Shown: positions 1 through 64,000 of the stretch, piece by piece
How the letters are laid out: every line of letters starts with the position of its first letter
How positions within the stretch are numbered: the first letter of the stretch is position 1
Source: Candidatus Thorarchaeota archaeon
Lineage (GTDB): Archaea > Asgardarchaeota > Thorarchaeia > Thorarchaeales > Thorarchaeaceae
DNA length: 64,000 nucleotides
Reading direction: 5' to 3'
Assembly (NCBI GenBank): GCA_018335335.1
Contig: JAGXKG010000001.1
Location: forward strand, 62,001-126,000
Position numbers and translations under genes: made by a program
Notes under the pieces: generated by a model
Told to the model about the DNA's origin: nothing
Databases searched by the model: none
Seen by the model: the letters and a program-made list of their open reading frames with translations, nothing else

Positions 1-2
1 AT

Positions 3-920
<918 letters not shown>

Positions 921-940
921 AGGAAGGAGAACCTTAGTAT

Positions 941-1204
941 ATGAGCGAAACTTGGACAGCAATTCCACTGCGAAATTTGATAGTCACTATCTTGAGAAAG
1001 CGCCATGGTGTCATACTTAATGACGAGCTGAACCGGGCGATACGAAAGGAGTGGGGAAAAGAACCCAGTCGTTCTGAGATGAACGCGGCTCTTATGCAGC
1101 TTGAAATCAATGGAATCGTACATGTTAGTCAAATCACAAAAACTAAGCGTCGAATCGAAATAGTTAAGGATGGGCTAGAGTTTCTGGCTGTTGATGAAGA
1201 CTGA
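941..1204 (+). CDS. small winged-helix protein (87 aa)
   Basis: The protein is short and its predicted pattern is that of a winged helix. Helices cover about residues 8-22, there is a recognition-like helix in SRSEMNAALMQLEINGIV, and a beta wing follows in VHVSQITKTKRRIEIV. It may bind nucleic acid or mediate a protein contact. There is no catalytic motif, no cysteine cluster and no membrane segment. It sits between the Cdc48-type gene and a nucleotidyltransferase gene with gaps of 20 and 15 bases, which suggests one transcript. The ATG start follows a purine-rich stretch (aaggaaggagaacc) that acts well as a ribosome site. I do not recognise a named family; the fold call is inferred from pattern only. 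Confidence 0.8.
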   Translation: MSETWTAIPLRNLIVTILRKRHGVILNDELNRAIRKEWGKEPSRSEMNAALMQLEINGIVHVSQITKTKRRIEIVKDGLEFLAVDED

Positions 1205-1219
1205 ACCGGGTTGATAGGT

Positions 1220-1690
1220 ATGACCCGAAGCAAGATCCTTGCAGCTGGAAAATTCGACATATTGCATCTAGGTCATCTCGCGTACCTAAGACAAGCAAAG
1301 GAACTAGCGGGTTCAGATGGACAATTAGTGGTAGTTATTGCACGAGATGATACCATCGAACGGGAAAGAGGGGCACCGCCAGTGTTTCCACAGGAACAGA
1401 GACAGCATCTTGTTGAGGCTCTAGAAATGGTTGATAAGGCGGTTATAGGCTACGATAATGAAGACCATGCAGCCATTGTCATAGACATCAAGCCGGATAT
1501 AGTGGCTCTGGGATACGATCAGAACGCGAATGAGAAATATCTCAAGAAGCGAATGAGTGAGGCAGGGCTTGAAGTAAGAATCGTCAGATTGGATAAGAAG
1601 AAGGCTGACGGACTGTGTTCTTCCACTGAAATCAGAAAGCGCATTATTGCATATTACAAAGAAAATGGCAGTATTCCAGGAATGGAATAG
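1220..1690 (+). CDS. RibL-like FAD synthetase / cytidylyltransferase-family nucleotidyltransferase
   Basis: This is a single-domain nucleotidyltransferase of the HxGH superfamily, about 156 residues. The nucleotide-binding HLGH motif is at residues 16-19, after the beta strand ILAAGKFDIL. The second signature, SSTEIRKRI, lies near residue 134. Length and layout fit archaeal RibL, which adenylylates FMN to FAD. Glycerol-3-phosphate cytidylyltransferase and phosphopantetheine adenylyltransferase share the fold, so the substrate is not settled by sequence alone. A TTG nine bases upstream is an alternative start; I prefer the ATG because the protein then begins directly at the first strand. It is probably cotranscribed with the winged-helix gene before it. 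The gene end faces the convergent membrane-protein gene. Confidence 0.8.
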   Translation: MTRSKILAAGKFDILHLGHLAYLRQAKELAGSDGQLVVVIARDDTIERERGAPPVFPQEQRQHLVEALEMVDKAVIGYDNEDHAAIVIDIKPDIVALGYDQNANEKYLKKRMSEAGLEVRIVRLDKKKADGLCSSTEIRKRIIAYYKENGSIPGME

Positions 1691-1706
1691 CAACCAAGTC
1701 TCACAC

Positions 1707-3044
1707 TCAAAGGACTAATTCTCCACGTTCTTCAGCTTTCTGTATTACCATATCCCGAGTCCGCCTTCGATCTACTTCCTTCTTCCAGATTGCATAAGCA
1801 ATTCCAACGAATGCAAAGAGCAAACCTAGGCCAATGAAAGTAAGCCAACCAAATGGAAAATGCCCGGAAAAATCCTCAAGTGGTTGATGGACGAAATACG
1901 GCCAATTGACGAACACTCCAAATGTATAGAGTAATCCAACAATTGTTATTTGCTTAAGGTACCCTATGGCTTGCTCATCTTTATCAAACATCAAGCAAAG
2001 AGGGCCGAACCAGAAAAGATACCAAGGCATTACCCAGCGAAAGACAAACAGGAGGGATGGTAGAAGATACAGATAGAGAGGTTTGAGTTTGTTAATTCTG
2101 CCTTTCCAAGTAGCATTCTTCATGTCCTCCAAAGAAGGGAGATAGATGTGCACTGTGCTGAGCATGAATATAACATAGACAACAAGTGGAATCAGAGCAG
2201 GCGGCCACACGTATGATGGCTGATAGTCACCGAATCCAGGAGTCGCAAGGAAAAGACCCGGAAAGAGGGGGTTCACGATGTATGAGCTATATGAAGAAGC
2301 ATTCAGGAAATGTTGAATCAACGAATCGAAATTCGCTCCTAGAAATGCAAATGGAATCACAGTCAAAAGGGTGGAAACGAAGAACCATATCACTGATAGT
2401 GGTGCTTCGATAAACAGAAGGGGCAAGATGACCCCAGAGTAGATTTTTGTCTGGACGGATAAGCCTAACGTAAACATTGACTTACCCATTTGACCTTCTT
2501 GACGTAACACGAGGGCCATAAGCATAAGACAATCTACAATTGGTTCCAGTTTTCCACCACCAGCTGCCATAATTAGACCATACACGTAGTACCCAGCAAA
2601 GAACATTCGTGCCCATCTTTGATTATAGATTTTATCTCCAAGAAGTACTGCTATCAGTACTAAATTCAGATTGAAAACAAGAGTGAGAACGAAATTCAGC
2701 CAAAGGGGTTGAAAACCCCCCGCACCGGGGAAGAGCCAAGTACCGATGGCGAAGAAAATGAGTCCAAAAACGGGATATTCGTAGGTTATGTTCCCCAAAT
2801 AAAGTGGAAGTGTGTGATATCCGTCATTGAACGGAGGGCCCATTTCGTCTGCAAGCTGATGGTCATTCATATTGTAGATACTGAACCCGTAAATCCAGAA
2901 TGCCTCACCATACATCTCATTTCTATTACGATCGCGTTCGATTACCAATACATTCGCGAATGGTATGGCAATCATTGAAATGACCAAGCTCAGTACGAGA
3001 TATCTCCGCATCTCGTAGATTTTCAGCGATATCGCATCAAGCAT
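1707..3044 (-). CDS. polytopic membrane protein, possible GT-C type glycosyltransferase
   Basis: This 445-residue protein has about ten hydrophobic segments. The first spans residues 16-34 and the last is near 405-425, followed by a charged, probably cytoplasmic, tail rich in Arg and Glu. After the first membrane segment there is a loop with acidic residues (about 35-70) and the text ITYEYPVFGLIFF. This resembles the acidic-loop and YPP region of GT-C polyprenyl-phosphate-dependent mannosyltransferases (GT39/GT87 group). That similarity is by eye only, so a role in glycosylating lipids or proteins is a hypothesis. It is convergent with the RibL-like gene and runs in the same direction as the PAPS-reductase-like gene upstream, with a 123-base gap. 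No signal peptide separate from the first membrane segment is seen. Confidence 0.75.
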   Translation of the reverse strand: MLDAISLKIYEMRRYLVLSLVISMIAIPFANVLVIERDRNRNEMYGEAFWIYGFSIYNMNDHQLADEMGPPFNDGYHTLPLYLGNITYEYPVFGLIFFAIGTWLFPGAGGFQPLWLNFVLTLVFNLNLVLIAVLLGDKIYNQRWARMFFAGYYVYGLIMAAGGGKLEPIVDCLMLMALVLRQEGQMGKSMFTLGLSVQTKIYSGVILPLLFIEAPLSVIWFFVSTLLTVIPFAFLGANFDSLIQHFLNASSYSSYIVNPLFPGLFLATPGFGDYQPSYVWPPALIPLVVYVIFMLSTVHIYLPSLEDMKNATWKGRINKLKPLYLYLLPSLLFVFRWVMPWYLFWFGPLCLMFDKDEQAIGYLKQITIVGLLYTFGVFVNWPYFVHQPLEDFSGHFPFGWLTFIGLGLLFAFVGIAYAIWKKEVDRRRTRDMVIQKAEERGELVL

Positions 3045-3167
3045 TCTGCATTGACTCCAAGCCGTACGTTTCAGAAACGTTTTACGTTAGTTTCGCATGG
3101 CTGGTCCGTAATTAACCTTTTGCAGTGAAAGAATCAATAATGGGTACATACAGCTGTACAAGGGCTT

Positions 3168-5081
3168 CTACTGCAGATACGTGGGGCAAGGCCATTCATT
3201 ACATTTCAAACAACCCGAACATCGCTGCGAGTTGACTTTTACTTTGCCATTTACAAGTTCAAGGGCGTCATATTCACACCTTGCAACACAGCTGCCACAG
3301 CCTTGACAGAGTGTGGCTCGCGTGACAGCGCACTCAATTTGATCGATGAGTTTTCGAATCTTCTCTGCGCTTCTCCCGTGAAGGGTAAGTGAGCCAGAAC
3401 TATGCAGAATTATCCTCACATCGTCAGTTTTTGTTATGAGTGCCCCATCACCGTCAGAGAGCGTCGTTTCACCGAATATGGGCATAAGATTGGATACGCG
3501 ATGCAAATCTAAATCTGAAGAGAATTTGCCTTGTATCTCATATCTACTATCATTCGTGCGAATAGTGTCGTCCATTGACAAGCTCAGTTCACTACTCGGG
3601 GAACGTCGACTAGGAGAAATGTCGAGCTCTAGTTTCGTAACCAAGTTCATCTGACCAGCAGGAAGATTTTTCCATCTCCAGAAGCCGAAGTCTACCCACT
3701 CCTTAGGATATCCATATTCGTCAGCCCATTTCATCAGTTTTTCAGAAAGATGTCTGTGAAGACGGGGATGAGTCTCTTTCAGTGCATCGAGTTCCGCTAA
3801 TGAAGATGACGGACACAAGAAACAACCAATTCGCTGATATCCGCGTTTGTAGAGGGGATTGAACGATATATCTTCTTTGAATAGATATAGCCAGACCTCC
3901 AACGCGTTCCAGTCTTGAATTGGATTTGCGGATTTTTGGCCCGGAACCCATGGATTAGAGGTTACCCGTGGTTCACGGGAACGTCGATAAGATTCGAGCT
4001 TACGCTGTCCCATGAAATTGAGTACATTTCCCGAGAATTCGTTCTTTATTGTCTGAGCAGCTGGGCCCAATTTAACAATTTTGCAGCACCATCTATAGTC
4101 TCTAGCGGGAGGACCAAAATCTTTCATTGCCTCCCAAAACTCATCATTAACCTTTTGGCCGATGAGGGGGACATTCTCTTCCTGAGCGAACTGTTCAACG
4201 AACTCTGTCGTTTCGGGTAGTTCGATCCCAGTATCGATGAAAAAGAGGGGCGGTTTTTTGTCTAGGGCTTTTTTCACAACCAGATAAGTGACAAGAGAGT
4301 CTTTACCACCACTAAAACCAACCACCACGGGTTTGTTTTCTTTGTCAGCAACCCGCTTGACAAAGGATATCGCTTCCTCCTCGATGCTTTCTAAATCCGC
4401 TGTATTTGCATCTACTGCGTCATCCCAAGTTGCTTGTGTAGGATTGATGTGTGGTGCAACAGGTTCAGCCGCTTCCCGCACCTTGATTGCATAGCCTTTC
4501 TCTTGTTCATGCATCTCTTCTCCGCTCATCCGTGCCAACCCCGTTGCAACAACAAGACCCGAGGGGTCGGTGATATATACTTCATCACCAATCTCAATTT
4601 CTGCATCGCACCCAGACACACCGGGCTGCATCAAGTTGGCACCATCCAAGAGAAACCGAACCACATCAGAATCACATCCGACCCACTTCTGTTCGCTCAG
4701 CTGTGCAATCCTTCGTCCGCCTTCAAGGGTAAGTAGGAATGTGTACTCTTGCTTTGGTATATCATACCGTAATCGGCCGATTACATATCCGTCTATAACA
4801 ATCTCAAACATCGAATCGAGAGAAGGTGCCTTGTTCATGACGATTGTTTTGGTAGCAGGTAGAACACTTGTACCAGTACCTTTTCCAAATTGCCTATCCA
4901 ATGCTGTACGTGTTAACTGTAAATGACCATCCATAGCAGGAAAAGAATCGCCAGGAGGGGAGATTTCTACCTCACGTACCTCTTCACCGCAGACTCCACA
5001 TGGGGTCTCCCTGGCTTTTGGTACATTACATGTATCACACCAGAATAGGCGTATCTCGCCCAGATAGGGTGCACCGCCCAG
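3168..5081 (-). CDS. PAPS-reductase-family protein: zinc ribbon, PUA-like, PP-loop and ferredoxin domains
   Basis: This is an archaeal multidomain member of the phosphoadenosine-phosphosulfate reductase family. Counted from the first ATG (base 4934), a PUA-like domain covers about 90-155. The PP-loop SGGKDS is at 208-213, and a CxxC-rich ferredoxin domain (CQGCGSCVARC and CSGCLKC) closes the protein after about 540. The open frame continues upstream of that ATG through a zinc ribbon (CDTC ... CGVC), which belongs to this family. That extension contains no ATG, GTG or TTG before the in-frame TGA at 5085-5087. A CTG at 5081 stands six bases after GAGGTG, so I place the start there with reserve. 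The role in sulfur transfer or RNA thiolation is unproven, since no other sulfate assimilation gene is nearby. deoC lies just upstream in the same direction. Confidence 0.85.
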   Translation of the reverse strand: MGGAPYLGEIRLFWCDTCNVPKARETPCGVCGEEVREVEISPPGDSFPAMDGHLQLTRTALDRQFGKGTGTSVLPATKTIVMNKAPSLDSMFEIVIDGYVIGRLRYDIPKQEYTFLLTLEGGRRIAQLSEQKWVGCDSDVVRFLLDGANLMQPGVSGCDAEIEIGDEVYITDPSGLVVATGLARMSGEEMHEQEKGYAIKVREAAEPVAPHINPTQATWDDAVDANTADLESIEEEAISFVKRVADKENKPVVVGFSGGKDSLVTYLVVKKALDKKPPLFFIDTGIELPETTEFVEQFAQEENVPLIGQKVNDEFWEAMKDFGPPARDYRWCCKIVKLGPAAQTIKNEFSGNVLNFMGQRKLESYRRSREPRVTSNPWVPGQKSANPIQDWNALEVWLYLFKEDISFNPLYKRGYQRIGCFLCPSSSLAELDALKETHPRLHRHLSEKLMKWADEYGYPKEWVDFGFWRWKNLPAGQMNLVTKLELDISPSRRSPSSELSLSMDDTIRTNDSRYEIQGKFSSDLDLHRVSNLMPIFGETTLSDGDGALITKTDDVRIILHSSGSLTLHGRSAEKIRKLIDQIECAVTRATLCQGCGSCVARCEYDALELVNGKVKVNSQRCSGCLKCNEWPCPTYLQ

Positions 5082-5107
5082 AATTCACACCTCGATTAAA
5101 TTTGGGG

Positions 5108-5773
5108 TTAATCCTCTGCACCACTAATGATTTGGATGCCTCTGCTAGCACCAATTCGTGTTGCACCAGCATCAACCATAGCCTTTGCTTCATCGTAGGT
5201 GTGGATTCCTCCGGCAGCCTTGATGCCCAGTCTACCACCAACCGCATCATGCATGATTTCAACATCCTCAACGGAGGCCCCACGAGGGCCAAAACCGGTA
5301 GAGGTTTTTACAAATGCCGCTCCAGCGCCCTCTGCTAGTTGGCTAGCTGTTGTAGTTTCATCTTCGGTAAGAAAACCAGTCTCCAAAATCACTTTCACGG
5401 GTTTGCCACCTGAAGCCTCAACAACAGCAGCAATATCCTCTTCCACCAGCTCTTCATTTCCGGCCTTCATCGCGCCGATATTCATGACCATATCAATTTC
5501 ATGTGCGCCATTGTTTACCGCACACTCTGCTTCAAAGGCCTTGGCCTCAGTCATCATAGCTCCCAAGGGAAAACCGACCACACTACAAACATTTACATTT
5601 GTCTCAGCAAGTTCATCCGAGGCGAGCATTACATTACAACTATTTACACATACAGCCCCAAATCCATAATCTATCGCTTCTTGGCATAGCTCCCTTATTC
5701 GATTAGGGGGTGTATCAGGTTTCAGTTCTGTATGATCTATCATCTGAGCAAGTTTGCTGGATGTGAGCTCCAT
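5108..5773 (-). CDS. deoC: deoxyribose-phosphate aldolase
   Basis: DeoC cleaves 2-deoxy-D-ribose 5-phosphate to glyceraldehyde 3-phosphate and acetaldehyde in nucleoside catabolism, in the cytoplasm. The 221-residue length is normal for the family. The Schiff-base lysine is K156 in FVKTSTGFG. The proton-relay residues are D94 in HEIDMVMN and K185 in IKAAGGI, in the order and spacing of the Escherichia coli enzyme. The TIM-barrel phosphate site is in the C-terminal GASRG. The gene stands alone, reading the same way as the PAPS-reductase-like gene 27 bases downstream. No other nucleoside-catabolism gene is in the window. The function is confident. Confidence 0.96.
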   Translation of the reverse strand: MELTSSKLAQMIDHTELKPDTPPNRIRELCQEAIDYGFGAVCVNSCNVMLASDELAETNVNVCSVVGFPLGAMMTEAKAFEAECAVNNGAHEIDMVMNIGAMKAGNEELVEEDIAAVVEASGGKPVKVILETGFLTEDETTTASQLAEGAGAAFVKTSTGFGPRGASVEDVEIMHDAVGGRLGIKAAGGIHTYDEAKAMVDAGATRIGASRGIQIISGAED

Positions 5774-5835
5774 AGGTACAACTCCGGTCGGAGAGTTGAC
5801 TGTTCAATGCTATTAATATCTTCGAAAAGGACTAT

Positions 5836-6171
5836 TTAGCTGCCGCCAAGATACGCTTTGATGTCATCAAGAACCTCTTTCTGCAAACGAATAATATCGT
5901 GAACTTCAAGCTCTTCGGCACTATCCACAACACTATTCAGCTGAACAACTGTACCTACTTCGGTAATTTTCTCGAAATCGACTGGAAACTCAACTTCAGC
6001 GCCTTTCACAATAAGCTCTGAACGAGTGGGATGGAGCGAGATACGAATACTTCGTACAATGCCAATTCGCCTAGCCCTACTATCAAGCACTTCTTTTCCC
6101 AGTAGACGTCCAGGCATGCTGAGCTCATAGAGCTCCGCCTCAATACTCGGTTTTGTTTCAGATTCGGTCAT
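5836..6171 (-). CDS. PRC-barrel-like small protein (111 aa)
   Basis: The protein has an acidic N-terminus followed by a compact beta-rich domain (about residues 17-90). Text such as MPGRLLGKEVLDSRARRIGIV resembles the start of PRC-barrel domains, small beta barrels found in RNA maturation and photosynthetic proteins. The end is helical (QKEVLDDIKAYLGGS). I chose the ATG at 6171 because the longer frame runs across the region upstream of the divergent hef gene and its extra residues look like noncoding sequence. It lies head to head with hef. No function can be assigned beyond the domain resemblance, which is itself moderate. Confidence 0.65.
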   Translation of the reverse strand: MTESETKPSIEAELYELSMPGRLLGKEVLDSRARRIGIVRSIRISLHPTRSELIVKGAEVEFPVDFEKITEVGTVVQLNSVVDSAEELEVHDIIRLQKEVLDDIKAYLGGS

Positions 6172-6286
6172 ATTATCCCAGCTCCATAGGATGCAAGAGG
6201 GAAATGAAGTAATAGGCTTTTTACAGTATGTATTACTGGTGAATAGTGTGGCAAGAACCGTGGCAGGCACCGAATCGTTTGTCAAG

Positions 6287-8578
6287 ATGAACCTCATCAA
6301 ACCAGGAACAATAGAGCATCGAGACTATCAGGTGAACCTAGCAGAATCAGCAACCAAAGAGAGTACGATGGTAGTTTTGAGCACCGGTCTGGGAAAAACA
6401 ATCATTGCTGCACTATTAACTGCAAAGAGGTTGGCCAAGTATTCGAACTCTAAGGTGCTTTTCCTAGCGCCATCACGACCGTTAGCCAATCAGCATACCA
6501 GATTTATGAAACAGGTGCTTGCTATTAGTAGCGATTCCATTGTGTGTATGACTGGTGACGATGCACCCAGCGAGAGGCCTTCTATTTGGAAAAGATCGAA
6601 GGTCATAGTAATGACCCCTCAAGCATTGCAGAATGATTTGGTTCAAAATAGCTACGATCTTAGCAATGTGTCACTCATTGTATATGACGAGGCGCATAGA
6701 GGAGTAGGAAATTACGCTTATACTTTCGTTGCTGAACTATATGAAAAACAAGCAAAATATCCGCTCGGTTTGGGACTTACCGCATCACCTGGCCATAATC
6801 CTGAACACATACGCCAAGTCTGCGAGAATCTCAATCTCACACAAATCGAAGTGCGAAATGAGACTAGTCCCGATGTGAAGGACTATGTTGTATCAGTAGA
6901 TACAGATATTCGGTATGTTCGTTTGCCAGCTGAAATAGAGGTTCTCAGGGACATACTCTATGATTTGTTAGATGACTATGCACGCCCCATCAAGAAGTAT
7001 GGGTATTCGCTTTCTGATAGCAGACGAATGAGCAGGAGTGAAATCCTTGAAGTGCAGAGAAAAGTACGTAGGGAGATAGGTTCGTATACCAATCCCCCGC
7101 GGCATCTCTTCCTGATAATGAGAAATCTAACATCTGCAATCCGTATTGTTCAGCTGCTCGAGTTTGTGGGTACTCAAGGTCTCACACCTACATTCCGCTA
7201 CGTACAGAATATGTACGAGGAGGTACGCAATAGGAAGAGCTCAAAGGGTCTGCAGGACTTAATATCCCGCCCGGAATTCGATCAGTTCAGAAATCTGCTC
7301 GAGGCACTCATCGCCAAAGGCTATCGTCATCCCAAGGCAGATGCACTCCTTGAAATTATCAGTGAGCAATTATCAGTCGATGAGGATTCGCGGATTCTGG
7401 TTTTTACCCGATATCGTGACACCGCGGCAGAAGTCGTTGATACAATCCAACAGCTGGACGAAGTACGTGCCAGCAAGTTTGTCGGTCAAAGCTCACGAGG
7501 CTCTGATAAGGGATTCACTCAGAAAAAGCAGCTAGAAGTACTCGAAGGCTTCAGAAGCAATGAGTTCAATGTCCTTGTTGCAACGCAAGTTGGTGAGGAA
7601 GGACTGGATATACCTGAGTGTAATCTCGTCATTTTCTACGATTGCGTACCATCGATAGTACCGTATATTCAGAGAAAAGGACGAACAGGAAGAAAGTATC
7701 CAGGTCAAGTTATCATATTTGTTGCAAAAGGCACACATGACGAATTTTACCACTGGAGCGTGAAAAAGAAACTCAAGAAAATGCCATCAGCATTAGAAGA
7801 GGCAGAAGATGACAGTCAGACAAGTTTGGAAGACTTCGCCAACAAGAGGGAACCGACACCAAAAGAGAAACCAAGTAGTCCACCAACTAGAACTAAGGAT
7901 GGAAAAATCAAAATGATAGTGGACTCCCGCGAGCTGCCAACAGCTGTCGCCAGAGAATTAGCTAGACTTAATGTAGTCATATCAGGAGAAAGCCTTGAAA
8001 TCGGTGACTATATCGCTTCAGAGGATGTAGCGGTTGAAAGGAAAGAAGCAAATGACTTCATAGAGTCCATGATCGACGGAAGATTGTTTTCACAACTCAT
8101 TGAGCTGAAATCCACCTATCGAAGACCGGCACTTATCATCGAAGGCGAACAAATTATTGGTTTAAGAGCGGTCAACCCAGCATCTATCTATGGCGCTCTT
8201 GCTTCAATTGCAATTCGAATTGGGGTTCCTATCATCTGGACACGGAACGAAGAGGAGACTGCAAACGTACTCTATCGTATTGCATATCTAGAACAGGAGA
8301 AGGAGAAGAAGCCAATACGAACGAGGCCAAGTGAATCGAAAAGCCGTGATGCCGATGTTCTGGAGTATATCCTCTCAGGTTTCCCAGGCATCGATACAGT
8401 GATTTCTCGGGCGATTCTCACTAAATTTGGTACGCTCGAGAAAGTCTTCAAAGCTGATAAAAAAGAGTTACAAAGCGTAAATGGTGTTGGCCCGAAAAAA
8501 GCCGGTAGAATCCGAAGATTGTTGCGTACAATCCATCCGTTCTATGAAGGAGAAGAAAAAGAAGATGATGCTGAATAA
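6287..8578 (+). CDS. hef: Hef helicase/XPF-type nuclease
   Basis: Hef acts on stalled replication forks and branched DNA. The protein (763 residues) joins an SF2 helicase to an XPF/ERCC4 nuclease. Walker A is STGLGKT at 32-38 and the DEAH box is at 134-137. Motif VI reads QRKGRTGR. The nuclease signature is VERKEANDF near residue 580, preceded by IVDSRELP. Two helix-hairpin-helix elements sit at the C-terminus (FPGIDTVISRAI and VNGVGPKKAGRI). All domains of a full-length archaeal Hef are present, with no break. The start is taken at MNLIKPGTIE, which matches the family's usual N-terminus; an ATG 96 bases upstream would add an unlikely hydrophobic leader. There is no strong ribosome site, so the message may be leaderless. 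It is divergent from the PRC-barrel-like gene. Confidence 0.95.
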   Translation: MNLIKPGTIEHRDYQVNLAESATKESTMVVLSTGLGKTIIAALLTAKRLAKYSNSKVLFLAPSRPLANQHTRFMKQVLAISSDSIVCMTGDDAPSERPSIWKRSKVIVMTPQALQNDLVQNSYDLSNVSLIVYDEAHRGVGNYAYTFVAELYEKQAKYPLGLGLTASPGHNPEHIRQVCENLNLTQIEVRNETSPDVKDYVVSVDTDIRYVRLPAEIEVLRDILYDLLDDYARPIKKYGYSLSDSRRMSRSEILEVQRKVRREIGSYTNPPRHLFLIMRNLTSAIRIVQLLEFVGTQGLTPTFRYVQNMYEEVRNRKSSKGLQDLISRPEFDQFRNLLEALIAKGYRHPKADALLEIISEQLSVDEDSRILVFTRYRDTAAEVVDTIQQLDEVRASKFVGQSSRGSDKGFTQKKQLEVLEGFRSNEFNVLVATQVGEEGLDIPECNLVIFYDCVPSIVPYIQRKGRTGRKYPGQVIIFVAKGTHDEFYHWSVKKKLKKMPSALEEAEDDSQTSLEDFANKREPTPKEKPSSPPTRTKDGKIKMIVDSRELPTAVARELARLNVVISGESLEIGDYIASEDVAVERKEANDFIESMIDGRLFSQLIELKSTYRRPALIIEGEQIIGLRAVNPASIYGALASIAIRIGVPIIWTRNEEETANVLYRIAYLEQEKEKKPIRTRPSESKSRDADVLEYILSGFPGIDTVISRAILTKFGTLEKVFKADKKELQSVNGVGPKKAGRIRRLLRTIHPFYEGEEKEDDAE

Positions 8579-8581
8579 ACG

Positions 8582-9277
8582 TCAGTAAACCTCGGGATTT
8601 TTACCCTTGCCGTTTCGGTACGCCTTCCGAAGCCTGTCAGTTACGTGACGGCTTACTTCCCAGTAGCGCTCATATTCTGAATCGGTTAGATGCAAGATGC
8701 TGAGGATTCTTCGTAGTGATACGTAGACATTGGGGTCAAGTGTACCAATATTCTTCAAATCCTTTGCTGCTTCATCACGACACTTTCGCCAGAGCGTATC
8801 CCATTCAACAAAGAGTTCGGCAATTTCCGCTACCGCGTCTTCGTTTTCGGGTATCTTGAACCCAATCTCCTCAAGGGGTCGAATTATATTTCGCGCTTTG
8901 GCAACTTCATAAGCTTCTCGTTCAGGAAAGTCCTCGATGGTAGTAGCTGCAATGAATATGTGTTCAGCTACAGCACGCCAAACCTTCTTCAAAATATGGC
9001 TGTTCCCATTGCCTGCATGGGCATAACCGTCGAGTTTAACCAGGTTGCTTTCTTGCAGTTTCTTCAAGTGATATCTAACGGTTTGAGGTTTAATAGAGTT
9101 CTCTGGATCGTCCTTAGATAGGAATTCAACCAGCTCTGTTGTACTCATCTTTTTGGCTTTTAGAGCATTCAGTATCCGCCGTCGAGTATCATCGTTCAAT
9201 GCGTGTACGGCTGAAATTGCTTCATCACTGGTTAAGATTTTCAAAGCTTCCAATCCAAACCGCGCCCCCGGATTCAA
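8582..9277 (-). CDS. ArsR-type winged-helix transcription regulator
   Basis: The N-terminal third is a clear ArsR-family DNA-binding domain: ALNDDTRRRILNALKAKKMS, then TTELVEFL, then a recognition helix around QTVRYHLKKL and a short wing. The C-terminal half is helical and rich in acidic and aromatic residues, and may bind a ligand or form a dimer. There are no cysteine pairs that would suggest metal sensing. The likely start is a TTG; a second in-frame TTG lies eight codons later. A TATA-like acctttaatttg lies about 25 bases before the start. The gene is convergent with hef and follows a second small winged-helix gene. Target genes are unknown. Confidence 0.88.
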   Translation of the reverse strand: MNPGARFGLEALKILTSDEAISAVHALNDDTRRRILNALKAKKMSTTELVEFLSKDDPENSIKPQTVRYHLKKLQESNLVKLDGYAHAGNGNSHILKKVWRAVAEHIFIAATTIEDFPEREAYEVAKARNIIRPLEEIGFKIPENEDAVAEIAELFVEWDTLWRKCRDEAAKDLKNIGTLDPNVYVSLRRILSILHLTDSEYERYWEVSRHVTDRLRKAYRNGKGKNPEVY

Positions 9278-9418
9278 TCTTCATTCTTCCTTATGCAAAT
9301 TAAAGGTTTCAGAAATGTTCATCGTCGTTATGAGAGGGGGGTTGCCCCGCCTGCCATTTACCGCTCTCATTGTAATCAACACCCCAGACAAAGTCAAGGG
9401 TGGAATCATGTGCGTGCC

Positions 9419-9664
9419 TTACGCAGGCACGTATATCCATTGCCGCATATCTTGTAGGCAGGGCACTCTCTTGATCAAGTCTTTCTTGAGTAGCTTTCTG
9501 AGAGCGTACCTTACGGTCCGCGGAGCAAAGGATACTTTATCCAGCAGTTGCTTTGGTGTTACACCATCTTTACCACTGCTGCGAAGTATATCAAGAACGA
9601 TCTTCTGACTCTTAGTCAGCTTGAGATCCTTCAATTCTTCCTGCAATTCTTCGTCTGACATCAT
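9419..9664 (-). CDS. small winged-helix regulator (81-85 aa)
   Basis: A compact winged-helix protein: TKSQKIVLDILRSSG, then GVTPKQLLDKV, then FAPRTVRYALRKLLKKDLI and a short wing. The domain fills nearly the whole protein, as in stand-alone MarR/Lrs14-like regulators of archaea. I use the first of two adjacent ATG codons, nine bases after an AGGTG ribosome site; a GTG four codons earlier is possible. A hairpin (arms GTGCCT and AGGCAC) overlaps the stop codon. The upstream region holds tandem 10-base repeats placed between this gene and the divergent glmU, so autoregulation or control of glmU is plausible. No direct evidence for the target exists. Confidence 0.83.
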   Translation of the reverse strand: MMSDEELQEELKDLKLTKSQKIVLDILRSSGKDGVTPKQLLDKVSFAPRTVRYALRKLLKKDLIKRVPCLQDMRQWIYVPA

Positions 9665-9764
9665 GGTTTTTTTCACCTACTTTCATTATCTCAACGTACC
9701 TGGAGGGAGGATAGTTCCCAGCGGTACATCACATGCTATTATAGTTACAATCACCCTTATTAAT

Positions 9765-9794
9765 GTATCGCAGTTCAGTTCGTGGTATCGCAGT
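9765..9794. promoter_or_regulatory. tandem 10-base direct repeats between divergent promoters
   Basis: GTATCGCAGT occurs at 9765-9774 and again at 9785-9794, a period of exactly 20 bases or about two helical turns. The pair lies between a minus-strand TATA-like element near 9738-9747, for the winged-helix gene, and a plus-strand TATA (gtataaaa, 9806-9813), toward glmU. This is a common arrangement for a cooperative operator. The binding protein is not known; the adjacent winged-helix regulator is an obvious candidate. Confidence 0.5.
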
Positions 9795-9805
9795 CCCACA
9801 CCGCG

Positions 9806-9813
9806 GTATAAAA
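9806..9813 (+). promoter_or_regulatory. TATA box, upstream promoter toward glmU
   Basis: The element gtataaaa follows a GC-rich BRE-like ccgcg. Transcription from here would start near 9835 and give a leader of about 65 bases before glmU. A second TATA lies closer to the gene. Confidence 0.4.
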
Positions 9814-9868
9814 TATGTCGTGGGAATCAATCAAACTAGTTGGCTCGAACGAATTCACACTTCACCAA

Positions 9869-9876
9869 AATATATA
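9869..9876 (+). promoter_or_regulatory. TATA box, proximal glmU promoter
   Basis: The AT-rich element aatatata is centred about 30 bases upstream of the glmU ATG, so transcription would start almost at the start codon and give a nearly leaderless message. This fits the absence of a good ribosome site there. Confidence 0.55.
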
Positions 9877-9901
9877 GTATAGTGAAACATCGAATGCAAG
9901 G

Positions 9902-11188
9902 ATGGCAATGAAGAAAGCTGCAATACTCGCTGCTGGCGATTCGACCCGGATGATGCCTCTTTCAGCAAACGTCCCAAAACATCTTCTTCCCATAGCTGGG
10001 AAGCCGTTGTTGTTTCATACATTGGAGCAGCTTGAAGCTGCTGGTATTGAAGAATCTTTGATCGTATACGGATACAACGGTGAAGAGCTGAAGCGCGCTG
10101 TGGAATCCAGAGACTGGGGCAAAATGAATATTCAGTACACATTCCAGAAAGAGCGTAAAGGAACCGCTCATGCTGCATCATATGCCAGTGACTTCGGCGG
10201 AAAAGAGGAGATTCTACTGATGTATGGTGATGTCATGGTTGCCCCAAACACCTTTAGCAATCTCATCAAATTTCACGAAAACGGCGGCTACGAGGCGACG
10301 ATGTCGTTGTATGAGGTGAAGGATCCATCTGCGTATGGTGTCGTCCAAATACAAGATGGGTTGGTGAATCGTATTATAGAGAAACCAGACTCGGATGCCG
10401 AGGGAAACCTCGCTAATGCAGGCATCTATGTTGTTGGAGATAGTGTGTGGGACGCAATCAGTAAGACAAAAGAATCTGAAAGAGGAGAATATGAGATAAC
10501 AGATTCAATCGAAAGTATTGCAAAAGAGGAGAGGGTTGGTGGATTCAGACTTCCATCATGGTGGATAGATATTGGAAAGCCGTGGGATATTCTAGAGGCA
10601 AACAAACTAGTCCTGCAATCTCAAAAACGGAGACTAGATGGTTCAATTGAGGAAGGAGCACATATTGAAGGAGAAGTAGTTGTGGAAGAGAATGCGAAAA
10701 TCCTGAGCGGCGCATATATCATAGGACCAGTGTATGTAGGAGCAGAATCCAAGATAGGGCCAAATTGTTACATACGACCGCACAGCTCACTTGGTCAAGA
10801 CGTTAGAATTGGGAATGCAGTAGAAATCAAAAACAGTGTGATTATGGACCATACGAATGTCGGTCATCTTTCATATGTTGGCGATTCAGTAATTGGGCAC
10901 AACACGAATCTAGGTGCTGGAACCATAACTGCGAACCTCAGGCATGATGACGCAGACATAAAGGTCACAGTGAAGGGAGAAAGAAGAAGCTCAGGAAGGA
11001 GAAAACTTGGTGCGATCCTCGCAGACAATGTGAAAACAGGAATTGGGACTTGTCTTGGCCCAGGTGTAGTTGTTGGACCGGGAGGGAGAACCGGGATGGG
11101 AGTAATTGTTGATAAAGACATAGAAGAGAATACATTAGTTATGGCTCAACAGCAAGTAGAGCAAAGAAAGATGAGTGGCAACGAATGA
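9902..11188 (+). CDS. glmU: bifunctional sugar-1-phosphate nucleotidylyltransferase/acetyltransferase, GlmU-like
   Basis: The protein has two domains. An N-terminal nucleotidyltransferase carries AAGDSTRMMPLSANVPKHLL (residues 8-27), a variant of the G-x-G-T-R-x(6)-P-K signature. A C-terminal left-handed beta helix begins near residue 245 (EGAHIEGEVVVEENAKI). Archaeal proteins of this type make UDP-N-acetylglucosamine or related sugars: they acetylate glucosamine 1-phosphate and then transfer a nucleotide. The precise sugar and nucleotide cannot be read from sequence, since archaeal homologues accept several. The 428-residue length is typical of archaeal forms. The stop codon overlaps the start of the next gene (ATGA), so the two are translationally coupled. 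Two TATA elements lie upstream. Confidence 0.88.
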   Translation: MAMKKAAILAAGDSTRMMPLSANVPKHLLPIAGKPLLFHTLEQLEAAGIEESLIVYGYNGEELKRAVESRDWGKMNIQYTFQKERKGTAHAASYASDFGGKEEILLMYGDVMVAPNTFSNLIKFHENGGYEATMSLYEVKDPSAYGVVQIQDGLVNRIIEKPDSDAEGNLANAGIYVVGDSVWDAISKTKESERGEYEITDSIESIAKEERVGGFRLPSWWIDIGKPWDILEANKLVLQSQKRRLDGSIEEGAHIEGEVVVEENAKILSGAYIIGPVYVGAESKIGPNCYIRPHSSLGQDVRIGNAVEIKNSVIMDHTNVGHLSYVGDSVIGHNTNLGAGTITANLRHDDADIKVTVKGERRSSGRRKLGAILADNVKTGIGTCLGPGVVVGPGGRTGMGVIVDKDIEENTLVMAQQQVEQRKMSGNE

Positions 11189-12711
11189 CGCAAATGGTAT
11201 TCAGAGAACGGAACATAGTCAGGAAGAATGCCCAAAAAGTAGATGTCCTGTTCGGGTATTGCTATCCGTCCACCTACAGAACAGGTATGACTAGCCTATC
11301 GACCCACTTGTTCTACACAATACTCAATGGTCGGGAAGATACGTCTTGCGAGAGATATTTCCGTTATGATGTGCCATCTGCCTCTTTTTCACTGGAAAGC
11401 GGTCGACCACTTAAGGAAAACCATGTAGTAGGTTTCTCACTAACATATGAAGAAAACATCACTGAGATTCTTGAGATGTTGGCACGTGGACAGATTCCAT
11501 TGCTTGCCAAGAATCGGCGGGTGGAGGATCCAATTGTGCTAGTGGGCGGGGCGGTCGCAACGTCAAATCCTGAACCATATCACGATTTTGTGGATGCTTT
11601 TGTTATAGGTGAAGGGGATGAAGTAATACATGATATTATCGAAGCCGTACGAAATGCCAATTCACGAAACGAAGCTATCGATAACCTTGCAGATATAGAA
11701 GGCCTATATGTGCCCAGCACCGCACCGTCAGTAGTCAGGCGCATACAAATCGAAGATCTTGATAGTTCGCCATATCCCGAAGCACAGATTATACCCAATG
11801 TCGCAGATGGTTCTAAGTATGAGCCAATATTCGGAAAAGCATTCCTTTTGGAAACTTCAAGAGGGTGCGGCCATGCTTGTGGGTTTTGCCTGATTGGTCA
11901 TCTATGCCGTCCCAGACGTATCCGCTCACTTGATGTACTCCAGAGGTTGGTGGAAAGGGGATTAGAAAAAACGCCAGTTAGAAAAATTGCACTGATAGCA
12001 TCCTCACTTGGAGAGCGAGATAATGTGGAGGAGCTCACATCGTGGATTGTTTCACAAGGATTGAATCTCTCTGTTCCATCCCTTCGCGCCGATACTGTGA
12101 ACCCGAATCTGCTTTCAGCAGTTGTAGCTGGTGGGCAACGGACCCTTACCATTGCCCCTGAAACGGGATCCGAAGAACTCAGGCAACAGATTGGGAAAGG
12201 ACTTACTGATAATGAGATATTCAGGGCGATATCATTGGCTGAAGAGGCAGGCTTCACTTCGGTCAAACTCTATTTCATTGTAGGATTACCCCATGAAACA
12301 GAACAGGATGTTGAAGCAATTGTTCGACTAGTCAAGAACATAGCAGAGAAGTCACGAATTGAAATCAAGGTAAATGTGAACCCATTTGTGCCGAAAGCTG
12401 GAACAAGATATCAGCGACATCCACAACCTACGCTGGACATACTTCGAAAGAAGACCGGAGTCGTAACCAACGGCCTCAATCGAATTCCTAATGTAGTATG
12501 TACGACACTCGATGTGAGAGCTGCGCGCATACAAGCAGCACTCTCGTTAGGCGATCAAAATCTTTCAGAAGTTATTCGGCTTGCCACAAAATATGGGGGG
12601 TACGGAGGGTGGAGACGAGCTGAGGCAGAAAGTGGGATTGAATTCTTCTCTGTGGCAAATGACGCAGAACGGCTCAAGGGAGACTTACCTTGGTCATTCA
12701 TCAAATCATGA
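11185..12711 (+). CDS. B12-binding-type radical SAM protein
   Basis: This is a radical SAM enzyme of 508 residues. The cluster motif CxxxCxxC appears as CGHACGFC near residues 229-236, after LLETSRG. Upstream, residues 60-150 (HVVGFSLTYEENI ... VLVGGAVATSNPEP) have the pattern of a B12-binding Rossmann domain, as in the archaeal MJ_0865/MJ_1487-like families. Downstream are SAM-barrel features such as LTIAPETGSEELRQQIGKGL, also typical of B12-dependent radical SAM proteins. The reaction is unknown: these families include methylases and methylthiolases. It overlaps glmU by four bases, so the two are cotranscribed, although a functional link is not evident. Confidence 0.86.
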   Translation: MTQMVFRERNIVRKNAQKVDVLFGYCYPSTYRTGMTSLSTHLFYTILNGREDTSCERYFRYDVPSASFSLESGRPLKENHVVGFSLTYEENITEILEMLARGQIPLLAKNRRVEDPIVLVGGAVATSNPEPYHDFVDAFVIGEGDEVIHDIIEAVRNANSRNEAIDNLADIEGLYVPSTAPSVVRRIQIEDLDSSPYPEAQIIPNVADGSKYEPIFGKAFLLETSRGCGHACGFCLIGHLCRPRRIRSLDVLQRLVERGLEKTPVRKIALIASSLGERDNVEELTSWIVSQGLNLSVPSLRADTVNPNLLSAVVAGGQRTLTIAPETGSEELRQQIGKGLTDNEIFRAISLAEEAGFTSVKLYFIVGLPHETEQDVEAIVRLVKNIAEKSRIEIKVNVNPFVPKAGTRYQRHPQPTLDILRKKTGVVTNGLNRIPNVVCTTLDVRAARIQAALSLGDQNLSEVIRLATKYGGYGGWRRAEAESGIEFFSVANDAERLKGDLPWSFIKS

Positions 12712-12804
12712 CCCTAAATGAACTGTGTCAGCATATGGATTATAAGTCTACTAATGAAGAATAACACAAGTAATGCCATCGTGAAAAGAAGTCGGTGAGA
12801 GATT

Positions 12805-13143
12805 ATGTCTGACAAAGATGATTTCGCCAAGAACTATCCTGCGCTTGACAGAGAGATGAAAGATGGTAACATGAAGAAAATGAAAATCGATGGTGTTAGG
12901 GGAAAACCGAACCAAGAAGAAAGAAAGCGGGAACAAACATTTCTTCCAGATATAGCAGACTACATACGAAGATGCGATACAACTGAAGAGGCTTTTGAGA
13001 TTGTAGATTACATGCTCAAGCGCGGCAAAATTAATCAAACAGAAGCAAAAGAAATCAAGAACGCCATCAACCAGAAAGGCCTTCGCGTTTTTGGTGAGAA
13101 AAAGGAAGAGGGCCATTATCTCCATCATGGCACTGAAAGCTAA
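12805..13143 (+). CDS. conserved archaeal protein, DUF2095-like
   Basis: This small, highly charged protein (112 residues) matches my memory of the archaeal DUF2095 family: a FPDIADYIRRC-like segment (here LPDIADYIRRCDTTEEAFEI), a helical pair, and the ending KGLRVFGEKKEEGHY. The function is unknown. A ribosome site, ggtgag, stands five bases before the ATG, and a TATA-like ttataag lies about 65 bases upstream. It stands alone between the radical SAM gene and another unknown gene. There are no cysteine clusters or membrane segments; the single Cys lies in IRRCD. The family label is moderately confident and no activity is proposed. Confidence 0.78.
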   Translation: MSDKDDFAKNYPALDREMKDGNMKKMKIDGVRGKPNQEERKREQTFLPDIADYIRRCDTTEEAFEIVDYMLKRGKINQTEAKEIKNAINQKGLRVFGEKKEEGHYLHHGTES

Positions 13144-13251
13144 GAAAGTGTGATTACGAGAAATAGTTTTGATGTTCCCGCAGTAAAATATACAGGCACA
13201 AATGGAGATGCGGGAAACAGTTATATGGGGAGTTTATACTGTATGCTAGAC

Positions 13252-13267
13252 ATTTCTAGATAGAAAT
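13252..13267. promoter_or_regulatory. perfect palindrome at likely transcription start (operator candidate)
   Basis: ATTTCTAGATAGAAAT is a perfect 16-base palindrome of the form ATTTCTA-GA-TAGAAAT. A TATA-like tttatact (13233-13240) precedes it by about 12 bases, so the palindrome covers the expected start of transcription of the following gene. This is the usual site for an archaeal repressor. An 8-base inverted repeat (TTCCCGCA / TGCGGGAA, 13175-13182 and 13209-13216) lies further upstream. Confidence 0.45.
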
Positions 13268-13286
13268 CAGCATAGAGGGCTTGATT

Positions 13287-14150
13287 ATGACCAAGCGAGA
13301 AAAAGTCAAAGATTCGGAATATGAATACATTCGAGAGAAAATCGAGGCAAATCTCGATGATTATGATCTCGAAAAATGGCAGGAGGCCAGCCAATCCTTT
13401 GGGCCATTGAACTACAACAGAACTACTCGAAAGATGTGGTACGAGAAGAACGAGGACAAGCTTGAAGCAGCACGAGAGATTGTGGAGTTTGTGGAGGGTT
13501 GGACCGACAAACTCAGAGCAGATGAGACTCTTGAGCAGCTCAGGAAAGGTGCTATTAGAGAGAGCGTGGTTGATGTTGTTCGCAATGCTCAAGAAGAGAT
13601 GGGAATCAGCAAAAACAGATTGAATGTTGTTAAATCTGCAGCTTTCAAGACCTTGGTTAAGTTTGCAGAACAACCTGGCCGGTTGGAAGAAGGGCCATAT
13701 GAAGGGAAGAAGAAACCGGACAAATTCAAGAAGAAAGTAAAACGGTCCAGAAGAGGAAGGAAAAAAGAGAAGGGAGACTTTGAACCGCCACAGGTGGACT
13801 TGATTCACGAATATGAGCTCCAAGGAAAAGACAATGTGCGGCTCACTATCCAAGTAAAGAATGATTTTCTACATCCGTACCAGAATGTAGAAATCGACCT
13901 TGAATTGGATCCAAGCATCTCAGTAAAGAGTGTAGAAGGGTGTGATTGGTCCCCTGATGAAAATCGGCTGATTGTAGGATTTGTTCCCGCGGAATTGAGT
14001 CTTGAGCCGTTTACACAGGATATCAAAGTTAATCTCTCACTCGACAAAAAGAGGAAGAAATACTCAATCAGTGGAAACCTCTTCTACGATGATACGGACA
14101 AGGGCTATGAAACAGAGAAGAAACTTCCCAAGAAAACCCTTACAATATAG
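13287..14150 (+). CDS. unknown protein: helical N-terminus, basic linker, beta-sandwich-like C-terminus
   Basis: I do not recognise this 287-residue protein. Residues 1-145 are helical and charged. A strongly basic segment follows (about 145-170; KKPDKFKKKVKRSRRGRKKE). The last 110 residues read like an Ig-like or appendage-type beta sandwich, with alternating strands in VRLTIQVKNDFLHPYQNVEI and LSLDKKRKKYSISGNLFYDD. Such beta sandwiches occur in adaptin and coatomer appendages and in many unrelated archaeal proteins, so no function follows. The start is the ATG six bases after gagggc; the TTG two codons earlier is too close to that site. A palindromic operator candidate lies just upstream. 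It faces the convergent CGKRK-type gene of the DpdA island. Confidence 0.75.
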   Translation: MTKREKVKDSEYEYIREKIEANLDDYDLEKWQEASQSFGPLNYNRTTRKMWYEKNEDKLEAAREIVEFVEGWTDKLRADETLEQLRKGAIRESVVDVVRNAQEEMGISKNRLNVVKSAAFKTLVKFAEQPGRLEEGPYEGKKKPDKFKKKVKRSRRGRKKEKGDFEPPQVDLIHEYELQGKDNVRLTIQVKNDFLHPYQNVEIDLELDPSISVKSVEGCDWSPDENRLIVGFVPAELSLEPFTQDIKVNLSLDKKRKKYSISGNLFYDDTDKGYETEKKLPKKTLTI

Positions 14151-14184
14151 AGTGGAATCTCAACACGTTAATTTGTGATGGGAA

Positions 14185-14886
14185 TCAAAGTCCAGCGAGA
14201 TTATGCAGTAGGTTTTGAAGATAAAGGGGATTCTTCCAGTCCATGACCTCGGCGTATTTCTGTTCTTGCTCTAAGGCATATAGAGCTAAGATTCTGAGCA
14301 AATCACCCTTAAAACCAGCAGCCCCATGAATTGTATATCCCCGATTTGAGAACCTCTTGACAATTTGATTCCCGGCTGGGAGATAGACCATTCGACTAGA
14401 ATGTCGAGTCTTGTCGAACGCCAAGACTACACCAGAGGTCTTATGGAACCAGTCGTCTCCAAGTGCTGTGATATATTTACGTCCCAAAGCCATATAGAAC
14501 AAGTCATAATCTGATGAAGCTATCTTCCTGAAATCAGATATTACGCCCAGCTTTCGTGATCGACGTTGAATTTCGGGCTTGGTCATGGTGCTGAAACTGC
14601 ATTCATACGGAGGAATGAGCGTATGCTCCTTCAAGAAGCCAAACCCTGCAGAGATTATGAAGAAATCAACTGTAACGCCGGTAATTTCTCTTAACATATC
14701 TACTCCCTTGCAGAGTTCGCGATTCTGGTTTCCGGTGTACATACTCCTAGCCTCAACTGTAAGATCGTGCAGTTTCTCTCTCCAAATTGGTAATGCGTTT
14801 TGTTTCTGCAAATCTTCACAAGTTGGTTCATTAGGAGAGGTTGTTCGCTTTCGCTTGCCACAACTTCCAATTACGCATATTTTCAT
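14185..14886 (-). CDS. DUF6884-like protein beside DpdA gene
   Basis: The 233-residue protein starts with a strand and a conserved cluster, MKICVIGSCGKRKR. It continues with ARSMYTGNQNREL, then FFIISAGFGFLKEHTLIPPYE. This layout (C-x-K-x-K, then a tyrosine-containing helix, then an S/A-x-x-G-hydrophobic segment and P-Y-E) matches the DUF6884-type proteins often found in phages and modification islands. I recall the pattern rather than having searched it. Its N-terminal C-x-K-x-K resembles the PCAKSK core of the ArcS-like protein two genes away, which hints at a related fold. The ATG follows GAGGTGA by five bases, which decides the start. It is divergent from dpdA with a 118-base gap. A role in processing a modified base is a hypothesis. 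Confidence 0.75.
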   Translation of the reverse strand: MKICVIGSCGKRKRTTSPNEPTCEDLQKQNALPIWREKLHDLTVEARSMYTGNQNRELCKGVDMLREITGVTVDFFIISAGFGFLKEHTLIPPYECSFSTMTKPEIQRRSRKLGVISDFRKIASSDYDLFYMALGRKYITALGDDWFHKTSGVVLAFDKTRHSSRMVYLPAGNQIVKRFSNRGYTIHGAAGFKGDLLRILALYALEQEQKYAEVMDWKNPLYLQNLLHNLAGL

Positions 14887-14921
14887 ACCTTTCACCTCAG
14901 AAGTCATCTAACTGAACAGTC

Positions 14922-14936
14922 TTCTCCTTTGGAGAA
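14922..14936. promoter_or_regulatory. inverted repeat between divergent modification genes
   Basis: TTCTCC-TTT-GGAGAA is a perfect inverted repeat with a three-base spacer, placed between the divergent DUF6884-like gene and dpdA. It could be a shared operator. With arms of only six bases, chance is not excluded. Confidence 0.3.
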
Positions 14937-15004
14937 TGATAAGCGTCATAAGAGACTTGCTGTCGAAAGGATACGCGCGTTAACATCCCAGCTGGTGAAA
15001 ACAA

Positions 15005-16234
15005 ATGACATCGATTCGGCGCATGGACCCGGATAAATTGAGCTACCTCATTCCTTGGTGGAGCGATTACGTTGACTCTAAGTACAACTTCAGAACGGAC
15101 GAACCAACAGACGGGCAGAAAGTAACAGCTCACGAAATTTATGATAGACCACCTTATGATGGCATACTAGCATCAAAAACGAAAATTGAGAGCAACAAGA
15201 AGAACATGCGCAGAATAATGAAGCAGGGTATACACGAGTACTTGAATTTCGACGGTCCAGTTTTTGGGGATTGCGGCGCATATGGATATATCGACGAACC
15301 GGAACCCCCATACTCACCTACAAAAATCGCTGATTACTATCACGATATCGGGTTCGATTATGGGGTTAGCGTAGACCACCTGATTGTAAAAAGCGTAGAA
15401 AACGAAAAGGAAGAACGATTTGAGATTACCCTCAAGAACGCCGAAAAATTCCTTCAAAGACACCAAGAAAAGGGGTATGAGTATGTTCCCGTTGGTGCTG
15501 CACAGGGTTGGGATACCGTTTCGTATCGAGAAGCAGCCGAAGAACTCATTGACATGGGATATGATCATATCGCTATAGGAGGACTAACACGATCACCTAC
15601 CAAGACAGTTCTAGATATGCTGAATTCGGTTCATGGCGTCCTTGAAAGATATGATCAAGATATCTCCGTGCACCTTTTTGGTATAGCACGTCTAAAAGCT
15701 ATACGGAAACTAATACGGCTAGGTGTGACTTCCTTTGATTCTGCATCATACTTGCGTCGTGCTTGGTTAGGTGCAGGAAGCAACTACATGATGCCCGGAG
15801 ACAGAGGTTATGCTGCTATTCGCATACCACAATCCGATCGTAGTCCTTCAGCACGGAAAATTTTGGAAACAGGACAAGTGGATATAGACACACTTAGAGA
15901 GATTGACAGGGGATGTATGAACCTGATGCGAAAATACGATCGGGGAGAAGCTGACATCGATGAAGTGATGGACGCTATTTTATGGTATGATTCCATGCTT
16001 GGGGATGATAGGAACCATGAAGAACATTATCTGAAAACGTTGAAGGATAAACCATGGAAAGAATGCCAATGTGCAATATGTCAAAATATCGGTGTAGAGA
16101 TTATCATCTTTCGGGGCAATAATAGAAACAGGCGAAGGGGGTTCCACAATACAAGAGTATTCTATAACGAACTCCAACGGATTCTTTCGCAAGAGAAAGA
16201 GAAAAGCGGGCAGACTTTCCTAGAAGATTTCTAA
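15005..16234 (+). CDS. dpdA: DpdA-type tRNA-guanine-transglycosylase paralogue
   Basis: The protein has the core of a tRNA-guanine transglycosylase but the sequence style of DpdA, the paralogue that inserts preQ0 into DNA in bacteria and phages. A first acidic site is GDCGAYGY (D89), in the place of the substrate-binding Asp of TGT. The second is SFDSASYLRRAW (D245), aligned with the nucleophilic Asp. The zinc site is C354-x-C356-xx-C359 with H381, the TGT CxCxxC...H arrangement. Length (409 residues) fits, and there is no PUA domain as in archaeal ArcTGT. The ATG follows ggtg by seven bases. It is divergent from the DUF6884-like gene and followed by the ArcS-motif gene. The family call is strong. 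DNA rather than RNA as the target is inferred from the family. Confidence 0.87.
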   Translation: MTSIRRMDPDKLSYLIPWWSDYVDSKYNFRTDEPTDGQKVTAHEIYDRPPYDGILASKTKIESNKKNMRRIMKQGIHEYLNFDGPVFGDCGAYGYIDEPEPPYSPTKIADYYHDIGFDYGVSVDHLIVKSVENEKEERFEITLKNAEKFLQRHQEKGYEYVPVGAAQGWDTVSYREAAEELIDMGYDHIAIGGLTRSPTKTVLDMLNSVHGVLERYDQDISVHLFGIARLKAIRKLIRLGVTSFDSASYLRRAWLGAGSNYMMPGDRGYAAIRIPQSDRSPSARKILETGQVDIDTLREIDRGCMNLMRKYDRGEADIDEVMDAILWYDSMLGDDRNHEEHYLKTLKDKPWKECQCAICQNIGVEIIIFRGNNRNRRRGFHNTRVFYNELQRILSQEKEKSGQTFLEDF

Positions 16235-16307
16235 TCTGTGCTCTAACGAAACATCTGATACATATTTGAGGGCGTGAGACTATTGTCTCCCCTGGTGAAA
16301 GTCACCT

Positions 16308-16811
16308 TTGAAGTCACCTCAAGTAACTCACCATTTTGATAGTCCCGTAGTGCTCGAATTCACGGAATCAGTAATCGAATCATGGTATCCAGGTGAACGG
16401 CCAATTCTTTTCGTACCCTGTGCCAAATCGAAGCCAATTCAGAATTCCAAAAGCCACAAGCAACTCTTTCATAGATTCCAAGACTGTTGCGAGATGCTCA
16501 TTATCTCTGAACCGATGACTGTGATTCCCTATAGCTTTTTCGATTACCCACCGTATGAGTATCCACCCTCAGCTCTTTGGCGAATTAAGGGAGAAGCTGA
16601 GAAATTCAAACGCAGACTCGCCCGGTTCATACAAAGAAAGCGGTTGAATGAAAGGTGCTGTCGCTTTCTCTTACCTCAACATCACCTACTTATTCTCTGG
16701 GCATCTTGGGAAAGGGCTTTTGGGAATGTAGAGAATCTAGATGGATATGGCTATACCTATGCAACACGCTGGTTCTTTGCAGAGAAACTCATACAAGAGC
16801 TGTGCGATTAG
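16308..16811 (+). CDS. ArcS-core-like protein (PCx3KPx3Sx2H motif)
   Basis: The 167-residue protein contains [14 protein letters not shown] near residues 37-50. This is the PC-x3-KPY-x2-S-x2-H signature of ArcS, the enzyme that acts on preQ0 in archaeal tRNA to make archaeosine, with Ile in place of Tyr. Further on, [28 protein letters not shown] matches the ISEPLG ... YP-rich part of the ArcS/DUF5591 domain. The protein lacks the TGT-like and PUA domains of ArcS, so it is a stand-alone core. The start is a TTG about nine bases after ggtga; no ATG is available. It lies 73 bases behind dpdA on the same strand and overlaps the end of convergent atpB by four bases. A role in converting preQ0 placed by DpdA is inferred. 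Confidence 0.8.
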
Positions 16812-18208
16812 ATGGGTTCGTACACACCACGATCCTTAGCCCACTCAATGGTCTTTGGATCACACCGTTTCAATTCCCGTTCAGGAAATGCACTGAGTAG
16901 TTTCCATCCAAGGTCCAAAGTTTCTTCGAATGATCGGTCTTCGGTTTCCGCTTGATTTATGAATTTTTCTTCAAACCGATCTGCAAAATTCAGGTATTTC
17001 TGATCCCGTTCAGTAAGTGCTTCTGATCCTACAACAGCAACAAGGTCACGTAAATCTGTACCTTCCGAGTATGCATAATACAGCTGGGCCTGTACTTCCT
17101 TATGATCAAAGCGTGTCATTCCCTCACCGATTCCCTCTTTCATCAATCTACTCAATGAGGGACCCGGGTCAATGGGAGGGTAGATGCCCTTACGATGGAG
17201 AGAGCGTCCAACAATCATTTGTCCCTCAGTTATGTATCCGGTCAAGTCAGGAATAGGATGGGTCATATCATCTTGAGGCATTGACAATATCGGTATCTGA
17301 GTAATTGTTCCTTCTCGGCCTTTTATTCTCCCTGCACGTTCGTATATCAGACTGAGGTCTGTGTACAGGTAACCAGGGTAGCCGCGTCTTCCAGGCACTT
17401 CATTTCTGGCAGCACTAATCTCCCGCAGGGCTTCAGCGTAGTTAGTCATATCACTCAATATGACGAGAACATGCATATCAGCTTCATAAGCGAGGTATTC
17501 GGCAGCAGTAAGAGCTGTACGAGGGGTAATCATTCGTTCAATTGCCGGATCATTTGCCAAGTTCAGAAATAGCACAGTACGCGCTAAGGCTCCAGTTTCT
17601 TCAAAAGTATTCATGAAATATTGCGCTTCCATTGCAGTAATACCCATCGCCGCAAAAACAATAGCAAACTCGCTTTCTTCTTCGATTATTTTCGCTTGTC
17701 TAACAATCTGTCCAGCGATTCTATTATGTGGAAGACCTGAACCTGAGAAAATAGGTAGCTTCTGACCGCGTATCAGGGTATTGAGGCCATCAATCACAGA
17801 AAGACCAGTCTGAATTGGCCGCCGGGGATACTGTCTAGCATATGGATTAATTGCTGAACCGTAAATGTCCCATTCTTCCTCTGCCGTTAAAGGGGGTCCA
17901 TCATCCAGAGCATTTCCAGAACCATCCAGCACGCGACCCAAGATTTCGGTTGATACAGGAATTTTGAGTGTCTCGCCAATGAAGCGCACTGTGGTGGTTT
18001 CTGTATCAAGACCCATTGTCCCTTCAAAGACCTGTACTACAGCCTTTCCTCTTCCAGTCTCCAATACAGTTCCAGTCAGAATCTCCCCTTCGGGCGAGCG
18101 AATTTTCACTACTTCGTTGTACCCAACATTGTGAGTGTTCTCTACAACCAACAGTGGGCCGCTTATGTCTGCAACGGTCCGATACACAATTGATGTCTTA
18201 TTAGCCAT
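16808..18208 (-). CDS. atpB: A-type ATP synthase subunit B
   Basis: This is the regulatory, non-catalytic B subunit of the archaeal A1A0 ATP synthase, which alternates with subunit A in the soluble head. It shows the beta-barrel start [20 protein letters not shown] and the core [12 protein letters not shown] with no P-loop lysine, as expected for B. Further on are [16 protein letters not shown] and [20 protein letters not shown], a family hallmark. Length (466) is normal. The usual partner genes are split: atpA and atpF lie upstream, but a uracil-DNA glycosylase and a membrane protein stand between atpA and atpB. Subunits C, D, E, I and K are not in the window. The function is certain. Confidence 0.98.
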
Positions 18209-18294
18209 ATCAGAAGTCGCCCCAATCTTGGGATACTGAACCCTTGTCGTGTTAGTTGGGGTCCAGTTTTAAGAGTTGTGAACCACACACGAAA

Positions 18295-18804
18295 TTAGAC
18301 CCAGGGTATGGCATGGATGAATGCAAGAATCGATGCTAGTACTATTCCCCTGATAATAAGTGAATGTCCTTTTGTCTTGAGATCTCTTGAACTGGGGGTG
18401 AAATACAGTATTGCACCAACGAGAACAATAATTGCAACAATTATCTCTGCAAGTATTACAAGGAGTGAAACTAGTTCCAAATAGCTCAGACCCACCATAT
18501 TATACCACACTAAGCTAGCATCCTCAGGTGTTGCTGGCGTTACATCAAAGTATTGTGCTATTGCAGCAACCACATAGGGACCAAGGAAATAGAATCCAAC
18601 ACCAAATCCAATTAGATGCTTTGAGACACCATCGCTTAGCCCAGTCGCAAAAACCATTAGCCCCACGAGAATGAGCAGCAAATATCCCCTTGTAGACAAA
18701 GCCAGAATAAGATTCAGAAGCCAATTCATGATACCAAACCATTGGGTGGGTGGTTCGAAATCGAAGGGGAACTGGAGGGAAGTAAGAGGAATCATACAGC
18801 TCAC
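18295..18804 (-). CDS. small membrane protein with four to five helices
   Basis: This 169-residue hydrophobic protein has transmembrane segments at about residues 24-40, 42-58, 65-82, 107-133 and 148-165. I do not recognise it. It has no charged catalytic-looking residues inside the segments. It lies between the udg and atpB genes. A TATA-like gttatatt on the minus strand (18826-18833) is centred about 25 bases before the GTG start, so it may have its own, leaderless transcript; the ATG three codons later is an alternative start. Whether it has any link with the ATP synthase is open. Confidence 0.7.
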   Translation of the reverse strand: MSCMIPLTSLQFPFDFEPPTQWFGIMNWLLNLILALSTRGYLLLILVGLMVFATGLSDGVSKHLIGFGVGFYFLGPYVVAAIAQYFDVTPATPEDASLVWYNMVGLSYLELVSLLVILAEIIVAIIVLVGAILYFTPSSRDLKTKGHSLIIRGIVLASILAFIHAIPWV

Positions 18805-18838
18805 GAGAAGCTATTCGTAGTGAGGAATATAACGGCCC

Positions 18839-19396
18839 CTACTTCAGTTCAGCTCCAAGGCAATCAAAATCGTGTTCTATGAGCGTTCGATACTTAGAAA
18901 AACGTAAAGCAGCTGCAGGATGATATGTCATAAAATAGCGGTAATTAGTCCCATCACAAAATGTACCATGAACATCGGAAACCGTTCTGTAACCAAGCAA
19001 AGAAGAGATTGCAACACCTCCAAGCAAGATAACAATGTCAGGACTGATTAATCTCAGCTGTTGTTCAAGATAGGGAAGGCATGATGCTATTTCTTCATTT
19101 TGTGGTGTTCGGTTATTCGGAGGGCGGCACTTTAGCACAGACGTTATGAAAACATCTTCTCTGTTGCATGGAAGACGGTTTTCTATGAGATCTGTTAGCA
19201 ATTCGCCAGACCTACCGATGAATGGCCTGCCAGTTTCATCCTCTTTTCTTCCAGGAGCTTCACCCACAAAGATGAGCTTCCCGTCTACGCTACCCTCGCC
19301 TGGGACTGCATTTTTGCGGACTTCGTAAAGAGAACACTTTGTACAGGAACGGATTGTTTCATGCAAATCGGCAAGCTTTTTCCTATCAGACATCAT
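18839..19396 (-). CDS. udg: family 4 uracil-DNA glycosylase
   Basis: This enzyme removes uracil from DNA as the first step of base excision repair. Iron-sulfur ligands are C18 and C21 (CTKCSLYE), then a Cys in VLKCRPPNNRTP and one in IASCLPYL. The active-site motif is GEAPGRKEDETGRPFIGRSG, starting near residue 45, and the second motif is MTYHPAAALR near the C-terminus. Length (185) is normal for the thermophile-type family 4 enzymes. It lies between atpA and the small membrane protein in the same direction, 54 bases after atpA. Cotranscription with atpA is likely but unproven; the pairing has no obvious biochemical reason. Confidence 0.95.
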   Translation of the reverse strand: MMSDRKKLADLHETIRSCTKCSLYEVRKNAVPGEGSVDGKLIFVGEAPGRKEDETGRPFIGRSGELLTDLIENRLPCNREDVFITSVLKCRPPNNRTPQNEEIASCLPYLEQQLRLISPDIVILLGGVAISSLLGYRTVSDVHGTFCDGTNYRYFMTYHPAAALRFSKYRTLIEHDFDCLGAELK

Positions 19397-19450
19397 CCAT
19401 TCATATCAGGCTAGAGTAGATAAACACATCACTTGCATTCCCTGCGAATC

Positions 19451-21256
19451 CTAGACAATCTCAGAGAGGTAAGTAGCGGATTCAGAGAATTCTCTAAAGA
19501 GCGTCTTGAATTCTCGCTCCATTTTTTCTTCAATCGAATCCATTACTTCCTCGTAGCTATCCCAAGGAGCAAGCTTCATTCGTGCGATGTTGTCGAGTAC
19601 ACTGAACTCCAATATTCTCCATACACTCACTCCAAGTTTTACAGCCTTGGACATATTCTTGGAAAACTCAATCAGAATCTTGAGCATTCTGTATGTCTTA
19701 CCTATGGGACAGTATGTATCGATTTTGTGAAGAGCACTTTGGGTCAGGAAGTCCTCTTTAATCATGGTAGCTGATTCTAGTATAGCTCGCTCAGATTCGG
19801 GTAAAGCATCAGGCCCAACTAGCTGCACGATTTCTCTAAGCTCTTGATCCTTCTGCAAAATTGCCATCGCTTCTTTCTCCAGCTTTGGCCAATCCGATCC
19901 CAGGTTTTTCTTGTACCAATTCTCAAGGTTCTTTTTATAGATAGAGTAGCTTCTCAAAACATTGATAGCAGGGAAGAACCTTCGTGCAGCGAGGTCTTTG
20001 TCCAAGGCCCAGAACACCTTTACTATTCTCAGTGTGGCCTGTGTTACCGGTTCAGAGAAGTCGCCGCCAGGCGGTGATACAGCACCACATACCGTTATAG
20101 AGCCTTTTCTTTCATCGGAGCCTAGAACTTCAACTTTGCCTCCACGTTCATAGAATTGAGCCAATCGAGAGCCCAAATAGGCAGGATACCCTTCTTCTGA
20201 AGGTAATTGTCCCAACCGCCCTGAGATCTCACGAAGAGCCTCAGCCCAGCGAGAGGTAGAATCAGCCATCAAAGCAACATCATATCCTTGGTCCCGGAAG
20301 TATTCAGCAATTGTTACTCCTACATAAATAGAAGCCTCACGTGCAGCAACAGGCATGTTTGAAGTATTAGCTATAAGCACGGTACGCTCCATCAAGGGCC
20401 GGCCAGTCTGCGGATCTTCAAGTTCAGGCCAATCCTCTAATGCCTCAGTCATCTCATTTCCACGTTCACCGCACCCCACATATACAACAACCTGAGCATC
20501 TACCCACTTGGCAAACTGATGCAGTATGACCGTCTTTCCGGTTCCGAAGCCACCAGGAATGGCTCCTGTACCACCCTTTGCTTGAGGCATGAAAGTATCA
20601 ATGACTCGTTGTCCTGTAATGAGGGGGGCATCGAGTTCTACTCGTTCTTCGAAAGGTCGACCCCGCCTTACTGGCGCCCGTTGCATCATGATGATTTCGT
20701 GTACACCTCCATCATCATCCTGTATCTCACAAATAGGCTCTACAATGGTATATTTCCCTTCCGGAACAATCTTGGTTACTTCACCGCTCTTTCCTACCGG
20801 AACAAGTATCTTAGAAGTAATAATCCCAGTTTCAGGCACCTCGCCAATAACATCGCCCCCCACAACGGTATCCCCCACTTCCACAGTTGGTTTGAAAGCC
20901 CATTCTTTCTCTCGATCAAGGCTTGGTACTGTCAAACCCCTAGAAATGAAATCTCCTGAAGCCTTTCGTAGTTCCGGAAGAGGTCGCTGGATACCATCAT
21001 ATATTGAGCCGAGAAGACCAGGACCCAGCTCGACAGAGAGTGTATCACCGGTTGGTAAAACCGGTTCACCAGGGGCTACACCGCTGGTCTCTTCATAGAC
21101 CTGTACAGTAAATTCATTATCGCCAATCTCAATTACTTCTCCAACTAATTCTTCTTTTCCCACACGCACAACTTCATACATACGCACTAAGGGAATGCCG
21201 CTACATGTGACGACAGGTCCGGAAACTGTTTCAATTTGTCCCGTGTTTCTTGCCAA
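19451..21256 (-). CDS. atpA: A-type ATP synthase subunit A (catalytic)
   Basis: This is the catalytic subunit of the A1A0 ATP synthase. The P-loop is GGFGTGKT, a variant of the usual GPFGSGKT, followed by VILHQFAKW. The long non-homologous insert between the barrel and the P-loop (about residues 115-200) is present, as in all A-type A subunits. [20 protein letters not shown] and the C-terminal helical domain follow. I choose the TTG at MARNTGQIETVSGPVV, nine bases after GGAGG; the TTG two codons earlier is too close. atpF ends 17 bases upstream. No intein is present. The function is certain, and the P-loop variant should not prevent nucleotide binding. Confidence 0.98.
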   Translation of the reverse strand: MARNTGQIETVSGPVVTCSGIPLVRMYEVVRVGKEELVGEVIEIGDNEFTVQVYEETSGVAPGEPVLPTGDTLSVELGPGLLGSIYDGIQRPLPELRKASGDFISRGLTVPSLDREKEWAFKPTVEVGDTVVGGDVIGEVPETGIITSKILVPVGKSGEVTKIVPEGKYTIVEPICEIQDDDGGVHEIIMMQRAPVRRGRPFEERVELDAPLITGQRVIDTFMPQAKGGTGAIPGGFGTGKTVILHQFAKWVDAQVVVYVGCGERGNEMTEALEDWPELEDPQTGRPLMERTVLIANTSNMPVAAREASIYVGVTIAEYFRDQGYDVALMADSTSRWAEALREISGRLGQLPSEEGYPAYLGSRLAQFYERGGKVEVLGSDERKGSITVCGAVSPPGGDFSEPVTQATLRIVKVFWALDKDLAARRFFPAINVLRSYSIYKKNLENWYKKNLGSDWPKLEKEAMAILQKDQELREIVQLVGPDALPESERAILESATMIKEDFLTQSALHKIDTYCPIGKTYRMLKILIEFSKNMSKAVKLGVSVWRILEFSVLDNIARMKLAPWDSYEEVMDSIEEKMEREFKTLFREFSESATYLSEIV

Positions 21257-21273
21257 TATCAACTACCTCCTAG

Positions 21274-21597
21274 TTAGAGTTTAATTTCGATGCCGATTGC
21301 TTTTCGAATAAGCTCCTTGAGCATGGCCTCATAGGCGCCAGTAGCTCCGCTACGGTCTGGAATAAGCAGAATAACAGGAACGGGGGCTTCTGATAATTCC
21401 ATTATTGTATCTTCAACCTCTGTAGTGAGTGGTTCTGTTATCAAAATGAGTCCTATACTGGGATCGCGGAAGTACTCGTGAAGGGCATTCCGCGTTTCTT
21501 GTGGTGATTTAGGGATGGTACACCGTTGAACTCCGGCCATCTTCAGGCCAGTAATCGTATCCCTGTCACCGATAGCCGATATCTCGTCACTTGACAT
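21274..21597 (-). CDS. atpF: A-type ATP synthase subunit F
   Basis: This small central-stalk subunit (107 residues) starts with the Rossmann-like MSSDEISAIGDRDTITGLKM and contains IGLILITEPLTTEVEDTI, both standard for subunit F. It ends with the helical tail EAMLKELIRKAIGIEIKL. I use the ATG at 21597, seven bases after a GGA site, in place of the GTG four codons earlier. It precedes atpA in the usual F-A order of archaeal operons. Upstream in the same direction is pyrI, 105 bases away. The identification is firm. Confidence 0.93.
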   Translation of the reverse strand: MSSDEISAIGDRDTITGLKMAGVQRCTIPKSPQETRNALHEYFRDPSIGLILITEPLTTEVEDTIMELSEAPVPVILLIPDRSGATGAYEAMLKELIRKAIGIEIKL

Positions 21598-21702
21598 ATA
21601 GAATTCCACGCCACAATCGGACTTCAGGCTGTGCTGAGGTAAAATCCTAAAAAAGGGTTTGGAAAGAGTCAGCGGGAGATGGAAGAGTGCTAGAATGCCT
21701 GC

Positions 21703-22191
21703 TTATCGGCGCTCAGTAAACTGTGAAATGATATCGCTTTCTTCGATAAGGGTCCAGCAATAAAGGCATTTCAACCGAGTAGGACAACGCGAAAAAACAT
21801 GATACTTGGGTTGAACGGGTTCTCGTTCTTTATTAGTGATGCAACGACCATTCGGACATTCTACAACATTGGTGATTTTGTCAGGAAGCTCAACACGTGT
21901 CTTCTTCACAACTTCTTCATTCTTAATAACGTTGATAGTTGCATCTGGTGCTACAAGCGCAATCTTCGCTACCTCTTCATCATCCAGTATGCGGTCTTCA
22001 AGTTTGACTAGGTCTTTTCTTCCGATTCGTGAACTGCTGATATTCATCGCAAGTGACATGATGTTTTCTTCTTCACCAGTAATGCCAAGGATGTTGAGTA
22101 CATCAAGTGCATGCCCTGCTGCAATGTGATCAATGACAGTACCAGCGTTGATTTTCACGATTCGGATTTTTTTGCTCCCTTCTTTAGGCAC
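21703..22191 (-). CDS. pyrI: aspartate carbamoyltransferase regulatory subunit
   Basis: PyrI binds nucleotides and regulates the PyrB catalytic trimer in pyrimidine synthesis. The nucleotide-binding domain carries VKINAGTVIDHIAAGHALDV and LNILGITG. The zinc domain has four cysteines in CPNGRC and CPTRLKCLYC. The catalytic subunit is not adjacent, which is unusual, because pyrB and pyrI often sit together. I prefer the GTG preceded by gagga at seven bases, which gives 162 residues, close to the usual 150. An ATG at 22308 would add 39 residues that do not resemble the family and would leave only about 30 bases for divergent promoters with srp54. Confidence 0.93.
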   Translation of the reverse strand: MPKEGSKKIRIVKINAGTVIDHIAAGHALDVLNILGITGEEENIMSLAMNISSSRIGRKDLVKLEDRILDDEEVAKIALVAPDATINVIKNEEVVKKTRVELPDKITNVVECPNGRCITNKEREPVQPKYHVFSRCPTRLKCLYCWTLIEESDIISQFTERR

Positions 22192-22339
22192 TGAGAGTTC
22201 CTCTTTTTGCTCTTTTCCCACTGTACTGTCTTTTAGAGTTTGCCATATTTGTTCTAGAGAATCCAAGGATATGCTCGTGCTGCCATATAGGCGAAGCTTG
22301 ATATTCATATTTTCAAGACTTTAACTTGAGGTGCCCTGT

Positions 22340-23683
22340 TTGGTACTAGAAGGTCTTGGAAAATCACTCAACTCCGCATTGAAGAAGCTCTTTGGTGCCG
22401 GAGTCGTAGATGAGGAGCTAGTGAAGGAGCTCATCAAGGACATCCAGCGGGCCTTGCTTCAAGCTGATGTAGATGTTAACCTTGTGATGGCAATCACCAA
22501 ACGGGTTGAGGAGCAGGCACTCGATGAAGACCTTCCACGTGGTATCTCTAGGCGCGAGCATATAGTACGGGTGGTCTGGGATACGCTCGCTCATTTTCTC
22601 GGCGAAAAACGAGTACCTCTCAGAATTGAGCCCGGACAACCCAATCTCGTCATGCTTGTCGGAATACAGGGTTCAGGGAAGACAACGACAACTGCAAAAC
22701 TGGCTCGATACTTCCAGAAGAGAGGTATCAAATCAGGAGTCATCTGTGCGGATAACTTCCGACCTGGTGCTTACAATCAGCTTAAGCAACTAGCCGAGCA
22801 ATCAAATGTCCCATTCTATGGAGACGAAGATGAAGATAGTGCGGTTAAGCTTGCCAAACGGGGCTACAAGGCCATGAAGCAAGCAGGGGTCGAACTTATC
22901 CTCTTAGATACCTCAGGACGGCATAGGGAAGAAACAGGCCTTATTAAAGAAATGCAAAACATTTCAAAGGCAGTTAAGCCCCAGGAAATCATACTTGTTA
23001 TCGATGGGACGCTTGGACAGCAAGCAGGTTCGCAGGCAGCAGCATTCAATGAAGCAACTGATGTGGGTTCGATTATCGTTACAAAATTGGATGGGAGTGC
23101 AAAGGGAGGTGGAGCACTTTCTGCGGTAGCTGCAACAGATGCTCCAATCAAGTTCATCGGCACCGGCGAAGACTTGGACGCACTTGAACCATTCAAGCCT
23201 ACGAAATTCGTAGGCCGTCTTCTTGGCATGTCAGACATAAAGGGGCTCATTGAGAAAGTACGCGAAGCGCAAATCGAAGTTGATGATGACGCAGCTATGA
23301 GGATGATGAAGGGACAATTCTCCCTGAAAGATATGATGGCTCAGCTGAAACAGCTGAAGAAAATGGGACCAATAGGGAAGGTCATGGAGATGCTAGGTAT
23401 GAAATACAAGCTACCGGACAATGTGGCGGAAATTCAGCAAGAGAATCTCCAGAAATTCGAAGTCATTATGAACTCAATGACCAAAGACGAACTAGAAGAA
23501 CCGGATATCATCAAATCATCCAGAATTGAAAGAATCGCCCAAGGTTCAGGTACCAGCAAGAGAGATGTTCGCGAACTCCTTAAGCAGCATTCGCAAATGC
23601 AGAAAATGATGAAGAAAATGAGTAAATCTCGTCGTGGAAGAAGAGGCGGTATTCCGGGCATGGAAGGACTACCAGGGCTCTAG
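22340..23683 (+). CDS. srp54: signal recognition particle protein SRP54
   Basis: SRP54 binds signal sequences and 7S RNA and delivers ribosomes to the membrane through its GTPase. The N-domain helices come first (VLEGLGKSLNSALKKLFG). The G domain has GIQGSGKTTTTAKLA near residue 105, then DTSGRHREE and TKLDGSAKGGG. The M domain is methionine-rich (MMKGQFSLKDMMAQLKQLKK) and ends in MQKMMKKMSKSRRGRRGG. Length is typical for archaea. The start is placed at a TTG, six bases after GAGGTG; the upstream GTG lies inside that ribosome site. TrmY follows. The function is certain. Confidence 0.97.
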   Translation: MVLEGLGKSLNSALKKLFGAGVVDEELVKELIKDIQRALLQADVDVNLVMAITKRVEEQALDEDLPRGISRREHIVRVVWDTLAHFLGEKRVPLRIEPGQPNLVMLVGIQGSGKTTTTAKLARYFQKRGIKSGVICADNFRPGAYNQLKQLAEQSNVPFYGDEDEDSAVKLAKRGYKAMKQAGVELILLDTSGRHREETGLIKEMQNISKAVKPQEIILVIDGTLGQQAGSQAAAFNEATDVGSIIVTKLDGSAKGGGALSAVAATDAPIKFIGTGEDLDALEPFKPTKFVGRLLGMSDIKGLIEKVREAQIEVDDDAAMRMMKGQFSLKDMMAQLKQLKKMGPIGKVMEMLGMKYKLPDNVAEIQQENLQKFEVIMNSMTKDELEEPDIIKSSRIERIAQGSGTSKRDVRELLKQHSQMQKMMKKMSKSRRGRRGGIPGMEGLPGL

Positions 23684-23719
23684 GCAAGAGCATATGTTTC
23701 TGTTACTTGATGTGATGGC

Positions 23720-24286
23720 ATGAACCGCCGATTCTTAGTTTCGTTCCCGAACTTGGCTATAAACCGCGAAGATGTCAAGAAGGGGATGAATAGACCGGGG
23801 GTAGTAACGGCTTGCCGGTGTGTGAATGTTGGTTTGTTCCTTTCACATGATCTGCGAAGAGACGTTGAGGTTCTCTTGTTGATTGGACCAAAAGAGGATT
23901 TGAGGGTAATAGCATTTCCTGGTGACACACTGAAACGAGTCGCACCCGATGAGAGGTCTGTATCGTTCTTCTTACTCAAAGCACACAAAATCTTGCAGCA
24001 ACTTCAACCAGATTCCTCTGAAACAATGGACAATGGCATGATTGTGAGTAGGACAACATTGGATGAACTATGCGAGTCCAATAATCCAAAAGCAGTCTTC
24101 CTCTCCAGAGACACGACAGCAAGCCATGTCATTGGAGAAAAAATTGAACAGTATGCAGATTATATCTACGAGATTGAGGAGGGTTATTTTGGGTCATTTA
24201 ATCATTCTTCACGAATTATCTTCAGGTCTCCAAATCCGGAACGACTGATACTAGATATGAATATGCAGTGCGATCAGATGAAGTAG
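23720..24286 (+). CDS. trmY: tRNA (pseudouridine54-N1)-methyltransferase
   Basis: TrmY methylates N1 of pseudouridine 54 in the T-loop of archaeal tRNA, giving the base that replaces ribothymidine. It is a SPOUT (knotted) methyltransferase, dimeric. The N-terminus RRFLVSFPNLAINREDVK is distinctive, followed by VLLLIGPKEDLRVIAFPGDT. The C-terminal knot region contains AVFLSRDTTASHVIGEKIEQ and the short GYFGSFNHSS. At 188 residues the length is close to that of known family members. It follows srp54 by 36 bases in the same direction and is followed by a GTPase and a second SPOUT methyltransferase, so the group joins translation and tRNA-modification genes. Assignment is by memory of the family and is fairly sure. 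Confidence 0.87.
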   Translation: MNRRFLVSFPNLAINREDVKKGMNRPGVVTACRCVNVGLFLSHDLRRDVEVLLLIGPKEDLRVIAFPGDTLKRVAPDERSVSFFLLKAHKILQQLQPDSSETMDNGMIVSRTTLDELCESNNPKAVFLSRDTTASHVIGEKIEQYADYIYEIEEGYFGSFNHSSRIIFRSPNPERLILDMNMQCDQMK

Positions 24287-24354
24287 CATTAAGAAATCTT
24301 CATAATGCTAAACCGAGGATTTCTGTTTGATGACAAGAAGCGAGTGTGAACTGA

Positions 24355-25530
24355 GTGCCAACAAATGTCTCGCCTGAATTCGATGCTCAAAGGAAGGTTT
24401 ACGAGGAAGAATCCAACATAGAGCAGAAGATTAAGGAATTAGAGAAGCTAATCTCTCTATTGCCCCGTCACAAAGGCGCAGAAAATATGCGGGGGCATTA
24501 TCGCAGAAAACTTGCCAAGCTAAAGCAAGAACTACAAAAAAGGAGAGAACAAGAGAAACTAAGACGGAGCGGGAGAGCAGAAGAAGGAGCTGTACGAAAG
24601 GAGGGCGCAGGACAAGTATGTCTCCTTGGAATGGCAAATAGTGGGAAATCTAGTATAATAAACGCGGTTACAAACGCTGAATTTGATGTTGCAGATTATC
24701 CCTTTACCACCCCGAAACCAACACCGGCGATGCTCAAGCTCGAAGACATCAACATCCAGCTTGTCGAATTGCCTGGCGTGTTTGAAGGCAGTTATGATTC
24801 CGATATGGGTAGAAAATCATTAGCTGTGGCAAGAAATGCTGATTGTATTGCACTCATCATCGACTTGTCGAGAGATGTTTTAGATCAGATGGGTACAATC
24901 AAACGTGAGCTAGACCGCGCGGGAATACGTCTCAATAGAGAGCCTAGTGCCGTCAGAGTTGAACGGGTAGGAATGGGGGGGCTGCAGGTATATGGGGTTG
25001 ACAAGTTTCACGGGTCCAAAAAAGAGGTCTATGAATATCTCCAGAAACGAAAAATACGTAATATGATAGTTAGATTTCAGAAAGAAGCAATACTGCAAGA
25101 CTTGCGGGATGCACTTGATGCGAGCGTTGCCTATGTTCGGGCGCTCATAATAGCAACCAAGGGCGATGCCCCAGGCTCCGAAGAGCAGTTTGAGAGGCTT
25201 CAAGAATATTATTCTGACAGGTTTGAAATAGTTCCAATATCCGTAATTGAAGAGAAGAACATAAAGAAGATGAATTGGGCATTATATGATAGTCTTGATA
25301 TTCTACGAATCTACACGAAGATTCCTGGAAAGGACAGGGAAGATAAGCCGATAGTTCTCCCAAAGGGATCGAGTGTAGAAGATGCAGCGGAGAAAGTACA
25401 CAAGGAGCTTTTCGTGGAAAGATTTCGTGCTGCAGTTATTATCCGAAATGATGCTAAAGTTCAACGTCGACAGGTTGGCTTGAACTATCCTCTCAACGAT
25501 GGGGATATACTACAGTTAATGCATTCATGA
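24355..25530 (+). CDS. DRG/Obg-type GTPase with TGS domain
   Basis: This GTPase belongs to the DRG group, which works with ribosomes in archaea and eukaryotes. A charged helical leader (about 1-80) precedes the G domain. G1 is GMANSGKSS near residue 97 and the switch region is ADYPFTTPKPTPAM. G3 is ELPG in place of the usual DTPG, and the candidate G4 is ATKGD, not NKxD. A C-terminal TGS domain is indicated by IVLPKGSSVEDAA and VGLNYPLNDGDIL. The start is a GTG; no strong ribosome site precedes it. The next gene begins 18 bases downstream. The family is clear. The unusual G4 makes guanine specificity worth testing. Confidence 0.9.
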   Translation: MPTNVSPEFDAQRKVYEEESNIEQKIKELEKLISLLPRHKGAENMRGHYRRKLAKLKQELQKRREQEKLRRSGRAEEGAVRKEGAGQVCLLGMANSGKSSIINAVTNAEFDVADYPFTTPKPTPAMLKLEDINIQLVELPGVFEGSYDSDMGRKSLAVARNADCIALIIDLSRDVLDQMGTIKRELDRAGIRLNREPSAVRVERVGMGGLQVYGVDKFHGSKKEVYEYLQKRKIRNMIVRFQKEAILQDLRDALDASVAYVRALIIATKGDAPGSEEQFERLQEYYSDRFEIVPISVIEEKNIKKMNWALYDSLDILRIYTKIPGKDREDKPIVLPKGSSVEDAAEKVHKELFVERFRAAVIIRNDAKVQRRQVGLNYPLNDGDILQLMHS

Positions 25531-25548
25531 TTGGGTGGTGCAATTATT

Positions 25549-26283
25549 GTGAGTGAATTCCCCAATATTGTCGTGGTGCTTGTTGAACCGGAGACACCGG
25601 GCAACGTGGGGTTCACCTCTAGAGTACTTGCGAATTTCGGTGTGTCTAATCTTAGGATAGTAGGTGTGGATCCTCGAAAGGATGATGAAGCGCAGATATT
25701 CGCAGTTAACGCAAAAGATGTATTAGAATCAGCACAAATATACGAAACGCTAGATACAGCTCTTGAAGACATCCATGTAGCGTGGGCAGCAACAGCTAGA
25801 ATCGGAAAAAATCACAATGTGACGCGGGCTGCTGTTCCTTTACCCGACATACCGAATCCCGAAATCCTCGATGCCAATGTCGCCTTGGTATTTGGACGGG
25901 AAAGCAATGGTTTGACGAATGATGAAATTTCTCTTTGTGATTTGATATTCACAATTCCAACTTCAGAGGAATACAGTAGTCTGAATCTAAGCCATGCTGT
26001 CGCAGTGACATTGTATCATATTTTCAACAACTATGCTGAAGAAGAACCTCCAGAACCCACTGAAGCAACACCTGCAACCAGACAGCAACGAGAAATCGTT
26101 AACAAGTTCTTTGAAAAAGCAATCGATTGTGCGGACATCCAAGATTATCGGCGGCCGATAGCAAAGCAGGTCTTCCGTAATCTCCTTGGGCGTGCATATA
26201 TGACTGGTCGGGAAGTAGCAACGTTAACCGGAATAATCCGCAAGTTCAAGGAGTTGGCTTGTGGTGATGAGCAGGCAGACTAG
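25549..26283 (+). CDS. trmJ: TrmJ-like SPOUT tRNA/rRNA 2'-O-methyltransferase
   Basis: The N-terminal 160 residues form a SPOUT methyltransferase of the TrmJ/TrmH type. Motifs are EPETPGNVGFTSRVLANFGV, AWAATARIGKN, and the knot with VFGRESNGLTNDEISLCD then SSLNLSHAVAVTLYHI. TrmJ adds a 2'-O-methyl group at position 32 of tRNA. The C-terminal helical part carries a conserved ending (IADQ-like region YRRPIAKQVFRNLLGRAYMT) also seen in archaeal TrmJ. I chose the GTG preceded by ggtggtg at eight bases. The stop overlaps the end of the convergent L10e gene by four bases. The family call is strong; position 32 as target is known for the family. Confidence 0.88.
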   Translation: MSEFPNIVVVLVEPETPGNVGFTSRVLANFGVSNLRIVGVDPRKDDEAQIFAVNAKDVLESAQIYETLDTALEDIHVAWAATARIGKNHNVTRAAVPLPDIPNPEILDANVALVFGRESNGLTNDEISLCDLIFTIPTSEEYSSLNLSHAVAVTLYHIFNNYAEEEPPEPTEATPATRQQREIVNKFFEKAIDCADIQDYRRPIAKQVFRNLLGRAYMTGREVATLTGIIRKFKELACGDEQAD

Positions 26284-26822
26284 TATGTACCATATCCAAG
26301 TTTTCGGCGGAGTTCAGGATCGATTTCATCAAATTCAATCCTACATGAAGGTGGAAGCTTGTATGAGGCCTTATTCAGGGCTTTCCTTGCATCTTTTAGG
26401 CTCTCCCGATTACATCGAACAGTAAGAATTGCCTGATGCCTGTCGACTCTTGCAGCTCTTCCAATAACCTTTCCAAATGCTTTCCGCATACCATCTTGAA
26501 CACGGTCTGCACCTGCTCCCGAAATCATTTTGTTTTCCCTGAGGAAATGGAAAGGCTTGACTCTTACCCGCAGATGGTATTTTGGACGAGTTACATTACG
26601 AAGTAGCCATCTGTTAGCGGCGACACGGGCTGCTTCAAGTGAATGGTGTCGTATCTGGCAGGTCTGAAGAGCCACCAATGATATCTTGATTTCGAAGTCT
26701 CCCTTTGTATTTCCCATGTCAAAACTTGTTATCCTCATGGGTGGTTGTCGATGTATGTACTTTTTGCGAACAAAAGGGGGACGGTCTTGAAGTCTGTAAC
26801 AATGTCCGGGTCGTCTTCCCAT
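26280..26822 (-). CDS. rpl10e: ribosomal protein L10e (uL16)
   Basis: This is the archaeal uL16 protein of the large subunit, near the peptidyl-transferase centre and the tRNA acceptor arms. It opens with MGRRPGHCYRLQDRPPFVRK, a family hallmark. The core LRVRVKPFHFLRENKMISGA-GADRVQDGMRKAFGK is highly conserved. Length (180) is normal. The ribosome site AGGTGA stands six bases before the ATG, and a TATA box lies about 45 bases upstream. It is a single-gene unit between convergent trmJ and the deoxyhypusine synthase gene. Confidence 0.98.
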   Translation of the reverse strand: MGRRPGHCYRLQDRPPFVRKKYIHRQPPMRITSFDMGNTKGDFEIKISLVALQTCQIRHHSLEAARVAANRWLLRNVTRPKYHLRVRVKPFHFLRENKMISGAGADRVQDGMRKAFGKVIGRAARVDRHQAILTVRCNRESLKDARKALNKASYKLPPSCRIEFDEIDPELRRKLGYGTY

Positions 26823-26865
26823 TCTACTTCACCTAGTTATTTGGTCTGAGGACTTGTTCAGCCAA

Positions 26866-26873
26866 CTTATAGC
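26866..26873 (-). promoter_or_regulatory. TATA box of rpl10e
   Basis: On the minus strand the element reads gctataag. It would start transcription near 26842, giving a leader of about 20 bases with an AGGTGA ribosome site. Confidence 0.5.
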
Positions 26874-26971
26874 CGCACACTTTGTGAAGTCAATAAAAGG
26901 ATTGCGGCATGGAGGGTGGAAACTGTTCCAGTTCATGTATGTATGGTAAGCAGCAGAACAGGAAATAGAGC

Positions 26972-27889
26972 CTAATTTAGCAGCGCGGCTATCATAAAAG
27001 GAAAAATGATTGTTGCGTCGCCAATCACCGTCTCAAAAGCACCGGTTTCCTGTACCTTTTCCCACGATACACCTTCTTTAAGTGGTGCACCACCGAGACT
27101 ACCCCCTTCCGGGCGATCCAGAGTTATTTGTATTGCGAGATCCAGCCCACCTCTCAAGATAGTGCTACCCATTGTGAAATGCTTTGTAAGTCCCCCGCCC
27201 AAAATTACTGCACCAGTACGGTTAGCGGACTTCACTAGTTCACCTAAGATTCTCATGTCTTTGACAAAATCTAGTGTGCATGTCTTTGTAGTACTGTATG
27301 TGTACAAATGAAAACCAAGCATGGAATCGATCAAACCAGGTGAAAAGATGGGGACATCTGCTTTTGCCGACTGTAAGACAATGGAGTTTTCATCGTTCAA
27401 AGAAAGCCCGAGTTTGTAGAGAAACTCACTTGGTGAAATATTTCTTCTTTGCTTCTCAGGGAGGCTGTCAAGGAAATCATAGATTTTTCCTTCGAAAAGC
27501 TCGAAATCATCGTCACTAACCGTTATGTCTGCAATGCGACCCAAGCCCCCTTTTCTCAATTCGCCATCAGTTTTTCCACCTGGAACTCTATAGTGGGAAC
27601 CACCGTATGCCTCAATCAAATCATGAACAATGTTGGCGCCACTGGTTACTATAGCATCAACCATGCCATTTTCAACAAGGCGTGTTATGACCAATCGGAG
27701 GCCACCAGGAACCATCGGCCCGGACATCGCTAGGAAAGTGAAACACTGTGAATCATCAACTATCCTCTCCAATATCGCCATAGAACGTCCCAGTCTCCCA
27801 GCACCTAGAACACCAATTTTTCGCATTGAGTGTATGATTTCCTTTGCGGAGGACTCACTCCGGGGATCGATGTGTTCCACCTTATCCAT
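26972..27889 (-). CDS. dys: deoxyhypusine synthase
   Basis: The enzyme transfers the butylamine group of spermidine to one lysine of translation factor aIF5A. NAD-binding segments include VTSGANIVHDLIEAYGGSHY and, downstream, FTMGSTILRGGLDLAIQI. The catalytic lysine is retained in EGVSWEKVQ, corresponding to the SWGK motif of the human enzyme. The GGSLGGAPLKEGVSW block is strongly conserved. I prefer the ATG five bases after ggtga; an earlier ATG would add eight residues. The aIF5A gene and spermidine synthesis genes are not in the window. About 260 bases upstream to the next gene hold no recognised feature. Confidence 0.93.
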   Translation of the reverse strand: MDKVEHIDPRSESSAKEIIHSMRKIGVLGAGRLGRSMAILERIVDDSQCFTFLAMSGPMVPGGLRLVITRLVENGMVDAIVTSGANIVHDLIEAYGGSHYRVPGGKTDGELRKGGLGRIADITVSDDDFELFEGKIYDFLDSLPEKQRRNISPSEFLYKLGLSLNDENSIVLQSAKADVPIFSPGLIDSMLGFHLYTYSTTKTCTLDFVKDMRILGELVKSANRTGAVILGGGLTKHFTMGSTILRGGLDLAIQITLDRPEGGSLGGAPLKEGVSWEKVQETGAFETVIGDATIIFPFMIAALLN

Positions 27890-28153
27890 TCGGTTCACCA
27901 ACTGGAACAGCATATTTCAGGGTGATAAGGGTATTGAAGAAAAAGTAACGCGAATCCAGACCAATTCCGGGAGGGCATTTGCCTGGACACGCGTATCTGC
28001 ACAAAGCAATTAGTATCATGGAAAATATAGGATTCAGTCTTTTGCCATGGATGTTTCTTCTTAATTGAACTCCTATGTTGGGGAGGGAGGTAACTGAAAG
28101 TATTGAATGCATCACTCAACAAGTTTAAGCGTAGTTGAAGCTCACCTTACATT

Positions 28154-28804
28154 ATGCAAATAACGATACCCGCGGAGCTGCTCACGTATCTGATTATAGG
28201 AGCGGCCTTACTCATCCAATTCATGTGGATGTGGCTAATCAGAAAAGGTCGTGATTCTTACCTTCGAGATATTGCCAATCTGAGGAAGCCTTCTGGAACG
28301 CTGTCAAAATATTATCATTGGCGCATTTCAGAGATAGGAAATGCGGTAGGAGAGGGAGTGGTTTTTGAGTTGATGCTCATAGTGGCGATACTGGGAATCG
28401 CATATTTGATTTCGTCAATATCTGCCCTCTTTCAAACATTGCCAATCGTATTAATGGTGGTACTGTTGTCCCTCATTAGTATCATTCAAGGAATCAGACG
28501 AGTGAGAAGTCTCAATCAAGAAGAGCAGAAGATATTTGATAGGTTGGAAAAAGCCGAATACAAGATCGAGGAAGTACGAGATATCGTTGAAAATTTGGCA
28601 CAGGCAGGCACAGAAAGCAGTGGCGAGACGTGGTTTGTGCTATTTAAGCTCGCAACAAGACAGACCCCCATAGGGGTATCTATCAGAGAAGTATTACAGG
28701 AAAGAGCCAAACAACTGTCTAAGAAAGTGAAGAAAGCACAGCTTGATTTACCATTGAAAGAGGAATCTGAGGGGGATACAGGCCCCGCCATTGAATTTGA
28801 ATAG
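28154..28804 (+). CDS. unknown membrane protein with C-terminal coiled coil
   Basis: The protein has one N-terminal membrane segment (about residues 8-30, with IQFMWMWLI) and a second pair near 72-90 and 95-115. A long charged helical region follows, from about 120 to 165 (QEEQKIFDRLEKAEYKIEEV), likely a coiled coil in the cytoplasm. The tail is acidic. I do not recognise a family. There is no good ribosome site at the ATG. It precedes the L35Ae gene, which has its own TATA, so the two may be separate units. No function is proposed. Confidence 0.75.
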   Translation: MQITIPAELLTYLIIGAALLIQFMWMWLIRKGRDSYLRDIANLRKPSGTLSKYYHWRISEIGNAVGEGVVFELMLIVAILGIAYLISSISALFQTLPIVLMVVLLSLISIIQGIRRVRSLNQEEQKIFDRLEKAEYKIEEVRDIVENLAQAGTESSGETWFVLFKLATRQTPIGVSIREVLQERAKQLSKKVKKAQLDLPLKEESEGDTGPAIEFE

Positions 28805-28821
28805 AATCTTATTCAGCAAGT

Positions 28822-28829
28822 CTTATATG
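28822..28829 (+). promoter_or_regulatory. TATA box of rpl35ae
   Basis: cttatatg lies about 50 bases before the L35Ae ATG. A second AT-rich element (acatatag) lies ten bases further on. Transcription would start near 28850, leaving room for the ribosome site ggag. Confidence 0.45.
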
Positions 28830-28879
28830 AAACATATAGAGCGTGAACGAGAACGCCCCAAAAGGAGAGAACAAACACA

Positions 28880-29164
28880 ATGTCCAATAATGAAGTGCTA
28901 AAGGGTCGAAAAGGCGTTGTAACAAGCTACAGAAGAGGCAAGCATAAGCAGCATACAAATCAAGTTCTTCTGAAGTTTAACGAAATAGATTCCAGATCTG
29001 CAGCTTCGACTCTTATTGGTCGCAGAGTACAATGGACGTCCCCGAAAGGAAACGGAATTCAAGGAAAAATCGTGGGCCTTCATGGAAACAACGGTGTTGT
29101 CCGTGCAAGTTTCAGGAGAAACCTCCCAGGGCAAGCGATAGGAACTGGTGTTAAGCTGAAATAG
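28880..29164 (+). CDS. rpl35ae: ribosomal protein L35Ae (eL33)
   Basis: This small beta-barrel protein of the archaeal large subunit is recognised by GRRVQWTSPKGNGIQGKIVG, HGNNGVVRASFRRNLPGQAI and the terminal GTGVKL. Length (94) is normal for eL33. A purine-rich ribosome site (aaaggagag) precedes the ATG. It is probably transcribed alone from the TATA just upstream. The about 180 bases downstream hold a weak C/D-box RNA candidate. eL33 is patchy in archaea but common in Asgard and TACK lineages, which agrees with the suggested origin. Confidence 0.93.
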   Translation: MSNNEVLKGRKGVVTSYRRGKHKQHTNQVLLKFNEIDSRSAASTLIGRRVQWTSPKGNGIQGKIVGLHGNNGVVRASFRRNLPGQAIGTGVKLK

Positions 29165-29211
29165 ACATATCCGTATGTTTTTGATTGATGGATGAGTATT
29201 GATTATTGGCT

Positions 29212-29272
29212 CCGATGACGATAATGGCTAGCTGAGGGTGCTCACCCAATGATGTCTCATAGTTAAGCCGAG
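29212..29272 (+). ncRNA. possible C/D-box guide RNA
   Basis: In the gap between the L35Ae gene and the next gene, the order is a C-like box (GATGACGA, 29214-29221), a perfect D' box (CTGA, 29232-29235), a C'-like AATGATG (29248-29254) and a D-like CCGA (29268-29271). Total size and spacing (about 60 bases) fit archaeal C/D-box RNAs, but C and D each differ from consensus by one base. The guide targets were not matched. This is a weak call. Confidence 0.2.
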
Positions 29273-29342
29273 GAGTCACTATCATGTTTGAATGCCCCGA
29301 GCATAACGACCACTTATTGACCATGACTAGACAACCTAACAG

Positions 29343-29912
29343 ATGGAGCGATTTCATGTGATAGAATGGGCTTTATTCTTACTAGCTTATTTCGGGGCTG
29401 GTTTCACTCTTAAAATAGGCGATGATTTTTTGGATGATTTTGGACAACCTAGCTACGCGTGGTTGCCATTTGCTGCATCGGGTGTATTGTTCGGTTTTCT
29501 CATGGCAGAATCTCAATGGGATTTACTGCTATTTTCGGCAATCATAATCGGTGTTTTGATATCCGGGAAAGTGAACAAGCCTCAATTCAGTATTGGTTTC
29601 GTTATGATTGGAATTATGTTGATAATACGAGGGGTTCCAGTCATTACCTCTTTACCCGAGTTGTTGTTAATTCTGGGGATTCTGTTGATAGCATCCATTG
29701 TCGACGAACGAGGGAATGACTGGGCAGATAGACAACAGACCACTTTTGTATCAGGGTTTTTCAAATACCGATTCACTTTGAAGGTTTCTGTTCTGATTCT
29801 AAGCATATTTTGGCCAGGATTCTGGAGAGCTGCGGTAGGTTTGTGGTTTTTCGATACAGGATACGAAGCTGCCGGCATAGTGGATAGAAACCAGTTTCAT
29901 GATAACCATTGA
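29343..29912 (+). CDS. unknown membrane protein (189 aa)
   Basis: The protein has about five to six hydrophobic segments: near residues 8-24, 38-55, 58-75, 82-98, 103-118 and 140-160. Acidic residues lie close together at the start (IGDDFLDDFGQ) and in the middle loop (DERGNDWADR). These may bind metal or belong to a membrane enzyme, but I do not recognise the family. The ATG lies just after a short gap with no strong ribosome site. Its last bases overlap the end of the convergent radical SAM gene by 16 bases, which is long but real for compact archaeal genomes. Confidence 0.72.
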   Translation: MERFHVIEWALFLLAYFGAGFTLKIGDDFLDDFGQPSYAWLPFAASGVLFGFLMAESQWDLLLFSAIIIGVLISGKVNKPQFSIGFVMIGIMLIIRGVPVITSLPELLLILGILLIASIVDERGNDWADRQQTTFVSGFFKYRFTLKVSVLILSIFWPGFWRAAVGLWFFDTGYEAAGIVDRNQFHDNH

Positions 29913-30973
29913 TATGCAAGACTACAACAGACATCTAAGTAGACAGGATGTAGTCCTTTCTCCTTGGCAAAATCCACTCCTTCTTGGCTTGGCAAAGCAA
30001 CTCCATTAACACCCGCCCGAATAGCCAATTTATCAGTCTGTATCTTATGATCTCCAAGGGGTCTTGCACAACCCAACAAGAGGGGGGTTTGTTCCAAACC
30101 AAGTCTTGCAATAGTGAGTATTTTTCCGACAACTTCTGGAGCAGGAGGGGTAACATCTTCCATGGGGGTATTTCGGACAGGGCTGAGGACGATTATCACA
30201 AGAGCTGCAGGTGAAAAGTCTGCAATCAGGTTCAACGCCTCAAGTTCGCCCCCAAGTTTGCCATAGTTCAAGCCAATAAGAACATGAGGGGTAGTTGGAA
30301 TCTCAAACTGGGTTAGCAATCGCAGTGATTCAGCCATTTTCTCTGTTGCATCATCAATGTGATAGACCCGCTCTGCTACATCTGAAGAACCGATAATATC
30401 TAGCATGACAGCATCAATATCTGCCTTCTTCAGCATGAGAGCGGTATCTTCTGTCACAAGACCTGTATGAACCACGACTTTCAGATCTAAATCCTTTTTC
30501 GCATAAACGATTGCCTCACCGAAATTATCAAGGGGCACATGTCCAGAAGGGTCTGAGCCCCCACTAATTAGCACGCCCTCACCGCCCCGTTTGCTAATCG
30601 TCTTGCATTCAGATATCATTTCCTCAGGAGTGACCGTTGGGTTCATTCCTTTGAGCAATCGTCCCTTACAATGTTCACACATTAGCGAACATGATAAGCC
30701 AGTAACACTGAGTGAAGGATAATTATAGCGATTTGATTGTTCGTGACTATCTATCCTATAAGGATAAGCAGTAGGACTGTAGCAGAGAAGCTCATCACCA
30801 AAGCGATTTAGTCTCGCCCCAAGCGCTTCTTCCATAAGCGGCATAGTGTCTTCAAATGGAGATTCGAGAAGGTTTCTTCCGTCCTGCAATATCCTAAAGG
30901 TCAAATCGATAGCCAAGTATCCTATGTTATGCGGCCTATTAGCATTTTGATGCCGGACCGAAATGCCACACAC
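29897..30973 (-). CDS. radical SAM protein, LipS2-like
   Basis: The radical SAM motif CSLMCEHC lies near residue 94, in TGLSCSLMCEHCKGRLL. Further motifs are GVLISGGSDPSGHVPLD, VVHTGLV, a PHVLIGLNYGKLGGE segment and LLLGCARPLGDHK. The pattern is that of the BioB/LipA-like archaeal proteins, especially LipS2, one of two radical SAM proteins that together make lipoic acid in some archaea. No partner LipS1 or lipoate-carrying protein is in the window, so this is a resemblance and not an assignment. The N-terminus is uncertain: a GTG is used here, but an ATG at MPLMEEAL would shorten the protein by about 43 residues. Confidence 0.83.
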   Translation of the reverse strand: MCGISVRHQNANRPHNIGYLAIDLTFRILQDGRNLLESPFEDTMPLMEEALGARLNRFGDELLCYSPTAYPYRIDSHEQSNRYNYPSLSVTGLSCSLMCEHCKGRLLKGMNPTVTPEEMISECKTISKRGGEGVLISGGSDPSGHVPLDNFGEAIVYAKKDLDLKVVVHTGLVTEDTALMLKKADIDAVMLDIIGSSDVAERVYHIDDATEKMAESLRLLTQFEIPTTPHVLIGLNYGKLGGELEALNLIADFSPAALVIIVLSPVRNTPMEDVTPPAPEVVGKILTIARLGLEQTPLLLGCARPLGDHKIQTDKLAIRAGVNGVALPSQEGVDFAKEKGLHPVYLDVCCSLAYQWLS

Positions 30974-31044
30974 AAAGTTACAAGTATAGCTTTTTCATGG
31001 GAAAACAAGAGCCTCATAACAGTATCTAAGACTGGGTGATTGAT

Positions 31045-32478
31045 GTGGCAAACAACAATACTGATGATATTGATGTCTTCTTCAACGCTCGAAGCGTTGC
31101 AATTTATGGCGCTTCTCAGTCACCAAATAGCGTTGGACAGGCAATAGTCCAGAATTTCATAAAACCGCAGTATACGGGAAAAGTATACGCTGTTAATCCG
31201 AAGTACGACCAAGTACTCGGTGTGCATTGTTATCCCAATCTACAGGAGATACCAGGCCCTGTTGATCTCGTTGTGGTAGCTGTACCGGCCCGAATAGCAC
31301 CACGTGTTTTCGAAGATATTGGTGAGAAGGGATCAAAGGCTGCAATCGTTATTTCAGGTGGTTTTTCTGAGACTGGAGAGAAAGGTGCACAGTTAGAAGA
31401 CGAAATCGTCGATATTGCACAGAAGCACGGGATTCGGATAATTGGACCTAATTGTGTTGGGGTTATTGACACTCAAACAAATGTCGATACATTCTTCTTG
31501 CCAGAATACCGTTGTGGTAGACCAAAACCAAGTAACGTAGCCAATATTTCGCTTGTTTCCCAGTCAGGCGCATTCGCAGCTGCCATCGCGGACTGGACAT
31601 CAGAATTAGGGCTCGGGATTAGTAAAATCATCAGCTTAGGGAACAAATGTGATGTTGATGATGACGATCTTCTCTCATACCTCGCCGAGGATGATTCAAC
31701 ACAGGTCATCTGTTACTACACCGAAGGCTATGACAAAATGGGAGGCCGTTCCTTCTACAGACATGCAAGAGAGATTACTCATCACAAGCCGGTAATCGTT
31801 TGTAAGTCAGGCAGAGGTGAGAGAGCTAAGCGTGCTGCCAGCTCCCATACCGGTTCAATTGCAGGATCGGACAACATTGCAGATGCGGCGTATAAGCAAT
31901 CCGGCATTATCCGCGCAGACAACTTCGAGTACATGTTTGATATGGCAAAAGGCTTGGCAATGCAGCCAGCTGCTAAAGGTGACCGGGTCCTCATAGTGAC
32001 TAACGGTGGAGGTCTAGGCGTGATGACCACAGATGCCCTTGAAGCTATTGGATTGGCTATTCCACCACCATCCCCGGAATTGCATGAGAAACTGAATGAA
32101 AGACTACCCGGCTACTGTGCCATAGGAAATCCAATTGATGTTGTAGGAGATTCGGATTCCACCCGTTATGATATCGCCTTCGAGGAGGCTATCGGCAGCG
32201 GTGAATATGACATTATTGTTGTAGGGATGTTACTGCAAACACCGAGTCTCGGCATGGAAATCACCAACGTGATAGCGAATCACCAACGCCAATCAGAATT
32301 CCCGTTCGTTGTAGTTTCTATGGGCGGGGCTTTCACGACGAAAGCAGGCGAGGTAATGGAATTAATGGGTTGCCCGACATATGCCACAGGGGAGAAGGCA
32401 GCACTAGCAGCCAAGGCACTTGCCCAGTTTGGAGAGGTCAAATTCGGCGATGAATTCAATAAGACTATAGATGTCTGA
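31045..32478 (+). CDS. acdA: ADP-forming acyl/acetyl-CoA synthetase, alpha subunit
   Basis: This enzyme makes ATP from ADP and phosphate while releasing acetate or another acid from its CoA ester, the main substrate-level phosphorylation of peptide- and sugar-fermenting archaea. The alpha subunit has the CoA-binding start FFNARSVAIYGASQSPNSVG, the ligase domains after LVSQSGAFAAAI, and the phosphorylated histidine in SSHTGSIAGSD. Length (477) is normal for the separate alpha subunit. The start chosen is the GTG five bases after gggtga; a GTG three codons earlier overlaps that site. The beta subunit gene follows 23 bases downstream. The acid specificity is unknown. Confidence 0.94.
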   Translation: MANNNTDDIDVFFNARSVAIYGASQSPNSVGQAIVQNFIKPQYTGKVYAVNPKYDQVLGVHCYPNLQEIPGPVDLVVVAVPARIAPRVFEDIGEKGSKAAIVISGGFSETGEKGAQLEDEIVDIAQKHGIRIIGPNCVGVIDTQTNVDTFFLPEYRCGRPKPSNVANISLVSQSGAFAAAIADWTSELGLGISKIISLGNKCDVDDDDLLSYLAEDDSTQVICYYTEGYDKMGGRSFYRHAREITHHKPVIVCKSGRGERAKRAASSHTGSIAGSDNIADAAYKQSGIIRADNFEYMFDMAKGLAMQPAAKGDRVLIVTNGGGLGVMTTDALEAIGLAIPPPSPELHEKLNERLPGYCAIGNPIDVVGDSDSTRYDIAFEEAIGSGEYDIIVVGMLLQTPSLGMEITNVIANHQRQSEFPFVVVSMGGAFTTKAGEVMELMGCPTYATGEKAALAAKALAQFGEVKFGDEFNKTIDV

Positions 32479-32501
32479 GAAACCATAAATAAGAGTGACA
32501 A

Positions 32502-33263
32502 ATGTTCATGACAAAGACAGAGAGGTCTGATAGATTGAAGATTGCAAAGGAGATATTCAAAACCGCACGCGAAGAAGGAAGGACCTTCGTTTTGGAACAC
32601 GAAGCCAAGAAGATTATGCAGGAGTATGATATTCCAATACCTGAATTTGGTACAGCTGCAACAGCTGAGGAAGCTGTCAAGGAAAGTAAAAAGATAGGAT
32701 ACCCAGTAGTTTTGAAGATTCTATCAAAAGATGTACTTCACAAATCTGATGCGGGCGGAGTCAAAGTCAATTTGAATAGCGATGATGAGGTCAAAGAGGC
32801 CTTCGAAGAAATCATGGAGAATGCAAAGGCATATGGGAAAGAACAAGGCCATGAGGTTGATCTCAGCAGGGGGGTATTCATTTCAGACTTCGCAGAGGAA
32901 GGAACTGAAGTGATTGTGGGAGTTACAGAAGATCCTCAGTTTGGCCATGCACTGATGTTTGGTCTTGGAGGTATATTCGTAGAAGTCCTCAGGGACGTAA
33001 CCTTTCGGTTGATTCCTCTAAGAGAAGTGGATGCGCGCGAAATGGTCAAGGAGATAAAAGCCTCCAAGATTCTTGAAGGGGTTAGGGGCGAGCCTCCAAG
33101 AGATGTCGATGTACTTGTGGACATAATCATGGCAGTCTCTAAGATGGTAGAAGAGAATCCAGAGATATCAGAACTAGACTGCAACCCTACATTTGTATAC
33201 GCTGAAGGAAAAGGGGCCAAGGTTGTAGATGCCCGCATTCTGATAGAGAAAGAACAGGACTAA
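32502..33263 (+). CDS. acdB: ADP-forming acyl/acetyl-CoA synthetase, beta subunit
   Basis: This ATP-grasp subunit takes the phosphate from the alpha-subunit histidine to ADP. It carries the family texts EYDIPIPEFGTAATAEEAV, IGYPVVLKILSKDVLHKSDA-GGVKVNL and GVTEDPQFGHALMFGLGGIF. The ending SELDCNPTFVY binds metal and nucleotide. Length (253) fits a stand-alone beta subunit. It is translated just behind acdA. Two ATG codons, two codons apart, are possible starts. Together the two genes form a complete enzyme. Confidence 0.94.
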   Translation: MFMTKTERSDRLKIAKEIFKTAREEGRTFVLEHEAKKIMQEYDIPIPEFGTAATAEEAVKESKKIGYPVVLKILSKDVLHKSDAGGVKVNLNSDDEVKEAFEEIMENAKAYGKEQGHEVDLSRGVFISDFAEEGTEVIVGVTEDPQFGHALMFGLGGIFVEVLRDVTFRLIPLREVDAREMVKEIKASKILEGVRGEPPRDVDVLVDIIMAVSKMVEENPEISELDCNPTFVYAEGKGAKVVDARILIEKEQD

Positions 33264-33268
33264 CTGAG

Positions 33269-34507
33269 TTACTCACTCAGAAGTCTATCTACTGCTATCA
33301 GACCACGCTTCAGGTCCGAGTGCGAGAAGGTATCTGCATTCTTGGGTATTGAACCGATTGAGAGAAGAAGAACAAGCGAAAGTAAACGGGGGACAAGTCC
33401 TGTATGTTCAAGCAGAAACTCTCTGTTCCCTGTTGCATCAACAATCAGACCCTCCAATCTACGGCTGAGCAAGCTCAAATGATGACCAAGTTCTTCTGAG
33501 AAGGCAATTTCTCTAAATAGTTTCTCAAAACGAGAGATGTTATCCAATAACTCTGGCGGCATCCCCGCTTTTTGAAGAAGTGTCATTGCATTGACAATAG
33601 CTTCTTCATATTCATTAGATCCAACTATAGGACGGGAATGCTTGGTGCTATCGAGCTGAACAAGGAACCGTAGAGAATTGGTCAAGATGTTCCTTGAAAT
33701 ACTAGGTAGAGTGGAGGATACTTTGGTGAGCAGTTGACTATGCTCATCTTCGAACCTCGCCGCTTGGGAAGACTCAAGACTGTTTTCAAATTCGCTAGAT
33801 ATTTTGACTTCAACAATTCTAGGTAATTGTTCGTGAGTTCCAATTCTTCGTACCGCAGTCAGTGCAACGAATTCCTCTCGAGAAACATAGAACAAGAGAA
33901 TCCGAACCAAGTCATATGCGATTTCGAAATCCTCCTCGTTGATTCGCGATTTTCCTTTGCCCCGGGCCGAAGCCGCACAGAGAAGGGCCCAAGAACTGAT
34001 AACCGCATCACAAATGCTCTTGCGTTGGTCCTGACTGAAATCATGTTGTTTGAGAAAGCGGGAAAGGCGTTCAGCAGCTCCATCAATTCTTCCCAGTGCG
34101 CTGCTTCCCATTTTCACCTCACTCAACGATTGTAGGAAATCGCGAGGGTCATGAGATGGAGGGCGGATGATAAAGCTTGGAGCTGACCTACTCATGCGCC
34201 ACCACTTAGTTGTTGAAAGAAAATAGTCAAGGACATCTACAGATTGGGTCAAATCAGATGTGGTGGAAGTCTCTCTTGAATCAAGGTAGGTTATCATTTG
34301 CGAGAAGAGAGACAGAAATCGAGATAGGTGGGTGGGTAGGTCTTCACCTGCAAATCGACATTCAGAGAATCTTTCAACAAGAGATTTGATTCTATTCGAA
34401 GCTCCTGTTGAAAGCTCACATTCCGCTAAGCCGTGATATACATCTATTGGCTTTCGTGCCAAAGTTCGATATCTCCAATTGTCTCTGTTGTAGAGGGAAG
34501 AAGTCAT
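33269..34507 (-). CDS. unknown helical protein (412 aa)
   Basis: The protein is almost entirely helical, with no cysteine cluster, signal or membrane segment. Two regions look like the small helical lid found behind AAA+ cores: KSRINEEDFEIAYDLVRILL near residue 203 and KNADTFSHSDLKRGLIAVDR near the C-terminus. There is no P-loop, so if the resemblance is real the protein keeps the lids but not the ATPase. I do not recognise a family and it may be specific to this lineage. It lies between acdB (convergent) and uppS upstream in the same direction, so it could be cotranscribed with uppS. No function is proposed. Confidence 0.7.
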   Translation of the reverse strand: MTSSLYNRDNWRYRTLARKPIDVYHGLAECELSTGASNRIKSLVERFSECRFAGEDLPTHLSRFLSLFSQMITYLDSRETSTTSDLTQSVDVLDYFLSTTKWWRMSRSAPSFIIRPPSHDPRDFLQSLSEVKMGSSALGRIDGAAERLSRFLKQHDFSQDQRKSICDAVISSWALLCAASARGKGKSRINEEDFEIAYDLVRILLFYVSREEFVALTAVRRIGTHEQLPRIVEVKISSEFENSLESSQAARFEDEHSQLLTKVSSTLPSISRNILTNSLRFLVQLDSTKHSRPIVGSNEYEEAIVNAMTLLQKAGMPPELLDNISRFEKLFREIAFSEELGHHLSLLSRRLEGLIVDATGNREFLLEHTGLVPRLLSLVLLLSIGSIPKNADTFSHSDLKRGLIAVDRLLSE

Positions 34508-34550
34508 TCTTTGAATATAAAAGACTGTGTCATTGAGCTATCGAGAGGTA

Positions 34551-35318
34551 TCAGCGGCCATAGCGTCTGGAACGCTGTTCGTAAGCTCGTAGAGCACGCC
34601 ATATATCGATACGCCGCACTGCTGGCCAGTATATTTGAGCAAAGTATAGCTCGGAGTATGCCGATTGCCAAAGCAAGAAGCCAGACAAACGTTCTTCTCC
34701 AGATGTTCTTATTATCAAATCGGGATCCTTTATGCCATTGGTGTAAAGGTGGTTCTCGACAATGGTTTCGTCAATTTCGTCAGGTGATATTTCGCCCGAT
34801 TTGATTTCCCGACCAATTTTCTTTACTGCATCAACGAGTTCTGCTCTGCCAGAATAGCCTATAGCCACGTTGAGAATGTGCTTATGGTACTCTTTTGTTT
34901 CCTCTTCGGCCATTCGTATCGCTTCAGCAACTTCTTCGGGCAATAAATCGACTCTGCCAATCGCCCGAATTCGAACCTGGTTTTTGTGGATATCAGGATT
35001 CCCGACAACCTCGGAAAATTTCTCACGAGCAATCTTCATAATTTCGCTAACTTCTTTTTCCGCTCTTTTGAAATTCTCCAGCGAAAAGGCATATATTGTA
35101 CAGATTTTGACACCGGCTTCCCAGAGGATTTTGAGTACTTCCATGACTTTCTGTGCGCCCTTTCGATGGCCATACCATGGTGTATCGAGGCCATGTTCTC
35201 GGGCGTATCTCCTATTTCCATCGAGAATCATGCCAACGTGCTCTGGAGCATTCTCCTTATCCAGCTGGCGATTCAACCACCATTCATAGAGTCGGTAAAC
35301 TGGTCCGGCGATATTCAT
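34551..35318 (-). CDS. uppS: cis-prenyltransferase (UppS family)
   Basis: This enzyme extends allylic diphosphates with isopentenyl diphosphate in cis to make long polyprenyl or dolichyl lipids, carriers for sugars. The catalytic Asp is in GMILDGNRRYAREHG, about residue 33. Other motifs are the pair GHRKGAQKVMEVLKILWEAG and IYAFSLENFKR, and the end RTSGEERLSGFLLWQSAYSE. Length (255) is normal. The ribosome-like gagga stands far (about 12 bases) from the ATG. The presence of a sugar-carrier lipid enzyme agrees with the GT-C-like membrane protein elsewhere in the window. The function is sure; chain length is not. Confidence 0.95.
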   Translation of the reverse strand: MNIAGPVYRLYEWWLNRQLDKENAPEHVGMILDGNRRYAREHGLDTPWYGHRKGAQKVMEVLKILWEAGVKICTIYAFSLENFKRAEKEVSEIMKIAREKFSEVVGNPDIHKNQVRIRAIGRVDLLPEEVAEAIRMAEEETKEYHKHILNVAIGYSGRAELVDAVKKIGREIKSGEISPDEIDETIVENHLYTNGIKDPDLIIRTSGEERLSGFLLWQSAYSELYFAQIYWPAVRRIDIWRALRAYEQRSRRYGR

Positions 35319-35390
35319 GCTTAGTACATATCCTCTTGAGTCAAGCCTGAGCTATACGTTAAAAGATTTGATGATGTAGGACCGGTTTTA

Positions 35391-35762
35391 TCAAATCATG
35401 GTTGCGACTTTTTCTGCCGCCCGTTTCATGTCCAAGAATACCAAACCCAATTTTGCATCGGCAGTAGTGGATACAGTAAGGCAGGCATTCATGCCAGCTT
35501 GAATTACGAGAAGCCAACCGTCATTTCCCTTGATATTGACCTGCTCCAAATCCCCCTTTCCTAGCTCAATGGCAGCTTTCTCTCCCAAAGTCAACATCGC
35601 GGCTGTCATCGCAGCTACCTTTGCCTCATCAACATTCGTAGGCAGGGCTGAAACGATAGGCAACCCTTCGACACTAACTATCGCACATGCCTGTATTTCA
35701 GGAATACTACCTTGTAACTCGTTTAGTACGCTTTCCAGCGTTTCACCGCGCGATTCCGCCAT
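35391..35762 (-). CDS. Roadblock/LC7 domain protein (123 aa)
   Basis: Roadblock proteins dimerise and act as regulators or platforms of small GTPases in bacteria, Asgard archaea and eukaryotes. The domain covers almost the whole protein: AESRGETLESVLNELQGSIP helix, then IQACAIVSVEGLPIVSAL, AAMTAAMLTLGEKAAIELG helix, and strand LLVIQAGMNACLTV. I take the ATG seven bases after GGTGAG. It is the last gene of a minus-strand operon that starts with two other Roadblock genes and a GTPase. Binding to that GTPase is likely from the context and from MglA/MglB precedents, but is inferred. Confidence 0.86.
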   Translation of the reverse strand: MAESRGETLESVLNELQGSIPEIQACAIVSVEGLPIVSALPTNVDEAKVAAMTAAMLTLGEKAAIELGKGDLEQVNIKGNDGWLLVIQAGMNACLTVSTTADAKLGLVFLDMKRAAEKVATMI

Positions 35763-35776
35763 CTGTTTTCTCACCT

Positions 35777-36340
35777 TTACTTGTACATTCGCTTGAGTAT
35801 TACCTCTCGTGCTATAGCTTGGAATGCCCTCTTAACTCCAACGCCCTGTATAGCAATAGTTTCATACACGGGTATATTCCCGCCTAATCCTAAAACATCG
35901 AGCATCTCGTCTCGTGACATCCTGTTTGGAAGATCTCTCTTGTTGAGCATGATTACTATGGGGACTTCACGTTGTAGAGAATCTCCGAGGAATAGCTTCA
36001 GCTCCTCAAAGCTCTCCGCATTCTCATCCCTCTGATCAGGAGATGAATCAGCAACAAAGAGGATGCCGTCGGTTCCTTGGAGGACGACCTTTCTCTGATG
36101 CCGATGTCGCTTTTGGCCAGCCACTGTAAATACGTCAAACAGAACCCGGCCGCCTGCACTCATGGGTACATAGTCGAAGAAGAGTGTTCGGTTTGTCTCA
36201 TCTTCAATAGATGTGAAATCACCCTTCTGTAGTCCTTCGACTTTACCGTACAACCATCGTAGTGCTGTGGTCTTTCCACCTAGGCTTGGGCCATAGAATA
36301 CGATTTTTAGATGAATGCGACCTTTATCGTCCTTCCGCAT
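35777..36340 (-). CDS. small Ras-superfamily GTPase, MglA/Arf-like
   Basis: This is a complete small GTPase of 187 residues. G1 is GPSLGGKTT at 17-25, close to the MglA form (GPxxxGKTT). G3 is TVAGQKRH, with Ala in place of Pro and Gln at the catalytic position. G4 is NKRD and G5 is a weak match near IAIQG. There is no C-terminal cysteine box, so no prenylation is expected. The ATG follows ggtgg by six bases. It lies between Roadblock genes on one operon, as MglA lies beside MglB in bacteria. It is likely to work with them in polarity or membrane regulation; the process is unknown. Confidence 0.9.
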   Translation of the reverse strand: MRKDDKGRIHLKIVFYGPSLGGKTTALRWLYGKVEGLQKGDFTSIEDETNRTLFFDYVPMSAGGRVLFDVFTVAGQKRHRHQRKVVLQGTDGILFVADSSPDQRDENAESFEELKLFLGDSLQREVPIVIMLNKRDLPNRMSRDEMLDVLGLGGNIPVYETIAIQGVGVKRAFQAIAREVILKRMYK

Positions 36341-36545
36341 AGCAAACCACCTTTGTATTTTCTACAGTTCCGTAACTGCCAAATGGAGACATGTGAAGGC
36401 CCAAGTCTGGGCCATATGGCAGGGAATATGTAGTGGTAATAATCGTCACGTCCTTTAGTGAAAGGAAGATTCCTAGGTTGTATCCCCTGGTACGGGGTCG
36501 GCTGCCGTAAGAGGTTGCCCTCATAAAAGGCTTTGTGGCACACAT
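36324..36545 (-). CDS. small unknown protein between Roadblock and GTPase genes (73 aa)
   Basis: An open frame of 73 residues fills the gap between the second Roadblock gene and the GTPase gene, overlapping the latter by 17 bases. It starts at an ATG seven bases after aagga. The sequence has a plausible composition for a small protein (MCATKPFMRATSYG ... TTTYSLPYGPDLG ... GTVENTKVVCYAEGR). A competing frame in the same place would overlap the GTPase more and lacks a ribosome site. No family is recognised. Conservation in other Asgard genomes would settle whether it is real. Confidence 0.45.
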   Translation of the reverse strand: MCATKPFMRATSYGSRPRTRGYNLGIFLSLKDVTIITTTYSLPYGPDLGLHMSPFGSYGTVENTKVVCYAEGR

Positions 36546-36576
36546 CTCAAGGTCCTTGCCAATAATGGGAGGTCCC

Positions 36577-37044
36577 CTAGACCTTCTCGAGCTCTTCCAA
36601 AGCCTGTTTGAGTCCTTCCTCGTCAAGCTCTTTACTCTTAGCAGGAGTTGAAGTTTCAACTGCCAAGAACTTGTCGAGCTCGTCAGCCAATTCCTTGCCT
36701 TGTTTTTTCATGACAAGACGAATGAGTCCAATGTTTACCTCAGCTCCAGAAACGACGCTAAGAACACCTTTCCCACAAGCCGATGCGAAGATTTTCCCAT
36801 CGGAGAACTCAGAGGTGACTATTTCCAAATCACCGATCTGAAGATTCTTACCTTGTTCTTCACTTGCACAGAAAACCGCGCTAGCAATAGCACCAATCGA
36901 ATCGGTATCGACAGGGAAAGGGGCCAACTTTGATACGTTGGCAATGGTAAGGCCGGTCTTATCAGTCAAGATAACGCGTTTAATCCCCTTATCCTGCCTA
37001 ATAATCTCAGTCAAGATTTTGTCGAATTGTTTTGGGTCGCTCAT
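36577..37044 (-). CDS. Roadblock/LC7 domain protein with C-terminal tail (155 aa)
   Basis: The Roadblock fold is seen in the helix PKQFDKILTEIIRQDKGIKR, strands VILTDKTGLTIANVS and EIVTSEFSDGKIFASAC, and a final helical region. The domain ends near residue 120 and a charged tail of about 30 residues follows (KSKELDEEGLKQALEELEKV). I choose the ATG after GAGGG; the other ATG two codons earlier is too close to it. It lies in the Roadblock-GTPase operon and is the longest Roadblock protein here. It may pair with one of the other Roadblock proteins in a heterodimer. Confidence 0.84.
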   Translation of the reverse strand: MSDPKQFDKILTEIIRQDKGIKRVILTDKTGLTIANVSKLAPFPVDTDSIGAIASAVFCASEEQGKNLQIGDLEIVTSEFSDGKIFASACGKGVLSVVSGAEVNIGLIRLVMKKQGKELADELDKFLAVETSTPAKSKELDEEGLKQALEELEKV

Positions 37045-37064
37045 AATCATTACCCTCTCAATCT

Positions 37065-37358
37065 TTATTTCTTAAGGACTATCAGAATCAAGCCCTCTTT
37101 CTCATCAGGCGCGATATTAATCTGACCTTTAGATGTGTCAAGTGTGAGGAACGACAGCGAGCCCTCTTTGAGCTCTCGTACTGCGTCCAAAGCTTTGCCA
37201 ACAAGAGAAGTCACAATTGCTGCGATATTCTCTGTTGTTTGAGCGTCTAGGTCGCTGCTCAGGGGTAGTCCTTCCATGCTTGTTACGATTACGCCGCGAA
37301 CCCCTTCCTGAGCTTTGAGCTTGGAAAGGATTGATTGTAATTTTTCTTGGCTTATCAA
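37065..37358 (-). CDS. Roadblock/LC7 domain protein (97 aa), first gene of operon
   Basis: This is a minimal Roadblock domain: helix [20 protein letters not shown], strand [16 protein letters not shown], helix [20 protein letters not shown] and strand [13 protein letters not shown]. The start is a TTG; no ATG exists near the domain start. It is first in the minus-strand operon, with 20 bases to the next Roadblock gene. The region upstream (37359-37539) holds a 10-base inverted repeat. Function is inferred from the family and operon only. Confidence 0.82.
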
Positions 37359-37409
37359 CTTCTGGAATCCCCGCTGATGGCAGTCATGCTCTTGGCATTT
37401 TGAAGCACA

Positions 37410-37491
37410 CTTTTGCCTATTTTAGACTTGTGGCAATGTGTTACCTGAAATATGTCCCAATTGCGCAAAACATACCATAATTAGGCAAAAG
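37410..37491. repeat. long-spaced inverted repeat upstream of Roadblock operon
   Basis: CTTTTGCCTA at 37410-37419 is repeated inverted as TAGGCAAAAG at 37482-37491, a perfect 10-base match separated by 62 bases. It lies between the Sec23/24-like gene and the start of the Roadblock operon. It may be a pair of regulator sites; such a match is uncommon by chance in so short a gap. Confidence 0.4.
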
Positions 37492-37539
37492 AGGTCCACA
37501 TTTGGTACACCGGAACAAGATTCCAGCAGTAGTGGGCGG

Positions 37540-39171
37540 CTACTCTTCGTCCTCATCATCATCTTTCAGTAGTGAACGAGAATTTCGCCTCATTTGTGCA
37601 AAGCTCTTTGTTGATGCTAAATCAGCAGCTGCTGATGGCCCCGCGAGAGGCGCTTCTTTCATCATCTCTTGGGTCTGCTGAAGCTCTTCCTCTTCAGAAG
37701 CCAGAGCTCTGTCTACCCGCCTTATGTTATTTTCAATCGATGAAGGTGCTTGTTTCGCGCGGCTCACCATAGCTTTCCTGAATGATGCAATTCTCTTTGC
37801 ACCTTTACTGTGCTTTCCACGGAAGGCTTCTTCACCAGCCTTCTGGGTGGTGAACGTAGCAGCGAGCTTTGGATCAAAACTGGCCATGATTTCGTTCTCG
37901 TCTTTTGTAACATTCAAACGGGTTGTTACAGAACGAATACGCCTTGCTCCACTCTTGTCGAGATATTCCACTTGCAGCTGCACAGGAATGTTATCTGCAT
38001 CAATCTCTTCCTCTGGTTCCATTTCGAAGTAGAGTTCATGATTTTCTCCTACGACGCCCACTTTTCCAGGTTTCTTCGATTTTATTTCGTCAATCACAGC
38101 CCGTGACATACCTGACGCATCCTTGACACGCACACCTGTTGGAGTTATCATGCGAACAGTAACATCACGTGCAATGGAAGAAGAGCCCGCAAGGGTAGAA
38201 AGGCTTCTGTCAAGCTCATTTGGCGTCACGTAGTACATCTGGCCACCTGTTGCCTCTGGAAGGAGGGCAAGCGTCTTCAGCTCCATTCCAGAACCGCCAG
38301 CGATCCCCACCACATCAAAAGCCGTGCCAATATCACGGAACATCTGTCCCATCTGTTCATAGTAATCAGTTGCAGGCGTAACCTGGAATCCTTCCAACGA
38401 ACCGATGCCTTCATTGGCAAGGCCATCTGTAAGAAGCAAGAGGTGCCCAACATCTCGATGTTTCGCAATAGTATATCCCATAGCAACTGCTGGACCTAGC
38501 GCGGTCCCTCCTTTCGGGCCCAAGTCTGCTACATGTCTTTTCAACCTGTCACTATTTTTCCCGACAGCGACCATTTTCACATCATCCAATAGAGTCCGAC
38601 TCGTTTCTAATATCCGGTTCAAACTGGGGAAAGCACCCCTTGGAAGATGGACAGCTTCTCCGGTCAGCGGATTTCTATAGGCGACCGAGCTTTCAAACTC
38701 GATTATGCCGAATAGAGTCTCTGGTGAATTCGCTGCCAGAGAGTCGATTGAATTTCGTAGACTTCGTTTAACAGCCTCAAGATTCGCGCCACCCATTGAC
38801 CCAGATACGTCTATGAGTGCTAGGAAGGCGCCACTAGCAGTTGACACTTCTTGTTCAGTAGTTTCATCTTCGGAAGAAGGGGGTGTAATCAGAAAATCGG
38901 TTTCGTTTCCTGCCGTAATAATCTCCCCTTCAACAACATTGAGAGTTCCGCAGAATGGACAAATGAAATGTTTTCCAACTTTAGAATCCTCTACAATCTG
39001 GTCAGTACTGATGAGATATCCTCCGCAACGTTCACAAGCAATCGGTTTTCCTACGATTTTCCTAACTTCGCGGCTAAGACCGCTGAATTCCACACGCATA
39101 ACATAGGGGATATCGCCTAGAATCTTCTTTGAGGCCGGAAAGGAGTTGGATGTGGGCTTGAGCAGGGGCAT
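37540..39171 (-). CDS. Sec23/Sec24-like protein: zinc finger, vWA and helical domains
   Basis: The protein (543 residues) begins with a zinc finger, C46-xx-C49 and C71-xx-C74, whose text (CERCGGYLI ... FICPFCGTLNVVEG) closely resembles the Sec23/Sec24 zinc finger of the COPII coat. A vWA domain follows: MIDAS DVSGSM at 121-126, a threonine in GGTALGP, and LLLTDGLANE. Then come a beta-rich part (about 330-430, VTVRMITPTGVRVKD and later) and a charged helical C-terminus. The order zinc finger, vWA trunk, beta sandwich, helices is that of Sec23/24. The intact MIDAS differs from Sec23/24. It stands directly upstream of the Roadblock-GTPase operon. Function in membrane coating is a hypothesis; a general vWA adaptor is the alternative. 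Confidence 0.82.
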   Translation of the reverse strand: MPLLKPTSNSFPASKKILGDIPYVMRVEFSGLSREVRKIVGKPIACERCGGYLISTDQIVEDSKVGKHFICPFCGTLNVVEGEIITAGNETDFLITPPSSEDETTEQEVSTASGAFLALIDVSGSMGGANLEAVKRSLRNSIDSLAANSPETLFGIIEFESSVAYRNPLTGEAVHLPRGAFPSLNRILETSRTLLDDVKMVAVGKNSDRLKRHVADLGPKGGTALGPAVAMGYTIAKHRDVGHLLLLTDGLANEGIGSLEGFQVTPATDYYEQMGQMFRDIGTAFDVVGIAGGSGMELKTLALLPEATGGQMYYVTPNELDRSLSTLAGSSSIARDVTVRMITPTGVRVKDASGMSRAVIDEIKSKKPGKVGVVGENHELYFEMEPEEEIDADNIPVQLQVEYLDKSGARRIRSVTTRLNVTKDENEIMASFDPKLAATFTTQKAGEEAFRGKHSKGAKRIASFRKAMVSRAKQAPSSIENNIRRVDRALASEEEELQQTQEMMKEAPLAGPSAAADLASTKSFAQMRRNSRSLLKDDDEDEE

Positions 39172-39300
39172 ATCAGTATCAACCTCAGTAGGTTTTATCT
39201 TTTAGTAGTCAAGATGTTATTAAGTGAATCGTCATACGTTTAGAATAGAGAGGTTGACTACAAGTACTTGGGACTGTACGAGCAAACCTCTATCGTAGAA

Positions 39301-39309
39301 GATATATAT
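39301..39309 (+). promoter_or_regulatory. TATA box before Roadblock gene
   Basis: gatatatat lies about 55 bases before the TTG start. Transcription near 39330 would give a leader with the strong ribosome site ggagg at 39348-39352. Confidence 0.45.
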
Positions 39310-39361
39310 CCTGCAACAGACCAATAGCAATAAGGCAACAGAACCAAGGAGGACAAGAATA

Positions 39362-39727
39362 TTGGTTGATGAAGGTAGAGTTGAAGAGATTATAGCAGAA
39401 ACCATGTCAGAAAATGCCGTAATCGAAGGAATGGTAGCGTGTAACGCCGAAGGAGAGGTAATCTTTGGTCATACGTTATCTGACAGCATAAAGCACAAGA
39501 AAGTAGCTGATTTAGTGGTAAAGCTCAGCTCGTTTTCCTCACAACTCAGTGGAACTGTTGATAAAGGCGAATTGAAAGAAGTGAGCATCACTTCAGAGAG
39601 TGGATATGTCATCATCCTTGGGGATGTTGAGCTAGTTCTAGCCGCCATCGTAGGTGAAGAAGGGCGTGAATCTATGGGGCTCATCCGGATGACCCTTAGA
39701 AGAGCGCTATTATCCATGTTAGACTAA
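39362..39727 (+). CDS. Roadblock/LC7-like protein (121 aa)
   Basis: This fourth Roadblock-like protein is divergent from the Sec23/24-like gene. It has the helix RVEEIIAETMSENAVIEGMV, strand ACNAEGEVIFGHTLSD, helix KVADLVVKLSSFSSQLSGTV and strand VILGDVELVLAAIV. The start is a TTG, placed by ggagg nine bases upstream. Sequence similarity to the other three is low beyond the fold pattern. It has its own TATA. It may be a further partner of the small GTPase in the neighbouring operon; this is inferred from proximity. Confidence 0.8.
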   Translation: MVDEGRVEEIIAETMSENAVIEGMVACNAEGEVIFGHTLSDSIKHKKVADLVVKLSSFSSQLSGTVDKGELKEVSITSESGYVIILGDVELVLAAIVGEEGRESMGLIRMTLRRALLSMLD

Positions 39728-39783
39728 TACTAGTGGAGCGACATTCTTTTCAATCACAAGAGTGAACGCAAGAGTATACTAGG

Positions 39784-39790
39784 TATATAT
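39784..39790 (+). promoter_or_regulatory. TATA box of smc
   Basis: tatatat is placed about 125 bases before the smc start. Transcription would start near 39815, at the left edge of an inverted repeat. Confidence 0.4.
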
Positions 39791-39816
39791 CAAGTATTAC
39801 GCAGATATTACCAAGC

Positions 39817-39838
39817 GTGATATTCCACATAATATCAC
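39817..39838. promoter_or_regulatory. inverted repeat at smc promoter (operator candidate)
   Basis: GTGATATT-CCACAT-AATATCAC is a perfect 8-base inverted repeat with a six-base spacer, just downstream of the expected transcription start of smc. It may bind a repressor or form a hairpin in the leader. It has no U-tract, so it is not a bacterial-type terminator. Confidence 0.45.
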
Positions 39839-39912
39839 ATAATCATGATGGTAGAGCGGATATAATGGACCGTATTTGAATTTGCGCTACGAAAATTGGA
39901 TGGGAATGAATA

Positions 39913-42900
39913 TTGGTACACATTGAACGGCTTGAATGTAAAGGCTTCAAATCCTTTGGCCGGAAAAAAGTATCAATAAAGTTCAATCCAGGATTCACAT
40001 GTATTGTCGGTCCAAATGGGTCAGGCAAGTCCAATGTAGTTGACGCTATTCTTTTTGTACTTGGACAACTCAGCGCTAAAACACTTAGAGCAAATGTTTT
40101 TGCTGATCTTCTCTATTCACCTCCAAAGCCGAATATGCCTCCTGAGGCAAAATCAGCAACTGTTAAGCTGTATTTCAACAACAGAGATCGCAAGCTCCAA
40201 GTCGAGTCTGATAAGGTAGTAATCGAGAGAGAACTAGATGAATCAGGAAGGTCAACATGCCGAGTAAATGGAAAGGTTGTTACTCGTTCAACAGTAGTAG
40301 ACATCTTGGGTGGTATTGGCGTTGACCCCAATGGATACAATCTGGTACTTCAGGGCGAAATAGCTCAGATTGTGAAATCCAGTCCAACACAGAGACGAGA
40401 ACTCATAGAAGAGATAGCAGGCATCTCTGCGTACGATGAGCAAAAGGAGAAAGCCCTCAAGAAGCTTACAGAAAGCGAGAACAACCTAGGAAAAGTCGAG
40501 ATGCAGCTTCGAGAGCGCCAACGGCAGCTTGACAAGCTGGAGGAGGAAAGGGGGGATGCACTACAGTACCAGAAGACACGCCAACTCAAACGAGAGACTA
40601 GAATTGACAGTCTCGCTTGGAATATTGTGAAGTCAGCAAGTCGAATTAAGACGATTAAAGAGACTCTTGCAGAGAAGGCCGAGGAGTTCGAACAGCTCGA
40701 AAAGGAGCTTCGCGATACTATTCAGAAAATAGAAAATACCGAAAAAGAAATTGGAAGAATGGACGATGAAATTGATCAGATAGCGGGTGAAGATTCTGCG
40801 CGTATATCAGAAAGGTTTGGTGTTGTTTCAGCTGCTGTTGAGCATCTAAGGGAGGAACTAGATGAAGCCAGTCGTAATCTCGATGAAGCAAAAGAAAGGA
40901 AAGAAAGGAAAGAAGAGAAACTTGAAAGAATTAGAGAAGAGATTCACGAACTGAATGAGAAACATGATTTAAAACAGGATTACCTTGAGGAAGTTACTGA
41001 CGAAGTTTCTTCATTAGAAATCAAGATTGAGCGGTTAGAAGAAAAATTCGAAGAAGAACAGTCCAATTACTATAGAATCACACAGGAACTACAGCAATTC
41101 AACAACAAGATGCGGTCCCTTGACGAGAGTATAGCACAGATTAGATCCACAATCAAGTCAAATAACAGAGAATTGGGATATGCCTATGAGGAACTCAGAG
41201 ATAGCAAAGAGAGTCTAGAGCGTGTTGCAGCTGAGATAACCCATCTCGAAAAGGAGATACCGGAGAATGTCCAGAACATAGAGCAAATGAAAACATCAGA
41301 AAGATCCAAACGAAATGAGTTCAAGGATATCGAAGAGCAACTCGAAAGGGTCAATGCAGAAGTGGATGAAACAACCAATGTGATGTCATCTACGAGAGAA
41401 GAATTAATCAGATTACAGGCCAGACAGGATGCGCTGAAAGAAGCTGAAGAGTCGTTCCTGAAACGTAGAGAAGCAGTCGCTAGAGTATTGGAACTTCGAG
41501 ATGCGGGTGCTATAGAAGGAATTCATGGCACGGTAGCAGAATTAGGTACGATAGATCCAGATTATGCAGTTGCAATGGAAGTAGCCGGTGGTAGCCGGCT
41601 TTCATATGTGGTTGTGGAAAACGAGGAAACTGCCACAAAATGCATAGACGCTTTGAAGAGTGAACGGGTTGGCAGAGCCTCATTCATTCCCCTAAATAAG
41701 ATAAAAACAAGGTCTCCTAGAAAGCTTCCCGATGATGAAGAAATCATTGGATTTGCACTGAATCTTGTTGATTTCGATCCGAAGTTCCGTCCAGCCTTTG
41801 AATTCGCCTTTTCGGATACTCTGATAACTGAAAATTTTGAAACAACAAAGCGAATGGGGTTTAGTGGGTGGAGAGCAGTTTCACTGGAAGGAGATATTGT
41901 CGAAAGGTCAGGTTTGGTTACGGGAGGGCACTATCAGCAAAAATCGAGGGGGCTCACCTTACAGGTGAAAGATGAAAGTCCGCAAATTATTGAGAAGCTA
42001 AAAGGCCTCAAGAAAATACTAAGCGGTTTGCGAGCTAAGCAAGAATCTCTTCGTAATCGAAAAGAACAGTTGGACAAAGAGATAAACCAGCTCGGAAATG
42101 AGAGATACAGGCAAGAGATTAAGCTTGATAGGCTAAAGGGAAACTTGTCCGAAAACAAAGAGAGGGAGTCTCGCCTAACCGAGCGAATTCGAGAGTTGAA
42201 TGTAACAATCGAAGAGCTGGAATCTCAGACTGAAGAGCTCCAAGAGAAGGATGAGCAACTGACCAGCGAACGAAATCAAGTAAGAAGAAAGCGTGACGAT
42301 TGTAACGAGAGACTAGCGAAATCGGATGCGGCACAGATAAACCAAGATTTGAAAGATTTGAAGAAGGTCCTAGAGCACGAGAAACAAAAAAGGGAGAAAA
42401 CTGAGAAAGAGATAACAAAAATCAGGCTTACTATTGATGAAAGATTGTCACCCAGGGCAAATGAATTGGCAAGCGATATTGAATCTATAGAGAGAACACT
42501 ACCTGAACTGAAAAAGAACATAAGAGAGTTGGAAGAAAAACTAACGAAAAAGAAGAGCGAGTGTCAGGACCTGCAGGCCAAAAGGGAAGAGATTGAAGAT
42601 GCGGTCAAGGACAAGAGAGTCTATCAGCTAGAGTTAAAGGAAGAAGTCAGGAATCTCCGCCTTCGTCATGAGGAAATACGAGAAGAGCAAACATCAAATG
42701 AGAAATCAGTATATCGGCTTCAAACCGAACAGAGTAAGCTGGAAGAAGAAATCGTCGCATTTTCAGCTGAATTAGATGAAATCGCAGATAAAGATGAGGA
42801 ACTGGAGAAACGAAGACAAGCTGAGGAGTTAACATATAGCGAGATAGAAGATTTGGAGGAAGAAGTTAAAGAATTTCAACGCGAATTGGAAGAGATGGGG

Positions 42901-43503
42901 CCCGTGAATCTCAAGGCCTTAACAGACTATGATATTGAGAAAGAGAAGTATAACGAGATTGTTGAGAAGAAGGTAAGGCTAGAGGAGGAACACAAAGAAA
43001 TTCTGAGTTTCATGGAAGAGCTAGAACAAGAGAAGACCCGGAAATTCTTAGAAGTCTATAACGAAATAGCGGATAATTTCTCTGAAGTTTTTGCAAAACT
43101 ATCACCAGGGGGAGAAGCACATCTAATGCTCGAAAATCCCGAACATCCACTCATGGGAGGGATTACAGTCAAATCTAAGCCTAGAGGAAAAGACTTGGTG
43201 TCACTGGAAGCTATGAGTGGCGGGGAAAAAACAATAACGGGTTTGGCACTGATATTCTCCATCCAAATGTACAACCCGGCAAGCTTCTACATTTTTGATG
43301 AAATTGATGCGGCTCTCGACGATGTGAATGCCCATAGCGTCGCAACACTCATATCTGAAATGTCCAAGACTTCTCAATTCATAGTGATATCACTTAGAGA
43401 CACAACGGTTCGTAAGGCGGATAAACTTGTAGGCGTTTCAAATCAAGACGGCATATCAAGCATTGTGTCGGTGGACTTGGAAGAGGTGGCATCAACAGCA
43501 TGA
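39913..43503 (+). CDS. smc: SMC chromosome segregation ATPase
   Basis: SMC holds and compacts chromosomal DNA as a dimer with ScpA/ScpB. The 1196-residue protein has the head start HIERLECKGFKSFG, Walker A GPNGSGKSN near 33-41, two long coiled coils and a hinge around 520-650. The ABC signature LEAMSGGEKT and Walker B FYIFDEIDAALD lie near the C-terminus. The start is a TTG; no ATG gives the normal N-terminus. It overlaps scpA by four bases, and scpB follows, so the whole condensin is one operon. The promoter has a TATA and an inverted repeat. Confidence 0.98.
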   Translation: MVHIERLECKGFKSFGRKKVSIKFNPGFTCIVGPNGSGKSNVVDAILFVLGQLSAKTLRANVFADLLYSPPKPNMPPEAKSATVKLYFNNRDRKLQVESDKVVIERELDESGRSTCRVNGKVVTRSTVVDILGGIGVDPNGYNLVLQGEIAQIVKSSPTQRRELIEEIAGISAYDEQKEKALKKLTESENNLGKVEMQLRERQRQLDKLEEERGDALQYQKTRQLKRETRIDSLAWNIVKSASRIKTIKETLAEKAEEFEQLEKELRDTIQKIENTEKEIGRMDDEIDQIAGEDSARISERFGVVSAAVEHLREELDEASRNLDEAKERKERKEEKLERIREEIHELNEKHDLKQDYLEEVTDEVSSLEIKIERLEEKFEEEQSNYYRITQELQQFNNKMRSLDESIAQIRSTIKSNNRELGYAYEELRDSKESLERVAAEITHLEKEIPENVQNIEQMKTSERSKRNEFKDIEEQLERVNAEVDETTNVMSSTREELIRLQARQDALKEAEESFLKRREAVARVLELRDAGAIEGIHGTVAELGTIDPDYAVAMEVAGGSRLSYVVVENEETATKCIDALKSERVGRASFIPLNKIKTRSPRKLPDDEEIIGFALNLVDFDPKFRPAFEFAFSDTLITENFETTKRMGFSGWRAVSLEGDIVERSGLVTGGHYQQKSRGLTLQVKDESPQIIEKLKGLKKILSGLRAKQESLRNRKEQLDKEINQLGNERYRQEIKLDRLKGNLSENKERESRLTERIRELNVTIEELESQTEELQEKDEQLTSERNQVRRKRDDCNERLAKSDAAQINQDLKDLKKVLEHEKQKREKTEKEITKIRLTIDERLSPRANELASDIESIERTLPELKKNIRELEEKLTKKKSECQDLQAKREEIEDAVKDKRVYQLELKEEVRNLRLRHEEIREEQTSNEKSVYRLQTEQSKLEEEIVAFSAELDEIADKDEELEKRRQAEELTYSEIEDLEEEVKEFQRELEEMGPVNLKALTDYDIEKEKYNEIVEKKVRLEEEHKEILSFMEELEQEKTRKFLEVYNEIADNFSEVFAKLSPGGEAHLMLENPEHPLMGGITVKSKPRGKDLVSLEAMSGGEKTITGLALIFSIQMYNPASFYIFDEIDAALDDVNAHSVATLISEMSKTSQFIVISLRDTTVRKADKLVGVSNQDGISSIVSVDLEEVASTA

Positions 43504-44219
43504 ATGAGAATAATGACCCATTCTGGACGACGCCACCATATGTTTTACTCACTGATGTTTTACAACTTGACAAAGTAGAGCCATGGAACGTTGACGTCGG
43601 AAAGCTTGTCCGACAGTTTCTTCGAGAAATGAAAAATGTTGGTGATGTCAATTTTCGCGTATCAGGAAACGCTCTCTACTCTGCGGCAGTCATTTTTATG
43701 AAAAAAACCAGAGACTTGGTGGACTTGGGTCTCATTCCCGAGGAAGAGGAGGAAGACGAGAAGGATATCGAGATTCCCCTTATTCGTCCACCATTCAGGC
43801 TTAGTAATCGACGTGTTACTCTTGAAGAATTAGTCGTTGCAATGGATGAAGTGCTATCCAAGAAATCACGAAGCGGTTCAAGGTCAAAGAAAAAGAAACC
43901 TAAACCACCGCCCGAGCCTGTTTCGTTCAAGGTTGACATGACTAGGGCAGACATAGAAGAGACTATTGCAGAAGTGTACAAGGATTTGCAGGAGATCATG
44001 GAGATTGGGGAGACATCAAAATTCATGAACCTCCTAATGAACAATACTCGACGGGAGATTGTTCGAATTTTCTTCGCATTATTGCATCTTCATTCTAGGG
44101 CCTATGTTGAGATATGGATGGGTGAAGACGACATCATCTGGGTGCAGCTTTGTGAACCCCCAGAAGAAGAGAAAGAAAGGGTTAGCAAATCAGAAGTTCA
44201 GACACTCCTTTCAGATTAG
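43500..44219 (+). CDS. scpA: segregation and condensation protein A (kleisin)
   Basis: ScpA is the kleisin that bridges the SMC heads. The N-terminal part LTDVLQLDKVEPWNVDVGKL-VRQFLREM and the following helices match ScpA. A central acidic and proline-rich linker (EEEEEDEKDIEIPLIRPP, then a basic stretch) leads to a C-terminal winged helix. It is coupled to smc through overlapping ATGA. Length (239) is normal. The function is confident. Confidence 0.92.
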   Translation: MNENNDPFWTTPPYVLLTDVLQLDKVEPWNVDVGKLVRQFLREMKNVGDVNFRVSGNALYSAAVIFMKKTRDLVDLGLIPEEEEEDEKDIEIPLIRPPFRLSNRRVTLEELVVAMDEVLSKKSRSGSRSKKKKPKPPPEPVSFKVDMTRADIEETIAEVYKDLQEIMEIGETSKFMNLLMNNTRREIVRIFFALLHLHSRAYVEIWMGEDDIIWVQLCEPPEEEKERVSKSEVQTLLSD

Positions 44220-44230
44220 GATTGAGAGAA

Positions 44231-44776
44231 ATGGATGAGGATTTGAAGACACTTGAAGCAGCATTGTACGCAGCTGGCAGGCCCCTCACCATAGAAGAGA
44301 TGTCAGAATTAGTCGATAAAGCGGAATCATCCACACGGGAATTGGCAGAAGAATTAGGTTATCACTATCACAAGCGGGACGGGGCCCTAGAGGTTGTGGA
44401 ACTTCCTAGGAATCGATTCGTTCTACAATTGAAACCTGAGCTTACTCCAAGAGTCGGTAAACTCATACCTGGTGGACTGCTTTCGTTTGCAACGCTTCAG
44501 ACCCTGGTGTATATAGCCCTAAAACAGCCAATTCTTCAATCGGATGTTGTATCTCACAGAGGTACCCACTGTTACGAGCACATACATGAACTGGAAGAAC
44601 TGAAGTTTCTAGAGTCGACTCCACATGGTCGAACAAAACTACTGGAAACCACGCGTCTCTTTGCAGACTATTTCGGATTGCATCCAGAAAAGGTCAAAAT
44701 GAAAGCACAACTCCGGCACAAGATGAAGAAGATACTTGAAGAACAGAAGGCCAGAGAAGAGAGTTCAAACGGATGA
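44231..44776 (+). CDS. scpB: segregation and condensation protein B
   Basis: ScpB binds the kleisin as a dimer with two winged helices. The protein starts with LKTLEAALYAAGRPLTIEEM and has a long second winged helix (TLQTLVYIALKQPILQSDVV, then HELEELKFLESTPHGRTKLL), as is usual for ScpB. The ATG is chosen after gaga; a TTG three codons earlier is the alternative. It is the last gene of the condensin operon and its end meets convergent hypE four bases away. Confidence 0.9.
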   Translation: MDEDLKTLEAALYAAGRPLTIEEMSELVDKAESSTRELAEELGYHYHKRDGALEVVELPRNRFVLQLKPELTPRVGKLIPGGLLSFATLQTLVYIALKQPILQSDVVSHRGTHCYEHIHELEELKFLESTPHGRTKLLETTRLFADYFGLHPEKVKMKAQLRHKMKKILEEQKAREESSNG

Positions 44777-44780
44777 TACT

Positions 44781-45800
44781 CTAACAGACCCGTGGAACGG
44801 GCTCACCATAAGGAACCTGAATCACTTTTCGTCCACCGATTCCTGTTTCAAGAATGACTCTAGCAGGGCCCGCCTCTACTTTGCCGATAGCTTTGGCTCC
44901 CTTAGTTGCTGTGTGACGGTATAGTGCATCGAGTAGATCGTCTGTTTTGTCTGAATCAACGGCTATAACTGCGGTTCCTTCACAGCTCATATTGAAGAAA
45001 TCTAGGCCTAATATCTCACAGAGCGACCTGACTGCGGAACGAACAGGTACTTCTCCATCCTTAATCACAATCTGTACATTGGATTTTGAAGCGATTTCGT
45101 TGAGAGCAACAGAGGTGCCACCTCTGGTAGGATCTTTCATTGAATGTATGCCCCCAATATCCAAACAATCGCGCAAAGGTTCCCAAAGCGGAGCGACATC
45201 ACTTATCAAGTCTGTATTGAACTCGAGACCTTCACGATGAGCTAAGAGGGTGGTGCCATGGTCACCAATAGGACCTGTAACAACAACATCATCTCCAGGG
45301 AGAGCCCCCCTGTCGGTAATTGGTTCTTCAAGGTAGCTTACACCTATACCCGTTGTGGAAAAAACCAGCTGATCAATGGTACCACGAGGCATGACCTTTG
45401 TATCACCTGCAATCATGGCAATACCAAGTGGCTCAATAATGTGGTTCAAATCCTTGAGAATCTGGACTAATCGTTGTATTTCGAATCCCTCTTCTACAAT
45501 AATCGTATTAGTCATAGCAAGGGGTTTTGCACCCATAACAGCTAAGTCATTAACAGTACCACAGGCGGTTAACGTGCCTATGCTTCCACCCGGGAAATTC
45601 AGAGGTTGTACTGTATGGGCATCACTACACACAATTAGGTTCCCTTGATCGGACAGGAGTGTTGCACCATCATCCATTTCATCTAGGCCAATAGGACCTA
45701 ATCTCCGATTGCCAAATGAAGGGATTATTACCTCTTCTAGGAGCCGTTGCATAACCTTTCCACCTGCTCCGTGTGAATTTTCTATTCTTTCCATGTCCAT
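44781..45800 (-). CDS. hypE: hydrogenase maturation protein HypE
   Basis: HypE dehydrates a carbamoyl thioester on its C-terminal Cys to a cyanide that HypF and HypCD place on the NiFe-hydrogenase iron. The family start ERIENSHGAGGKVMQRLLEE and the phosphate-binding GLDEMDDGATLL are clear. Domain text DPTRGGTSVALNEIA and the required C-terminal PRVC are present. The start follows AGAGGA by six bases. It is separate from the Mvh/Hdr operon (51.6-60.7 kb) but serves the same enzyme. It is divergent from rps8e and convergent with scpB. hypA lies close by; hypB, C, D and F are outside the window. Confidence 0.96.
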   Translation of the reverse strand: MDMERIENSHGAGGKVMQRLLEEVIIPSFGNRRLGPIGLDEMDDGATLLSDQGNLIVCSDAHTVQPLNFPGGSIGTLTACGTVNDLAVMGAKPLAMTNTIIVEEGFEIQRLVQILKDLNHIIEPLGIAMIAGDTKVMPRGTIDQLVFSTTGIGVSYLEEPITDRGALPGDDVVVTGPIGDHGTTLLAHREGLEFNTDLISDVAPLWEPLRDCLDIGGIHSMKDPTRGGTSVALNEIASKSNVQIVIKDGEVPVRSAVRSLCEILGLDFFNMSCEGTAVIAVDSDKTDDLLDALYRHTATKGAKAIGKVEAGPARVILETGIGGRKVIQVPYGEPVPRVC

Positions 45801-45945
45801 AGGGATTCCTCTGAGCCACTTGGTGAGTGGAATTGGTAATATTTCAAAGAAGTGTTATGACAATAAGAACAGTTGCTTTTGTCACTGAGGAAAACTTAAA
45901 ACGGCTTTGAAGAGTGCGTGATTTGATTATTGAAAGGTGGCATAA

Positions 45946-46323
45946 ATGGGTGTCTGGCATCGCAGATCTCGGAGAACTAAGACTGGCGCAAGGAAAAGCC
46001 GATTCAAGAGTAAAAGAAAGTACGAACTCGGACGGACACCGACTGAGACTGTAATGGGCGAACCTAAGCGCCGACGAATTGATAGTAAAGGCAGTACCAA
46101 AAAGACACCAGCACTTCGCCTCAACATGGTCAACGTAACAGATTCAGAGAAGGGTGAAACATCTCGTGCAGAACTGGAAGATGTCATCAAAAACCCTGCA
46201 AATATGGATTACCAGCGTAGAAAAGTCATTACAAAAGGTACAATCATCAAGACTTCAAAGGGTAAGGCAAGAGTAACAAGCCGACCAGGTCAAGAGGGAG
46301 TATTGAACGCAGTTCTTATCTAA
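45946..46323 (+). CDS. rps8e: ribosomal protein S8e
   Basis: This small-subunit protein is recognised by GVWHRRSRRTKTGARKSRFK, RKYELGRTPTETVMGEPKRR and the ending VTSRPGQEGVLNAVL. Length (125) is typical of archaeal S8e. A TATA-like aaaacttaaaac lies upstream near 45892 and the ribosome site is aaaggtgg. It stands alone between hypE and hypA, both in the other direction. Confidence 0.97.
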   Translation: MGVWHRRSRRTKTGARKSRFKSKRKYELGRTPTETVMGEPKRRRIDSKGSTKKTPALRLNMVNVTDSEKGETSRAELEDVIKNPANMDYQRRKVITKGTIIKTSKGKARVTSRPGQEGVLNAVLI

Positions 46324-46349
46324 TTCACATGCTACTATAGCCCGATAGG

Positions 46350-46742
46350 TTAGGATTCGTCCGAATCGAGCTCTGCTTCTATATTGGTGATTACGAATCC
46401 GCGGCCGCCTGTAATGGTGGTATTGCTGCTATTGCATTGTGGACACTTCATAGGAGCAAAAGCAGCAATTTCAGGGGGAACATCATCTGGACTTTGTGCT
46501 TCTCCTTCAAAACCACATTTTGCACAACGGATGCTTCCATTAACCTTCTCGATATTGAGTTCAGCACCCTCAAGAATAGTACCTTCACTGGCAATTTCAA
46601 AATTGAATTTCAGTTGTTGAGGCACCAGAAAGGTGAATTCCCCAACTTCTACGTTAACGGCTAGAATTCTGTTCACATCATGGCCTTTTGCTGCTTCCAA
46701 GGCAGTATCACGAATGGAACACGCGGCTGAGAATTCGTGCAT
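46350..46742 (-). CDS. hypA: hydrogenase maturation nickel-binding protein HypA
   Basis: HypA delivers nickel to NiFe hydrogenase. The start must be MHEFSAAC, since the N-terminal Met-His-Glu binds nickel; a longer frame upstream is rejected. The zinc site has two CxxC pairs, CAKC near residue 74 and CPQC near 101. VNVEVGEFTFLVPQQLKFNF is typical. Length (130) is slightly longer than usual (about 115), with an acidic tail. It is close to hypE but not in one operon with it. Both hypA and hypE agree with the hydrogenase genes further on. Confidence 0.94.
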   Translation of the reverse strand: MHEFSAACSIRDTALEAAKGHDVNRILAVNVEVGEFTFLVPQQLKFNFEIASEGTILEGAELNIEKVNGSIRCAKCGFEGEAQSPDDVPPEIAAFAPMKCPQCNSSNTTITGGRGFVITNIEAELDSDES

Positions 46743-46816
46743 TATCCCTTTTTCCCTGCAGTTGGTTCTTTGTAGTTTGTTAAGGCGTTTTTGCTGTGAA
46801 CATTGACTAGACACTC

Positions 46817-46824
46817 TTTATATA
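46817..46824 (+). promoter_or_regulatory. TATA box before HhH-HEAT gene
   Basis: tttatata is placed about 46 bases before the TTG start at 46867, with the ribosome site ggagg in the leader. Confidence 0.5.
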
Positions 46825-46866
46825 CGACTACGGAATATAGATTTGAAAACGGATGGAGGATGTGGA

Positions 46867-47499
46867 TTGAATAAAACACGTAACAGGAAGGCAAAGACAA
46901 GAGACAATCCTCCAGATCTGACCGATATATCGGGCATCGGTCCAACACTCAGTAAACGGCTAAAAAAGGCAGGATACGGTTCACTGGAACAAATCAGTAG
47001 AAGTACCCCTGCTGAAGTAGCAGAAGACGTGAAAGGAATTAGTAGAGATAGAGCCCAAGAGATAGCGGTCAGTGCAAGTAAACTGCTTGAAAAGATGAGC
47101 GGTAGGAGGGGGGGAGGAACCACCGAGGGGGAGACCGATTCTGAAATCGAGGATCTTGTAAAAGAATTACGAAGTGAAGATCAACAAGTCGCATTAGGAG
47201 CGATTGACAGGTTAGGAAAAATCGAAGATAAGAGGGCCACGAAGCACTTGATGAGTTGCCTAGAGGATCCAAGATACATGGTAAGAATGTTCGCTGCAGT
47301 ACAACTGGGAGAACGGAGAGGTGAGAGGGTAGTTGAAGCTCTGATAAAGGCTCTACACGATGATTCACTTTTTGTGCGTCAGACTGTGGCCGGCGCCCTA
47401 GAGAACATAGGCTCTAAGAAGGGGTTAGATGCAATAGCAGATGCAGAAGATGAGGGGATTCTACTCAACGAGCTTCCCGAAGGCAAAAGACTAAACTGA
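46867..47499 (+). CDS. helix-hairpin-helix plus HEAT-repeat protein
   Basis: The N-terminal half has a helix-hairpin-helix element, LTDISGIGPTLSKRLKKAGY (then SLEQI), like those of non-specific DNA-binding proteins. The C-terminal half has HEAT-like repeats (GAIDRLGKIEDKRATKHLMS, then a MVRMFAAVQLGE unit and DSLFVRQTVAGALENI). The start is the TTG seven bases after GGAGG; the next codon upstream in frame belongs to that site. It may be a DNA-bound scaffold. I know no named family with this fusion. It is divergent from hypA and has its own TATA. Confidence 0.78.
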   Translation: MNKTRNRKAKTRDNPPDLTDISGIGPTLSKRLKKAGYGSLEQISRSTPAEVAEDVKGISRDRAQEIAVSASKLLEKMSGRRGGGTTEGETDSEIEDLVKELRSEDQQVALGAIDRLGKIEDKRATKHLMSCLEDPRYMVRMFAAVQLGERRGERVVEALIKALHDDSLFVRQTVAGALENIGSKKGLDAIADAEDEGILLNELPEGKRLN

Positions 47500-47559
47500 T
47501 TAGAGACAAAGCTGATGGCATAAACCCCTTTCAAAATGAAACTATAGGAGAACTGTTTA

Positions 47560-48099
47560 GTGGAAGACCGGTCAGCGGACGAAATTCAAAGCAAAATTAG
47601 TGATTTGGATTTGGACTATATGCGTGGGTTGGTTTCTGAAGAAGAATACAGAACCAAGATGGAAGAATTGCAGAAGAAGTTGGAGGCAGCAGGTGGGAAA
47701 CCTTCTGGCCTCTCTGCAACACAAAAAGCTAAAGAGTCTCTCAAATCGCCACCAGAAGAGAAATTCGCCCAGCAACAAGGAGGGGCAACAACAGATCCGG
47801 TTACAGCCGTCAAAAGAGCTGTACAGAAGTTCAGAAGGATTCCAATAGAACGAATTGCACAAGAAGCTGGTGTAAGTGCAATCAATACAGCCAAGATACT
47901 AACCGATTTATTGGATGGACGAGAACTGTCTGGCCGAATGGATCGTGAAAGAGGCGATCTACTATTGGGGACCGGTAGTGGTCCTGCACCGAAAAACATC
48001 GTAGTATGCCCATTTTGTGGTCGAAAAATGGACAAGATTGCAGTACGGGGCGAGACCATCACCTGTAATATGTGTCAAGAGTCTTTTGTCATTTCATAG
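47560..48099 (+). CDS. unknown protein: coiled coil, winged helix and zinc ribbon
   Basis: The 179-residue protein has an N-terminal coiled coil (RTKMEELQKKLEAAGGK), a Gln/Pro linker, and a winged-helix-like segment (RRIPIERIAQEAGVSAINTA-KILTDLLDG). A C-terminal zinc ribbon is CPFCGRKM ... CNMC. Such a set suggests a small nucleic-acid- or protein-binding adaptor. The start is a GTG nine bases after aggag. It follows the HhH-HEAT gene by 60 bases and may be cotranscribed. The end is convergent with the TfrB-like gene, with hairpins in the gap. Confidence 0.72.
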   Translation: MEDRSADEIQSKISDLDLDYMRGLVSEEEYRTKMEELQKKLEAAGGKPSGLSATQKAKESLKSPPEEKFAQQQGGATTDPVTAVKRAVQKFRRIPIERIAQEAGVSAINTAKILTDLLDGRELSGRMDRERGDLLLGTGSGPAPKNIVVCPFCGRKMDKIAVRGETITCNMCQESFVIS

Positions 48100-48135
48100 A
48101 GTTTTGAATGGTTGATTCACGTTCTGAAAAGGAAA

Positions 48136-48160
48136 GGGAGGAATAGGTGGTCCTACTCCC
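48136..48160. terminator. hairpin between convergent genes
   Basis: Arms GGGAG (48136-48140) and CTCCC (48156-48160), with inner TAGG/CCTA and a short bulge, form a stem of nine pairs. A second small hairpin (ATAAGG/CCTTAT) follows. Both lie between converging stop codons and may end transcription from both sides. No U-tract is seen, so the role is uncertain. Confidence 0.3.
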
Positions 48161-48176
48161 ATAAGGTAATTCGGCC

Positions 48177-49745
48177 TTATTTGTCCTGGTTTCCCGTTCT
48201 ATAGGATTCGAGCAGCAAATCTGGCAAATATAGGGCATCGATTCCTGTGCCCTGCAGAAGATCCTTTAGTTGAATTGTGCAGAAGGGGCATTCGGTAGTT
48301 ACAATCTCTGCTCCTGTGTCCAGTATATACTCCCGTTTGGTATCAGCGATTTTCATAGAGAGATCCCGTTGTCCAGCTCGCACACCACCACCAGCACCAC
48401 AACACCGATTTTTGTATGGATCGTCAATATACTCAATTCCTGGAACCATCCTGAGGATTTCTAGTGGTTCATTGACAACTCCTTGACCTCTGCCCAAGTG
48501 ACAGGGTTCATGGTAGGTGACTTTCAAATCCAATTCGCCTTTTGGTGGGACCATATTTTCTTTCCCTAGCACCTCAATGAGATATTCGGTAAGGTCCATG
48601 ACCTTGAACTGTGGGGGTTCTCCACGTTCGTCCTCAATGAGCGGATAATGGTCTTCCCTCATCGTTTTTCCGCAGCCAGCACAGGCAACAATGACTGTGT
48701 CGAAATCCCATTTTTCCATCGCATCTTCAAAAATCTGTGTAGTCTTTCTCGCTGCTTCTTTAGCAGTCTCTATGGCTCCAGTTCTGAAGGCAGGGCTTGC
48801 GCAGCACCATTGCTCCTTAGGAACCACCACATCGATATTGTTCTGGTTAAGAACCTCAATGAGCGCCTTACCTGTGTTCTGCATTCTATAGTCGATAAGA
48901 CAGCCTGTGAAGAACGCTACACGCCCCTGAGGGTTCTCTACGAAAAATTCCTCGGTCTCTATTTCTTCAAGAAGTGGAGTTTCCTTTCGAGATACTGAAC
49001 GACCGGTTTCTTGCATACGGTCCACGAAAGTCTGTGCTCCCTCTGGGAGCGGATAGCCAGCGTCTACTGCTTTAGCTCGTAGAAGTTCTACCGCCAGACT
49101 TGGTATCTTGATGTCCTTGGGACAAATATCCTCACAAAGCTTGCAGGTTGTACAGTAATAGACAGATTCATCCAGAGCCATCGATACTCTGTCTTCAACA
49201 TCTCGTGGGTCGAGCTCAAGTCGGGCAAGCTGTCGGATAATCATTGGTCCTGCATAATCCCAAGTCTCCTTAATGACCGGACAGTTTGCAATACAAGCAC
49301 TGCACTCGATACATTTCCGAATCTCGCGCAGTTTTTCAATCTCGCTAGAGTGAATTATCTCGGGGCGCTCTGGCTTCTTGTCTCGTGACACGTATGGACG
49401 TGTTCGGCGCAGTCTTCCAATAGTCTGCTCCAAATCAACTACCAAGTCCTTTATGACAGGCATCTTATCCATCGGCTCGATAACCAGTTCCTCGTCGGGA
49501 TCTACCTTTGTTCTGCACGCAATACGAGCAATTGTGTTTACTGTAACTGCACAAGAACCACATTGTCCGCCTCTGCATTCCCATCGGAATGCCAGACTCG
49601 AGTCGTATTTATCTTGGATGTATAGAAGCACATCCAGTACGGTCATACCCGGTTCGAATTCTACATCATACTCTTCGAAGTATGGGGCATCATCAATGTC
49701 GGGGTTGTATCGCTGAACCTTCGTCTTGACTGTTTCCTTGGCCAT
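48177..49745 (-). CDS. tfrB: TfrB-like fusion: Sdh/Frd iron-sulfur and HdrB-type CCG domains
   Basis: The N-terminal half is an SdhB/FrdB iron-sulfur protein: a [2Fe-2S] ferredoxin with CRGGQCGSC and a later Cys, then two [4Fe-4S] motifs (CIECSACIANCP, CTTCKLCEDICP). The C-terminal half has the CCG repeats of HdrB: WCCASPA and CAGCG, then CHLGRG, RCCGAGGG and CPFC. This is the domain plan of TfrB, which passes electrons between thiols (coenzyme M and B in methanogens) and fumarate. Length (522) fits. The thiol partner here is unknown, since no methanogenesis gene is visible. The flavoprotein gene is 16 bases upstream in the same operon. Confidence 0.92.
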   Translation of the reverse strand: MAKETVKTKVQRYNPDIDDAPYFEEYDVEFEPGMTVLDVLLYIQDKYDSSLAFRWECRGGQCGSCAVTVNTIARIACRTKVDPDEELVIEPMDKMPVIKDLVVDLEQTIGRLRRTRPYVSRDKKPERPEIIHSSEIEKLREIRKCIECSACIANCPVIKETWDYAGPMIIRQLARLELDPRDVEDRVSMALDESVYYCTTCKLCEDICPKDIKIPSLAVELLRAKAVDAGYPLPEGAQTFVDRMQETGRSVSRKETPLLEEIETEEFFVENPQGRVAFFTGCLIDYRMQNTGKALIEVLNQNNIDVVVPKEQWCCASPAFRTGAIETAKEAARKTTQIFEDAMEKWDFDTVIVACAGCGKTMREDHYPLIEDERGEPPQFKVMDLTEYLIEVLGKENMVPPKGELDLKVTYHEPCHLGRGQGVVNEPLEILRMVPGIEYIDDPYKNRCCGAGGGVRAGQRDLSMKIADTKREYILDTGAEIVTTECPFCTIQLKDLLQGTGIDALYLPDLLLESYRTGNQDK

Positions 49746-49761
49746 CGTTCTTGGTCCTCCA

Positions 49762-51501
49762 TCATGGTGGGGTGATGCGAGTTATCACGAGATCTTCCTT
49801 CCGGAGCTCGGGTTCCCCGTCTTCGCCTTTTCGAATGACAATATTGTAATAGCCCTTATCATTGCGGTCGGCATCGCTGCGATAGTGAGCGCCTCTGCTT
49901 CCCTTCCGCATGAAAGCCGCCTCAGCGATCAAACGGGAAGTAATCACCATGTGGCCAAATTCAATAGCCTGATGCCATCCCGGATTGAATCGCTTGATTG
50001 GTACATCTACTTTGATATTGGGAACAACCTCTTCTTCGATGCGCTTAAGTTCCTCAACAGCTTCAGCAAGGCCTTCATCATTCCTGAAAATTTGCACCTT
50101 ATCCCACATCAGACTGGTGAGTTCATCTCGAGCATCAGCTGGCGAAATTCCTTCCTTCCGTCGCAACATCGTCTCAACCCGCCTGAATTCCGTTTTGATG
50201 TCTTCAATATCCATTCCGGGGAGACCGTATTCCTTGGCGAATGTGGCTGCATTTTCACCTGCAAGGGCACCGAAAACCTGAGTGTCAGCTAGAGCGTTAC
50301 CGCCCAAACGATTTCCACCGTGAAGGCCTCCCATGCATTCACCTGCAGCATATAGCCCAGGCAACGTGGATGATGCATTTGTGTCAACCTTAATGCCACC
50401 CATCAAGTGATGAGCTGTCGGTGAAACTTGCATAGGTTCTTCACGGATGTCTACTCCTGCATCACCAAACTGCTCAATCATACTCTCAAGACGATATTCG
50501 ATGATACGCTTTGGTAGATGGGCGATACTGAGGTAAACTCCGCCATCAGGAGACCCTCGGCCTTCTCTGACTTCTGTCATGATAGACCTCGCAACTTGAT
50601 CTCGGCCCGCCAGCTCCATGACCTTCGGGTAGTACTTGTCCATGAATCGTTCGCCTTTACTGTTCAGAAGGATACCTCCTTCGCCCCGAACAGCCTCAGT
50701 AACGAGTCTCCCCTTAGCGGATTCCGGCTTAATCATGCCAGTCGGGTGAAATTGAGCCATTTCCATATCAATCATTTCACAGCCTGCTTCGTAGGCCATA
50801 GCATAACCATCACCGACATCGAGGGCTGCATTGCTTGTGACTTCAAAGACTCGTCCTGCACCACCGGTGGCCATAACGATTGATTTTGCTCGGAAGACAA
50901 TGTAGTCGCCATACTTGAGATCTATAGCGGTCACTCCCGCAGCTCTGCCATCCGCGACCAGGATTTTAGTAGCAAACATTTCGTCGAAAACGCGAACAGA
51001 GCTTTTTCTGATAGCTTCGGTAAGCGTGACCATTATTTCTGAGCCTGTGCGATCTGAAGCATAGGCAGTTCTCCGATAGGTCTGTTTTCCGAACGGCCGC
51101 TGTGCGATTTTCCCCTGTGGAGTTCTATCAAATACAGCACCCATTTCTTCTAAGTCGTAGATTCTATCGGGTGCTTCCTCAACAAGAATATCTACTAGCT
51201 CCTGGTTGTTGATGTAGTTTCCTCCAACAACGGTATCTTTGAAGTGTACTGAAGGATCATCATCTGGATCAACATTGCCAATGGCGACGTTCATGCCGCC
51301 CTCAGCCATTGAAGTATGAGCCTTCCCGAGCATCTCCTTGCTAAGCATAATCACGTCGGCGTTCTGTTGTTCTGCTTCAATTGCAGCACGACAGCCAGCA
51401 CCGCCAGCACCAACGACCAAAACATCACAGAGAATTGTCTTATAACTGGGGGAATCTTCCAAATAAAAGCCTCCGATGGCCAATCGTTTTCGTTCTAACA
51501 T
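49762..51501 (-). CDS. tfrA: fumarate reductase/succinate dehydrogenase flavoprotein, TfrA-like
   Basis: This is the FAD subunit. The dinucleotide site is VVGAGGAGCRAA near residue 31. The covalent-FAD histidine is kept in KAHTSMAEGGMN. Active-site residues are in HPTGMIKPESAKG, in HHLMGGIKVD and in HGGNRLGGNAL, matching fumarate reductase. It pairs with TfrB. A minus-strand TATA (51518-51525) stands about 20 bases before the ATG, so transcription would start around the start codon and the true start could be slightly inside. The fumarase genes about 10 kb away supply fumarate. Direction (reduction or oxidation) cannot be told from sequence. Confidence 0.93.
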   Translation of the reverse strand: MLERKRLAIGGFYLEDSPSYKTILCDVLVVGAGGAGCRAAIEAEQQNADVIMLSKEMLGKAHTSMAEGGMNVAIGNVDPDDDPSVHFKDTVVGGNYINNQELVDILVEEAPDRIYDLEEMGAVFDRTPQGKIAQRPFGKQTYRRTAYASDRTGSEIMVTLTEAIRKSSVRVFDEMFATKILVADGRAAGVTAIDLKYGDYIVFRAKSIVMATGGAGRVFEVTSNAALDVGDGYAMAYEAGCEMIDMEMAQFHPTGMIKPESAKGRLVTEAVRGEGGILLNSKGERFMDKYYPKVMELAGRDQVARSIMTEVREGRGSPDGGVYLSIAHLPKRIIEYRLESMIEQFGDAGVDIREEPMQVSPTAHHLMGGIKVDTNASSTLPGLYAAGECMGGLHGGNRLGGNALADTQVFGALAGENAATFAKEYGLPGMDIEDIKTEFRRVETMLRRKEGISPADARDELTSLMWDKVQIFRNDEGLAEAVEELKRIEEEVVPNIKVDVPIKRFNPGWHQAIEFGHMVITSRLIAEAAFMRKGSRGAHYRSDADRNDKGYYNIVIRKGEDGEPELRKEDLVITRITPP

Positions 51502-51517
51502 CGGTCTATGGAGGCGC

Positions 51518-51525
51518 TATATAAC
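51518..51525 (-). promoter_or_regulatory. TATA box of the tfrAB pair
   Basis: On the minus strand the element reads gttatata, placed just before the first flavoprotein gene. It separates the tfrAB pair from the Hdr/Mvh operon upstream, which ends 120 bases earlier. Confidence 0.5.
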
Positions 51526-51621
51526 TTGTAAGGTATGGGAGAACCATCCCCACTAAATCAATTCTCTGGGGGATAGTCCCGCACCTTCCTCTTGCAGAGG
51601 TCAATGCATGAAATTGGGCTA

Positions 51622-53334
51622 TCAGGCAAATAGGTCAAGTCGCCGCTTGAACGGTTTCTCTTTGCCGTAACCAGTGGCTTTCATGGTGTTCTCGCCAAGA
51701 TAATTCGGGAGGATGATCGGAGTCCTACGCTCAGTTTCGATTCCAGCTTCCTCCAGTTCCTTGGAGTATTTATCCAGATGGGCAAGAGAAAGGTCAGATT
51801 TCTTCGGCATCTTTGCCTTCTTTGCATGCTTTGCCGCGCTTATTCCAGACTTGCGGCCAAACACAACGATTTCAAGCCAGGAATTCCCCATCAAACGGTT
51901 GTCACCATGGACACCCCCCGTGGTTTCACCGGAGGCAAAGAGATTCTCAATTGGGCTTCCATCTGGCTTTACAACCTGAGTGTCGCGATTAATCGCGATT
52001 CCACCATTCTGATAGTGAAGTGTTGGATGTACCAAGACAGGATACTCAGTTGGATCAATGCCGAACCGTGTAAAGAGCCGATATATGGCTGCAAGGCCAT
52101 CTTCTAGAGCTCCTTCGCCCCGCTTCTTATCGATCATTGGTGTATCAAGCCAGATTCCATCTTGACCCGTTGGGGTAGTAATACCTCTTCCTTCCCCGAT
52201 TTCCTTCAGCTCCGCGGCAGATTCAACATCGCGAGGCTCAAGTGGATAGATGAAAGCTTCACCATCATCATTGACCAGCTGGGCTCCCATACTTCTGCAT
52301 TTTTCTGTAACCAGCAAACCAACAATCTGTTCAGGATATGCCGCGCCAGTGGGATGGTATTGGGTTGATTGCATGTGAATGATATCTGCTCCCACTCTAT
52401 AAGCCGAAACCAATCCATCACAGGTCGCTGCGTAGTGGTTAGTGGTAGGAAAGCCAGCAACATGTAATCGGCCAAAGCCACCTGTTGCAATCACGGTAGC
52501 CTTTGAGCGCACAACATGGTATTCTTCTGTTTCCATGTTCCACAGTAATCCACCAGCAACTGCGCCACTTCCATCCGTTAGAAGAGAAACGGTAGGACAA
52601 AACTCAAGTGTGTTAACATCCCGGCTAAGGGCTTCATCCATCAGAACTCTAGTTAGCTCAAGACCGGTATAGTCCTTGCAGCTGTGTATTCGCTTTCGTG
52701 AAGCGCCTCCTGCCATGAGAAGCTGCATATCTCCATCCTGTTCCTTGTCGAATGTAGCTCCTAACGACTCAAGCCATTTGATTGCCAGTGGACCCTTTTC
52801 GACTAAGTCTCGAGCCAGTGGCCTATCATTTGTCCAGTGGCCACCAGACAGGACGTCAAGCCAGTGAATCATGGGAGAATCATCTTTTCCATCGCACGCT
52901 TGTATGCCACCCTGACTCATTTTGCTGTTAGAGTCCCCCAATCGAAGGGCTGTTGAAACAAGGATATCTTCCATTGCTATCCCTTCATTATTTGCCCAGA
53001 GGATAGCAGAAAGACCTGCTCCACCAGTACCAATCACGAGAAGCTCCGTGCTGTACTCTACTTCGGACAAATCTACATCACTAGGATTAACACGGGGGTG
53101 GGCCTCCAAGACATTTGCAACCTCGGTTGGCACGATTTTGCCCTTTGCCGGGCCAACAGCTAGTTCCCGGAAGAAAGCAGCATCCGATTTTCTATAGTCG
53201 GGATGCCATTGTCTCAGAAGCTCGTCGGATTCCTCTTCCGGAATCCTGTCGAACTCCATATCTTTGCGTTCATCTCTGGTAGCATTGACTCGCCGTACTG
53301 ATTCCATCATATGTTCAGGATATGGGTCTGTCAT
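51622..53334 (-). CDS. SdhA/FrdA-like flavoprotein of the Hdr/Mvh operon
   Basis: This second FAD subunit has VIGTGGAGLSAI as its dinucleotide site, near residue 80. The position of the covalent-FAD histidine carries SNSKMSQGG, so FAD is probably not covalent. Other conserved text is QYHPTGAAYPEQIVG, LHYQNGGIAIN and HGDNRLMGNSWLE. The family resembles the fumarate reductase/aspartate oxidase group, but several active-site positions differ from TfrA (for instance LHYQNGG for HHLMGG), so the substrate may not be fumarate. It is the last gene of the operon and overlaps the FeS gene by one base. Its function as an electron outlet of the Hdr complex is inferred. Confidence 0.87.
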   Translation of the reverse strand: MTDPYPEHMMESVRRVNATRDERKDMEFDRIPEEESDELLRQWHPDYRKSDAAFFRELAVGPAKGKIVPTEVANVLEAHPRVNPSDVDLSEVEYSTELLVIGTGGAGLSAILWANNEGIAMEDILVSTALRLGDSNSKMSQGGIQACDGKDDSPMIHWLDVLSGGHWTNDRPLARDLVEKGPLAIKWLESLGATFDKEQDGDMQLLMAGGASRKRIHSCKDYTGLELTRVLMDEALSRDVNTLEFCPTVSLLTDGSGAVAGGLLWNMETEEYHVVRSKATVIATGGFGRLHVAGFPTTNHYAATCDGLVSAYRVGADIIHMQSTQYHPTGAAYPEQIVGLLVTEKCRSMGAQLVNDDGEAFIYPLEPRDVESAAELKEIGEGRGITTPTGQDGIWLDTPMIDKKRGEGALEDGLAAIYRLFTRFGIDPTEYPVLVHPTLHYQNGGIAINRDTQVVKPDGSPIENLFASGETTGGVHGDNRLMGNSWLEIVVFGRKSGISAAKHAKKAKMPKKSDLSLAHLDKYSKELEEAGIETERRTPIILPNYLGENTMKATGYGKEKPFKRRLDLFA

Positions 53335-54080
53335 TATTCTTCACCGCTATTCTGGTCGAGACTAAATTCATTGCCAGCGCGCACATCGAGAAAGAGCTCC
53401 CGAATCCGATCTTCAGGCAGTTCTATCAATTCATCCATCTGATCATCAAACTTTCCTTCTTCGATTTCACCAACACGCTGGGCAACATGTTCTGCCTTTG
53501 GCTGGATATATTTTCCATAGAGCCGACGGACAAGTTGAAACACATGGTAGTGGGTAATTTCCGCAGGACACCTTGCAGAGCAAGCACCACATGATATGCA
53601 ATCAAAACTCAGATCAGCAGCTTGCTCAAGATCTCCACGCCGAATCGCTTGGATTGCCCTCATCGGTTCCAAGTTCTGTGGACAGGCCTGGGTGCATGTA
53701 TTGCACGAAACGCATCTGGTTATCTCAGGAAAGATACGGATAACCTCCTCAGACGTAGCTTCAAGCTCCTCCAAATCCCATTTGGGTTTTTGAGCAGGAA
53801 CGAATGGTAGCTGAACAAGATACATACCATCTTCTACTTTTGTTTGGCACGCAAGGTCAATATGGAGCTTGTAATCGTCCTTCTTCCGGTAGATTGTGGT
53901 ACAAGCCCCGCAATAGCCGCCCCGACAACCAACGCCTCTAATGAGCCGATAACCGGCGTACTCTTGTGCCTGCATTATCGTAAGCTCACTTGGCACTTCG
54001 TATGGCTTACCCATTATGTAAATGGTTGCCATCTCACTCTCGGGTTGGTCTTTCTTCTCAACTTCTTGATTTTGTGACAT
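53334..54080 (-). CDS. Sdh/Frd-like iron-sulfur subunit
   Basis: A two-domain iron-sulfur protein of 248 residues. The [2Fe-2S] ferredoxin part has CRGGYCGACTTIY and a final Cys in DLACQTK. Two [4Fe-4S] motifs follow: CVSCNTCTQACP and CISCGACSARCP. It lacks the CCG domain of TfrB, so its HdrB partner is the separate gene next to it. The order hdrC-hdrB-this gene-flavoprotein suggests that the four proteins form one electron path. Length is normal for FrdB. The start is taken at the ATG four bases after hdrB. Confidence 0.9.
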   Translation of the reverse strand: MSQNQEVEKKDQPESEMATIYIMGKPYEVPSELTIMQAQEYAGYRLIRGVGCRGGYCGACTTIYRKKDDYKLHIDLACQTKVEDGMYLVQLPFVPAQKPKWDLEELEATSEEVIRIFPEITRCVSCNTCTQACPQNLEPMRAIQAIRRGDLEQAADLSFDCISCGACSARCPAEITHYHVFQLVRRLYGKYIQPKAEHVAQRVGEIEEGKFDDQMDELIELPEDRIRELFLDVRAGNEFSLDQNSGEE

Positions 54081-54084
54081 GTAA

Positions 54085-54948
54085 TCAACTCCCTTGTAGA
54101 TTTTTCAAAACCAATTCTTCCCTTTCGGGTGGTAAATGCGGATCAACATCCAAAGCCATTGCTAGAACTTGGGTGAAGAATAGAACAGGTACATCCTTAC
54201 CTAGATCCTTCACTCCAAGTCCAAGATTGTACGTGCACAATGGGCACGGAGAAATTATCAAGTCAGCCCCAGCTGAAACCGCAGATTCAACTATGGATTT
54301 GCTTCGAATCTCAACAATCTCTTTTCTAAAAGCAGCATGGTAGTTTCCACAGCATTCAGTCTTATAGGGATAATTGATGGGTGTAGCTCCCAGTGCATGA
54401 ATGAATTCTTCCATAATAGTTGGACTCTCTCGTTGATCAATAGCAACATTTTCAGGTCTCAATAGAGCGCATCCATAGTAAGGTGCAATCTTCAAATCTG
54501 AAAGTGGATTTGTAATTTCGTTGAAAAGCGTATCAAAGCCTACTTTATCTCTCAGTAATTGCAGGAAATGAGAAACATCAAGCTTCGCCTCGTAGTTGGG
54601 CACATCATCTATGTAGTCATTTACGTTCTCTAGGGTATCTGGTTCTGTTTTCAACACAACATTGGTCCTTTTCAGAACGTTGTAGCACATAGAGCACAGA
54701 GTAGTAATCTCGTTACCTGTTTCTGGGCTAAGCTCTTCTTGGGCATCTATTAAAGTACGAACAGCACCAAGGTGACGCATGATGTTGTCAGAAAGGCTGA
54801 AGTTGACACCACAACAATTCCACTCGGGTATTTCTTCTAGATGGATATCCAGCTTCTTGCTGACTTCTAAAGCGCTCTTTTCGAATTCGGGGTAGCTATT
54901 TCTAAGGCTGCAACCAGGGTAATAGATTACACGTATCACAACTACCAC
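54085..54948 (-). CDS. hdrB: heterodisulfide reductase subunit B-like
   Basis: HdrB binds two noncubane [4Fe-4S] clusters with CCG motifs and reduces disulfides. Both motifs are complete: PGCSLRN, WNCCGVN and CSMC, then YYGCALL, ECCGNYH and CPLC. Length (287) is normal. It overlaps hdrC by seven bases. Two GTG codons three codons apart are possible starts. No coenzyme M or B synthesis gene is here, so the natural substrate disulfide (or another acceptor) is unknown. In non-methanogens similar subunits sit in electron-bifurcating complexes. Confidence 0.93.
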   Translation of the reverse strand: MVVVIRVIYYPGCSLRNSYPEFEKSALEVSKKLDIHLEEIPEWNCCGVNFSLSDNIMRHLGAVRTLIDAQEELSPETGNEITTLCSMCYNVLKRTNVVLKTEPDTLENVNDYIDDVPNYEAKLDVSHFLQLLRDKVGFDTLFNEITNPLSDLKIAPYYGCALLRPENVAIDQRESPTIMEEFIHALGATPINYPYKTECCGNYHAAFRKEIVEIRSKSIVESAVSAGADLIISPCPLCTYNLGLGVKDLGKDVPVLFFTQVLAMALDVDPHLPPEREELVLKNLQGS

Positions 54949-55313
54949 GTCAATTTCTGCGCTGCTGCGGTCAATGCAATTTGGGGCAAATCTTTGAGAT
55001 TCTCTACCTTTCTCAAATCTATCGTTTCATAGCCCCTTTCTCGTATTCTTAGCTCTCTAAGTGACTCCATCACGGCTGCAACATCAACACCACGCGGGCA
55101 TCGTACCGAACAAGTAAAGCAACTGGCACAAATCCACGGGGTCTCCTTATCAAGGACGCTTTCGTCACCCCGTTGGATGTACATGAGCACTTGATGCGGC
55201 AATAGGTCCATATGAGCCGTAAAAAGGCAGCCTGCGGAACACTTACCACATTGATAGCAAGCGTCTACATTCACGCCAGAGATCTCACTTATCCTTTCTT
55301 CCAATTCATTCAA
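54942..55313 (-). CDS. hdrC: heterodisulfide reductase subunit C-like
   Basis: HdrC carries two [4Fe-4S] clusters between HdrA and HdrB. The two motifs are CYQCGKCSAGC (residues 19-29) and CASCFTCSVRC. Length (123) is slightly under the usual. It overlaps the protease gene by four bases and hdrB by seven. The gene order in this operon, HdrC before HdrB and after the hydrogenase, differs from the usual grouping with HdrA. Confidence 0.93.
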   Translation of the reverse strand: MNELEERISEISGVNVDACYQCGKCSAGCLFTAHMDLLPHQVLMYIQRGDESVLDKETPWICASCFTCSVRCPRGVDVAAVMESLRELRIRERGYETIDLRKVENLKDLPQIALTAAAQKLTW

Positions 55314-55876
55314 GCTGATTCACCTGTTAATTCGCACTGTATCAAATTGAGTACCTTGTTAATTCCTGTTTGGAGTTCATAGGTAATTTCGCGGGTCATT
55401 TCTAGTTTATTGATACATAGACCATATACAACCACACGGCTAGGAAATCGTAGAGAGTAGAGTTCCTTGTATATCTTCAAAACCTCAAGAATACTAGCGG
55501 TATGCGGAGTAAGCATCCTTAGGGGCTTCTGATCAGCGAGCCCGTTAAACCGGATTATTTCGCCAGATTCTCTTTCTGCATCTACAAAAGCGTCTATCAA
55601 AATAGCTCGATCATAGCCTAAGAATCGCTCTGCAACAGAGAAAGGTGAGGATGATGACCATACCACCTCAACTGTGCTGGGCAGGTTGCATTCTTTAAGC
55701 TGTCTGGCAGTTTGAATGCCTGCAGCATCATCACCAAATATCGGATTTCCCCATCCATAGACTATGGTCTTCTGCCGTTGAATAGGCTTAGTTGCTGTAA
55801 CTGCTAATTCATTCCCCTCCCAAGTCGCCGTATTACATTTCCATCGGAATCTCGAAATACTAGTTCCAATGGGCAT
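55310..55876 (-). CDS. hydrogenase maturation protease
   Basis: This endopeptidase removes the C-terminal tail of the NiFe-hydrogenase large subunit after nickel insertion. The metal-binding motif is IVYGWGNPIFGDDAAG, and the second acidic residue lies in AILIDAFVDAERES. Length after the first strand is normal. The start is uncertain. The family start lies just before KTIVYGWGNP, but no canonical start codon exists there. The ATG used lies inside the end of mvhA, with an overlap of about 73 bases. A GGGAGGGG site stands before a TTA codon (55807) close to the expected start. The target is MvhA, which has a 28-residue tail after DPCLSCSTH. Confidence 0.82.
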   Translation of the reverse strand: MPIGTSISRFRWKCNTATWEGNELAVTATKPIQRQKTIVYGWGNPIFGDDAAGIQTARQLKECNLPSTVEVVWSSSSPFSVAERFLGYDRAILIDAFVDAERESGEIIRFNGLADQKPLRMLTPHTASILEVLKIYKELYSLRFPSRVVVYGLCINKLEMTREITYELQTGINKVLNLIQCELTGESA

Positions 55877-57291
55877 TTGCCAGGTAAAGAGTGAGTTGAG
55901 CATGATAGACAAGGATCATAGGCCCGATATGCCATCTCAACACGGTTTAGAATTCCTTCGGAAACGTTCCCACCGTGTACCAGAGCTTTAGCTGCTTTCT
56001 TCACATCCAATGATATTGCGGCATTATTCATGGTAGTAGGTACTATCAAGTTGGCTGAAGTGATTCGCGCCTTTTCGTCAGCCTTGTAGTGATGAATCAA
56101 TGTACCCCGTGGCGCTTCAACACATCCAACACCCTCGCCTGTGAAACTGCCCTCCTTATTTCGGGGTTTTCCATGAATGATGTCGGGATCATCAAGTATC
56201 TCAAGCATCCGCTCAATGTTGTATACCGATTCAATTAATCGAGCCCAGTTGTAACCTAAAGTAGCATGAGCAGGGTTGCCTAGCGTCTCAATGAATTCCT
56301 CGTATACCTCCTGAGCGATGGATGTTGGCATTCCATCTGTCACGTTTAATCGAGGTAAGGCATTCACTCTGTAGATGCCACTCTCTTCTCCATCAGCAAA
56401 ACCATTCCACCCGATATTCTTCAGGTATGGGAATTTCGAATAGCTCCATGGTTGACTGATTTCCTCTATATGGTCAAGGTAATCATTCGGTGAGAAGGTG
56501 AAACTCTCATCTCCAGTTGGATTGATGACTTTCAAATCGCCATCATAGAAATTCATCTGGTCGTTTTCATCAACGAGCCCCATATAGTAGGTTTCAAGCC
56601 GATACATGTCACCGAAGAACAAATCATGATACTTCTCGTTCTCGATAATATTTGCCTTGAAGAAATCGTGGAAATCTAGCGTGAAATCCAGTATTTCCTT
56701 CGACATCTCTTCGATAGTGTCTCTCTCTTCCTCGGTTATGAGCCTAGATACTCCTCCAGGTAGGGCTATGACCGGATGAACGGCCTTGCCTGCTATGATT
56801 TCTTGGATTTTTTCTGCATCGGCATGATACTTGAGAGCATCTTTTGCTATGTCCGGGTGTTCCTGAAGTAATCCAATGATATTCCGAGTGGAGGGTTCAC
56901 TATTTTCGGAAAGGAAGAAGTCAGGGGAGGCCAAAACAAAGAAGTGCAGAAGATGTGAATGTAAATTGTGAGCATTATAAGATAACTCACGTAGCTTCTT
57001 ACTAGCAGGTGTTGGTTCTAATCCAAAAAGATGATCCATAGCCTTGGCAGCAGACATATGATGGGCCCAGGAACAAACACCACAAACTCGTGACGCAATC
57101 CGCGGGACTTCTTCTGCTTGTCGCCCCTTTAGAAAGCCTTCAAAGCCTCGGTAATCAAGCACTTGGAAGTAGGCATTTTTCACGTTGCCATCATCATCAA
57201 GAATGATATTGATTTTCCCCTCACCCTCAAGGCGAGTACAAGGTTGAATCCTGATGATTTCGTTGTCAGGTCCTATATCTAATTCAGTCAT
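55804..57291 (-). CDS. mvhA: NiFe hydrogenase large subunit, MvhA-like (group 3)
   Basis: This subunit holds the NiFe site that oxidises hydrogen. The N-terminal ligands are in RVCGVCSWAHH (near residue 68) and the C-terminal ligands in DPCLSCSTH. The tail of 28 residues after the last His (SLPGKCPLELVF onward) should be cut by the protease encoded next. Length (495) is normal for group 3c. It lies between mvhG and the protease gene. The absence of an FrhB-like F420 subunit and the presence of mvhD and hdrA point to the F420-independent type. Confidence 0.96.
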   Translation of the reverse strand: MTELDIGPDNEIIRIQPCTRLEGEGKINIILDDDGNVKNAYFQVLDYRGFEGFLKGRQAEEVPRIASRVCGVCSWAHHMSAAKAMDHLFGLEPTPASKKLRELSYNAHNLHSHLLHFFVLASPDFFLSENSEPSTRNIIGLLQEHPDIAKDALKYHADAEKIQEIIAGKAVHPVIALPGGVSRLITEEERDTIEEMSKEILDFTLDFHDFFKANIIENEKYHDLFFGDMYRLETYYMGLVDENDQMNFYDGDLKVINPTGDESFTFSPNDYLDHIEEISQPWSYSKFPYLKNIGWNGFADGEESGIYRVNALPRLNVTDGMPTSIAQEVYEEFIETLGNPAHATLGYNWARLIESVYNIERMLEILDDPDIIHGKPRNKEGSFTGEGVGCVEAPRGTLIHHYKADEKARITSANLIVPTTMNNAAISLDVKKAAKALVHGGNVSEGILNRVEMAYRAYDPCLSCSTHSLPGKCPLELVFRDSDGNVIRRLGRGMN

Positions 57292-57297
57292 CGTATA

Positions 57298-58278
57298 TCA
57301 TTTCTCCTGATGTTTCCTGTTGATTATTGCTACTGGAAGCGCAAATCTGTAGAAGAGTCCAACCGGATCGATAATCCCTTCAGTTAGAAGACGCATGAGC
57401 TCCTCCTCACTGATTTGCTTCTCTTTGCCCAACATGATTGATGAAGCTATACTCGAGAGGAATTTTGTTCCTTGGTCGCGTATTTTTGGTGTAGGACCAA
57501 AGCATCCACGACAGGGCATATTCTTAGACGTGCATCTGGGTTCTTCTCCACATCCAGCGCGTGTTACTGGACCAAGACAGAGAACTCCCTGACTCAAGAA
57601 GCACTCATCTTCGTCCAAGTCGCTTTCATGGACTCTCATTACTTTCTCAATCGAAATTTTGTCGGGTTTTTCTCGTTCACAGTACTCACACACTGTCCCT
57701 TCCTTCGCAAGGAAAAATGCATCTGGAACGTTGCCATTTTCACGATAATCTTTGACGAAGTCAATCAAATCAATCACAGATTGAACAGGGGGAGGGCACC
57801 CAGGAACAAATACGTCGAATTCTACAAGATCTGCCGGTGAAGAAGTATAATCGCGTAGTTTGGGCATTTTCAGCTCTTCGATAGTGATTTCTTCCAAGCT
57901 AGGAACCCCTTCAGCTCTCGTATTCGGTGCATTGGAATATGCAGTTGCAAGAAGCGATTCACTTGTTTCTACATTTCCTAAACCTGGAATGCCTCCATAA
58001 CATGAACAGGTACCAAAGGCAACAAGGATAGCAGATTTTTCCTCCAAAAGCCGTAGAACAGTCTCATGTTCATCCGTTCTGACTGCTCCAAAATATACAC
58101 CAACATCGATGTTGCTGACTTCCTCTAGTCGCTCGATTTTCCCATCTACAACCGCGGGCCAGTAAACAATCTCAGCTATCTCAGCTAAGTCCGCGAGTTT
58201 CGTGCCCACATCTGTAAAAGCAACATCACAACCTCCACAGATTGAGCCGTATCCTACAGCAAACTTTGCCTTTTTCAT
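57298..58278 (-). CDS. mvhG: NiFe hydrogenase small subunit, MvhG-like
   Basis: This subunit carries three [4Fe-4S] clusters between the NiFe site and MvhD. The proximal-cluster motif is SICGGCDVAFTD at the N-terminus, with no signal peptide, so the enzyme is cytoplasmic. Other ligands are in FGTCSCYGG, VPGCPPP, and a later group CEYCE, RCTSKNMPCRGCFGP. Length (326) is normal. It overlaps mvhD by four bases. Confidence 0.95.
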   Translation of the reverse strand: MKKAKFAVGYGSICGGCDVAFTDVGTKLADLAEIAEIVYWPAVVDGKIERLEEVSNIDVGVYFGAVRTDEHETVLRLLEEKSAILVAFGTCSCYGGIPGLGNVETSESLLATAYSNAPNTRAEGVPSLEEITIEELKMPKLRDYTSSPADLVEFDVFVPGCPPPVQSVIDLIDFVKDYRENGNVPDAFFLAKEGTVCEYCEREKPDKISIEKVMRVHESDLDEDECFLSQGVLCLGPVTRAGCGEEPRCTSKNMPCRGCFGPTPKIRDQGTKFLSSIASSIMLGKEKQISEEELMRLLTEGIIDPVGLFYRFALPVAIINRKHQEK

Positions 58279-58703
58279 TGAATAACCTCATTCTGTTCCA
58301 TAACAAAAGGTCCGAGATCACGCAGTTCATACGTGAAATCGTGAATTGTTTCAGCGAATTTTCGGCCCTCGCTAGCGCTAATCCAGTCCAAACGAACACG
58401 TTTTGGGTTTATTCCCATCTGCTTCAGGAAAGTCTTGAGAACAGTAATCCGTTTGAAGGCCTGATAATTTCCGCGAATATAGTGACAATCATTGGGAGTG
58501 TGACATCCTGCAATGAGAACACCATCGGATTCTCTGAGGGCCTCAAGAATATGGGATAAATCGATTCGTCCAGTACACGGAAATCGTACTGGGGTCACGG
58601 TTGGTGGATACTTAATACGACTTGTTCCAGCCATATCTGCACCAGCATATCCACACCATTTGCACAAGAAGGCAGTTATCTTCGGTTCGAAAGTCATTGT
58701 CAT
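58275..58703 (-). CDS. mvhD: MvhD-like iron-sulfur protein
   Basis: MvhD bears a [2Fe-2S] cluster and links the hydrogenase to HdrA. The motif CKWCGYAGADMAG at the start and GCHTPNDCHYIRGN in the middle are those of the family (usually GCHPGDCHY), with an Asn-containing variant. The end is helical. Length (142) is normal. It overlaps hdrA and mvhG by four bases each, indicating tight coupling. Confidence 0.95.
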   Translation of the reverse strand: MTMTFEPKITAFLCKWCGYAGADMAGTSRIKYPPTVTPVRFPCTGRIDLSHILEALRESDGVLIAGCHTPNDCHYIRGNYQAFKRITVLKTFLKQMGINPKRVRLDWISASEGRKFAETIHDFTYELRDLGPFVMEQNEVIQ

Positions 58704-60685
58704 AACCCTCCAGTAATAGCATGAATCATATCCATGGTTTGACTATCGGTCATGTTGATTATCTCGATAGCTCCAGCAGGACATGTCGATGCACACGAAC
58801 CACAGCCTTCACATAGAACGTCCTCTACTTTCGCTTTGCCATTATCCATTGAAAGCGCACCATACGGACATACATTCACACACAGTCGACAACCGGAACA
58901 GAGATCCCGATCAACTCGCGAAACCATTGGAGGATGTGATATCTGATCGTGTGATAGAAGATCTAGTGCCTTACTAGCTGCTCCACTAGCCTGAGCTACT
59001 GTAGTCTGGATATCTTTGGGACCATGCGCCAACCCTGCAACAAAAATGCCAGAAGTGGGAGACTCGACAGGTCTCAATTTCGGATGTTCCTCTTTTATCC
59101 AGCCGTATTCGTCATACTGAGCTCCCAATGTGGTGGCTAAGTCTCTTAGACCCTTTGGAGCTACCATGCTCAAAGCTAGAACAACCATATCAAAGTCTTC
59201 TTCCAAACGCTCCCCTTTGAGCGTATCAACTCCAAAGACAGTAACCTTTCCATCCTGTTCGAAAATCTTGGAGACTTTACCGCGAATATAGTTAACACCA
59301 GCGTCTTCGCGAACTCTATTTATGAACTGCTCATAGTTCTTGCCTGAAGCTCGTAAATCGATGTAGAAGTTACATACCTCAGCGTTAGGATAATGCTCAT
59401 GGAAAAGTAGAGCATGTTTACTGGAATACATACAACAGATGGCTGAACAATAATCATTGTGATTCTCATCTCGTGAACCAGCACAATGAATGAAAGCTAT
59501 TTTTTCGGGTATTTTTCCATCACTTGGACGTCGGGGAATACCACTTGTCGGGCCATTTGGTGACAACAATCGCTCGAATTGCAGCGACGTAATGACGTCA
59601 GGATATGTACCTGCGCCATATTCTCCAATATTCTTGGGTGAATAAATCTCATAACCTGTTGCTACAATCATTACCCCTACGTCTTCTTCAATAATCTCAG
59701 GCTTCTGGTCATAATTAATTGCATCTGCTTCACAGACTTCTTGGCATTTGGAGCAAACTATGTGTTTCATTCCCATAGGATTCAAACACGCATCAATATC
59801 AATCGTGTAGGTAGAAGGGATTGCTTGGGGGAATGGTATGTAGATTGGCCTTCGGAATGTAAGGCCTTCGTCAAAATTAGATAGTGTGAATTCTGGACAT
59901 ACGTCTTCGCAATCAGCACAGAGATTACACGCATCTGGATCGATATAAGTCGGGTTCTTTCGAATCGTGACATGGAAATTGCCGACATAACCTTCAACAC
60001 CAACTACTTCTGAAGAAGTAAGCAACTTGATATTCGGATGGTTGGCAACTTCCGACATGCGGGGTGTTAGTATGCATGACGCGCAGTCAAGGGTCGGAAA
60101 TGTTTCTGCCAGTTTGGCCATATGTCCTCCAATTGTAGATTCTTTCTCAACTAGGAGTACCTCGTGACCTGCATCCGCAATATCAAGAGCTGCCTGAATA
60201 CCGGCTATTCCGCCACCAATAACAAGGGCTCGTCGATGAAGATCAACCTGAATAGAATCTAGTTCTTCATTAGATGCAACTTTCTCAATCATAGTTCTGG
60301 CGATTCGTACTGCTTTGTCTGTCGCCTTCACTCGGTCCTCGTGTACCCATGAATCTTGCTCGCGGATGTTTGCGATTTCACATTTGTAGCGATTCATTCC
60401 AACTCGTTCAACCACATCACGAAAAGTGTGCTCGTGAAGAGAAGGAGAACACGCTGCGACCACCACAGAGGAGAGATTGTGTTCAGTAATGGCATTCTGA
60501 ATGAGTTCCTGGCCAGGTTGACTGCACATATAGTCATAATCTTCGCTATGAACAACAGAGGGGTGTTTGCCAATTCTTGCAGCCACCTCTTCAACATCTA
60601 CCGTCTCAGCAATGTTTCTGCCGCAGTGACACACGAATACGCCAATTCTCTCGTCGGTTTCTTTCTCGTTATCTGTCAAAGTCAC
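58700..60685 (-). CDS. hdrA: heterodisulfide reductase subunit A-like
   Basis: HdrA is the flavoprotein where electrons are bifurcated between ferredoxin and HdrB/C. The N-terminal part has VFVCHCGRNIAETVDV, and the FAD domain ALVIGGGIAGIQAALDIADA starts near 153. Cysteines follow in DCASCILTPRMSE. Inserted ferredoxin motifs are CNLCADCEDVCP and CSKCQEVC, and the C-terminal ones are CSGCRLCVNVCP and CEGCGSCASTCP. Length (661) is normal. The GTG start follows GGAG by six bases. It is the first gene of the operon, with a palindrome and TATA-like element upstream. The full set of HdrA, B and C with MvhA, D and G is present. Confidence 0.96.
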   Translation of the reverse strand: MTLTDNEKETDERIGVFVCHCGRNIAETVDVEEVAARIGKHPSVVHSEDYDYMCSQPGQELIQNAITEHNLSSVVVAACSPSLHEHTFRDVVERVGMNRYKCEIANIREQDSWVHEDRVKATDKAVRIARTMIEKVASNEELDSIQVDLHRRALVIGGGIAGIQAALDIADAGHEVLLVEKESTIGGHMAKLAETFPTLDCASCILTPRMSEVANHPNIKLLTSSEVVGVEGYVGNFHVTIRKNPTYIDPDACNLCADCEDVCPEFTLSNFDEGLTFRRPIYIPFPQAIPSTYTIDIDACLNPMGMKHIVCSKCQEVCEADAINYDQKPEIIEEDVGVMIVATGYEIYSPKNIGEYGAGTYPDVITSLQFERLLSPNGPTSGIPRRPSDGKIPEKIAFIHCAGSRDENHNDYCSAICCMYSSKHALLFHEHYPNAEVCNFYIDLRASGKNYEQFINRVREDAGVNYIRGKVSKIFEQDGKVTVFGVDTLKGERLEEDFDMVVLALSMVAPKGLRDLATTLGAQYDEYGWIKEEHPKLRPVESPTSGIFVAGLAHGPKDIQTTVAQASGAASKALDLLSHDQISHPPMVSRVDRDLCSGCRLCVNVCPYGALSMDNGKAKVEDVLCEGCGSCASTCPAGAIEIINMTDSQTMDMIHAITGGL

Positions 60686-60814
60686 TTATCTCTCCTAAAA
60701 TCAGTAGGGTGAACTCTTGAAAACAGTCGTTTAGTCGGAAAGGTTCTTTTTGAGCGGAGCAACAACGGGAAATGCCTTCGTAGTTTACGAGAGCCCCACA
60801 TCCACTAAATAACT

Positions 60815-60829
60815 CTGCCGAATCGGCAG
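60815..60829. promoter_or_regulatory. 15-base palindrome upstream of hdrA (operator candidate)
   Basis: CTGCCGAATCGGCAG has perfect 7-base arms around a central A. On the minus strand a TATA-like ttatttag follows directly. It lies about 130 bases before the hdrA start and could bind a regulator of the hydrogenase operon. Confidence 0.45.
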
Positions 60830-60996
60830 TAAGAAAACAATAGTAAATCGGCTCTGGAGGCATAATTTCGGATTATAGTATTAATCAGGTTGTGCAAAGG
60901 AGAAATAAAGGAAGACATACGTCCAGCGAAGGTTAAATTAGGCCAAATTACATAAAGTTATCATACTGGGGGTTCAATCTCATCGAAAGGGAAGAC

Positions 60997-61083
60997 TTGG
61001 CGTTAGTGTTTGCGTTGCTTGTACTGGCATTGGTAGCATTGTACGGTGTATCAGTCCCAATCCTGCGGGCACTTGCGGATTGA
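60997..61083 (+). CDS. possible 28-residue membrane peptide
   Basis: A TTG-initiated frame gives a peptide rich in Leu, Ala and Val (LALVFALLVLALVALYG) followed by a polar end and TGA. This looks like one membrane helix. The ribosome site (aaggga) is weak. Nothing else supports it, and hydrophobic frames of this length arise by chance. I list it as a candidate only. Confidence 0.2.
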   Translation: MALVFALLVLALVALYGVSVPILRALAD

Positions 61084-61165
61084 GAAATCGAATGAACTGC
61101 AAAACAAAGGTAGTAGCAGGGTAAAATCCCTGCTACACATCTATTCTATATTGTCAATAAGGCTT

Positions 61166-61774
61166 CTACTCTTCTACGCCAATTTTCGAGTAGACCTCTG
61201 CTTTTCTCTTGCTTACTCGTTCATCTGCATCATCATGCAGGCTGTTACCATGGGAATCCATGGTTACCATAAGCGGCCCAAATTCTTCAGCTGTGATTAC
61301 CCACAAAGCTTCAGGCATCCCAAGATCTGACCATTCATAAGCTCGGACCTTCTTTAGTCCTCGAGCAGCAAGAGCTCCACAACCCCCTGTAAAACTGCAG
61401 TAAACCGCTCCAACTTCCTTGAGAGCCGCCAGTGTTCTATCAGCCATGCCACCTTTTCCGATAATGACGCGAGCTTTGTAGTTGCGCAAGAACTCATCCT
61501 CGAAAATTTCCATTCGGATACTTGTTGTTGGTCCAGCGGAAACAATATTCCATTCTCCGTCTTTTTGCTGTGCAACTGGGCCTACATGATAGACAACGCT
61601 GCCTTCAAATTCAACAGGAGTTTTTTCTCCCTTCTCATACATCTCAAGCGCGCGCTCGTGGGCCTCGTCTCTTGCAGTGTAGACATGTTCGCCACTAACA
61701 TAGATAACATCGCCAACTTTGAGTTTGCGAGCTTCTTCTTCTGAAATCGGCGTAGTTAGATGATACTCTGCCAT
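61166..61774 (-). CDS. fumB: class I fumarate hydratase, beta subunit
   Basis: This subunit of the two-part, iron-sulfur fumarase (or the related tartrate dehydratase) has the family texts PISEEEARKLKVGDVIYVSG, SAGPTTSIRMEIFE, IIGKGGM and TGGCGALAARGLKKV. It ends near the convergent small-peptide region. The alpha-subunit gene is one base away upstream, so both form one operon. Length (202) is normal. Fumarase rather than another hydro-lyase is supported by the fumarate-reductase-type genes in the same window. Confidence 0.92.
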   Translation of the reverse strand: MAEYHLTTPISEEEARKLKVGDVIYVSGEHVYTARDEAHERALEMYEKGEKTPVEFEGSVVYHVGPVAQQKDGEWNIVSAGPTTSIRMEIFEDEFLRNYKARVIIGKGGMADRTLAALKEVGAVYCSFTGGCGALAARGLKKVRAYEWSDLGMPEALWVITAEEFGPLMVTMDSHGNSLHDDADERVSKRKAEVYSKIGVEE

Positions 61775-61775
61775 T

Positions 61776-62663
61776 TTACTTACCCTCCAATGGATGTGTA
61801 AGATATTCTACTTCAAGATCCTTCGAAATAGTAGCCGTGCTCCGTCTTGCAGCCCAACATTGTACAGCAACTCCTACTGGAAGGCTGGCAGGATGGCGCA
61901 TAGCATAGTCCACCTTAACATCAAGAACTGTGGTCTTCCCACCAAGTCCCATTGGGCCGATGCCTGTTGCGTTCAAAGCCTCAATGATCTCTTCCTCGAT
62001 TTCTGCTACTTCAGGTTCGGGATGCCTCTGATTAAGTGGACGTAACAACTGCTTCTTTGCAATCTTCAGACTAATATCGGCCCCACCCCCAATTCCAACA
62101 CCGATGATATTCGGAGAACAGGCCTTCCCCATATAATCCATGGCATTATCAACAACTAGCTTCTTTACACCAGCCAGACCGACACCGGGCTTCAGCATTC
62201 CGACGATACTTACATTCTCACTGCCCCCACCCTTAGGAAATGCAGTAATCTCCAAGGAATCACCAGGTACTAATTCCCAGTTGAGCCATGGAATTTTCTC
62301 GCCCGTATTGTCGCCCGAATTGCCTCCAACGATAGGGTTCACGGCATTCGGTCTGAGTGGAACATTCTCAGTTGCCTTCCTCGTCGCCTTCGCTAATGCA
62401 TCCTCTACTTCACTCAAGTAAGGAAAATCGTATCCTGCCTTCAAATAGAAAATCATTATGCCAGTATCTTGGCACATGGGTACACCAGTGGATGCGATTT
62501 CCAGATTCTTGAGGATAGCAGACAATTGCGTCTTCGCATTTTCGTTCGTCTCACGCTCATAAGCTTCGCGAAGTGCTGTTTCAACTTCATCTGGCAACTC
62601 CGTTGCAGCTTTCGTGAGCAAACGAACTGTAGCGTCTGTGATTACCTGCTGCGGATCCTTCAT
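61776..62663 (-). CDS. fumA: class I fumarate hydratase, alpha subunit
   Basis: This subunit binds the [4Fe-4S] cluster that activates water. Key text is STGVPMCQDTGIMIF (Cys near 59), VGGNSGDNTGEKIPWLNWE, a Cys in KACSPNIIGVGIGGG and GPMGLGGKTTVLDVKV. Length (295) is normal. The region upstream holds an AGAGGG/CCCTCT hairpin near 62691-62708 that could be an operator. It is the first gene of the fumAB pair, divergent from the prepilin-peptidase-like gene. Confidence 0.94.
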   Translation of the reverse strand: MKDPQQVITDATVRLLTKAATELPDEVETALREAYERETNENAKTQLSAILKNLEIASTGVPMCQDTGIMIFYLKAGYDFPYLSEVEDALAKATRKATENVPLRPNAVNPIVGGNSGDNTGEKIPWLNWELVPGDSLEITAFPKGGGSENVSIVGMLKPGVGLAGVKKLVVDNAMDYMGKACSPNIIGVGIGGGADISLKIAKKQLLRPLNQRHPEPEVAEIEEEIIEALNATGIGPMGLGGKTTVLDVKVDYAMRHPASLPVGVAVQCWAARRSTATISKDLEVEYLTHPLEGK

Positions 62664-62918
62664 TCTATCAGCTTCTTTTAGTGTTTGAAAGAGGGCAATT
62701 TCCCTCTAATCAAGTGGAAGCTGGTAGGGGCTAATCTTTGTTGTGATTTGTAAAATACTATGGCAGCATGACTCAATGGTCCTATAGTTTCTGCTTCCGA
62801 TTATGTAGTCATAAGCGTGCAAAAACGGTATTAGTTATTATTCTGCTCCGCGAGACCTTTAATCAAGATAGATAAGTAACTGATACAGTCAAAGGGTATC
62901 AATAAAGAACGAACCCAG

Positions 62919-63434
62919 TTGGTGTGGGCTTTGGGATACACTCTTCCGGAAGTACTTGCTTTTCTCGCGTCAACAGTATTTCTTTCACTCGTCAGCTACT
63001 ATGATCTCAAAAATCGCCATGTAGAAAACATGATAATGGTTGTAAGTGTTATCATAGGCACTTTGCTTACGTTACTATCAGGCCATCTTTTTCAGTTTCT
63101 GTTGCAACATCTACTTGCGTTATCAGTCACTCTTCTTTTGGCTACACTCCTTTTCCGAGCTGGTGCTATTGGCGGAGCTGACTTCAAATCGCTTCTCATC
63201 ATATCTGTTATGAGCCCTGGTGCTGAATTTTATGATATTATCAATCCATTATTCGAGGGGGTGATAGTGCCTATGCTACAGGTACTTCTCATGCTCGTTT
63301 TAGGGCAGATTTGGTGCGTTTTCAACCGAAGAAACAAAGCAGATGGAGAGGTAACACCTCCCCTATTGCCTTTTCTCTTAGCAGGTTATCTTGTTCTCCA
63401 GACTATTCCTCTTCTAGTGATAATTATGCTATGA
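62919..63434 (+). CDS. A24-type prepilin-peptidase-like membrane protein
   Basis: The protein (171 residues) has about six hydrophobic segments. The two acidic sites of A24 aspartic peptidases are present: D29 in SYYDLKNRHVEN and D88 in AIGGADFK, in place of the usual GxGD. Such enzymes cut class III signal peptides of archaeal flagellins and pilins. The cytosolic cysteine loop of bacterial PilD is absent, as usual in archaeal PibD/FlaK. The start may be the TTG or the GTG directly after it. It is divergent from the fumarase genes. No pilin gene is nearby. The function is likely but the exact substrate is not known. Confidence 0.8.
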   Translation: MVWALGYTLPEVLAFLASTVFLSLVSYYDLKNRHVENMIMVVSVIIGTLLTLLSGHLFQFLLQHLLALSVTLLLATLLFRAGAIGGADFKSLLIISVMSPGAEFYDIINPLFEGVIVPMLQVLLMLVLGQIWCVFNRRNKADGEVTPPLLPFLLAGYLVLQTIPLLVIIML

Positions 63435-63436
63435 GG

Positions 63437-64000
63437 CTACATCTCAACTTTGATGCCATTCTCAGAGATTACGAATCTATGCTTCTTCATACTATGTGCA
63501 GTTCTTCGCATTTTCCATATCAACAGATTTCGATTGAGTTTATCATTGGCTACATCAAGACCCAAGAGAATTAGACCTTGGGTAACGAATTCTTCAACCC
63601 CGATTCGGCTAAGTGTATTTGGGGATACGGTATCACAGACCAAAACAGAGGTGACACCGAGCTCCCGAAGAAGTGCACTCAATTTGTATATCTCCTTTCG
63701 GACATTAGAAGTTTCATCGAAGTCGATATTCAGAGCTGATAGACTATCTATAACAACCCGATTCGCTCGTACTTCTTCAACAGCGTCATAGATTTCTTGT
63801 GCGAGCGCGCTCAAATCGAATCCCCGTCTCAAAGCATGATTCTCTGAAGTTGGTAGTCCTGCCTTGCTAGAAGCGGCATCAATTAGTACAAAGGCCTTTT
63901 CTTGCTCCAGTTTTTCGATATCCCAATTGAATTGGAGTGCTTCTGCTCTTAGTTCGTCAGGTCTAGATTCAAGCGTAACGAAAACACCAGGTTCGTCATA
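63437..64000 (-). CDS. KaiC/RecA-superfamily ATPase, 5' end outside window
   Basis: The frame is open to the window edge (188 codons visible), so the N-terminal P-loop part is missing. The visible text has GVFVTLESRPDELRAEALQF-NWD near the edge, then the Walker B strand RVVIDSLSALNIDF, and NLLIWKMRRTAHSMKKHRFV. This is the layout of KaiC-domain/RadA-like archaeal ATPases of the ATP-binding GvpD-RAD55 group. The TTG at 63832 is internal. Its end is convergent with the prepilin-peptidase-like gene, two bases apart. Role unknown. Confidence 0.85.
   Translation of the reverse strand, partial: YDEPGVFVTLESRPDELRAEALQFNWDIEKLEQEKAFVLIDAASSKAGLPTSENHALRRGFDLSALAQEIYDAVEEVRANRVVIDSLSALNIDFDETSNVRKEIYKLSALLRELGVTSVLVCDTVSPNTLSRIGVEEFVTQGLILLGLDVANDKLNRNLLIWKMRRTAHSMKKHRFVISENGIKVEM

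Follow-up and report, generated by a model that had tools for sequence, protein, structure and literature searches.

Does the gene at positions 37540–39171 of the window (the 64,000-nucleotide stretch of thorarchaeal DNA analyzed here) encode a relative of the COPII coat proteins Sec23 and Sec24, and what might such a protein do in an archaeon? A first-pass annotation had read it as a Sec23/Sec24-like protein with an intact metal ion-dependent adhesion site (MIDAS). The source assembly (2.94 Mb, 97% complete) belongs to the family containing the Thorarchaeota genomes. The Sec23/24-like reading holds: on the combined weight of a full-length fold model, a collinear profile match that includes the zinc finger, a phylogenetic tree, and shared residues missing from bacterial relatives, the protein almost certainly belongs to the Sec23/Sec24 superfamily. 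Our overall explanation, to which we assign a probability of about 0.62, is that it represents an Asgard Sec23/24 core that precedes both the Sec23-Sec24 duplication and the addition of the gelsolin domain and that serves as a cytosolic scaffold with a metal site.

Asgard Sec23/24 genes have been on record since 2017, so the finding, though solid, is of a kind already known. Passages in PMC7613921, PMC9648965, PMC7997004, and PMC10307638 state that Sec23/24 or COPII homologues are present in Asgard (and TACK) archaea and cite Zaremba-Niedzwiedzka et al. (2017) for it. As far as the passages in the last three of these sources go, the homologues of 2017, those of Thorarchaeota above all, are very probably the same family, with the window gene as its thorarchaeal member. 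In the literature searched, we found no description of the intact MIDAS or of the GTPase-roadblock gene cluster reported below.

Domain layout, predicted fold, and conservation

The gene is an intact open reading frame (ORF) of 543 amino acids with an ATG start, and it fills exactly the span given at first pass. Its parts are as follows.

37540–39171, minus strand: Asgard Sec23/24-core protein, 543 aa (ORF; Pfam Sec23_trunk, Sec23_BS, and zf-Sec23_Sec24; AlphaFold2 model and Foldseek)
39052–39171, minus strand: N-terminal strands, aa 1–40 (profile alignment to Sec24A from residue 3; strands in the model)
38929–39045, minus strand: Sec23/24-type zinc finger, aa 43–81, with C46, C49, C71, and C74, and N78 after the last pair (Pfam zf-Sec23_Sec24, 2.8e-5)
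38182–38838, minus strand: vWA/trunk domain, aa 112–330 (Pfam VWA_2 and Sec23_trunk; model)
38797–38811, minus strand: MIDAS motif DVSGS, aa 121–125 (D121, S123, and S125 invariant in 32 homologues)
38503–38505 and 38425–38427, minus strand: T223 and D249, completing the predicted metal site (alignment of 32 homologues)
37906–38178, minus strand: beta-sandwich, aa 332–422, with the Q.....Y....G.RR.R motif common to Sec23/24 (Sec23_BS, 3.5e-7; motif comparison)
37654–37899, minus strand: helical domain, aa 425–506 (four helices in the model; yeast Sec24 match reaching position 468)
37543–37632, minus strand: C-terminal helix and charged tail, aa 514–543, in place of a gelsolin domain (tail alignment; no gelsolin match)

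The Pfam matches are arranged as in Sec23/24 (zf-Sec23_Sec24, 2.8e-5; Sec23_trunk, 6e-7; VWA_2, 1.8e-7; Sec23_BS, 3.5e-7); Sec23_trunk lies above its Pfam cut-off, zf-Sec23_Sec24 half a bit under, and Sec23_BS passes in a six-frame genome search. The ORF and these matches agree with the succession first proposed, a zinc finger (CERC...CPFC, within ACERCGG...FICPFCGTLN) followed by vWA, beta-rich, and helical parts as in COPII Sec23/24, and the zinc finger and trunk families that had been suggested as a check were both matched. The proposed domain order needs amending at the two ends, as N-terminal strands precede the finger and the gelsolin domain is missing. The strands of aa 1–40 are the counterparts of those that join the beta-sandwich in Sec23/24 and, by analogy with Sec23/24 and ArnB, would pack there. 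Pfam Sec23_helical has no match in the 543-aa protein, and the helical domain is recognized from the model helices at 425–506 and from the fold match. A gelsolin domain has neither a Pfam match in the protein nor, in the model, space past residue 510, and the window protein is therefore not Sec23 or Sec24 proper.

The AlphaFold2 model, built with a 32-row alignment, reached a pLDDT of 87.6 and a pTM of 0.88. In a Foldseek search of the PDB, 46 Sec23/Sec24 chains headed the list (E, 5e-31 to 8.7e-22; TMq, 0.60–0.72, mostly 0.65–0.72), followed by a Catenulispora vWA protein (4fx5; 1.9e-17; TMq, 0.47) and then by Sulfolobus ArnB (8s05; 4.6e-16; TMq, 0.44; TM, 0.60–0.62 of ArnB). The ranking was the same for the model of a Heimdall-labelled homologue (pLDDT, 81; pTM, 0.77). 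A mismatch of the beta and helical parts with Sec23/24, which had been named as grounds for giving up the idea, thus did not occur.

The family is spread over several Asgard lineages, in line with the survey proposed at first pass. A protein search found a homologue in 38 of 59 relatives, and a profile search matched 98 of the 228 genomes of the phylum, with about 78 strong near full-length matches, 3 fragments at contig edges, and ∼17 matches to the vWA domain only. Thor-, Hermod-, Jord-/Freyr-, Loki-, Borr-, and Sigynarchaeota and one Heimdall-labelled genome supply the named loci, and most genomes carry a single full-length copy. Among 32 homologues scanned against Pfam, Sec23_trunk was matched in all, Sec23_BS in 31, and zf-Sec23_Sec24 in 17; such agreement lies far beyond chance. 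Within the finger, C71, C74, and N78 are present in 32/32 sequences and C46 and C49 in every row that covers them. The tail keeps a short motif, M-R/K-x-S-S-x-x-L-F in Thor- and Hermodarchaeota and a similar one in Jord- and Borrarchaeota, with R-x-R-x-S in Loki- and Sigynarchaeota.

All five MIDAS positions are present in the window protein: DVSGSM at aa 121–126, T223 within GGTALGPA, and D249 within LLTDG. D121, S123, S125, and D249 are invariant (32/32), and position 223 is threonine in 31 sequences and serine in one. The claim that the site is intact, unlike in Sec23/24, holds for the whole aligned set, as the MIDAS is complete in 32/32 Asgard relatives and degenerate in the aligned Sec23/24 sequences.

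Relation to Sec23/24, bacterial vWA proteins, and ArnB

The single window sequence already found Sec24 as its top match in the PDB (1.3e-4). With a 13-sequence family profile, Sec24A was matched at 5.5e-16, collinearly over positions 3–434 (strands, finger, vWA, and beta-sandwich), yeast Sec24 over 41–468, and Sec23A at 3.4e-4, while the match to ArnB (5.3e-10) took in part of the vWA domain only. The human and yeast Sec23 sequences used were verified letter by letter against PDB chains, with the few differing residues taken from the PDB. The window protein thus resembles COPII Sec24 and Sec23 in the order of strands, finger, vWA, beta-sandwich, and helical domain (TMq of about 0.7), in the finger spacing with its following Asn, in the Q.....Y....G.RR-I/L-R motif, and, for Sec24, in ALGPA. 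It differs in lacking the gelsolin domain, in its intact MIDAS, in usually occurring as one copy instead of a pair, and in having an MglA-class rather than a Sar1 GTPase as its neighbor.

Bacterial vWA proteins share much of this core. Catenulispora 4fx5 and proteins of 410–480 aa from Chloroflexota and Bacteroidota have an intact MIDAS, a TDGLAN loop, and a vWA domain followed by beta and helical parts; they differ in having no zinc finger (0/16 relatives in the alignment), a lower fold match, and no RR-I/L-R motif. In the bacterial rows inspected by eye, C-x-x-C-x-x-x-N, A-L-G-P-A (Sec24), and Q.....Y....G.RR-I/L-R were absent, all of them common to the Asgard and Sec23/24 sequences. In profile-profile comparison, a 14-sequence bacterial vWA alignment scored 5.3e-31, against 2.3e-23 for a Sec23/24 alignment that was thin (3 sequences), which makes the core intermediate by sequence. 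The bacterial match begins at column 73, past most of the zinc finger, and the finger-less core is widespread in prokaryotes, which marks the vWA/beta-sandwich/helix core as an ancient module of prokaryotes. It is the zinc finger and the N-terminal strands that tie the Asgard family to Sec23/24. The other stated ground for rejection, a best match to ordinary bacterial vWA proteins, is partly realized: the profile-profile scores favor bacteria (5e-31 versus 2e-23) and the core is shared, but the bacterial proteins have no zinc finger and fit far worse by fold.

Trees, unrooted and with a long Sec branch, were computed under LG+C20 mixture models. Asgard proteins and Sec23/24 split from bacterial proteins and ArnB/ArnE with support of 100/100, and the same split was recovered at 100/100 from the vWA and beta-sandwich columns alone, with the Arn rows and the longest of the bacterial ones left out. 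Sec23 pairs with Sec24 (100/100 and 89/97), so their duplication looks later than the split from the Asgard lineages. The tree fixes no branch order among these lineages, and hence no sister group of Sec23/24 within them; monophyly of the Asgard proteins could not be rejected (p-AU = 0.50).

The strongest competing account takes the protein as a phospho-signalling scaffold of the ArnA-ArnB kind, with the finger in cis, a metal in the MIDAS, and a phosphorylated helical or tail region that would switch a loose complex to a tight one and so control some other process. ArnB consists of a vWA domain, a split beta-sandwich, and a helical bundle, with Na+ in the MIDAS, and the zinc finger of the separate protein ArnA docks on the ArnB beta-sandwich and C-terminal domain; the authors of that work noted the likeness and regard ArnAB as an archaeal relative of the Sec23/24 core (PMC12852372). 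The window protein has this layout too, a MIDAS vWA followed by a beta-sandwich and a helical bundle (model; Foldseek, 4.6e-16), ArnB is among the best predicted fold matches after Sec23/24, and the Asgard tail has conserved S/T next to basic residues. Membership in the ArnB family was nonetheless rejected, since ArnB_C (PF18677) matches nothing in the source genome (a Sulfolobus control was positive). The ArnB profile match is moreover confined to the vWA domain, the tree puts Sulfolobus ArnB and ArnE (vWA2) on the bacterial side, and we identified neither an FHA domain in the protein nor an FHA partner. We regard this account as possible but unlikely.

A neighboring MglA-class GTPase and roadblock cluster

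The first-pass annotation had pointed to a nearby GTPase. In the window, the gene stands among the following features.

37065–37358, minus strand: roadblock protein C, directly downstream (Robl_LC7, 5.6e-16; adjoins the gene in Thorarchaeal loci)
36577–37050, minus strand: roadblock protein B (Robl_LC7, 2.8e-9)
35777–36340, minus strand: MglA-class small GTPase (MglA, 1.8e-39)
35391–35774, minus strand: roadblock protein A, 2 bp downstream of the GTPase (Robl_LC7, 3e-17)
39362–39727, plus strand: divergent roadblock-like protein D, upstream of SMC-ScpA-ScpB (Robl_LC7, 3.5e-4, weak and below the cut-off; kept in the Thorarchaeal loci that reach it)

Against solved relatives, the GTPase matches MglA (1.8e-39) far better than Arf (1.4e-12) or Sar1b (1.4e-7), and roadblock genes lie on both sides. 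A Sar1-type neighbor is thereby rejected: the enzyme is of the MglA class, not Sar1/Arf, and is linked to the gene in Thorarchaea only. There, two roadblock genes come after the gene on the same strand, then the GTPase, one more roadblock gene, and a cis-prenyltransferase; on its other side lie the divergent roadblock-like gene and SMC-ScpA-ScpB. Roadblock C lies beside the gene in 25 of the 26 named Thorarchaeal loci (24 by script; in L069, the roadblock C ORF overlaps the gene end), and roadblock B and the GTPase are present in 22/22 of those 25 loci that are long enough. Identity across these loci is 89–94% for the GTPase, 77–90% for the roadblock proteins, and 42–64% for the Sec23/24-like protein; among the proteins compared, the GTPase changes slowest, and the Sec23/24-like protein is among the fastest. 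At the cluster end, a 412-aa protein (window positions 33269–34507) with no Pfam family shows 38–46% identity across Thorarchaeal loci.

Outside Thorarchaea, no neighbor is conserved across lineages and the gene stands alone, so GTPase linkage was dropped as a family-wide feature. In two lokiarchaeal loci, a different, Ras/Rab-like small GTPase (L082:6622-7149 and L084:6560-7093) precedes the Sec23/24-like gene by ∼0.8 kb, in the same orientation. The cluster also occurs without the gene. In genome G005, it is intact and the gene is located elsewhere; in G004, a 96%-complete Thorarchaeal assembly, the whole cluster is present, but between roadblock D and roadblock C (L189:5950-6677, contig 34) the gene is reduced to its last codons, AAADEVSTMNLAQMKRSSKDLFEDEE-stop, either by natural deletion or through an assembly gap. 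These two cases indicate that the cluster does not need the gene and that the association is common but optional.

The cluster bears on a bolder alternative, in which the protein would be a putative proto-coat that, like Sec23/24 with Sar1, polymerizes or clusters on membranes together with the neighboring GTPase to form vesicles or protrusions by budding. The predicted Sec23/24 fold over the full length speaks for it, as do the adjoining cluster in Thorarchaea and a genome that has 22 or more matches to Arf-like GTPases and encodes gelsolin-domain proteins separately. However, the gelsolin domain, which in the Sec23-Sar1 structure bears the catalytic arginine facing Sar1, is absent from the protein, the neighboring GTPase is MglA-class, one copy makes no Sec23-Sec24 pair, the GTPase link is confined to Thorarchaea where the cluster can do without the gene, and no Sec31-like partner was identified in this analysis. 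GTPase-driven vesiculation does exist in archaea, as shown by haloarchaeal vesicle formation, where a small GTPase acts with two operon partners (DUF2073 and DUF2072 proteins, not vWA proteins) (PMC10927574). On balance, a proto-coat seems improbable. We hold it slightly more improbable still that the Thorarchaeal protein regulates, or acts as effector for, a GTPase switch of MglA and roadblock proteins, as a scaffold of the inner-coat type predating the Sec23/Sec24 duplication and gelsolin fusion; if it did, it would be a living intermediate of COPII evolution with an MglA-class GTPase where eukaryotes use Sar1, and with a metal-dependent contact since lost in eukaryotes.

Possible function and evolutionary reading

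An ordinary bacterial-type vWA protein with a merely generic likeness to Sec23/24 is very hard to credit: the core is widespread, with its 5e-31 profile-profile match and MIDAS and TDGLAN motifs common to both sides, but the Sec23/24 fold match is ∼14 orders of magnitude better, only Sec23/24 align with the N-terminal strands and with the finger, which they carry at the same insertion point, and the finger-less relatives are set apart in the tree at 100/100.

We return to the Asgard Sec23/24 core as a cytosolic scaffold. Its mechanism, for which we put the chances at even, could work as follows. The protein would be soluble, with the zinc finger packed on the beta-sandwich/helical side much as the ArnA finger packs on ArnB. 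The intact MIDAS would hold a metal ion and bind a partner protein at an acidic residue, with metal and ligand together switching assembly, and the exposed, charged C-terminal tail may offer another motif for binding or phosphorylation. In Thorarchaea, the MglA-class GTPase next to the gene and its roadblock regulators would probably be among the partners and would bring the scaffold to a membrane surface. The analysis shows the homology, the fold, the intact metal-site residues, the missing gelsolin domain, and the Thorarchaeal cluster; metal-dependent ligand binding, a scaffold role, and the connection to the GTPase are inferred.

A gene of this kind would most likely have given rise to eukaryotic Sec23 and Sec24: it was duplicated, gained a gelsolin domain by fusion, and lost its MIDAS in this scenario. 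The MIDAS would then be ancestral, kept by the Asgard family and lost by eukaryotes. As it is intact family-wide, the loss of the metal site, the gelsolin fusion, and the duplication probably all came later, on the eukaryotic branch; a later fusion is plausible given that the source genome encodes separate gelsolin-domain proteins. A soluble, single-chain, single-copy protein with all the Sec23/24 parts in order save the gelsolin domain opens the biochemistry of the ancestral COPII inner coat (metal site, self-association, and membrane or GTPase binding) to direct tests, with the Thorarchaeal MglA-roadblock cluster as a concrete candidate partner and the lineages in which gene and cluster are apart as natural controls.

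A family-wide second paralogue was not seen among the surveyed genomes. The Thorarchaeal genome G023 has a divergent Sec23/24-like copy (40%) along with a fragment of the normal copy (L037, which is contig 210, and contig 196), which suggests a second paralogue or a transfer, and G022 has a truncated second copy. Elsewhere in the window, a 179-aa ORF (47560–48099) gives a weak PCI-domain match (5e-4, below the cut-off).
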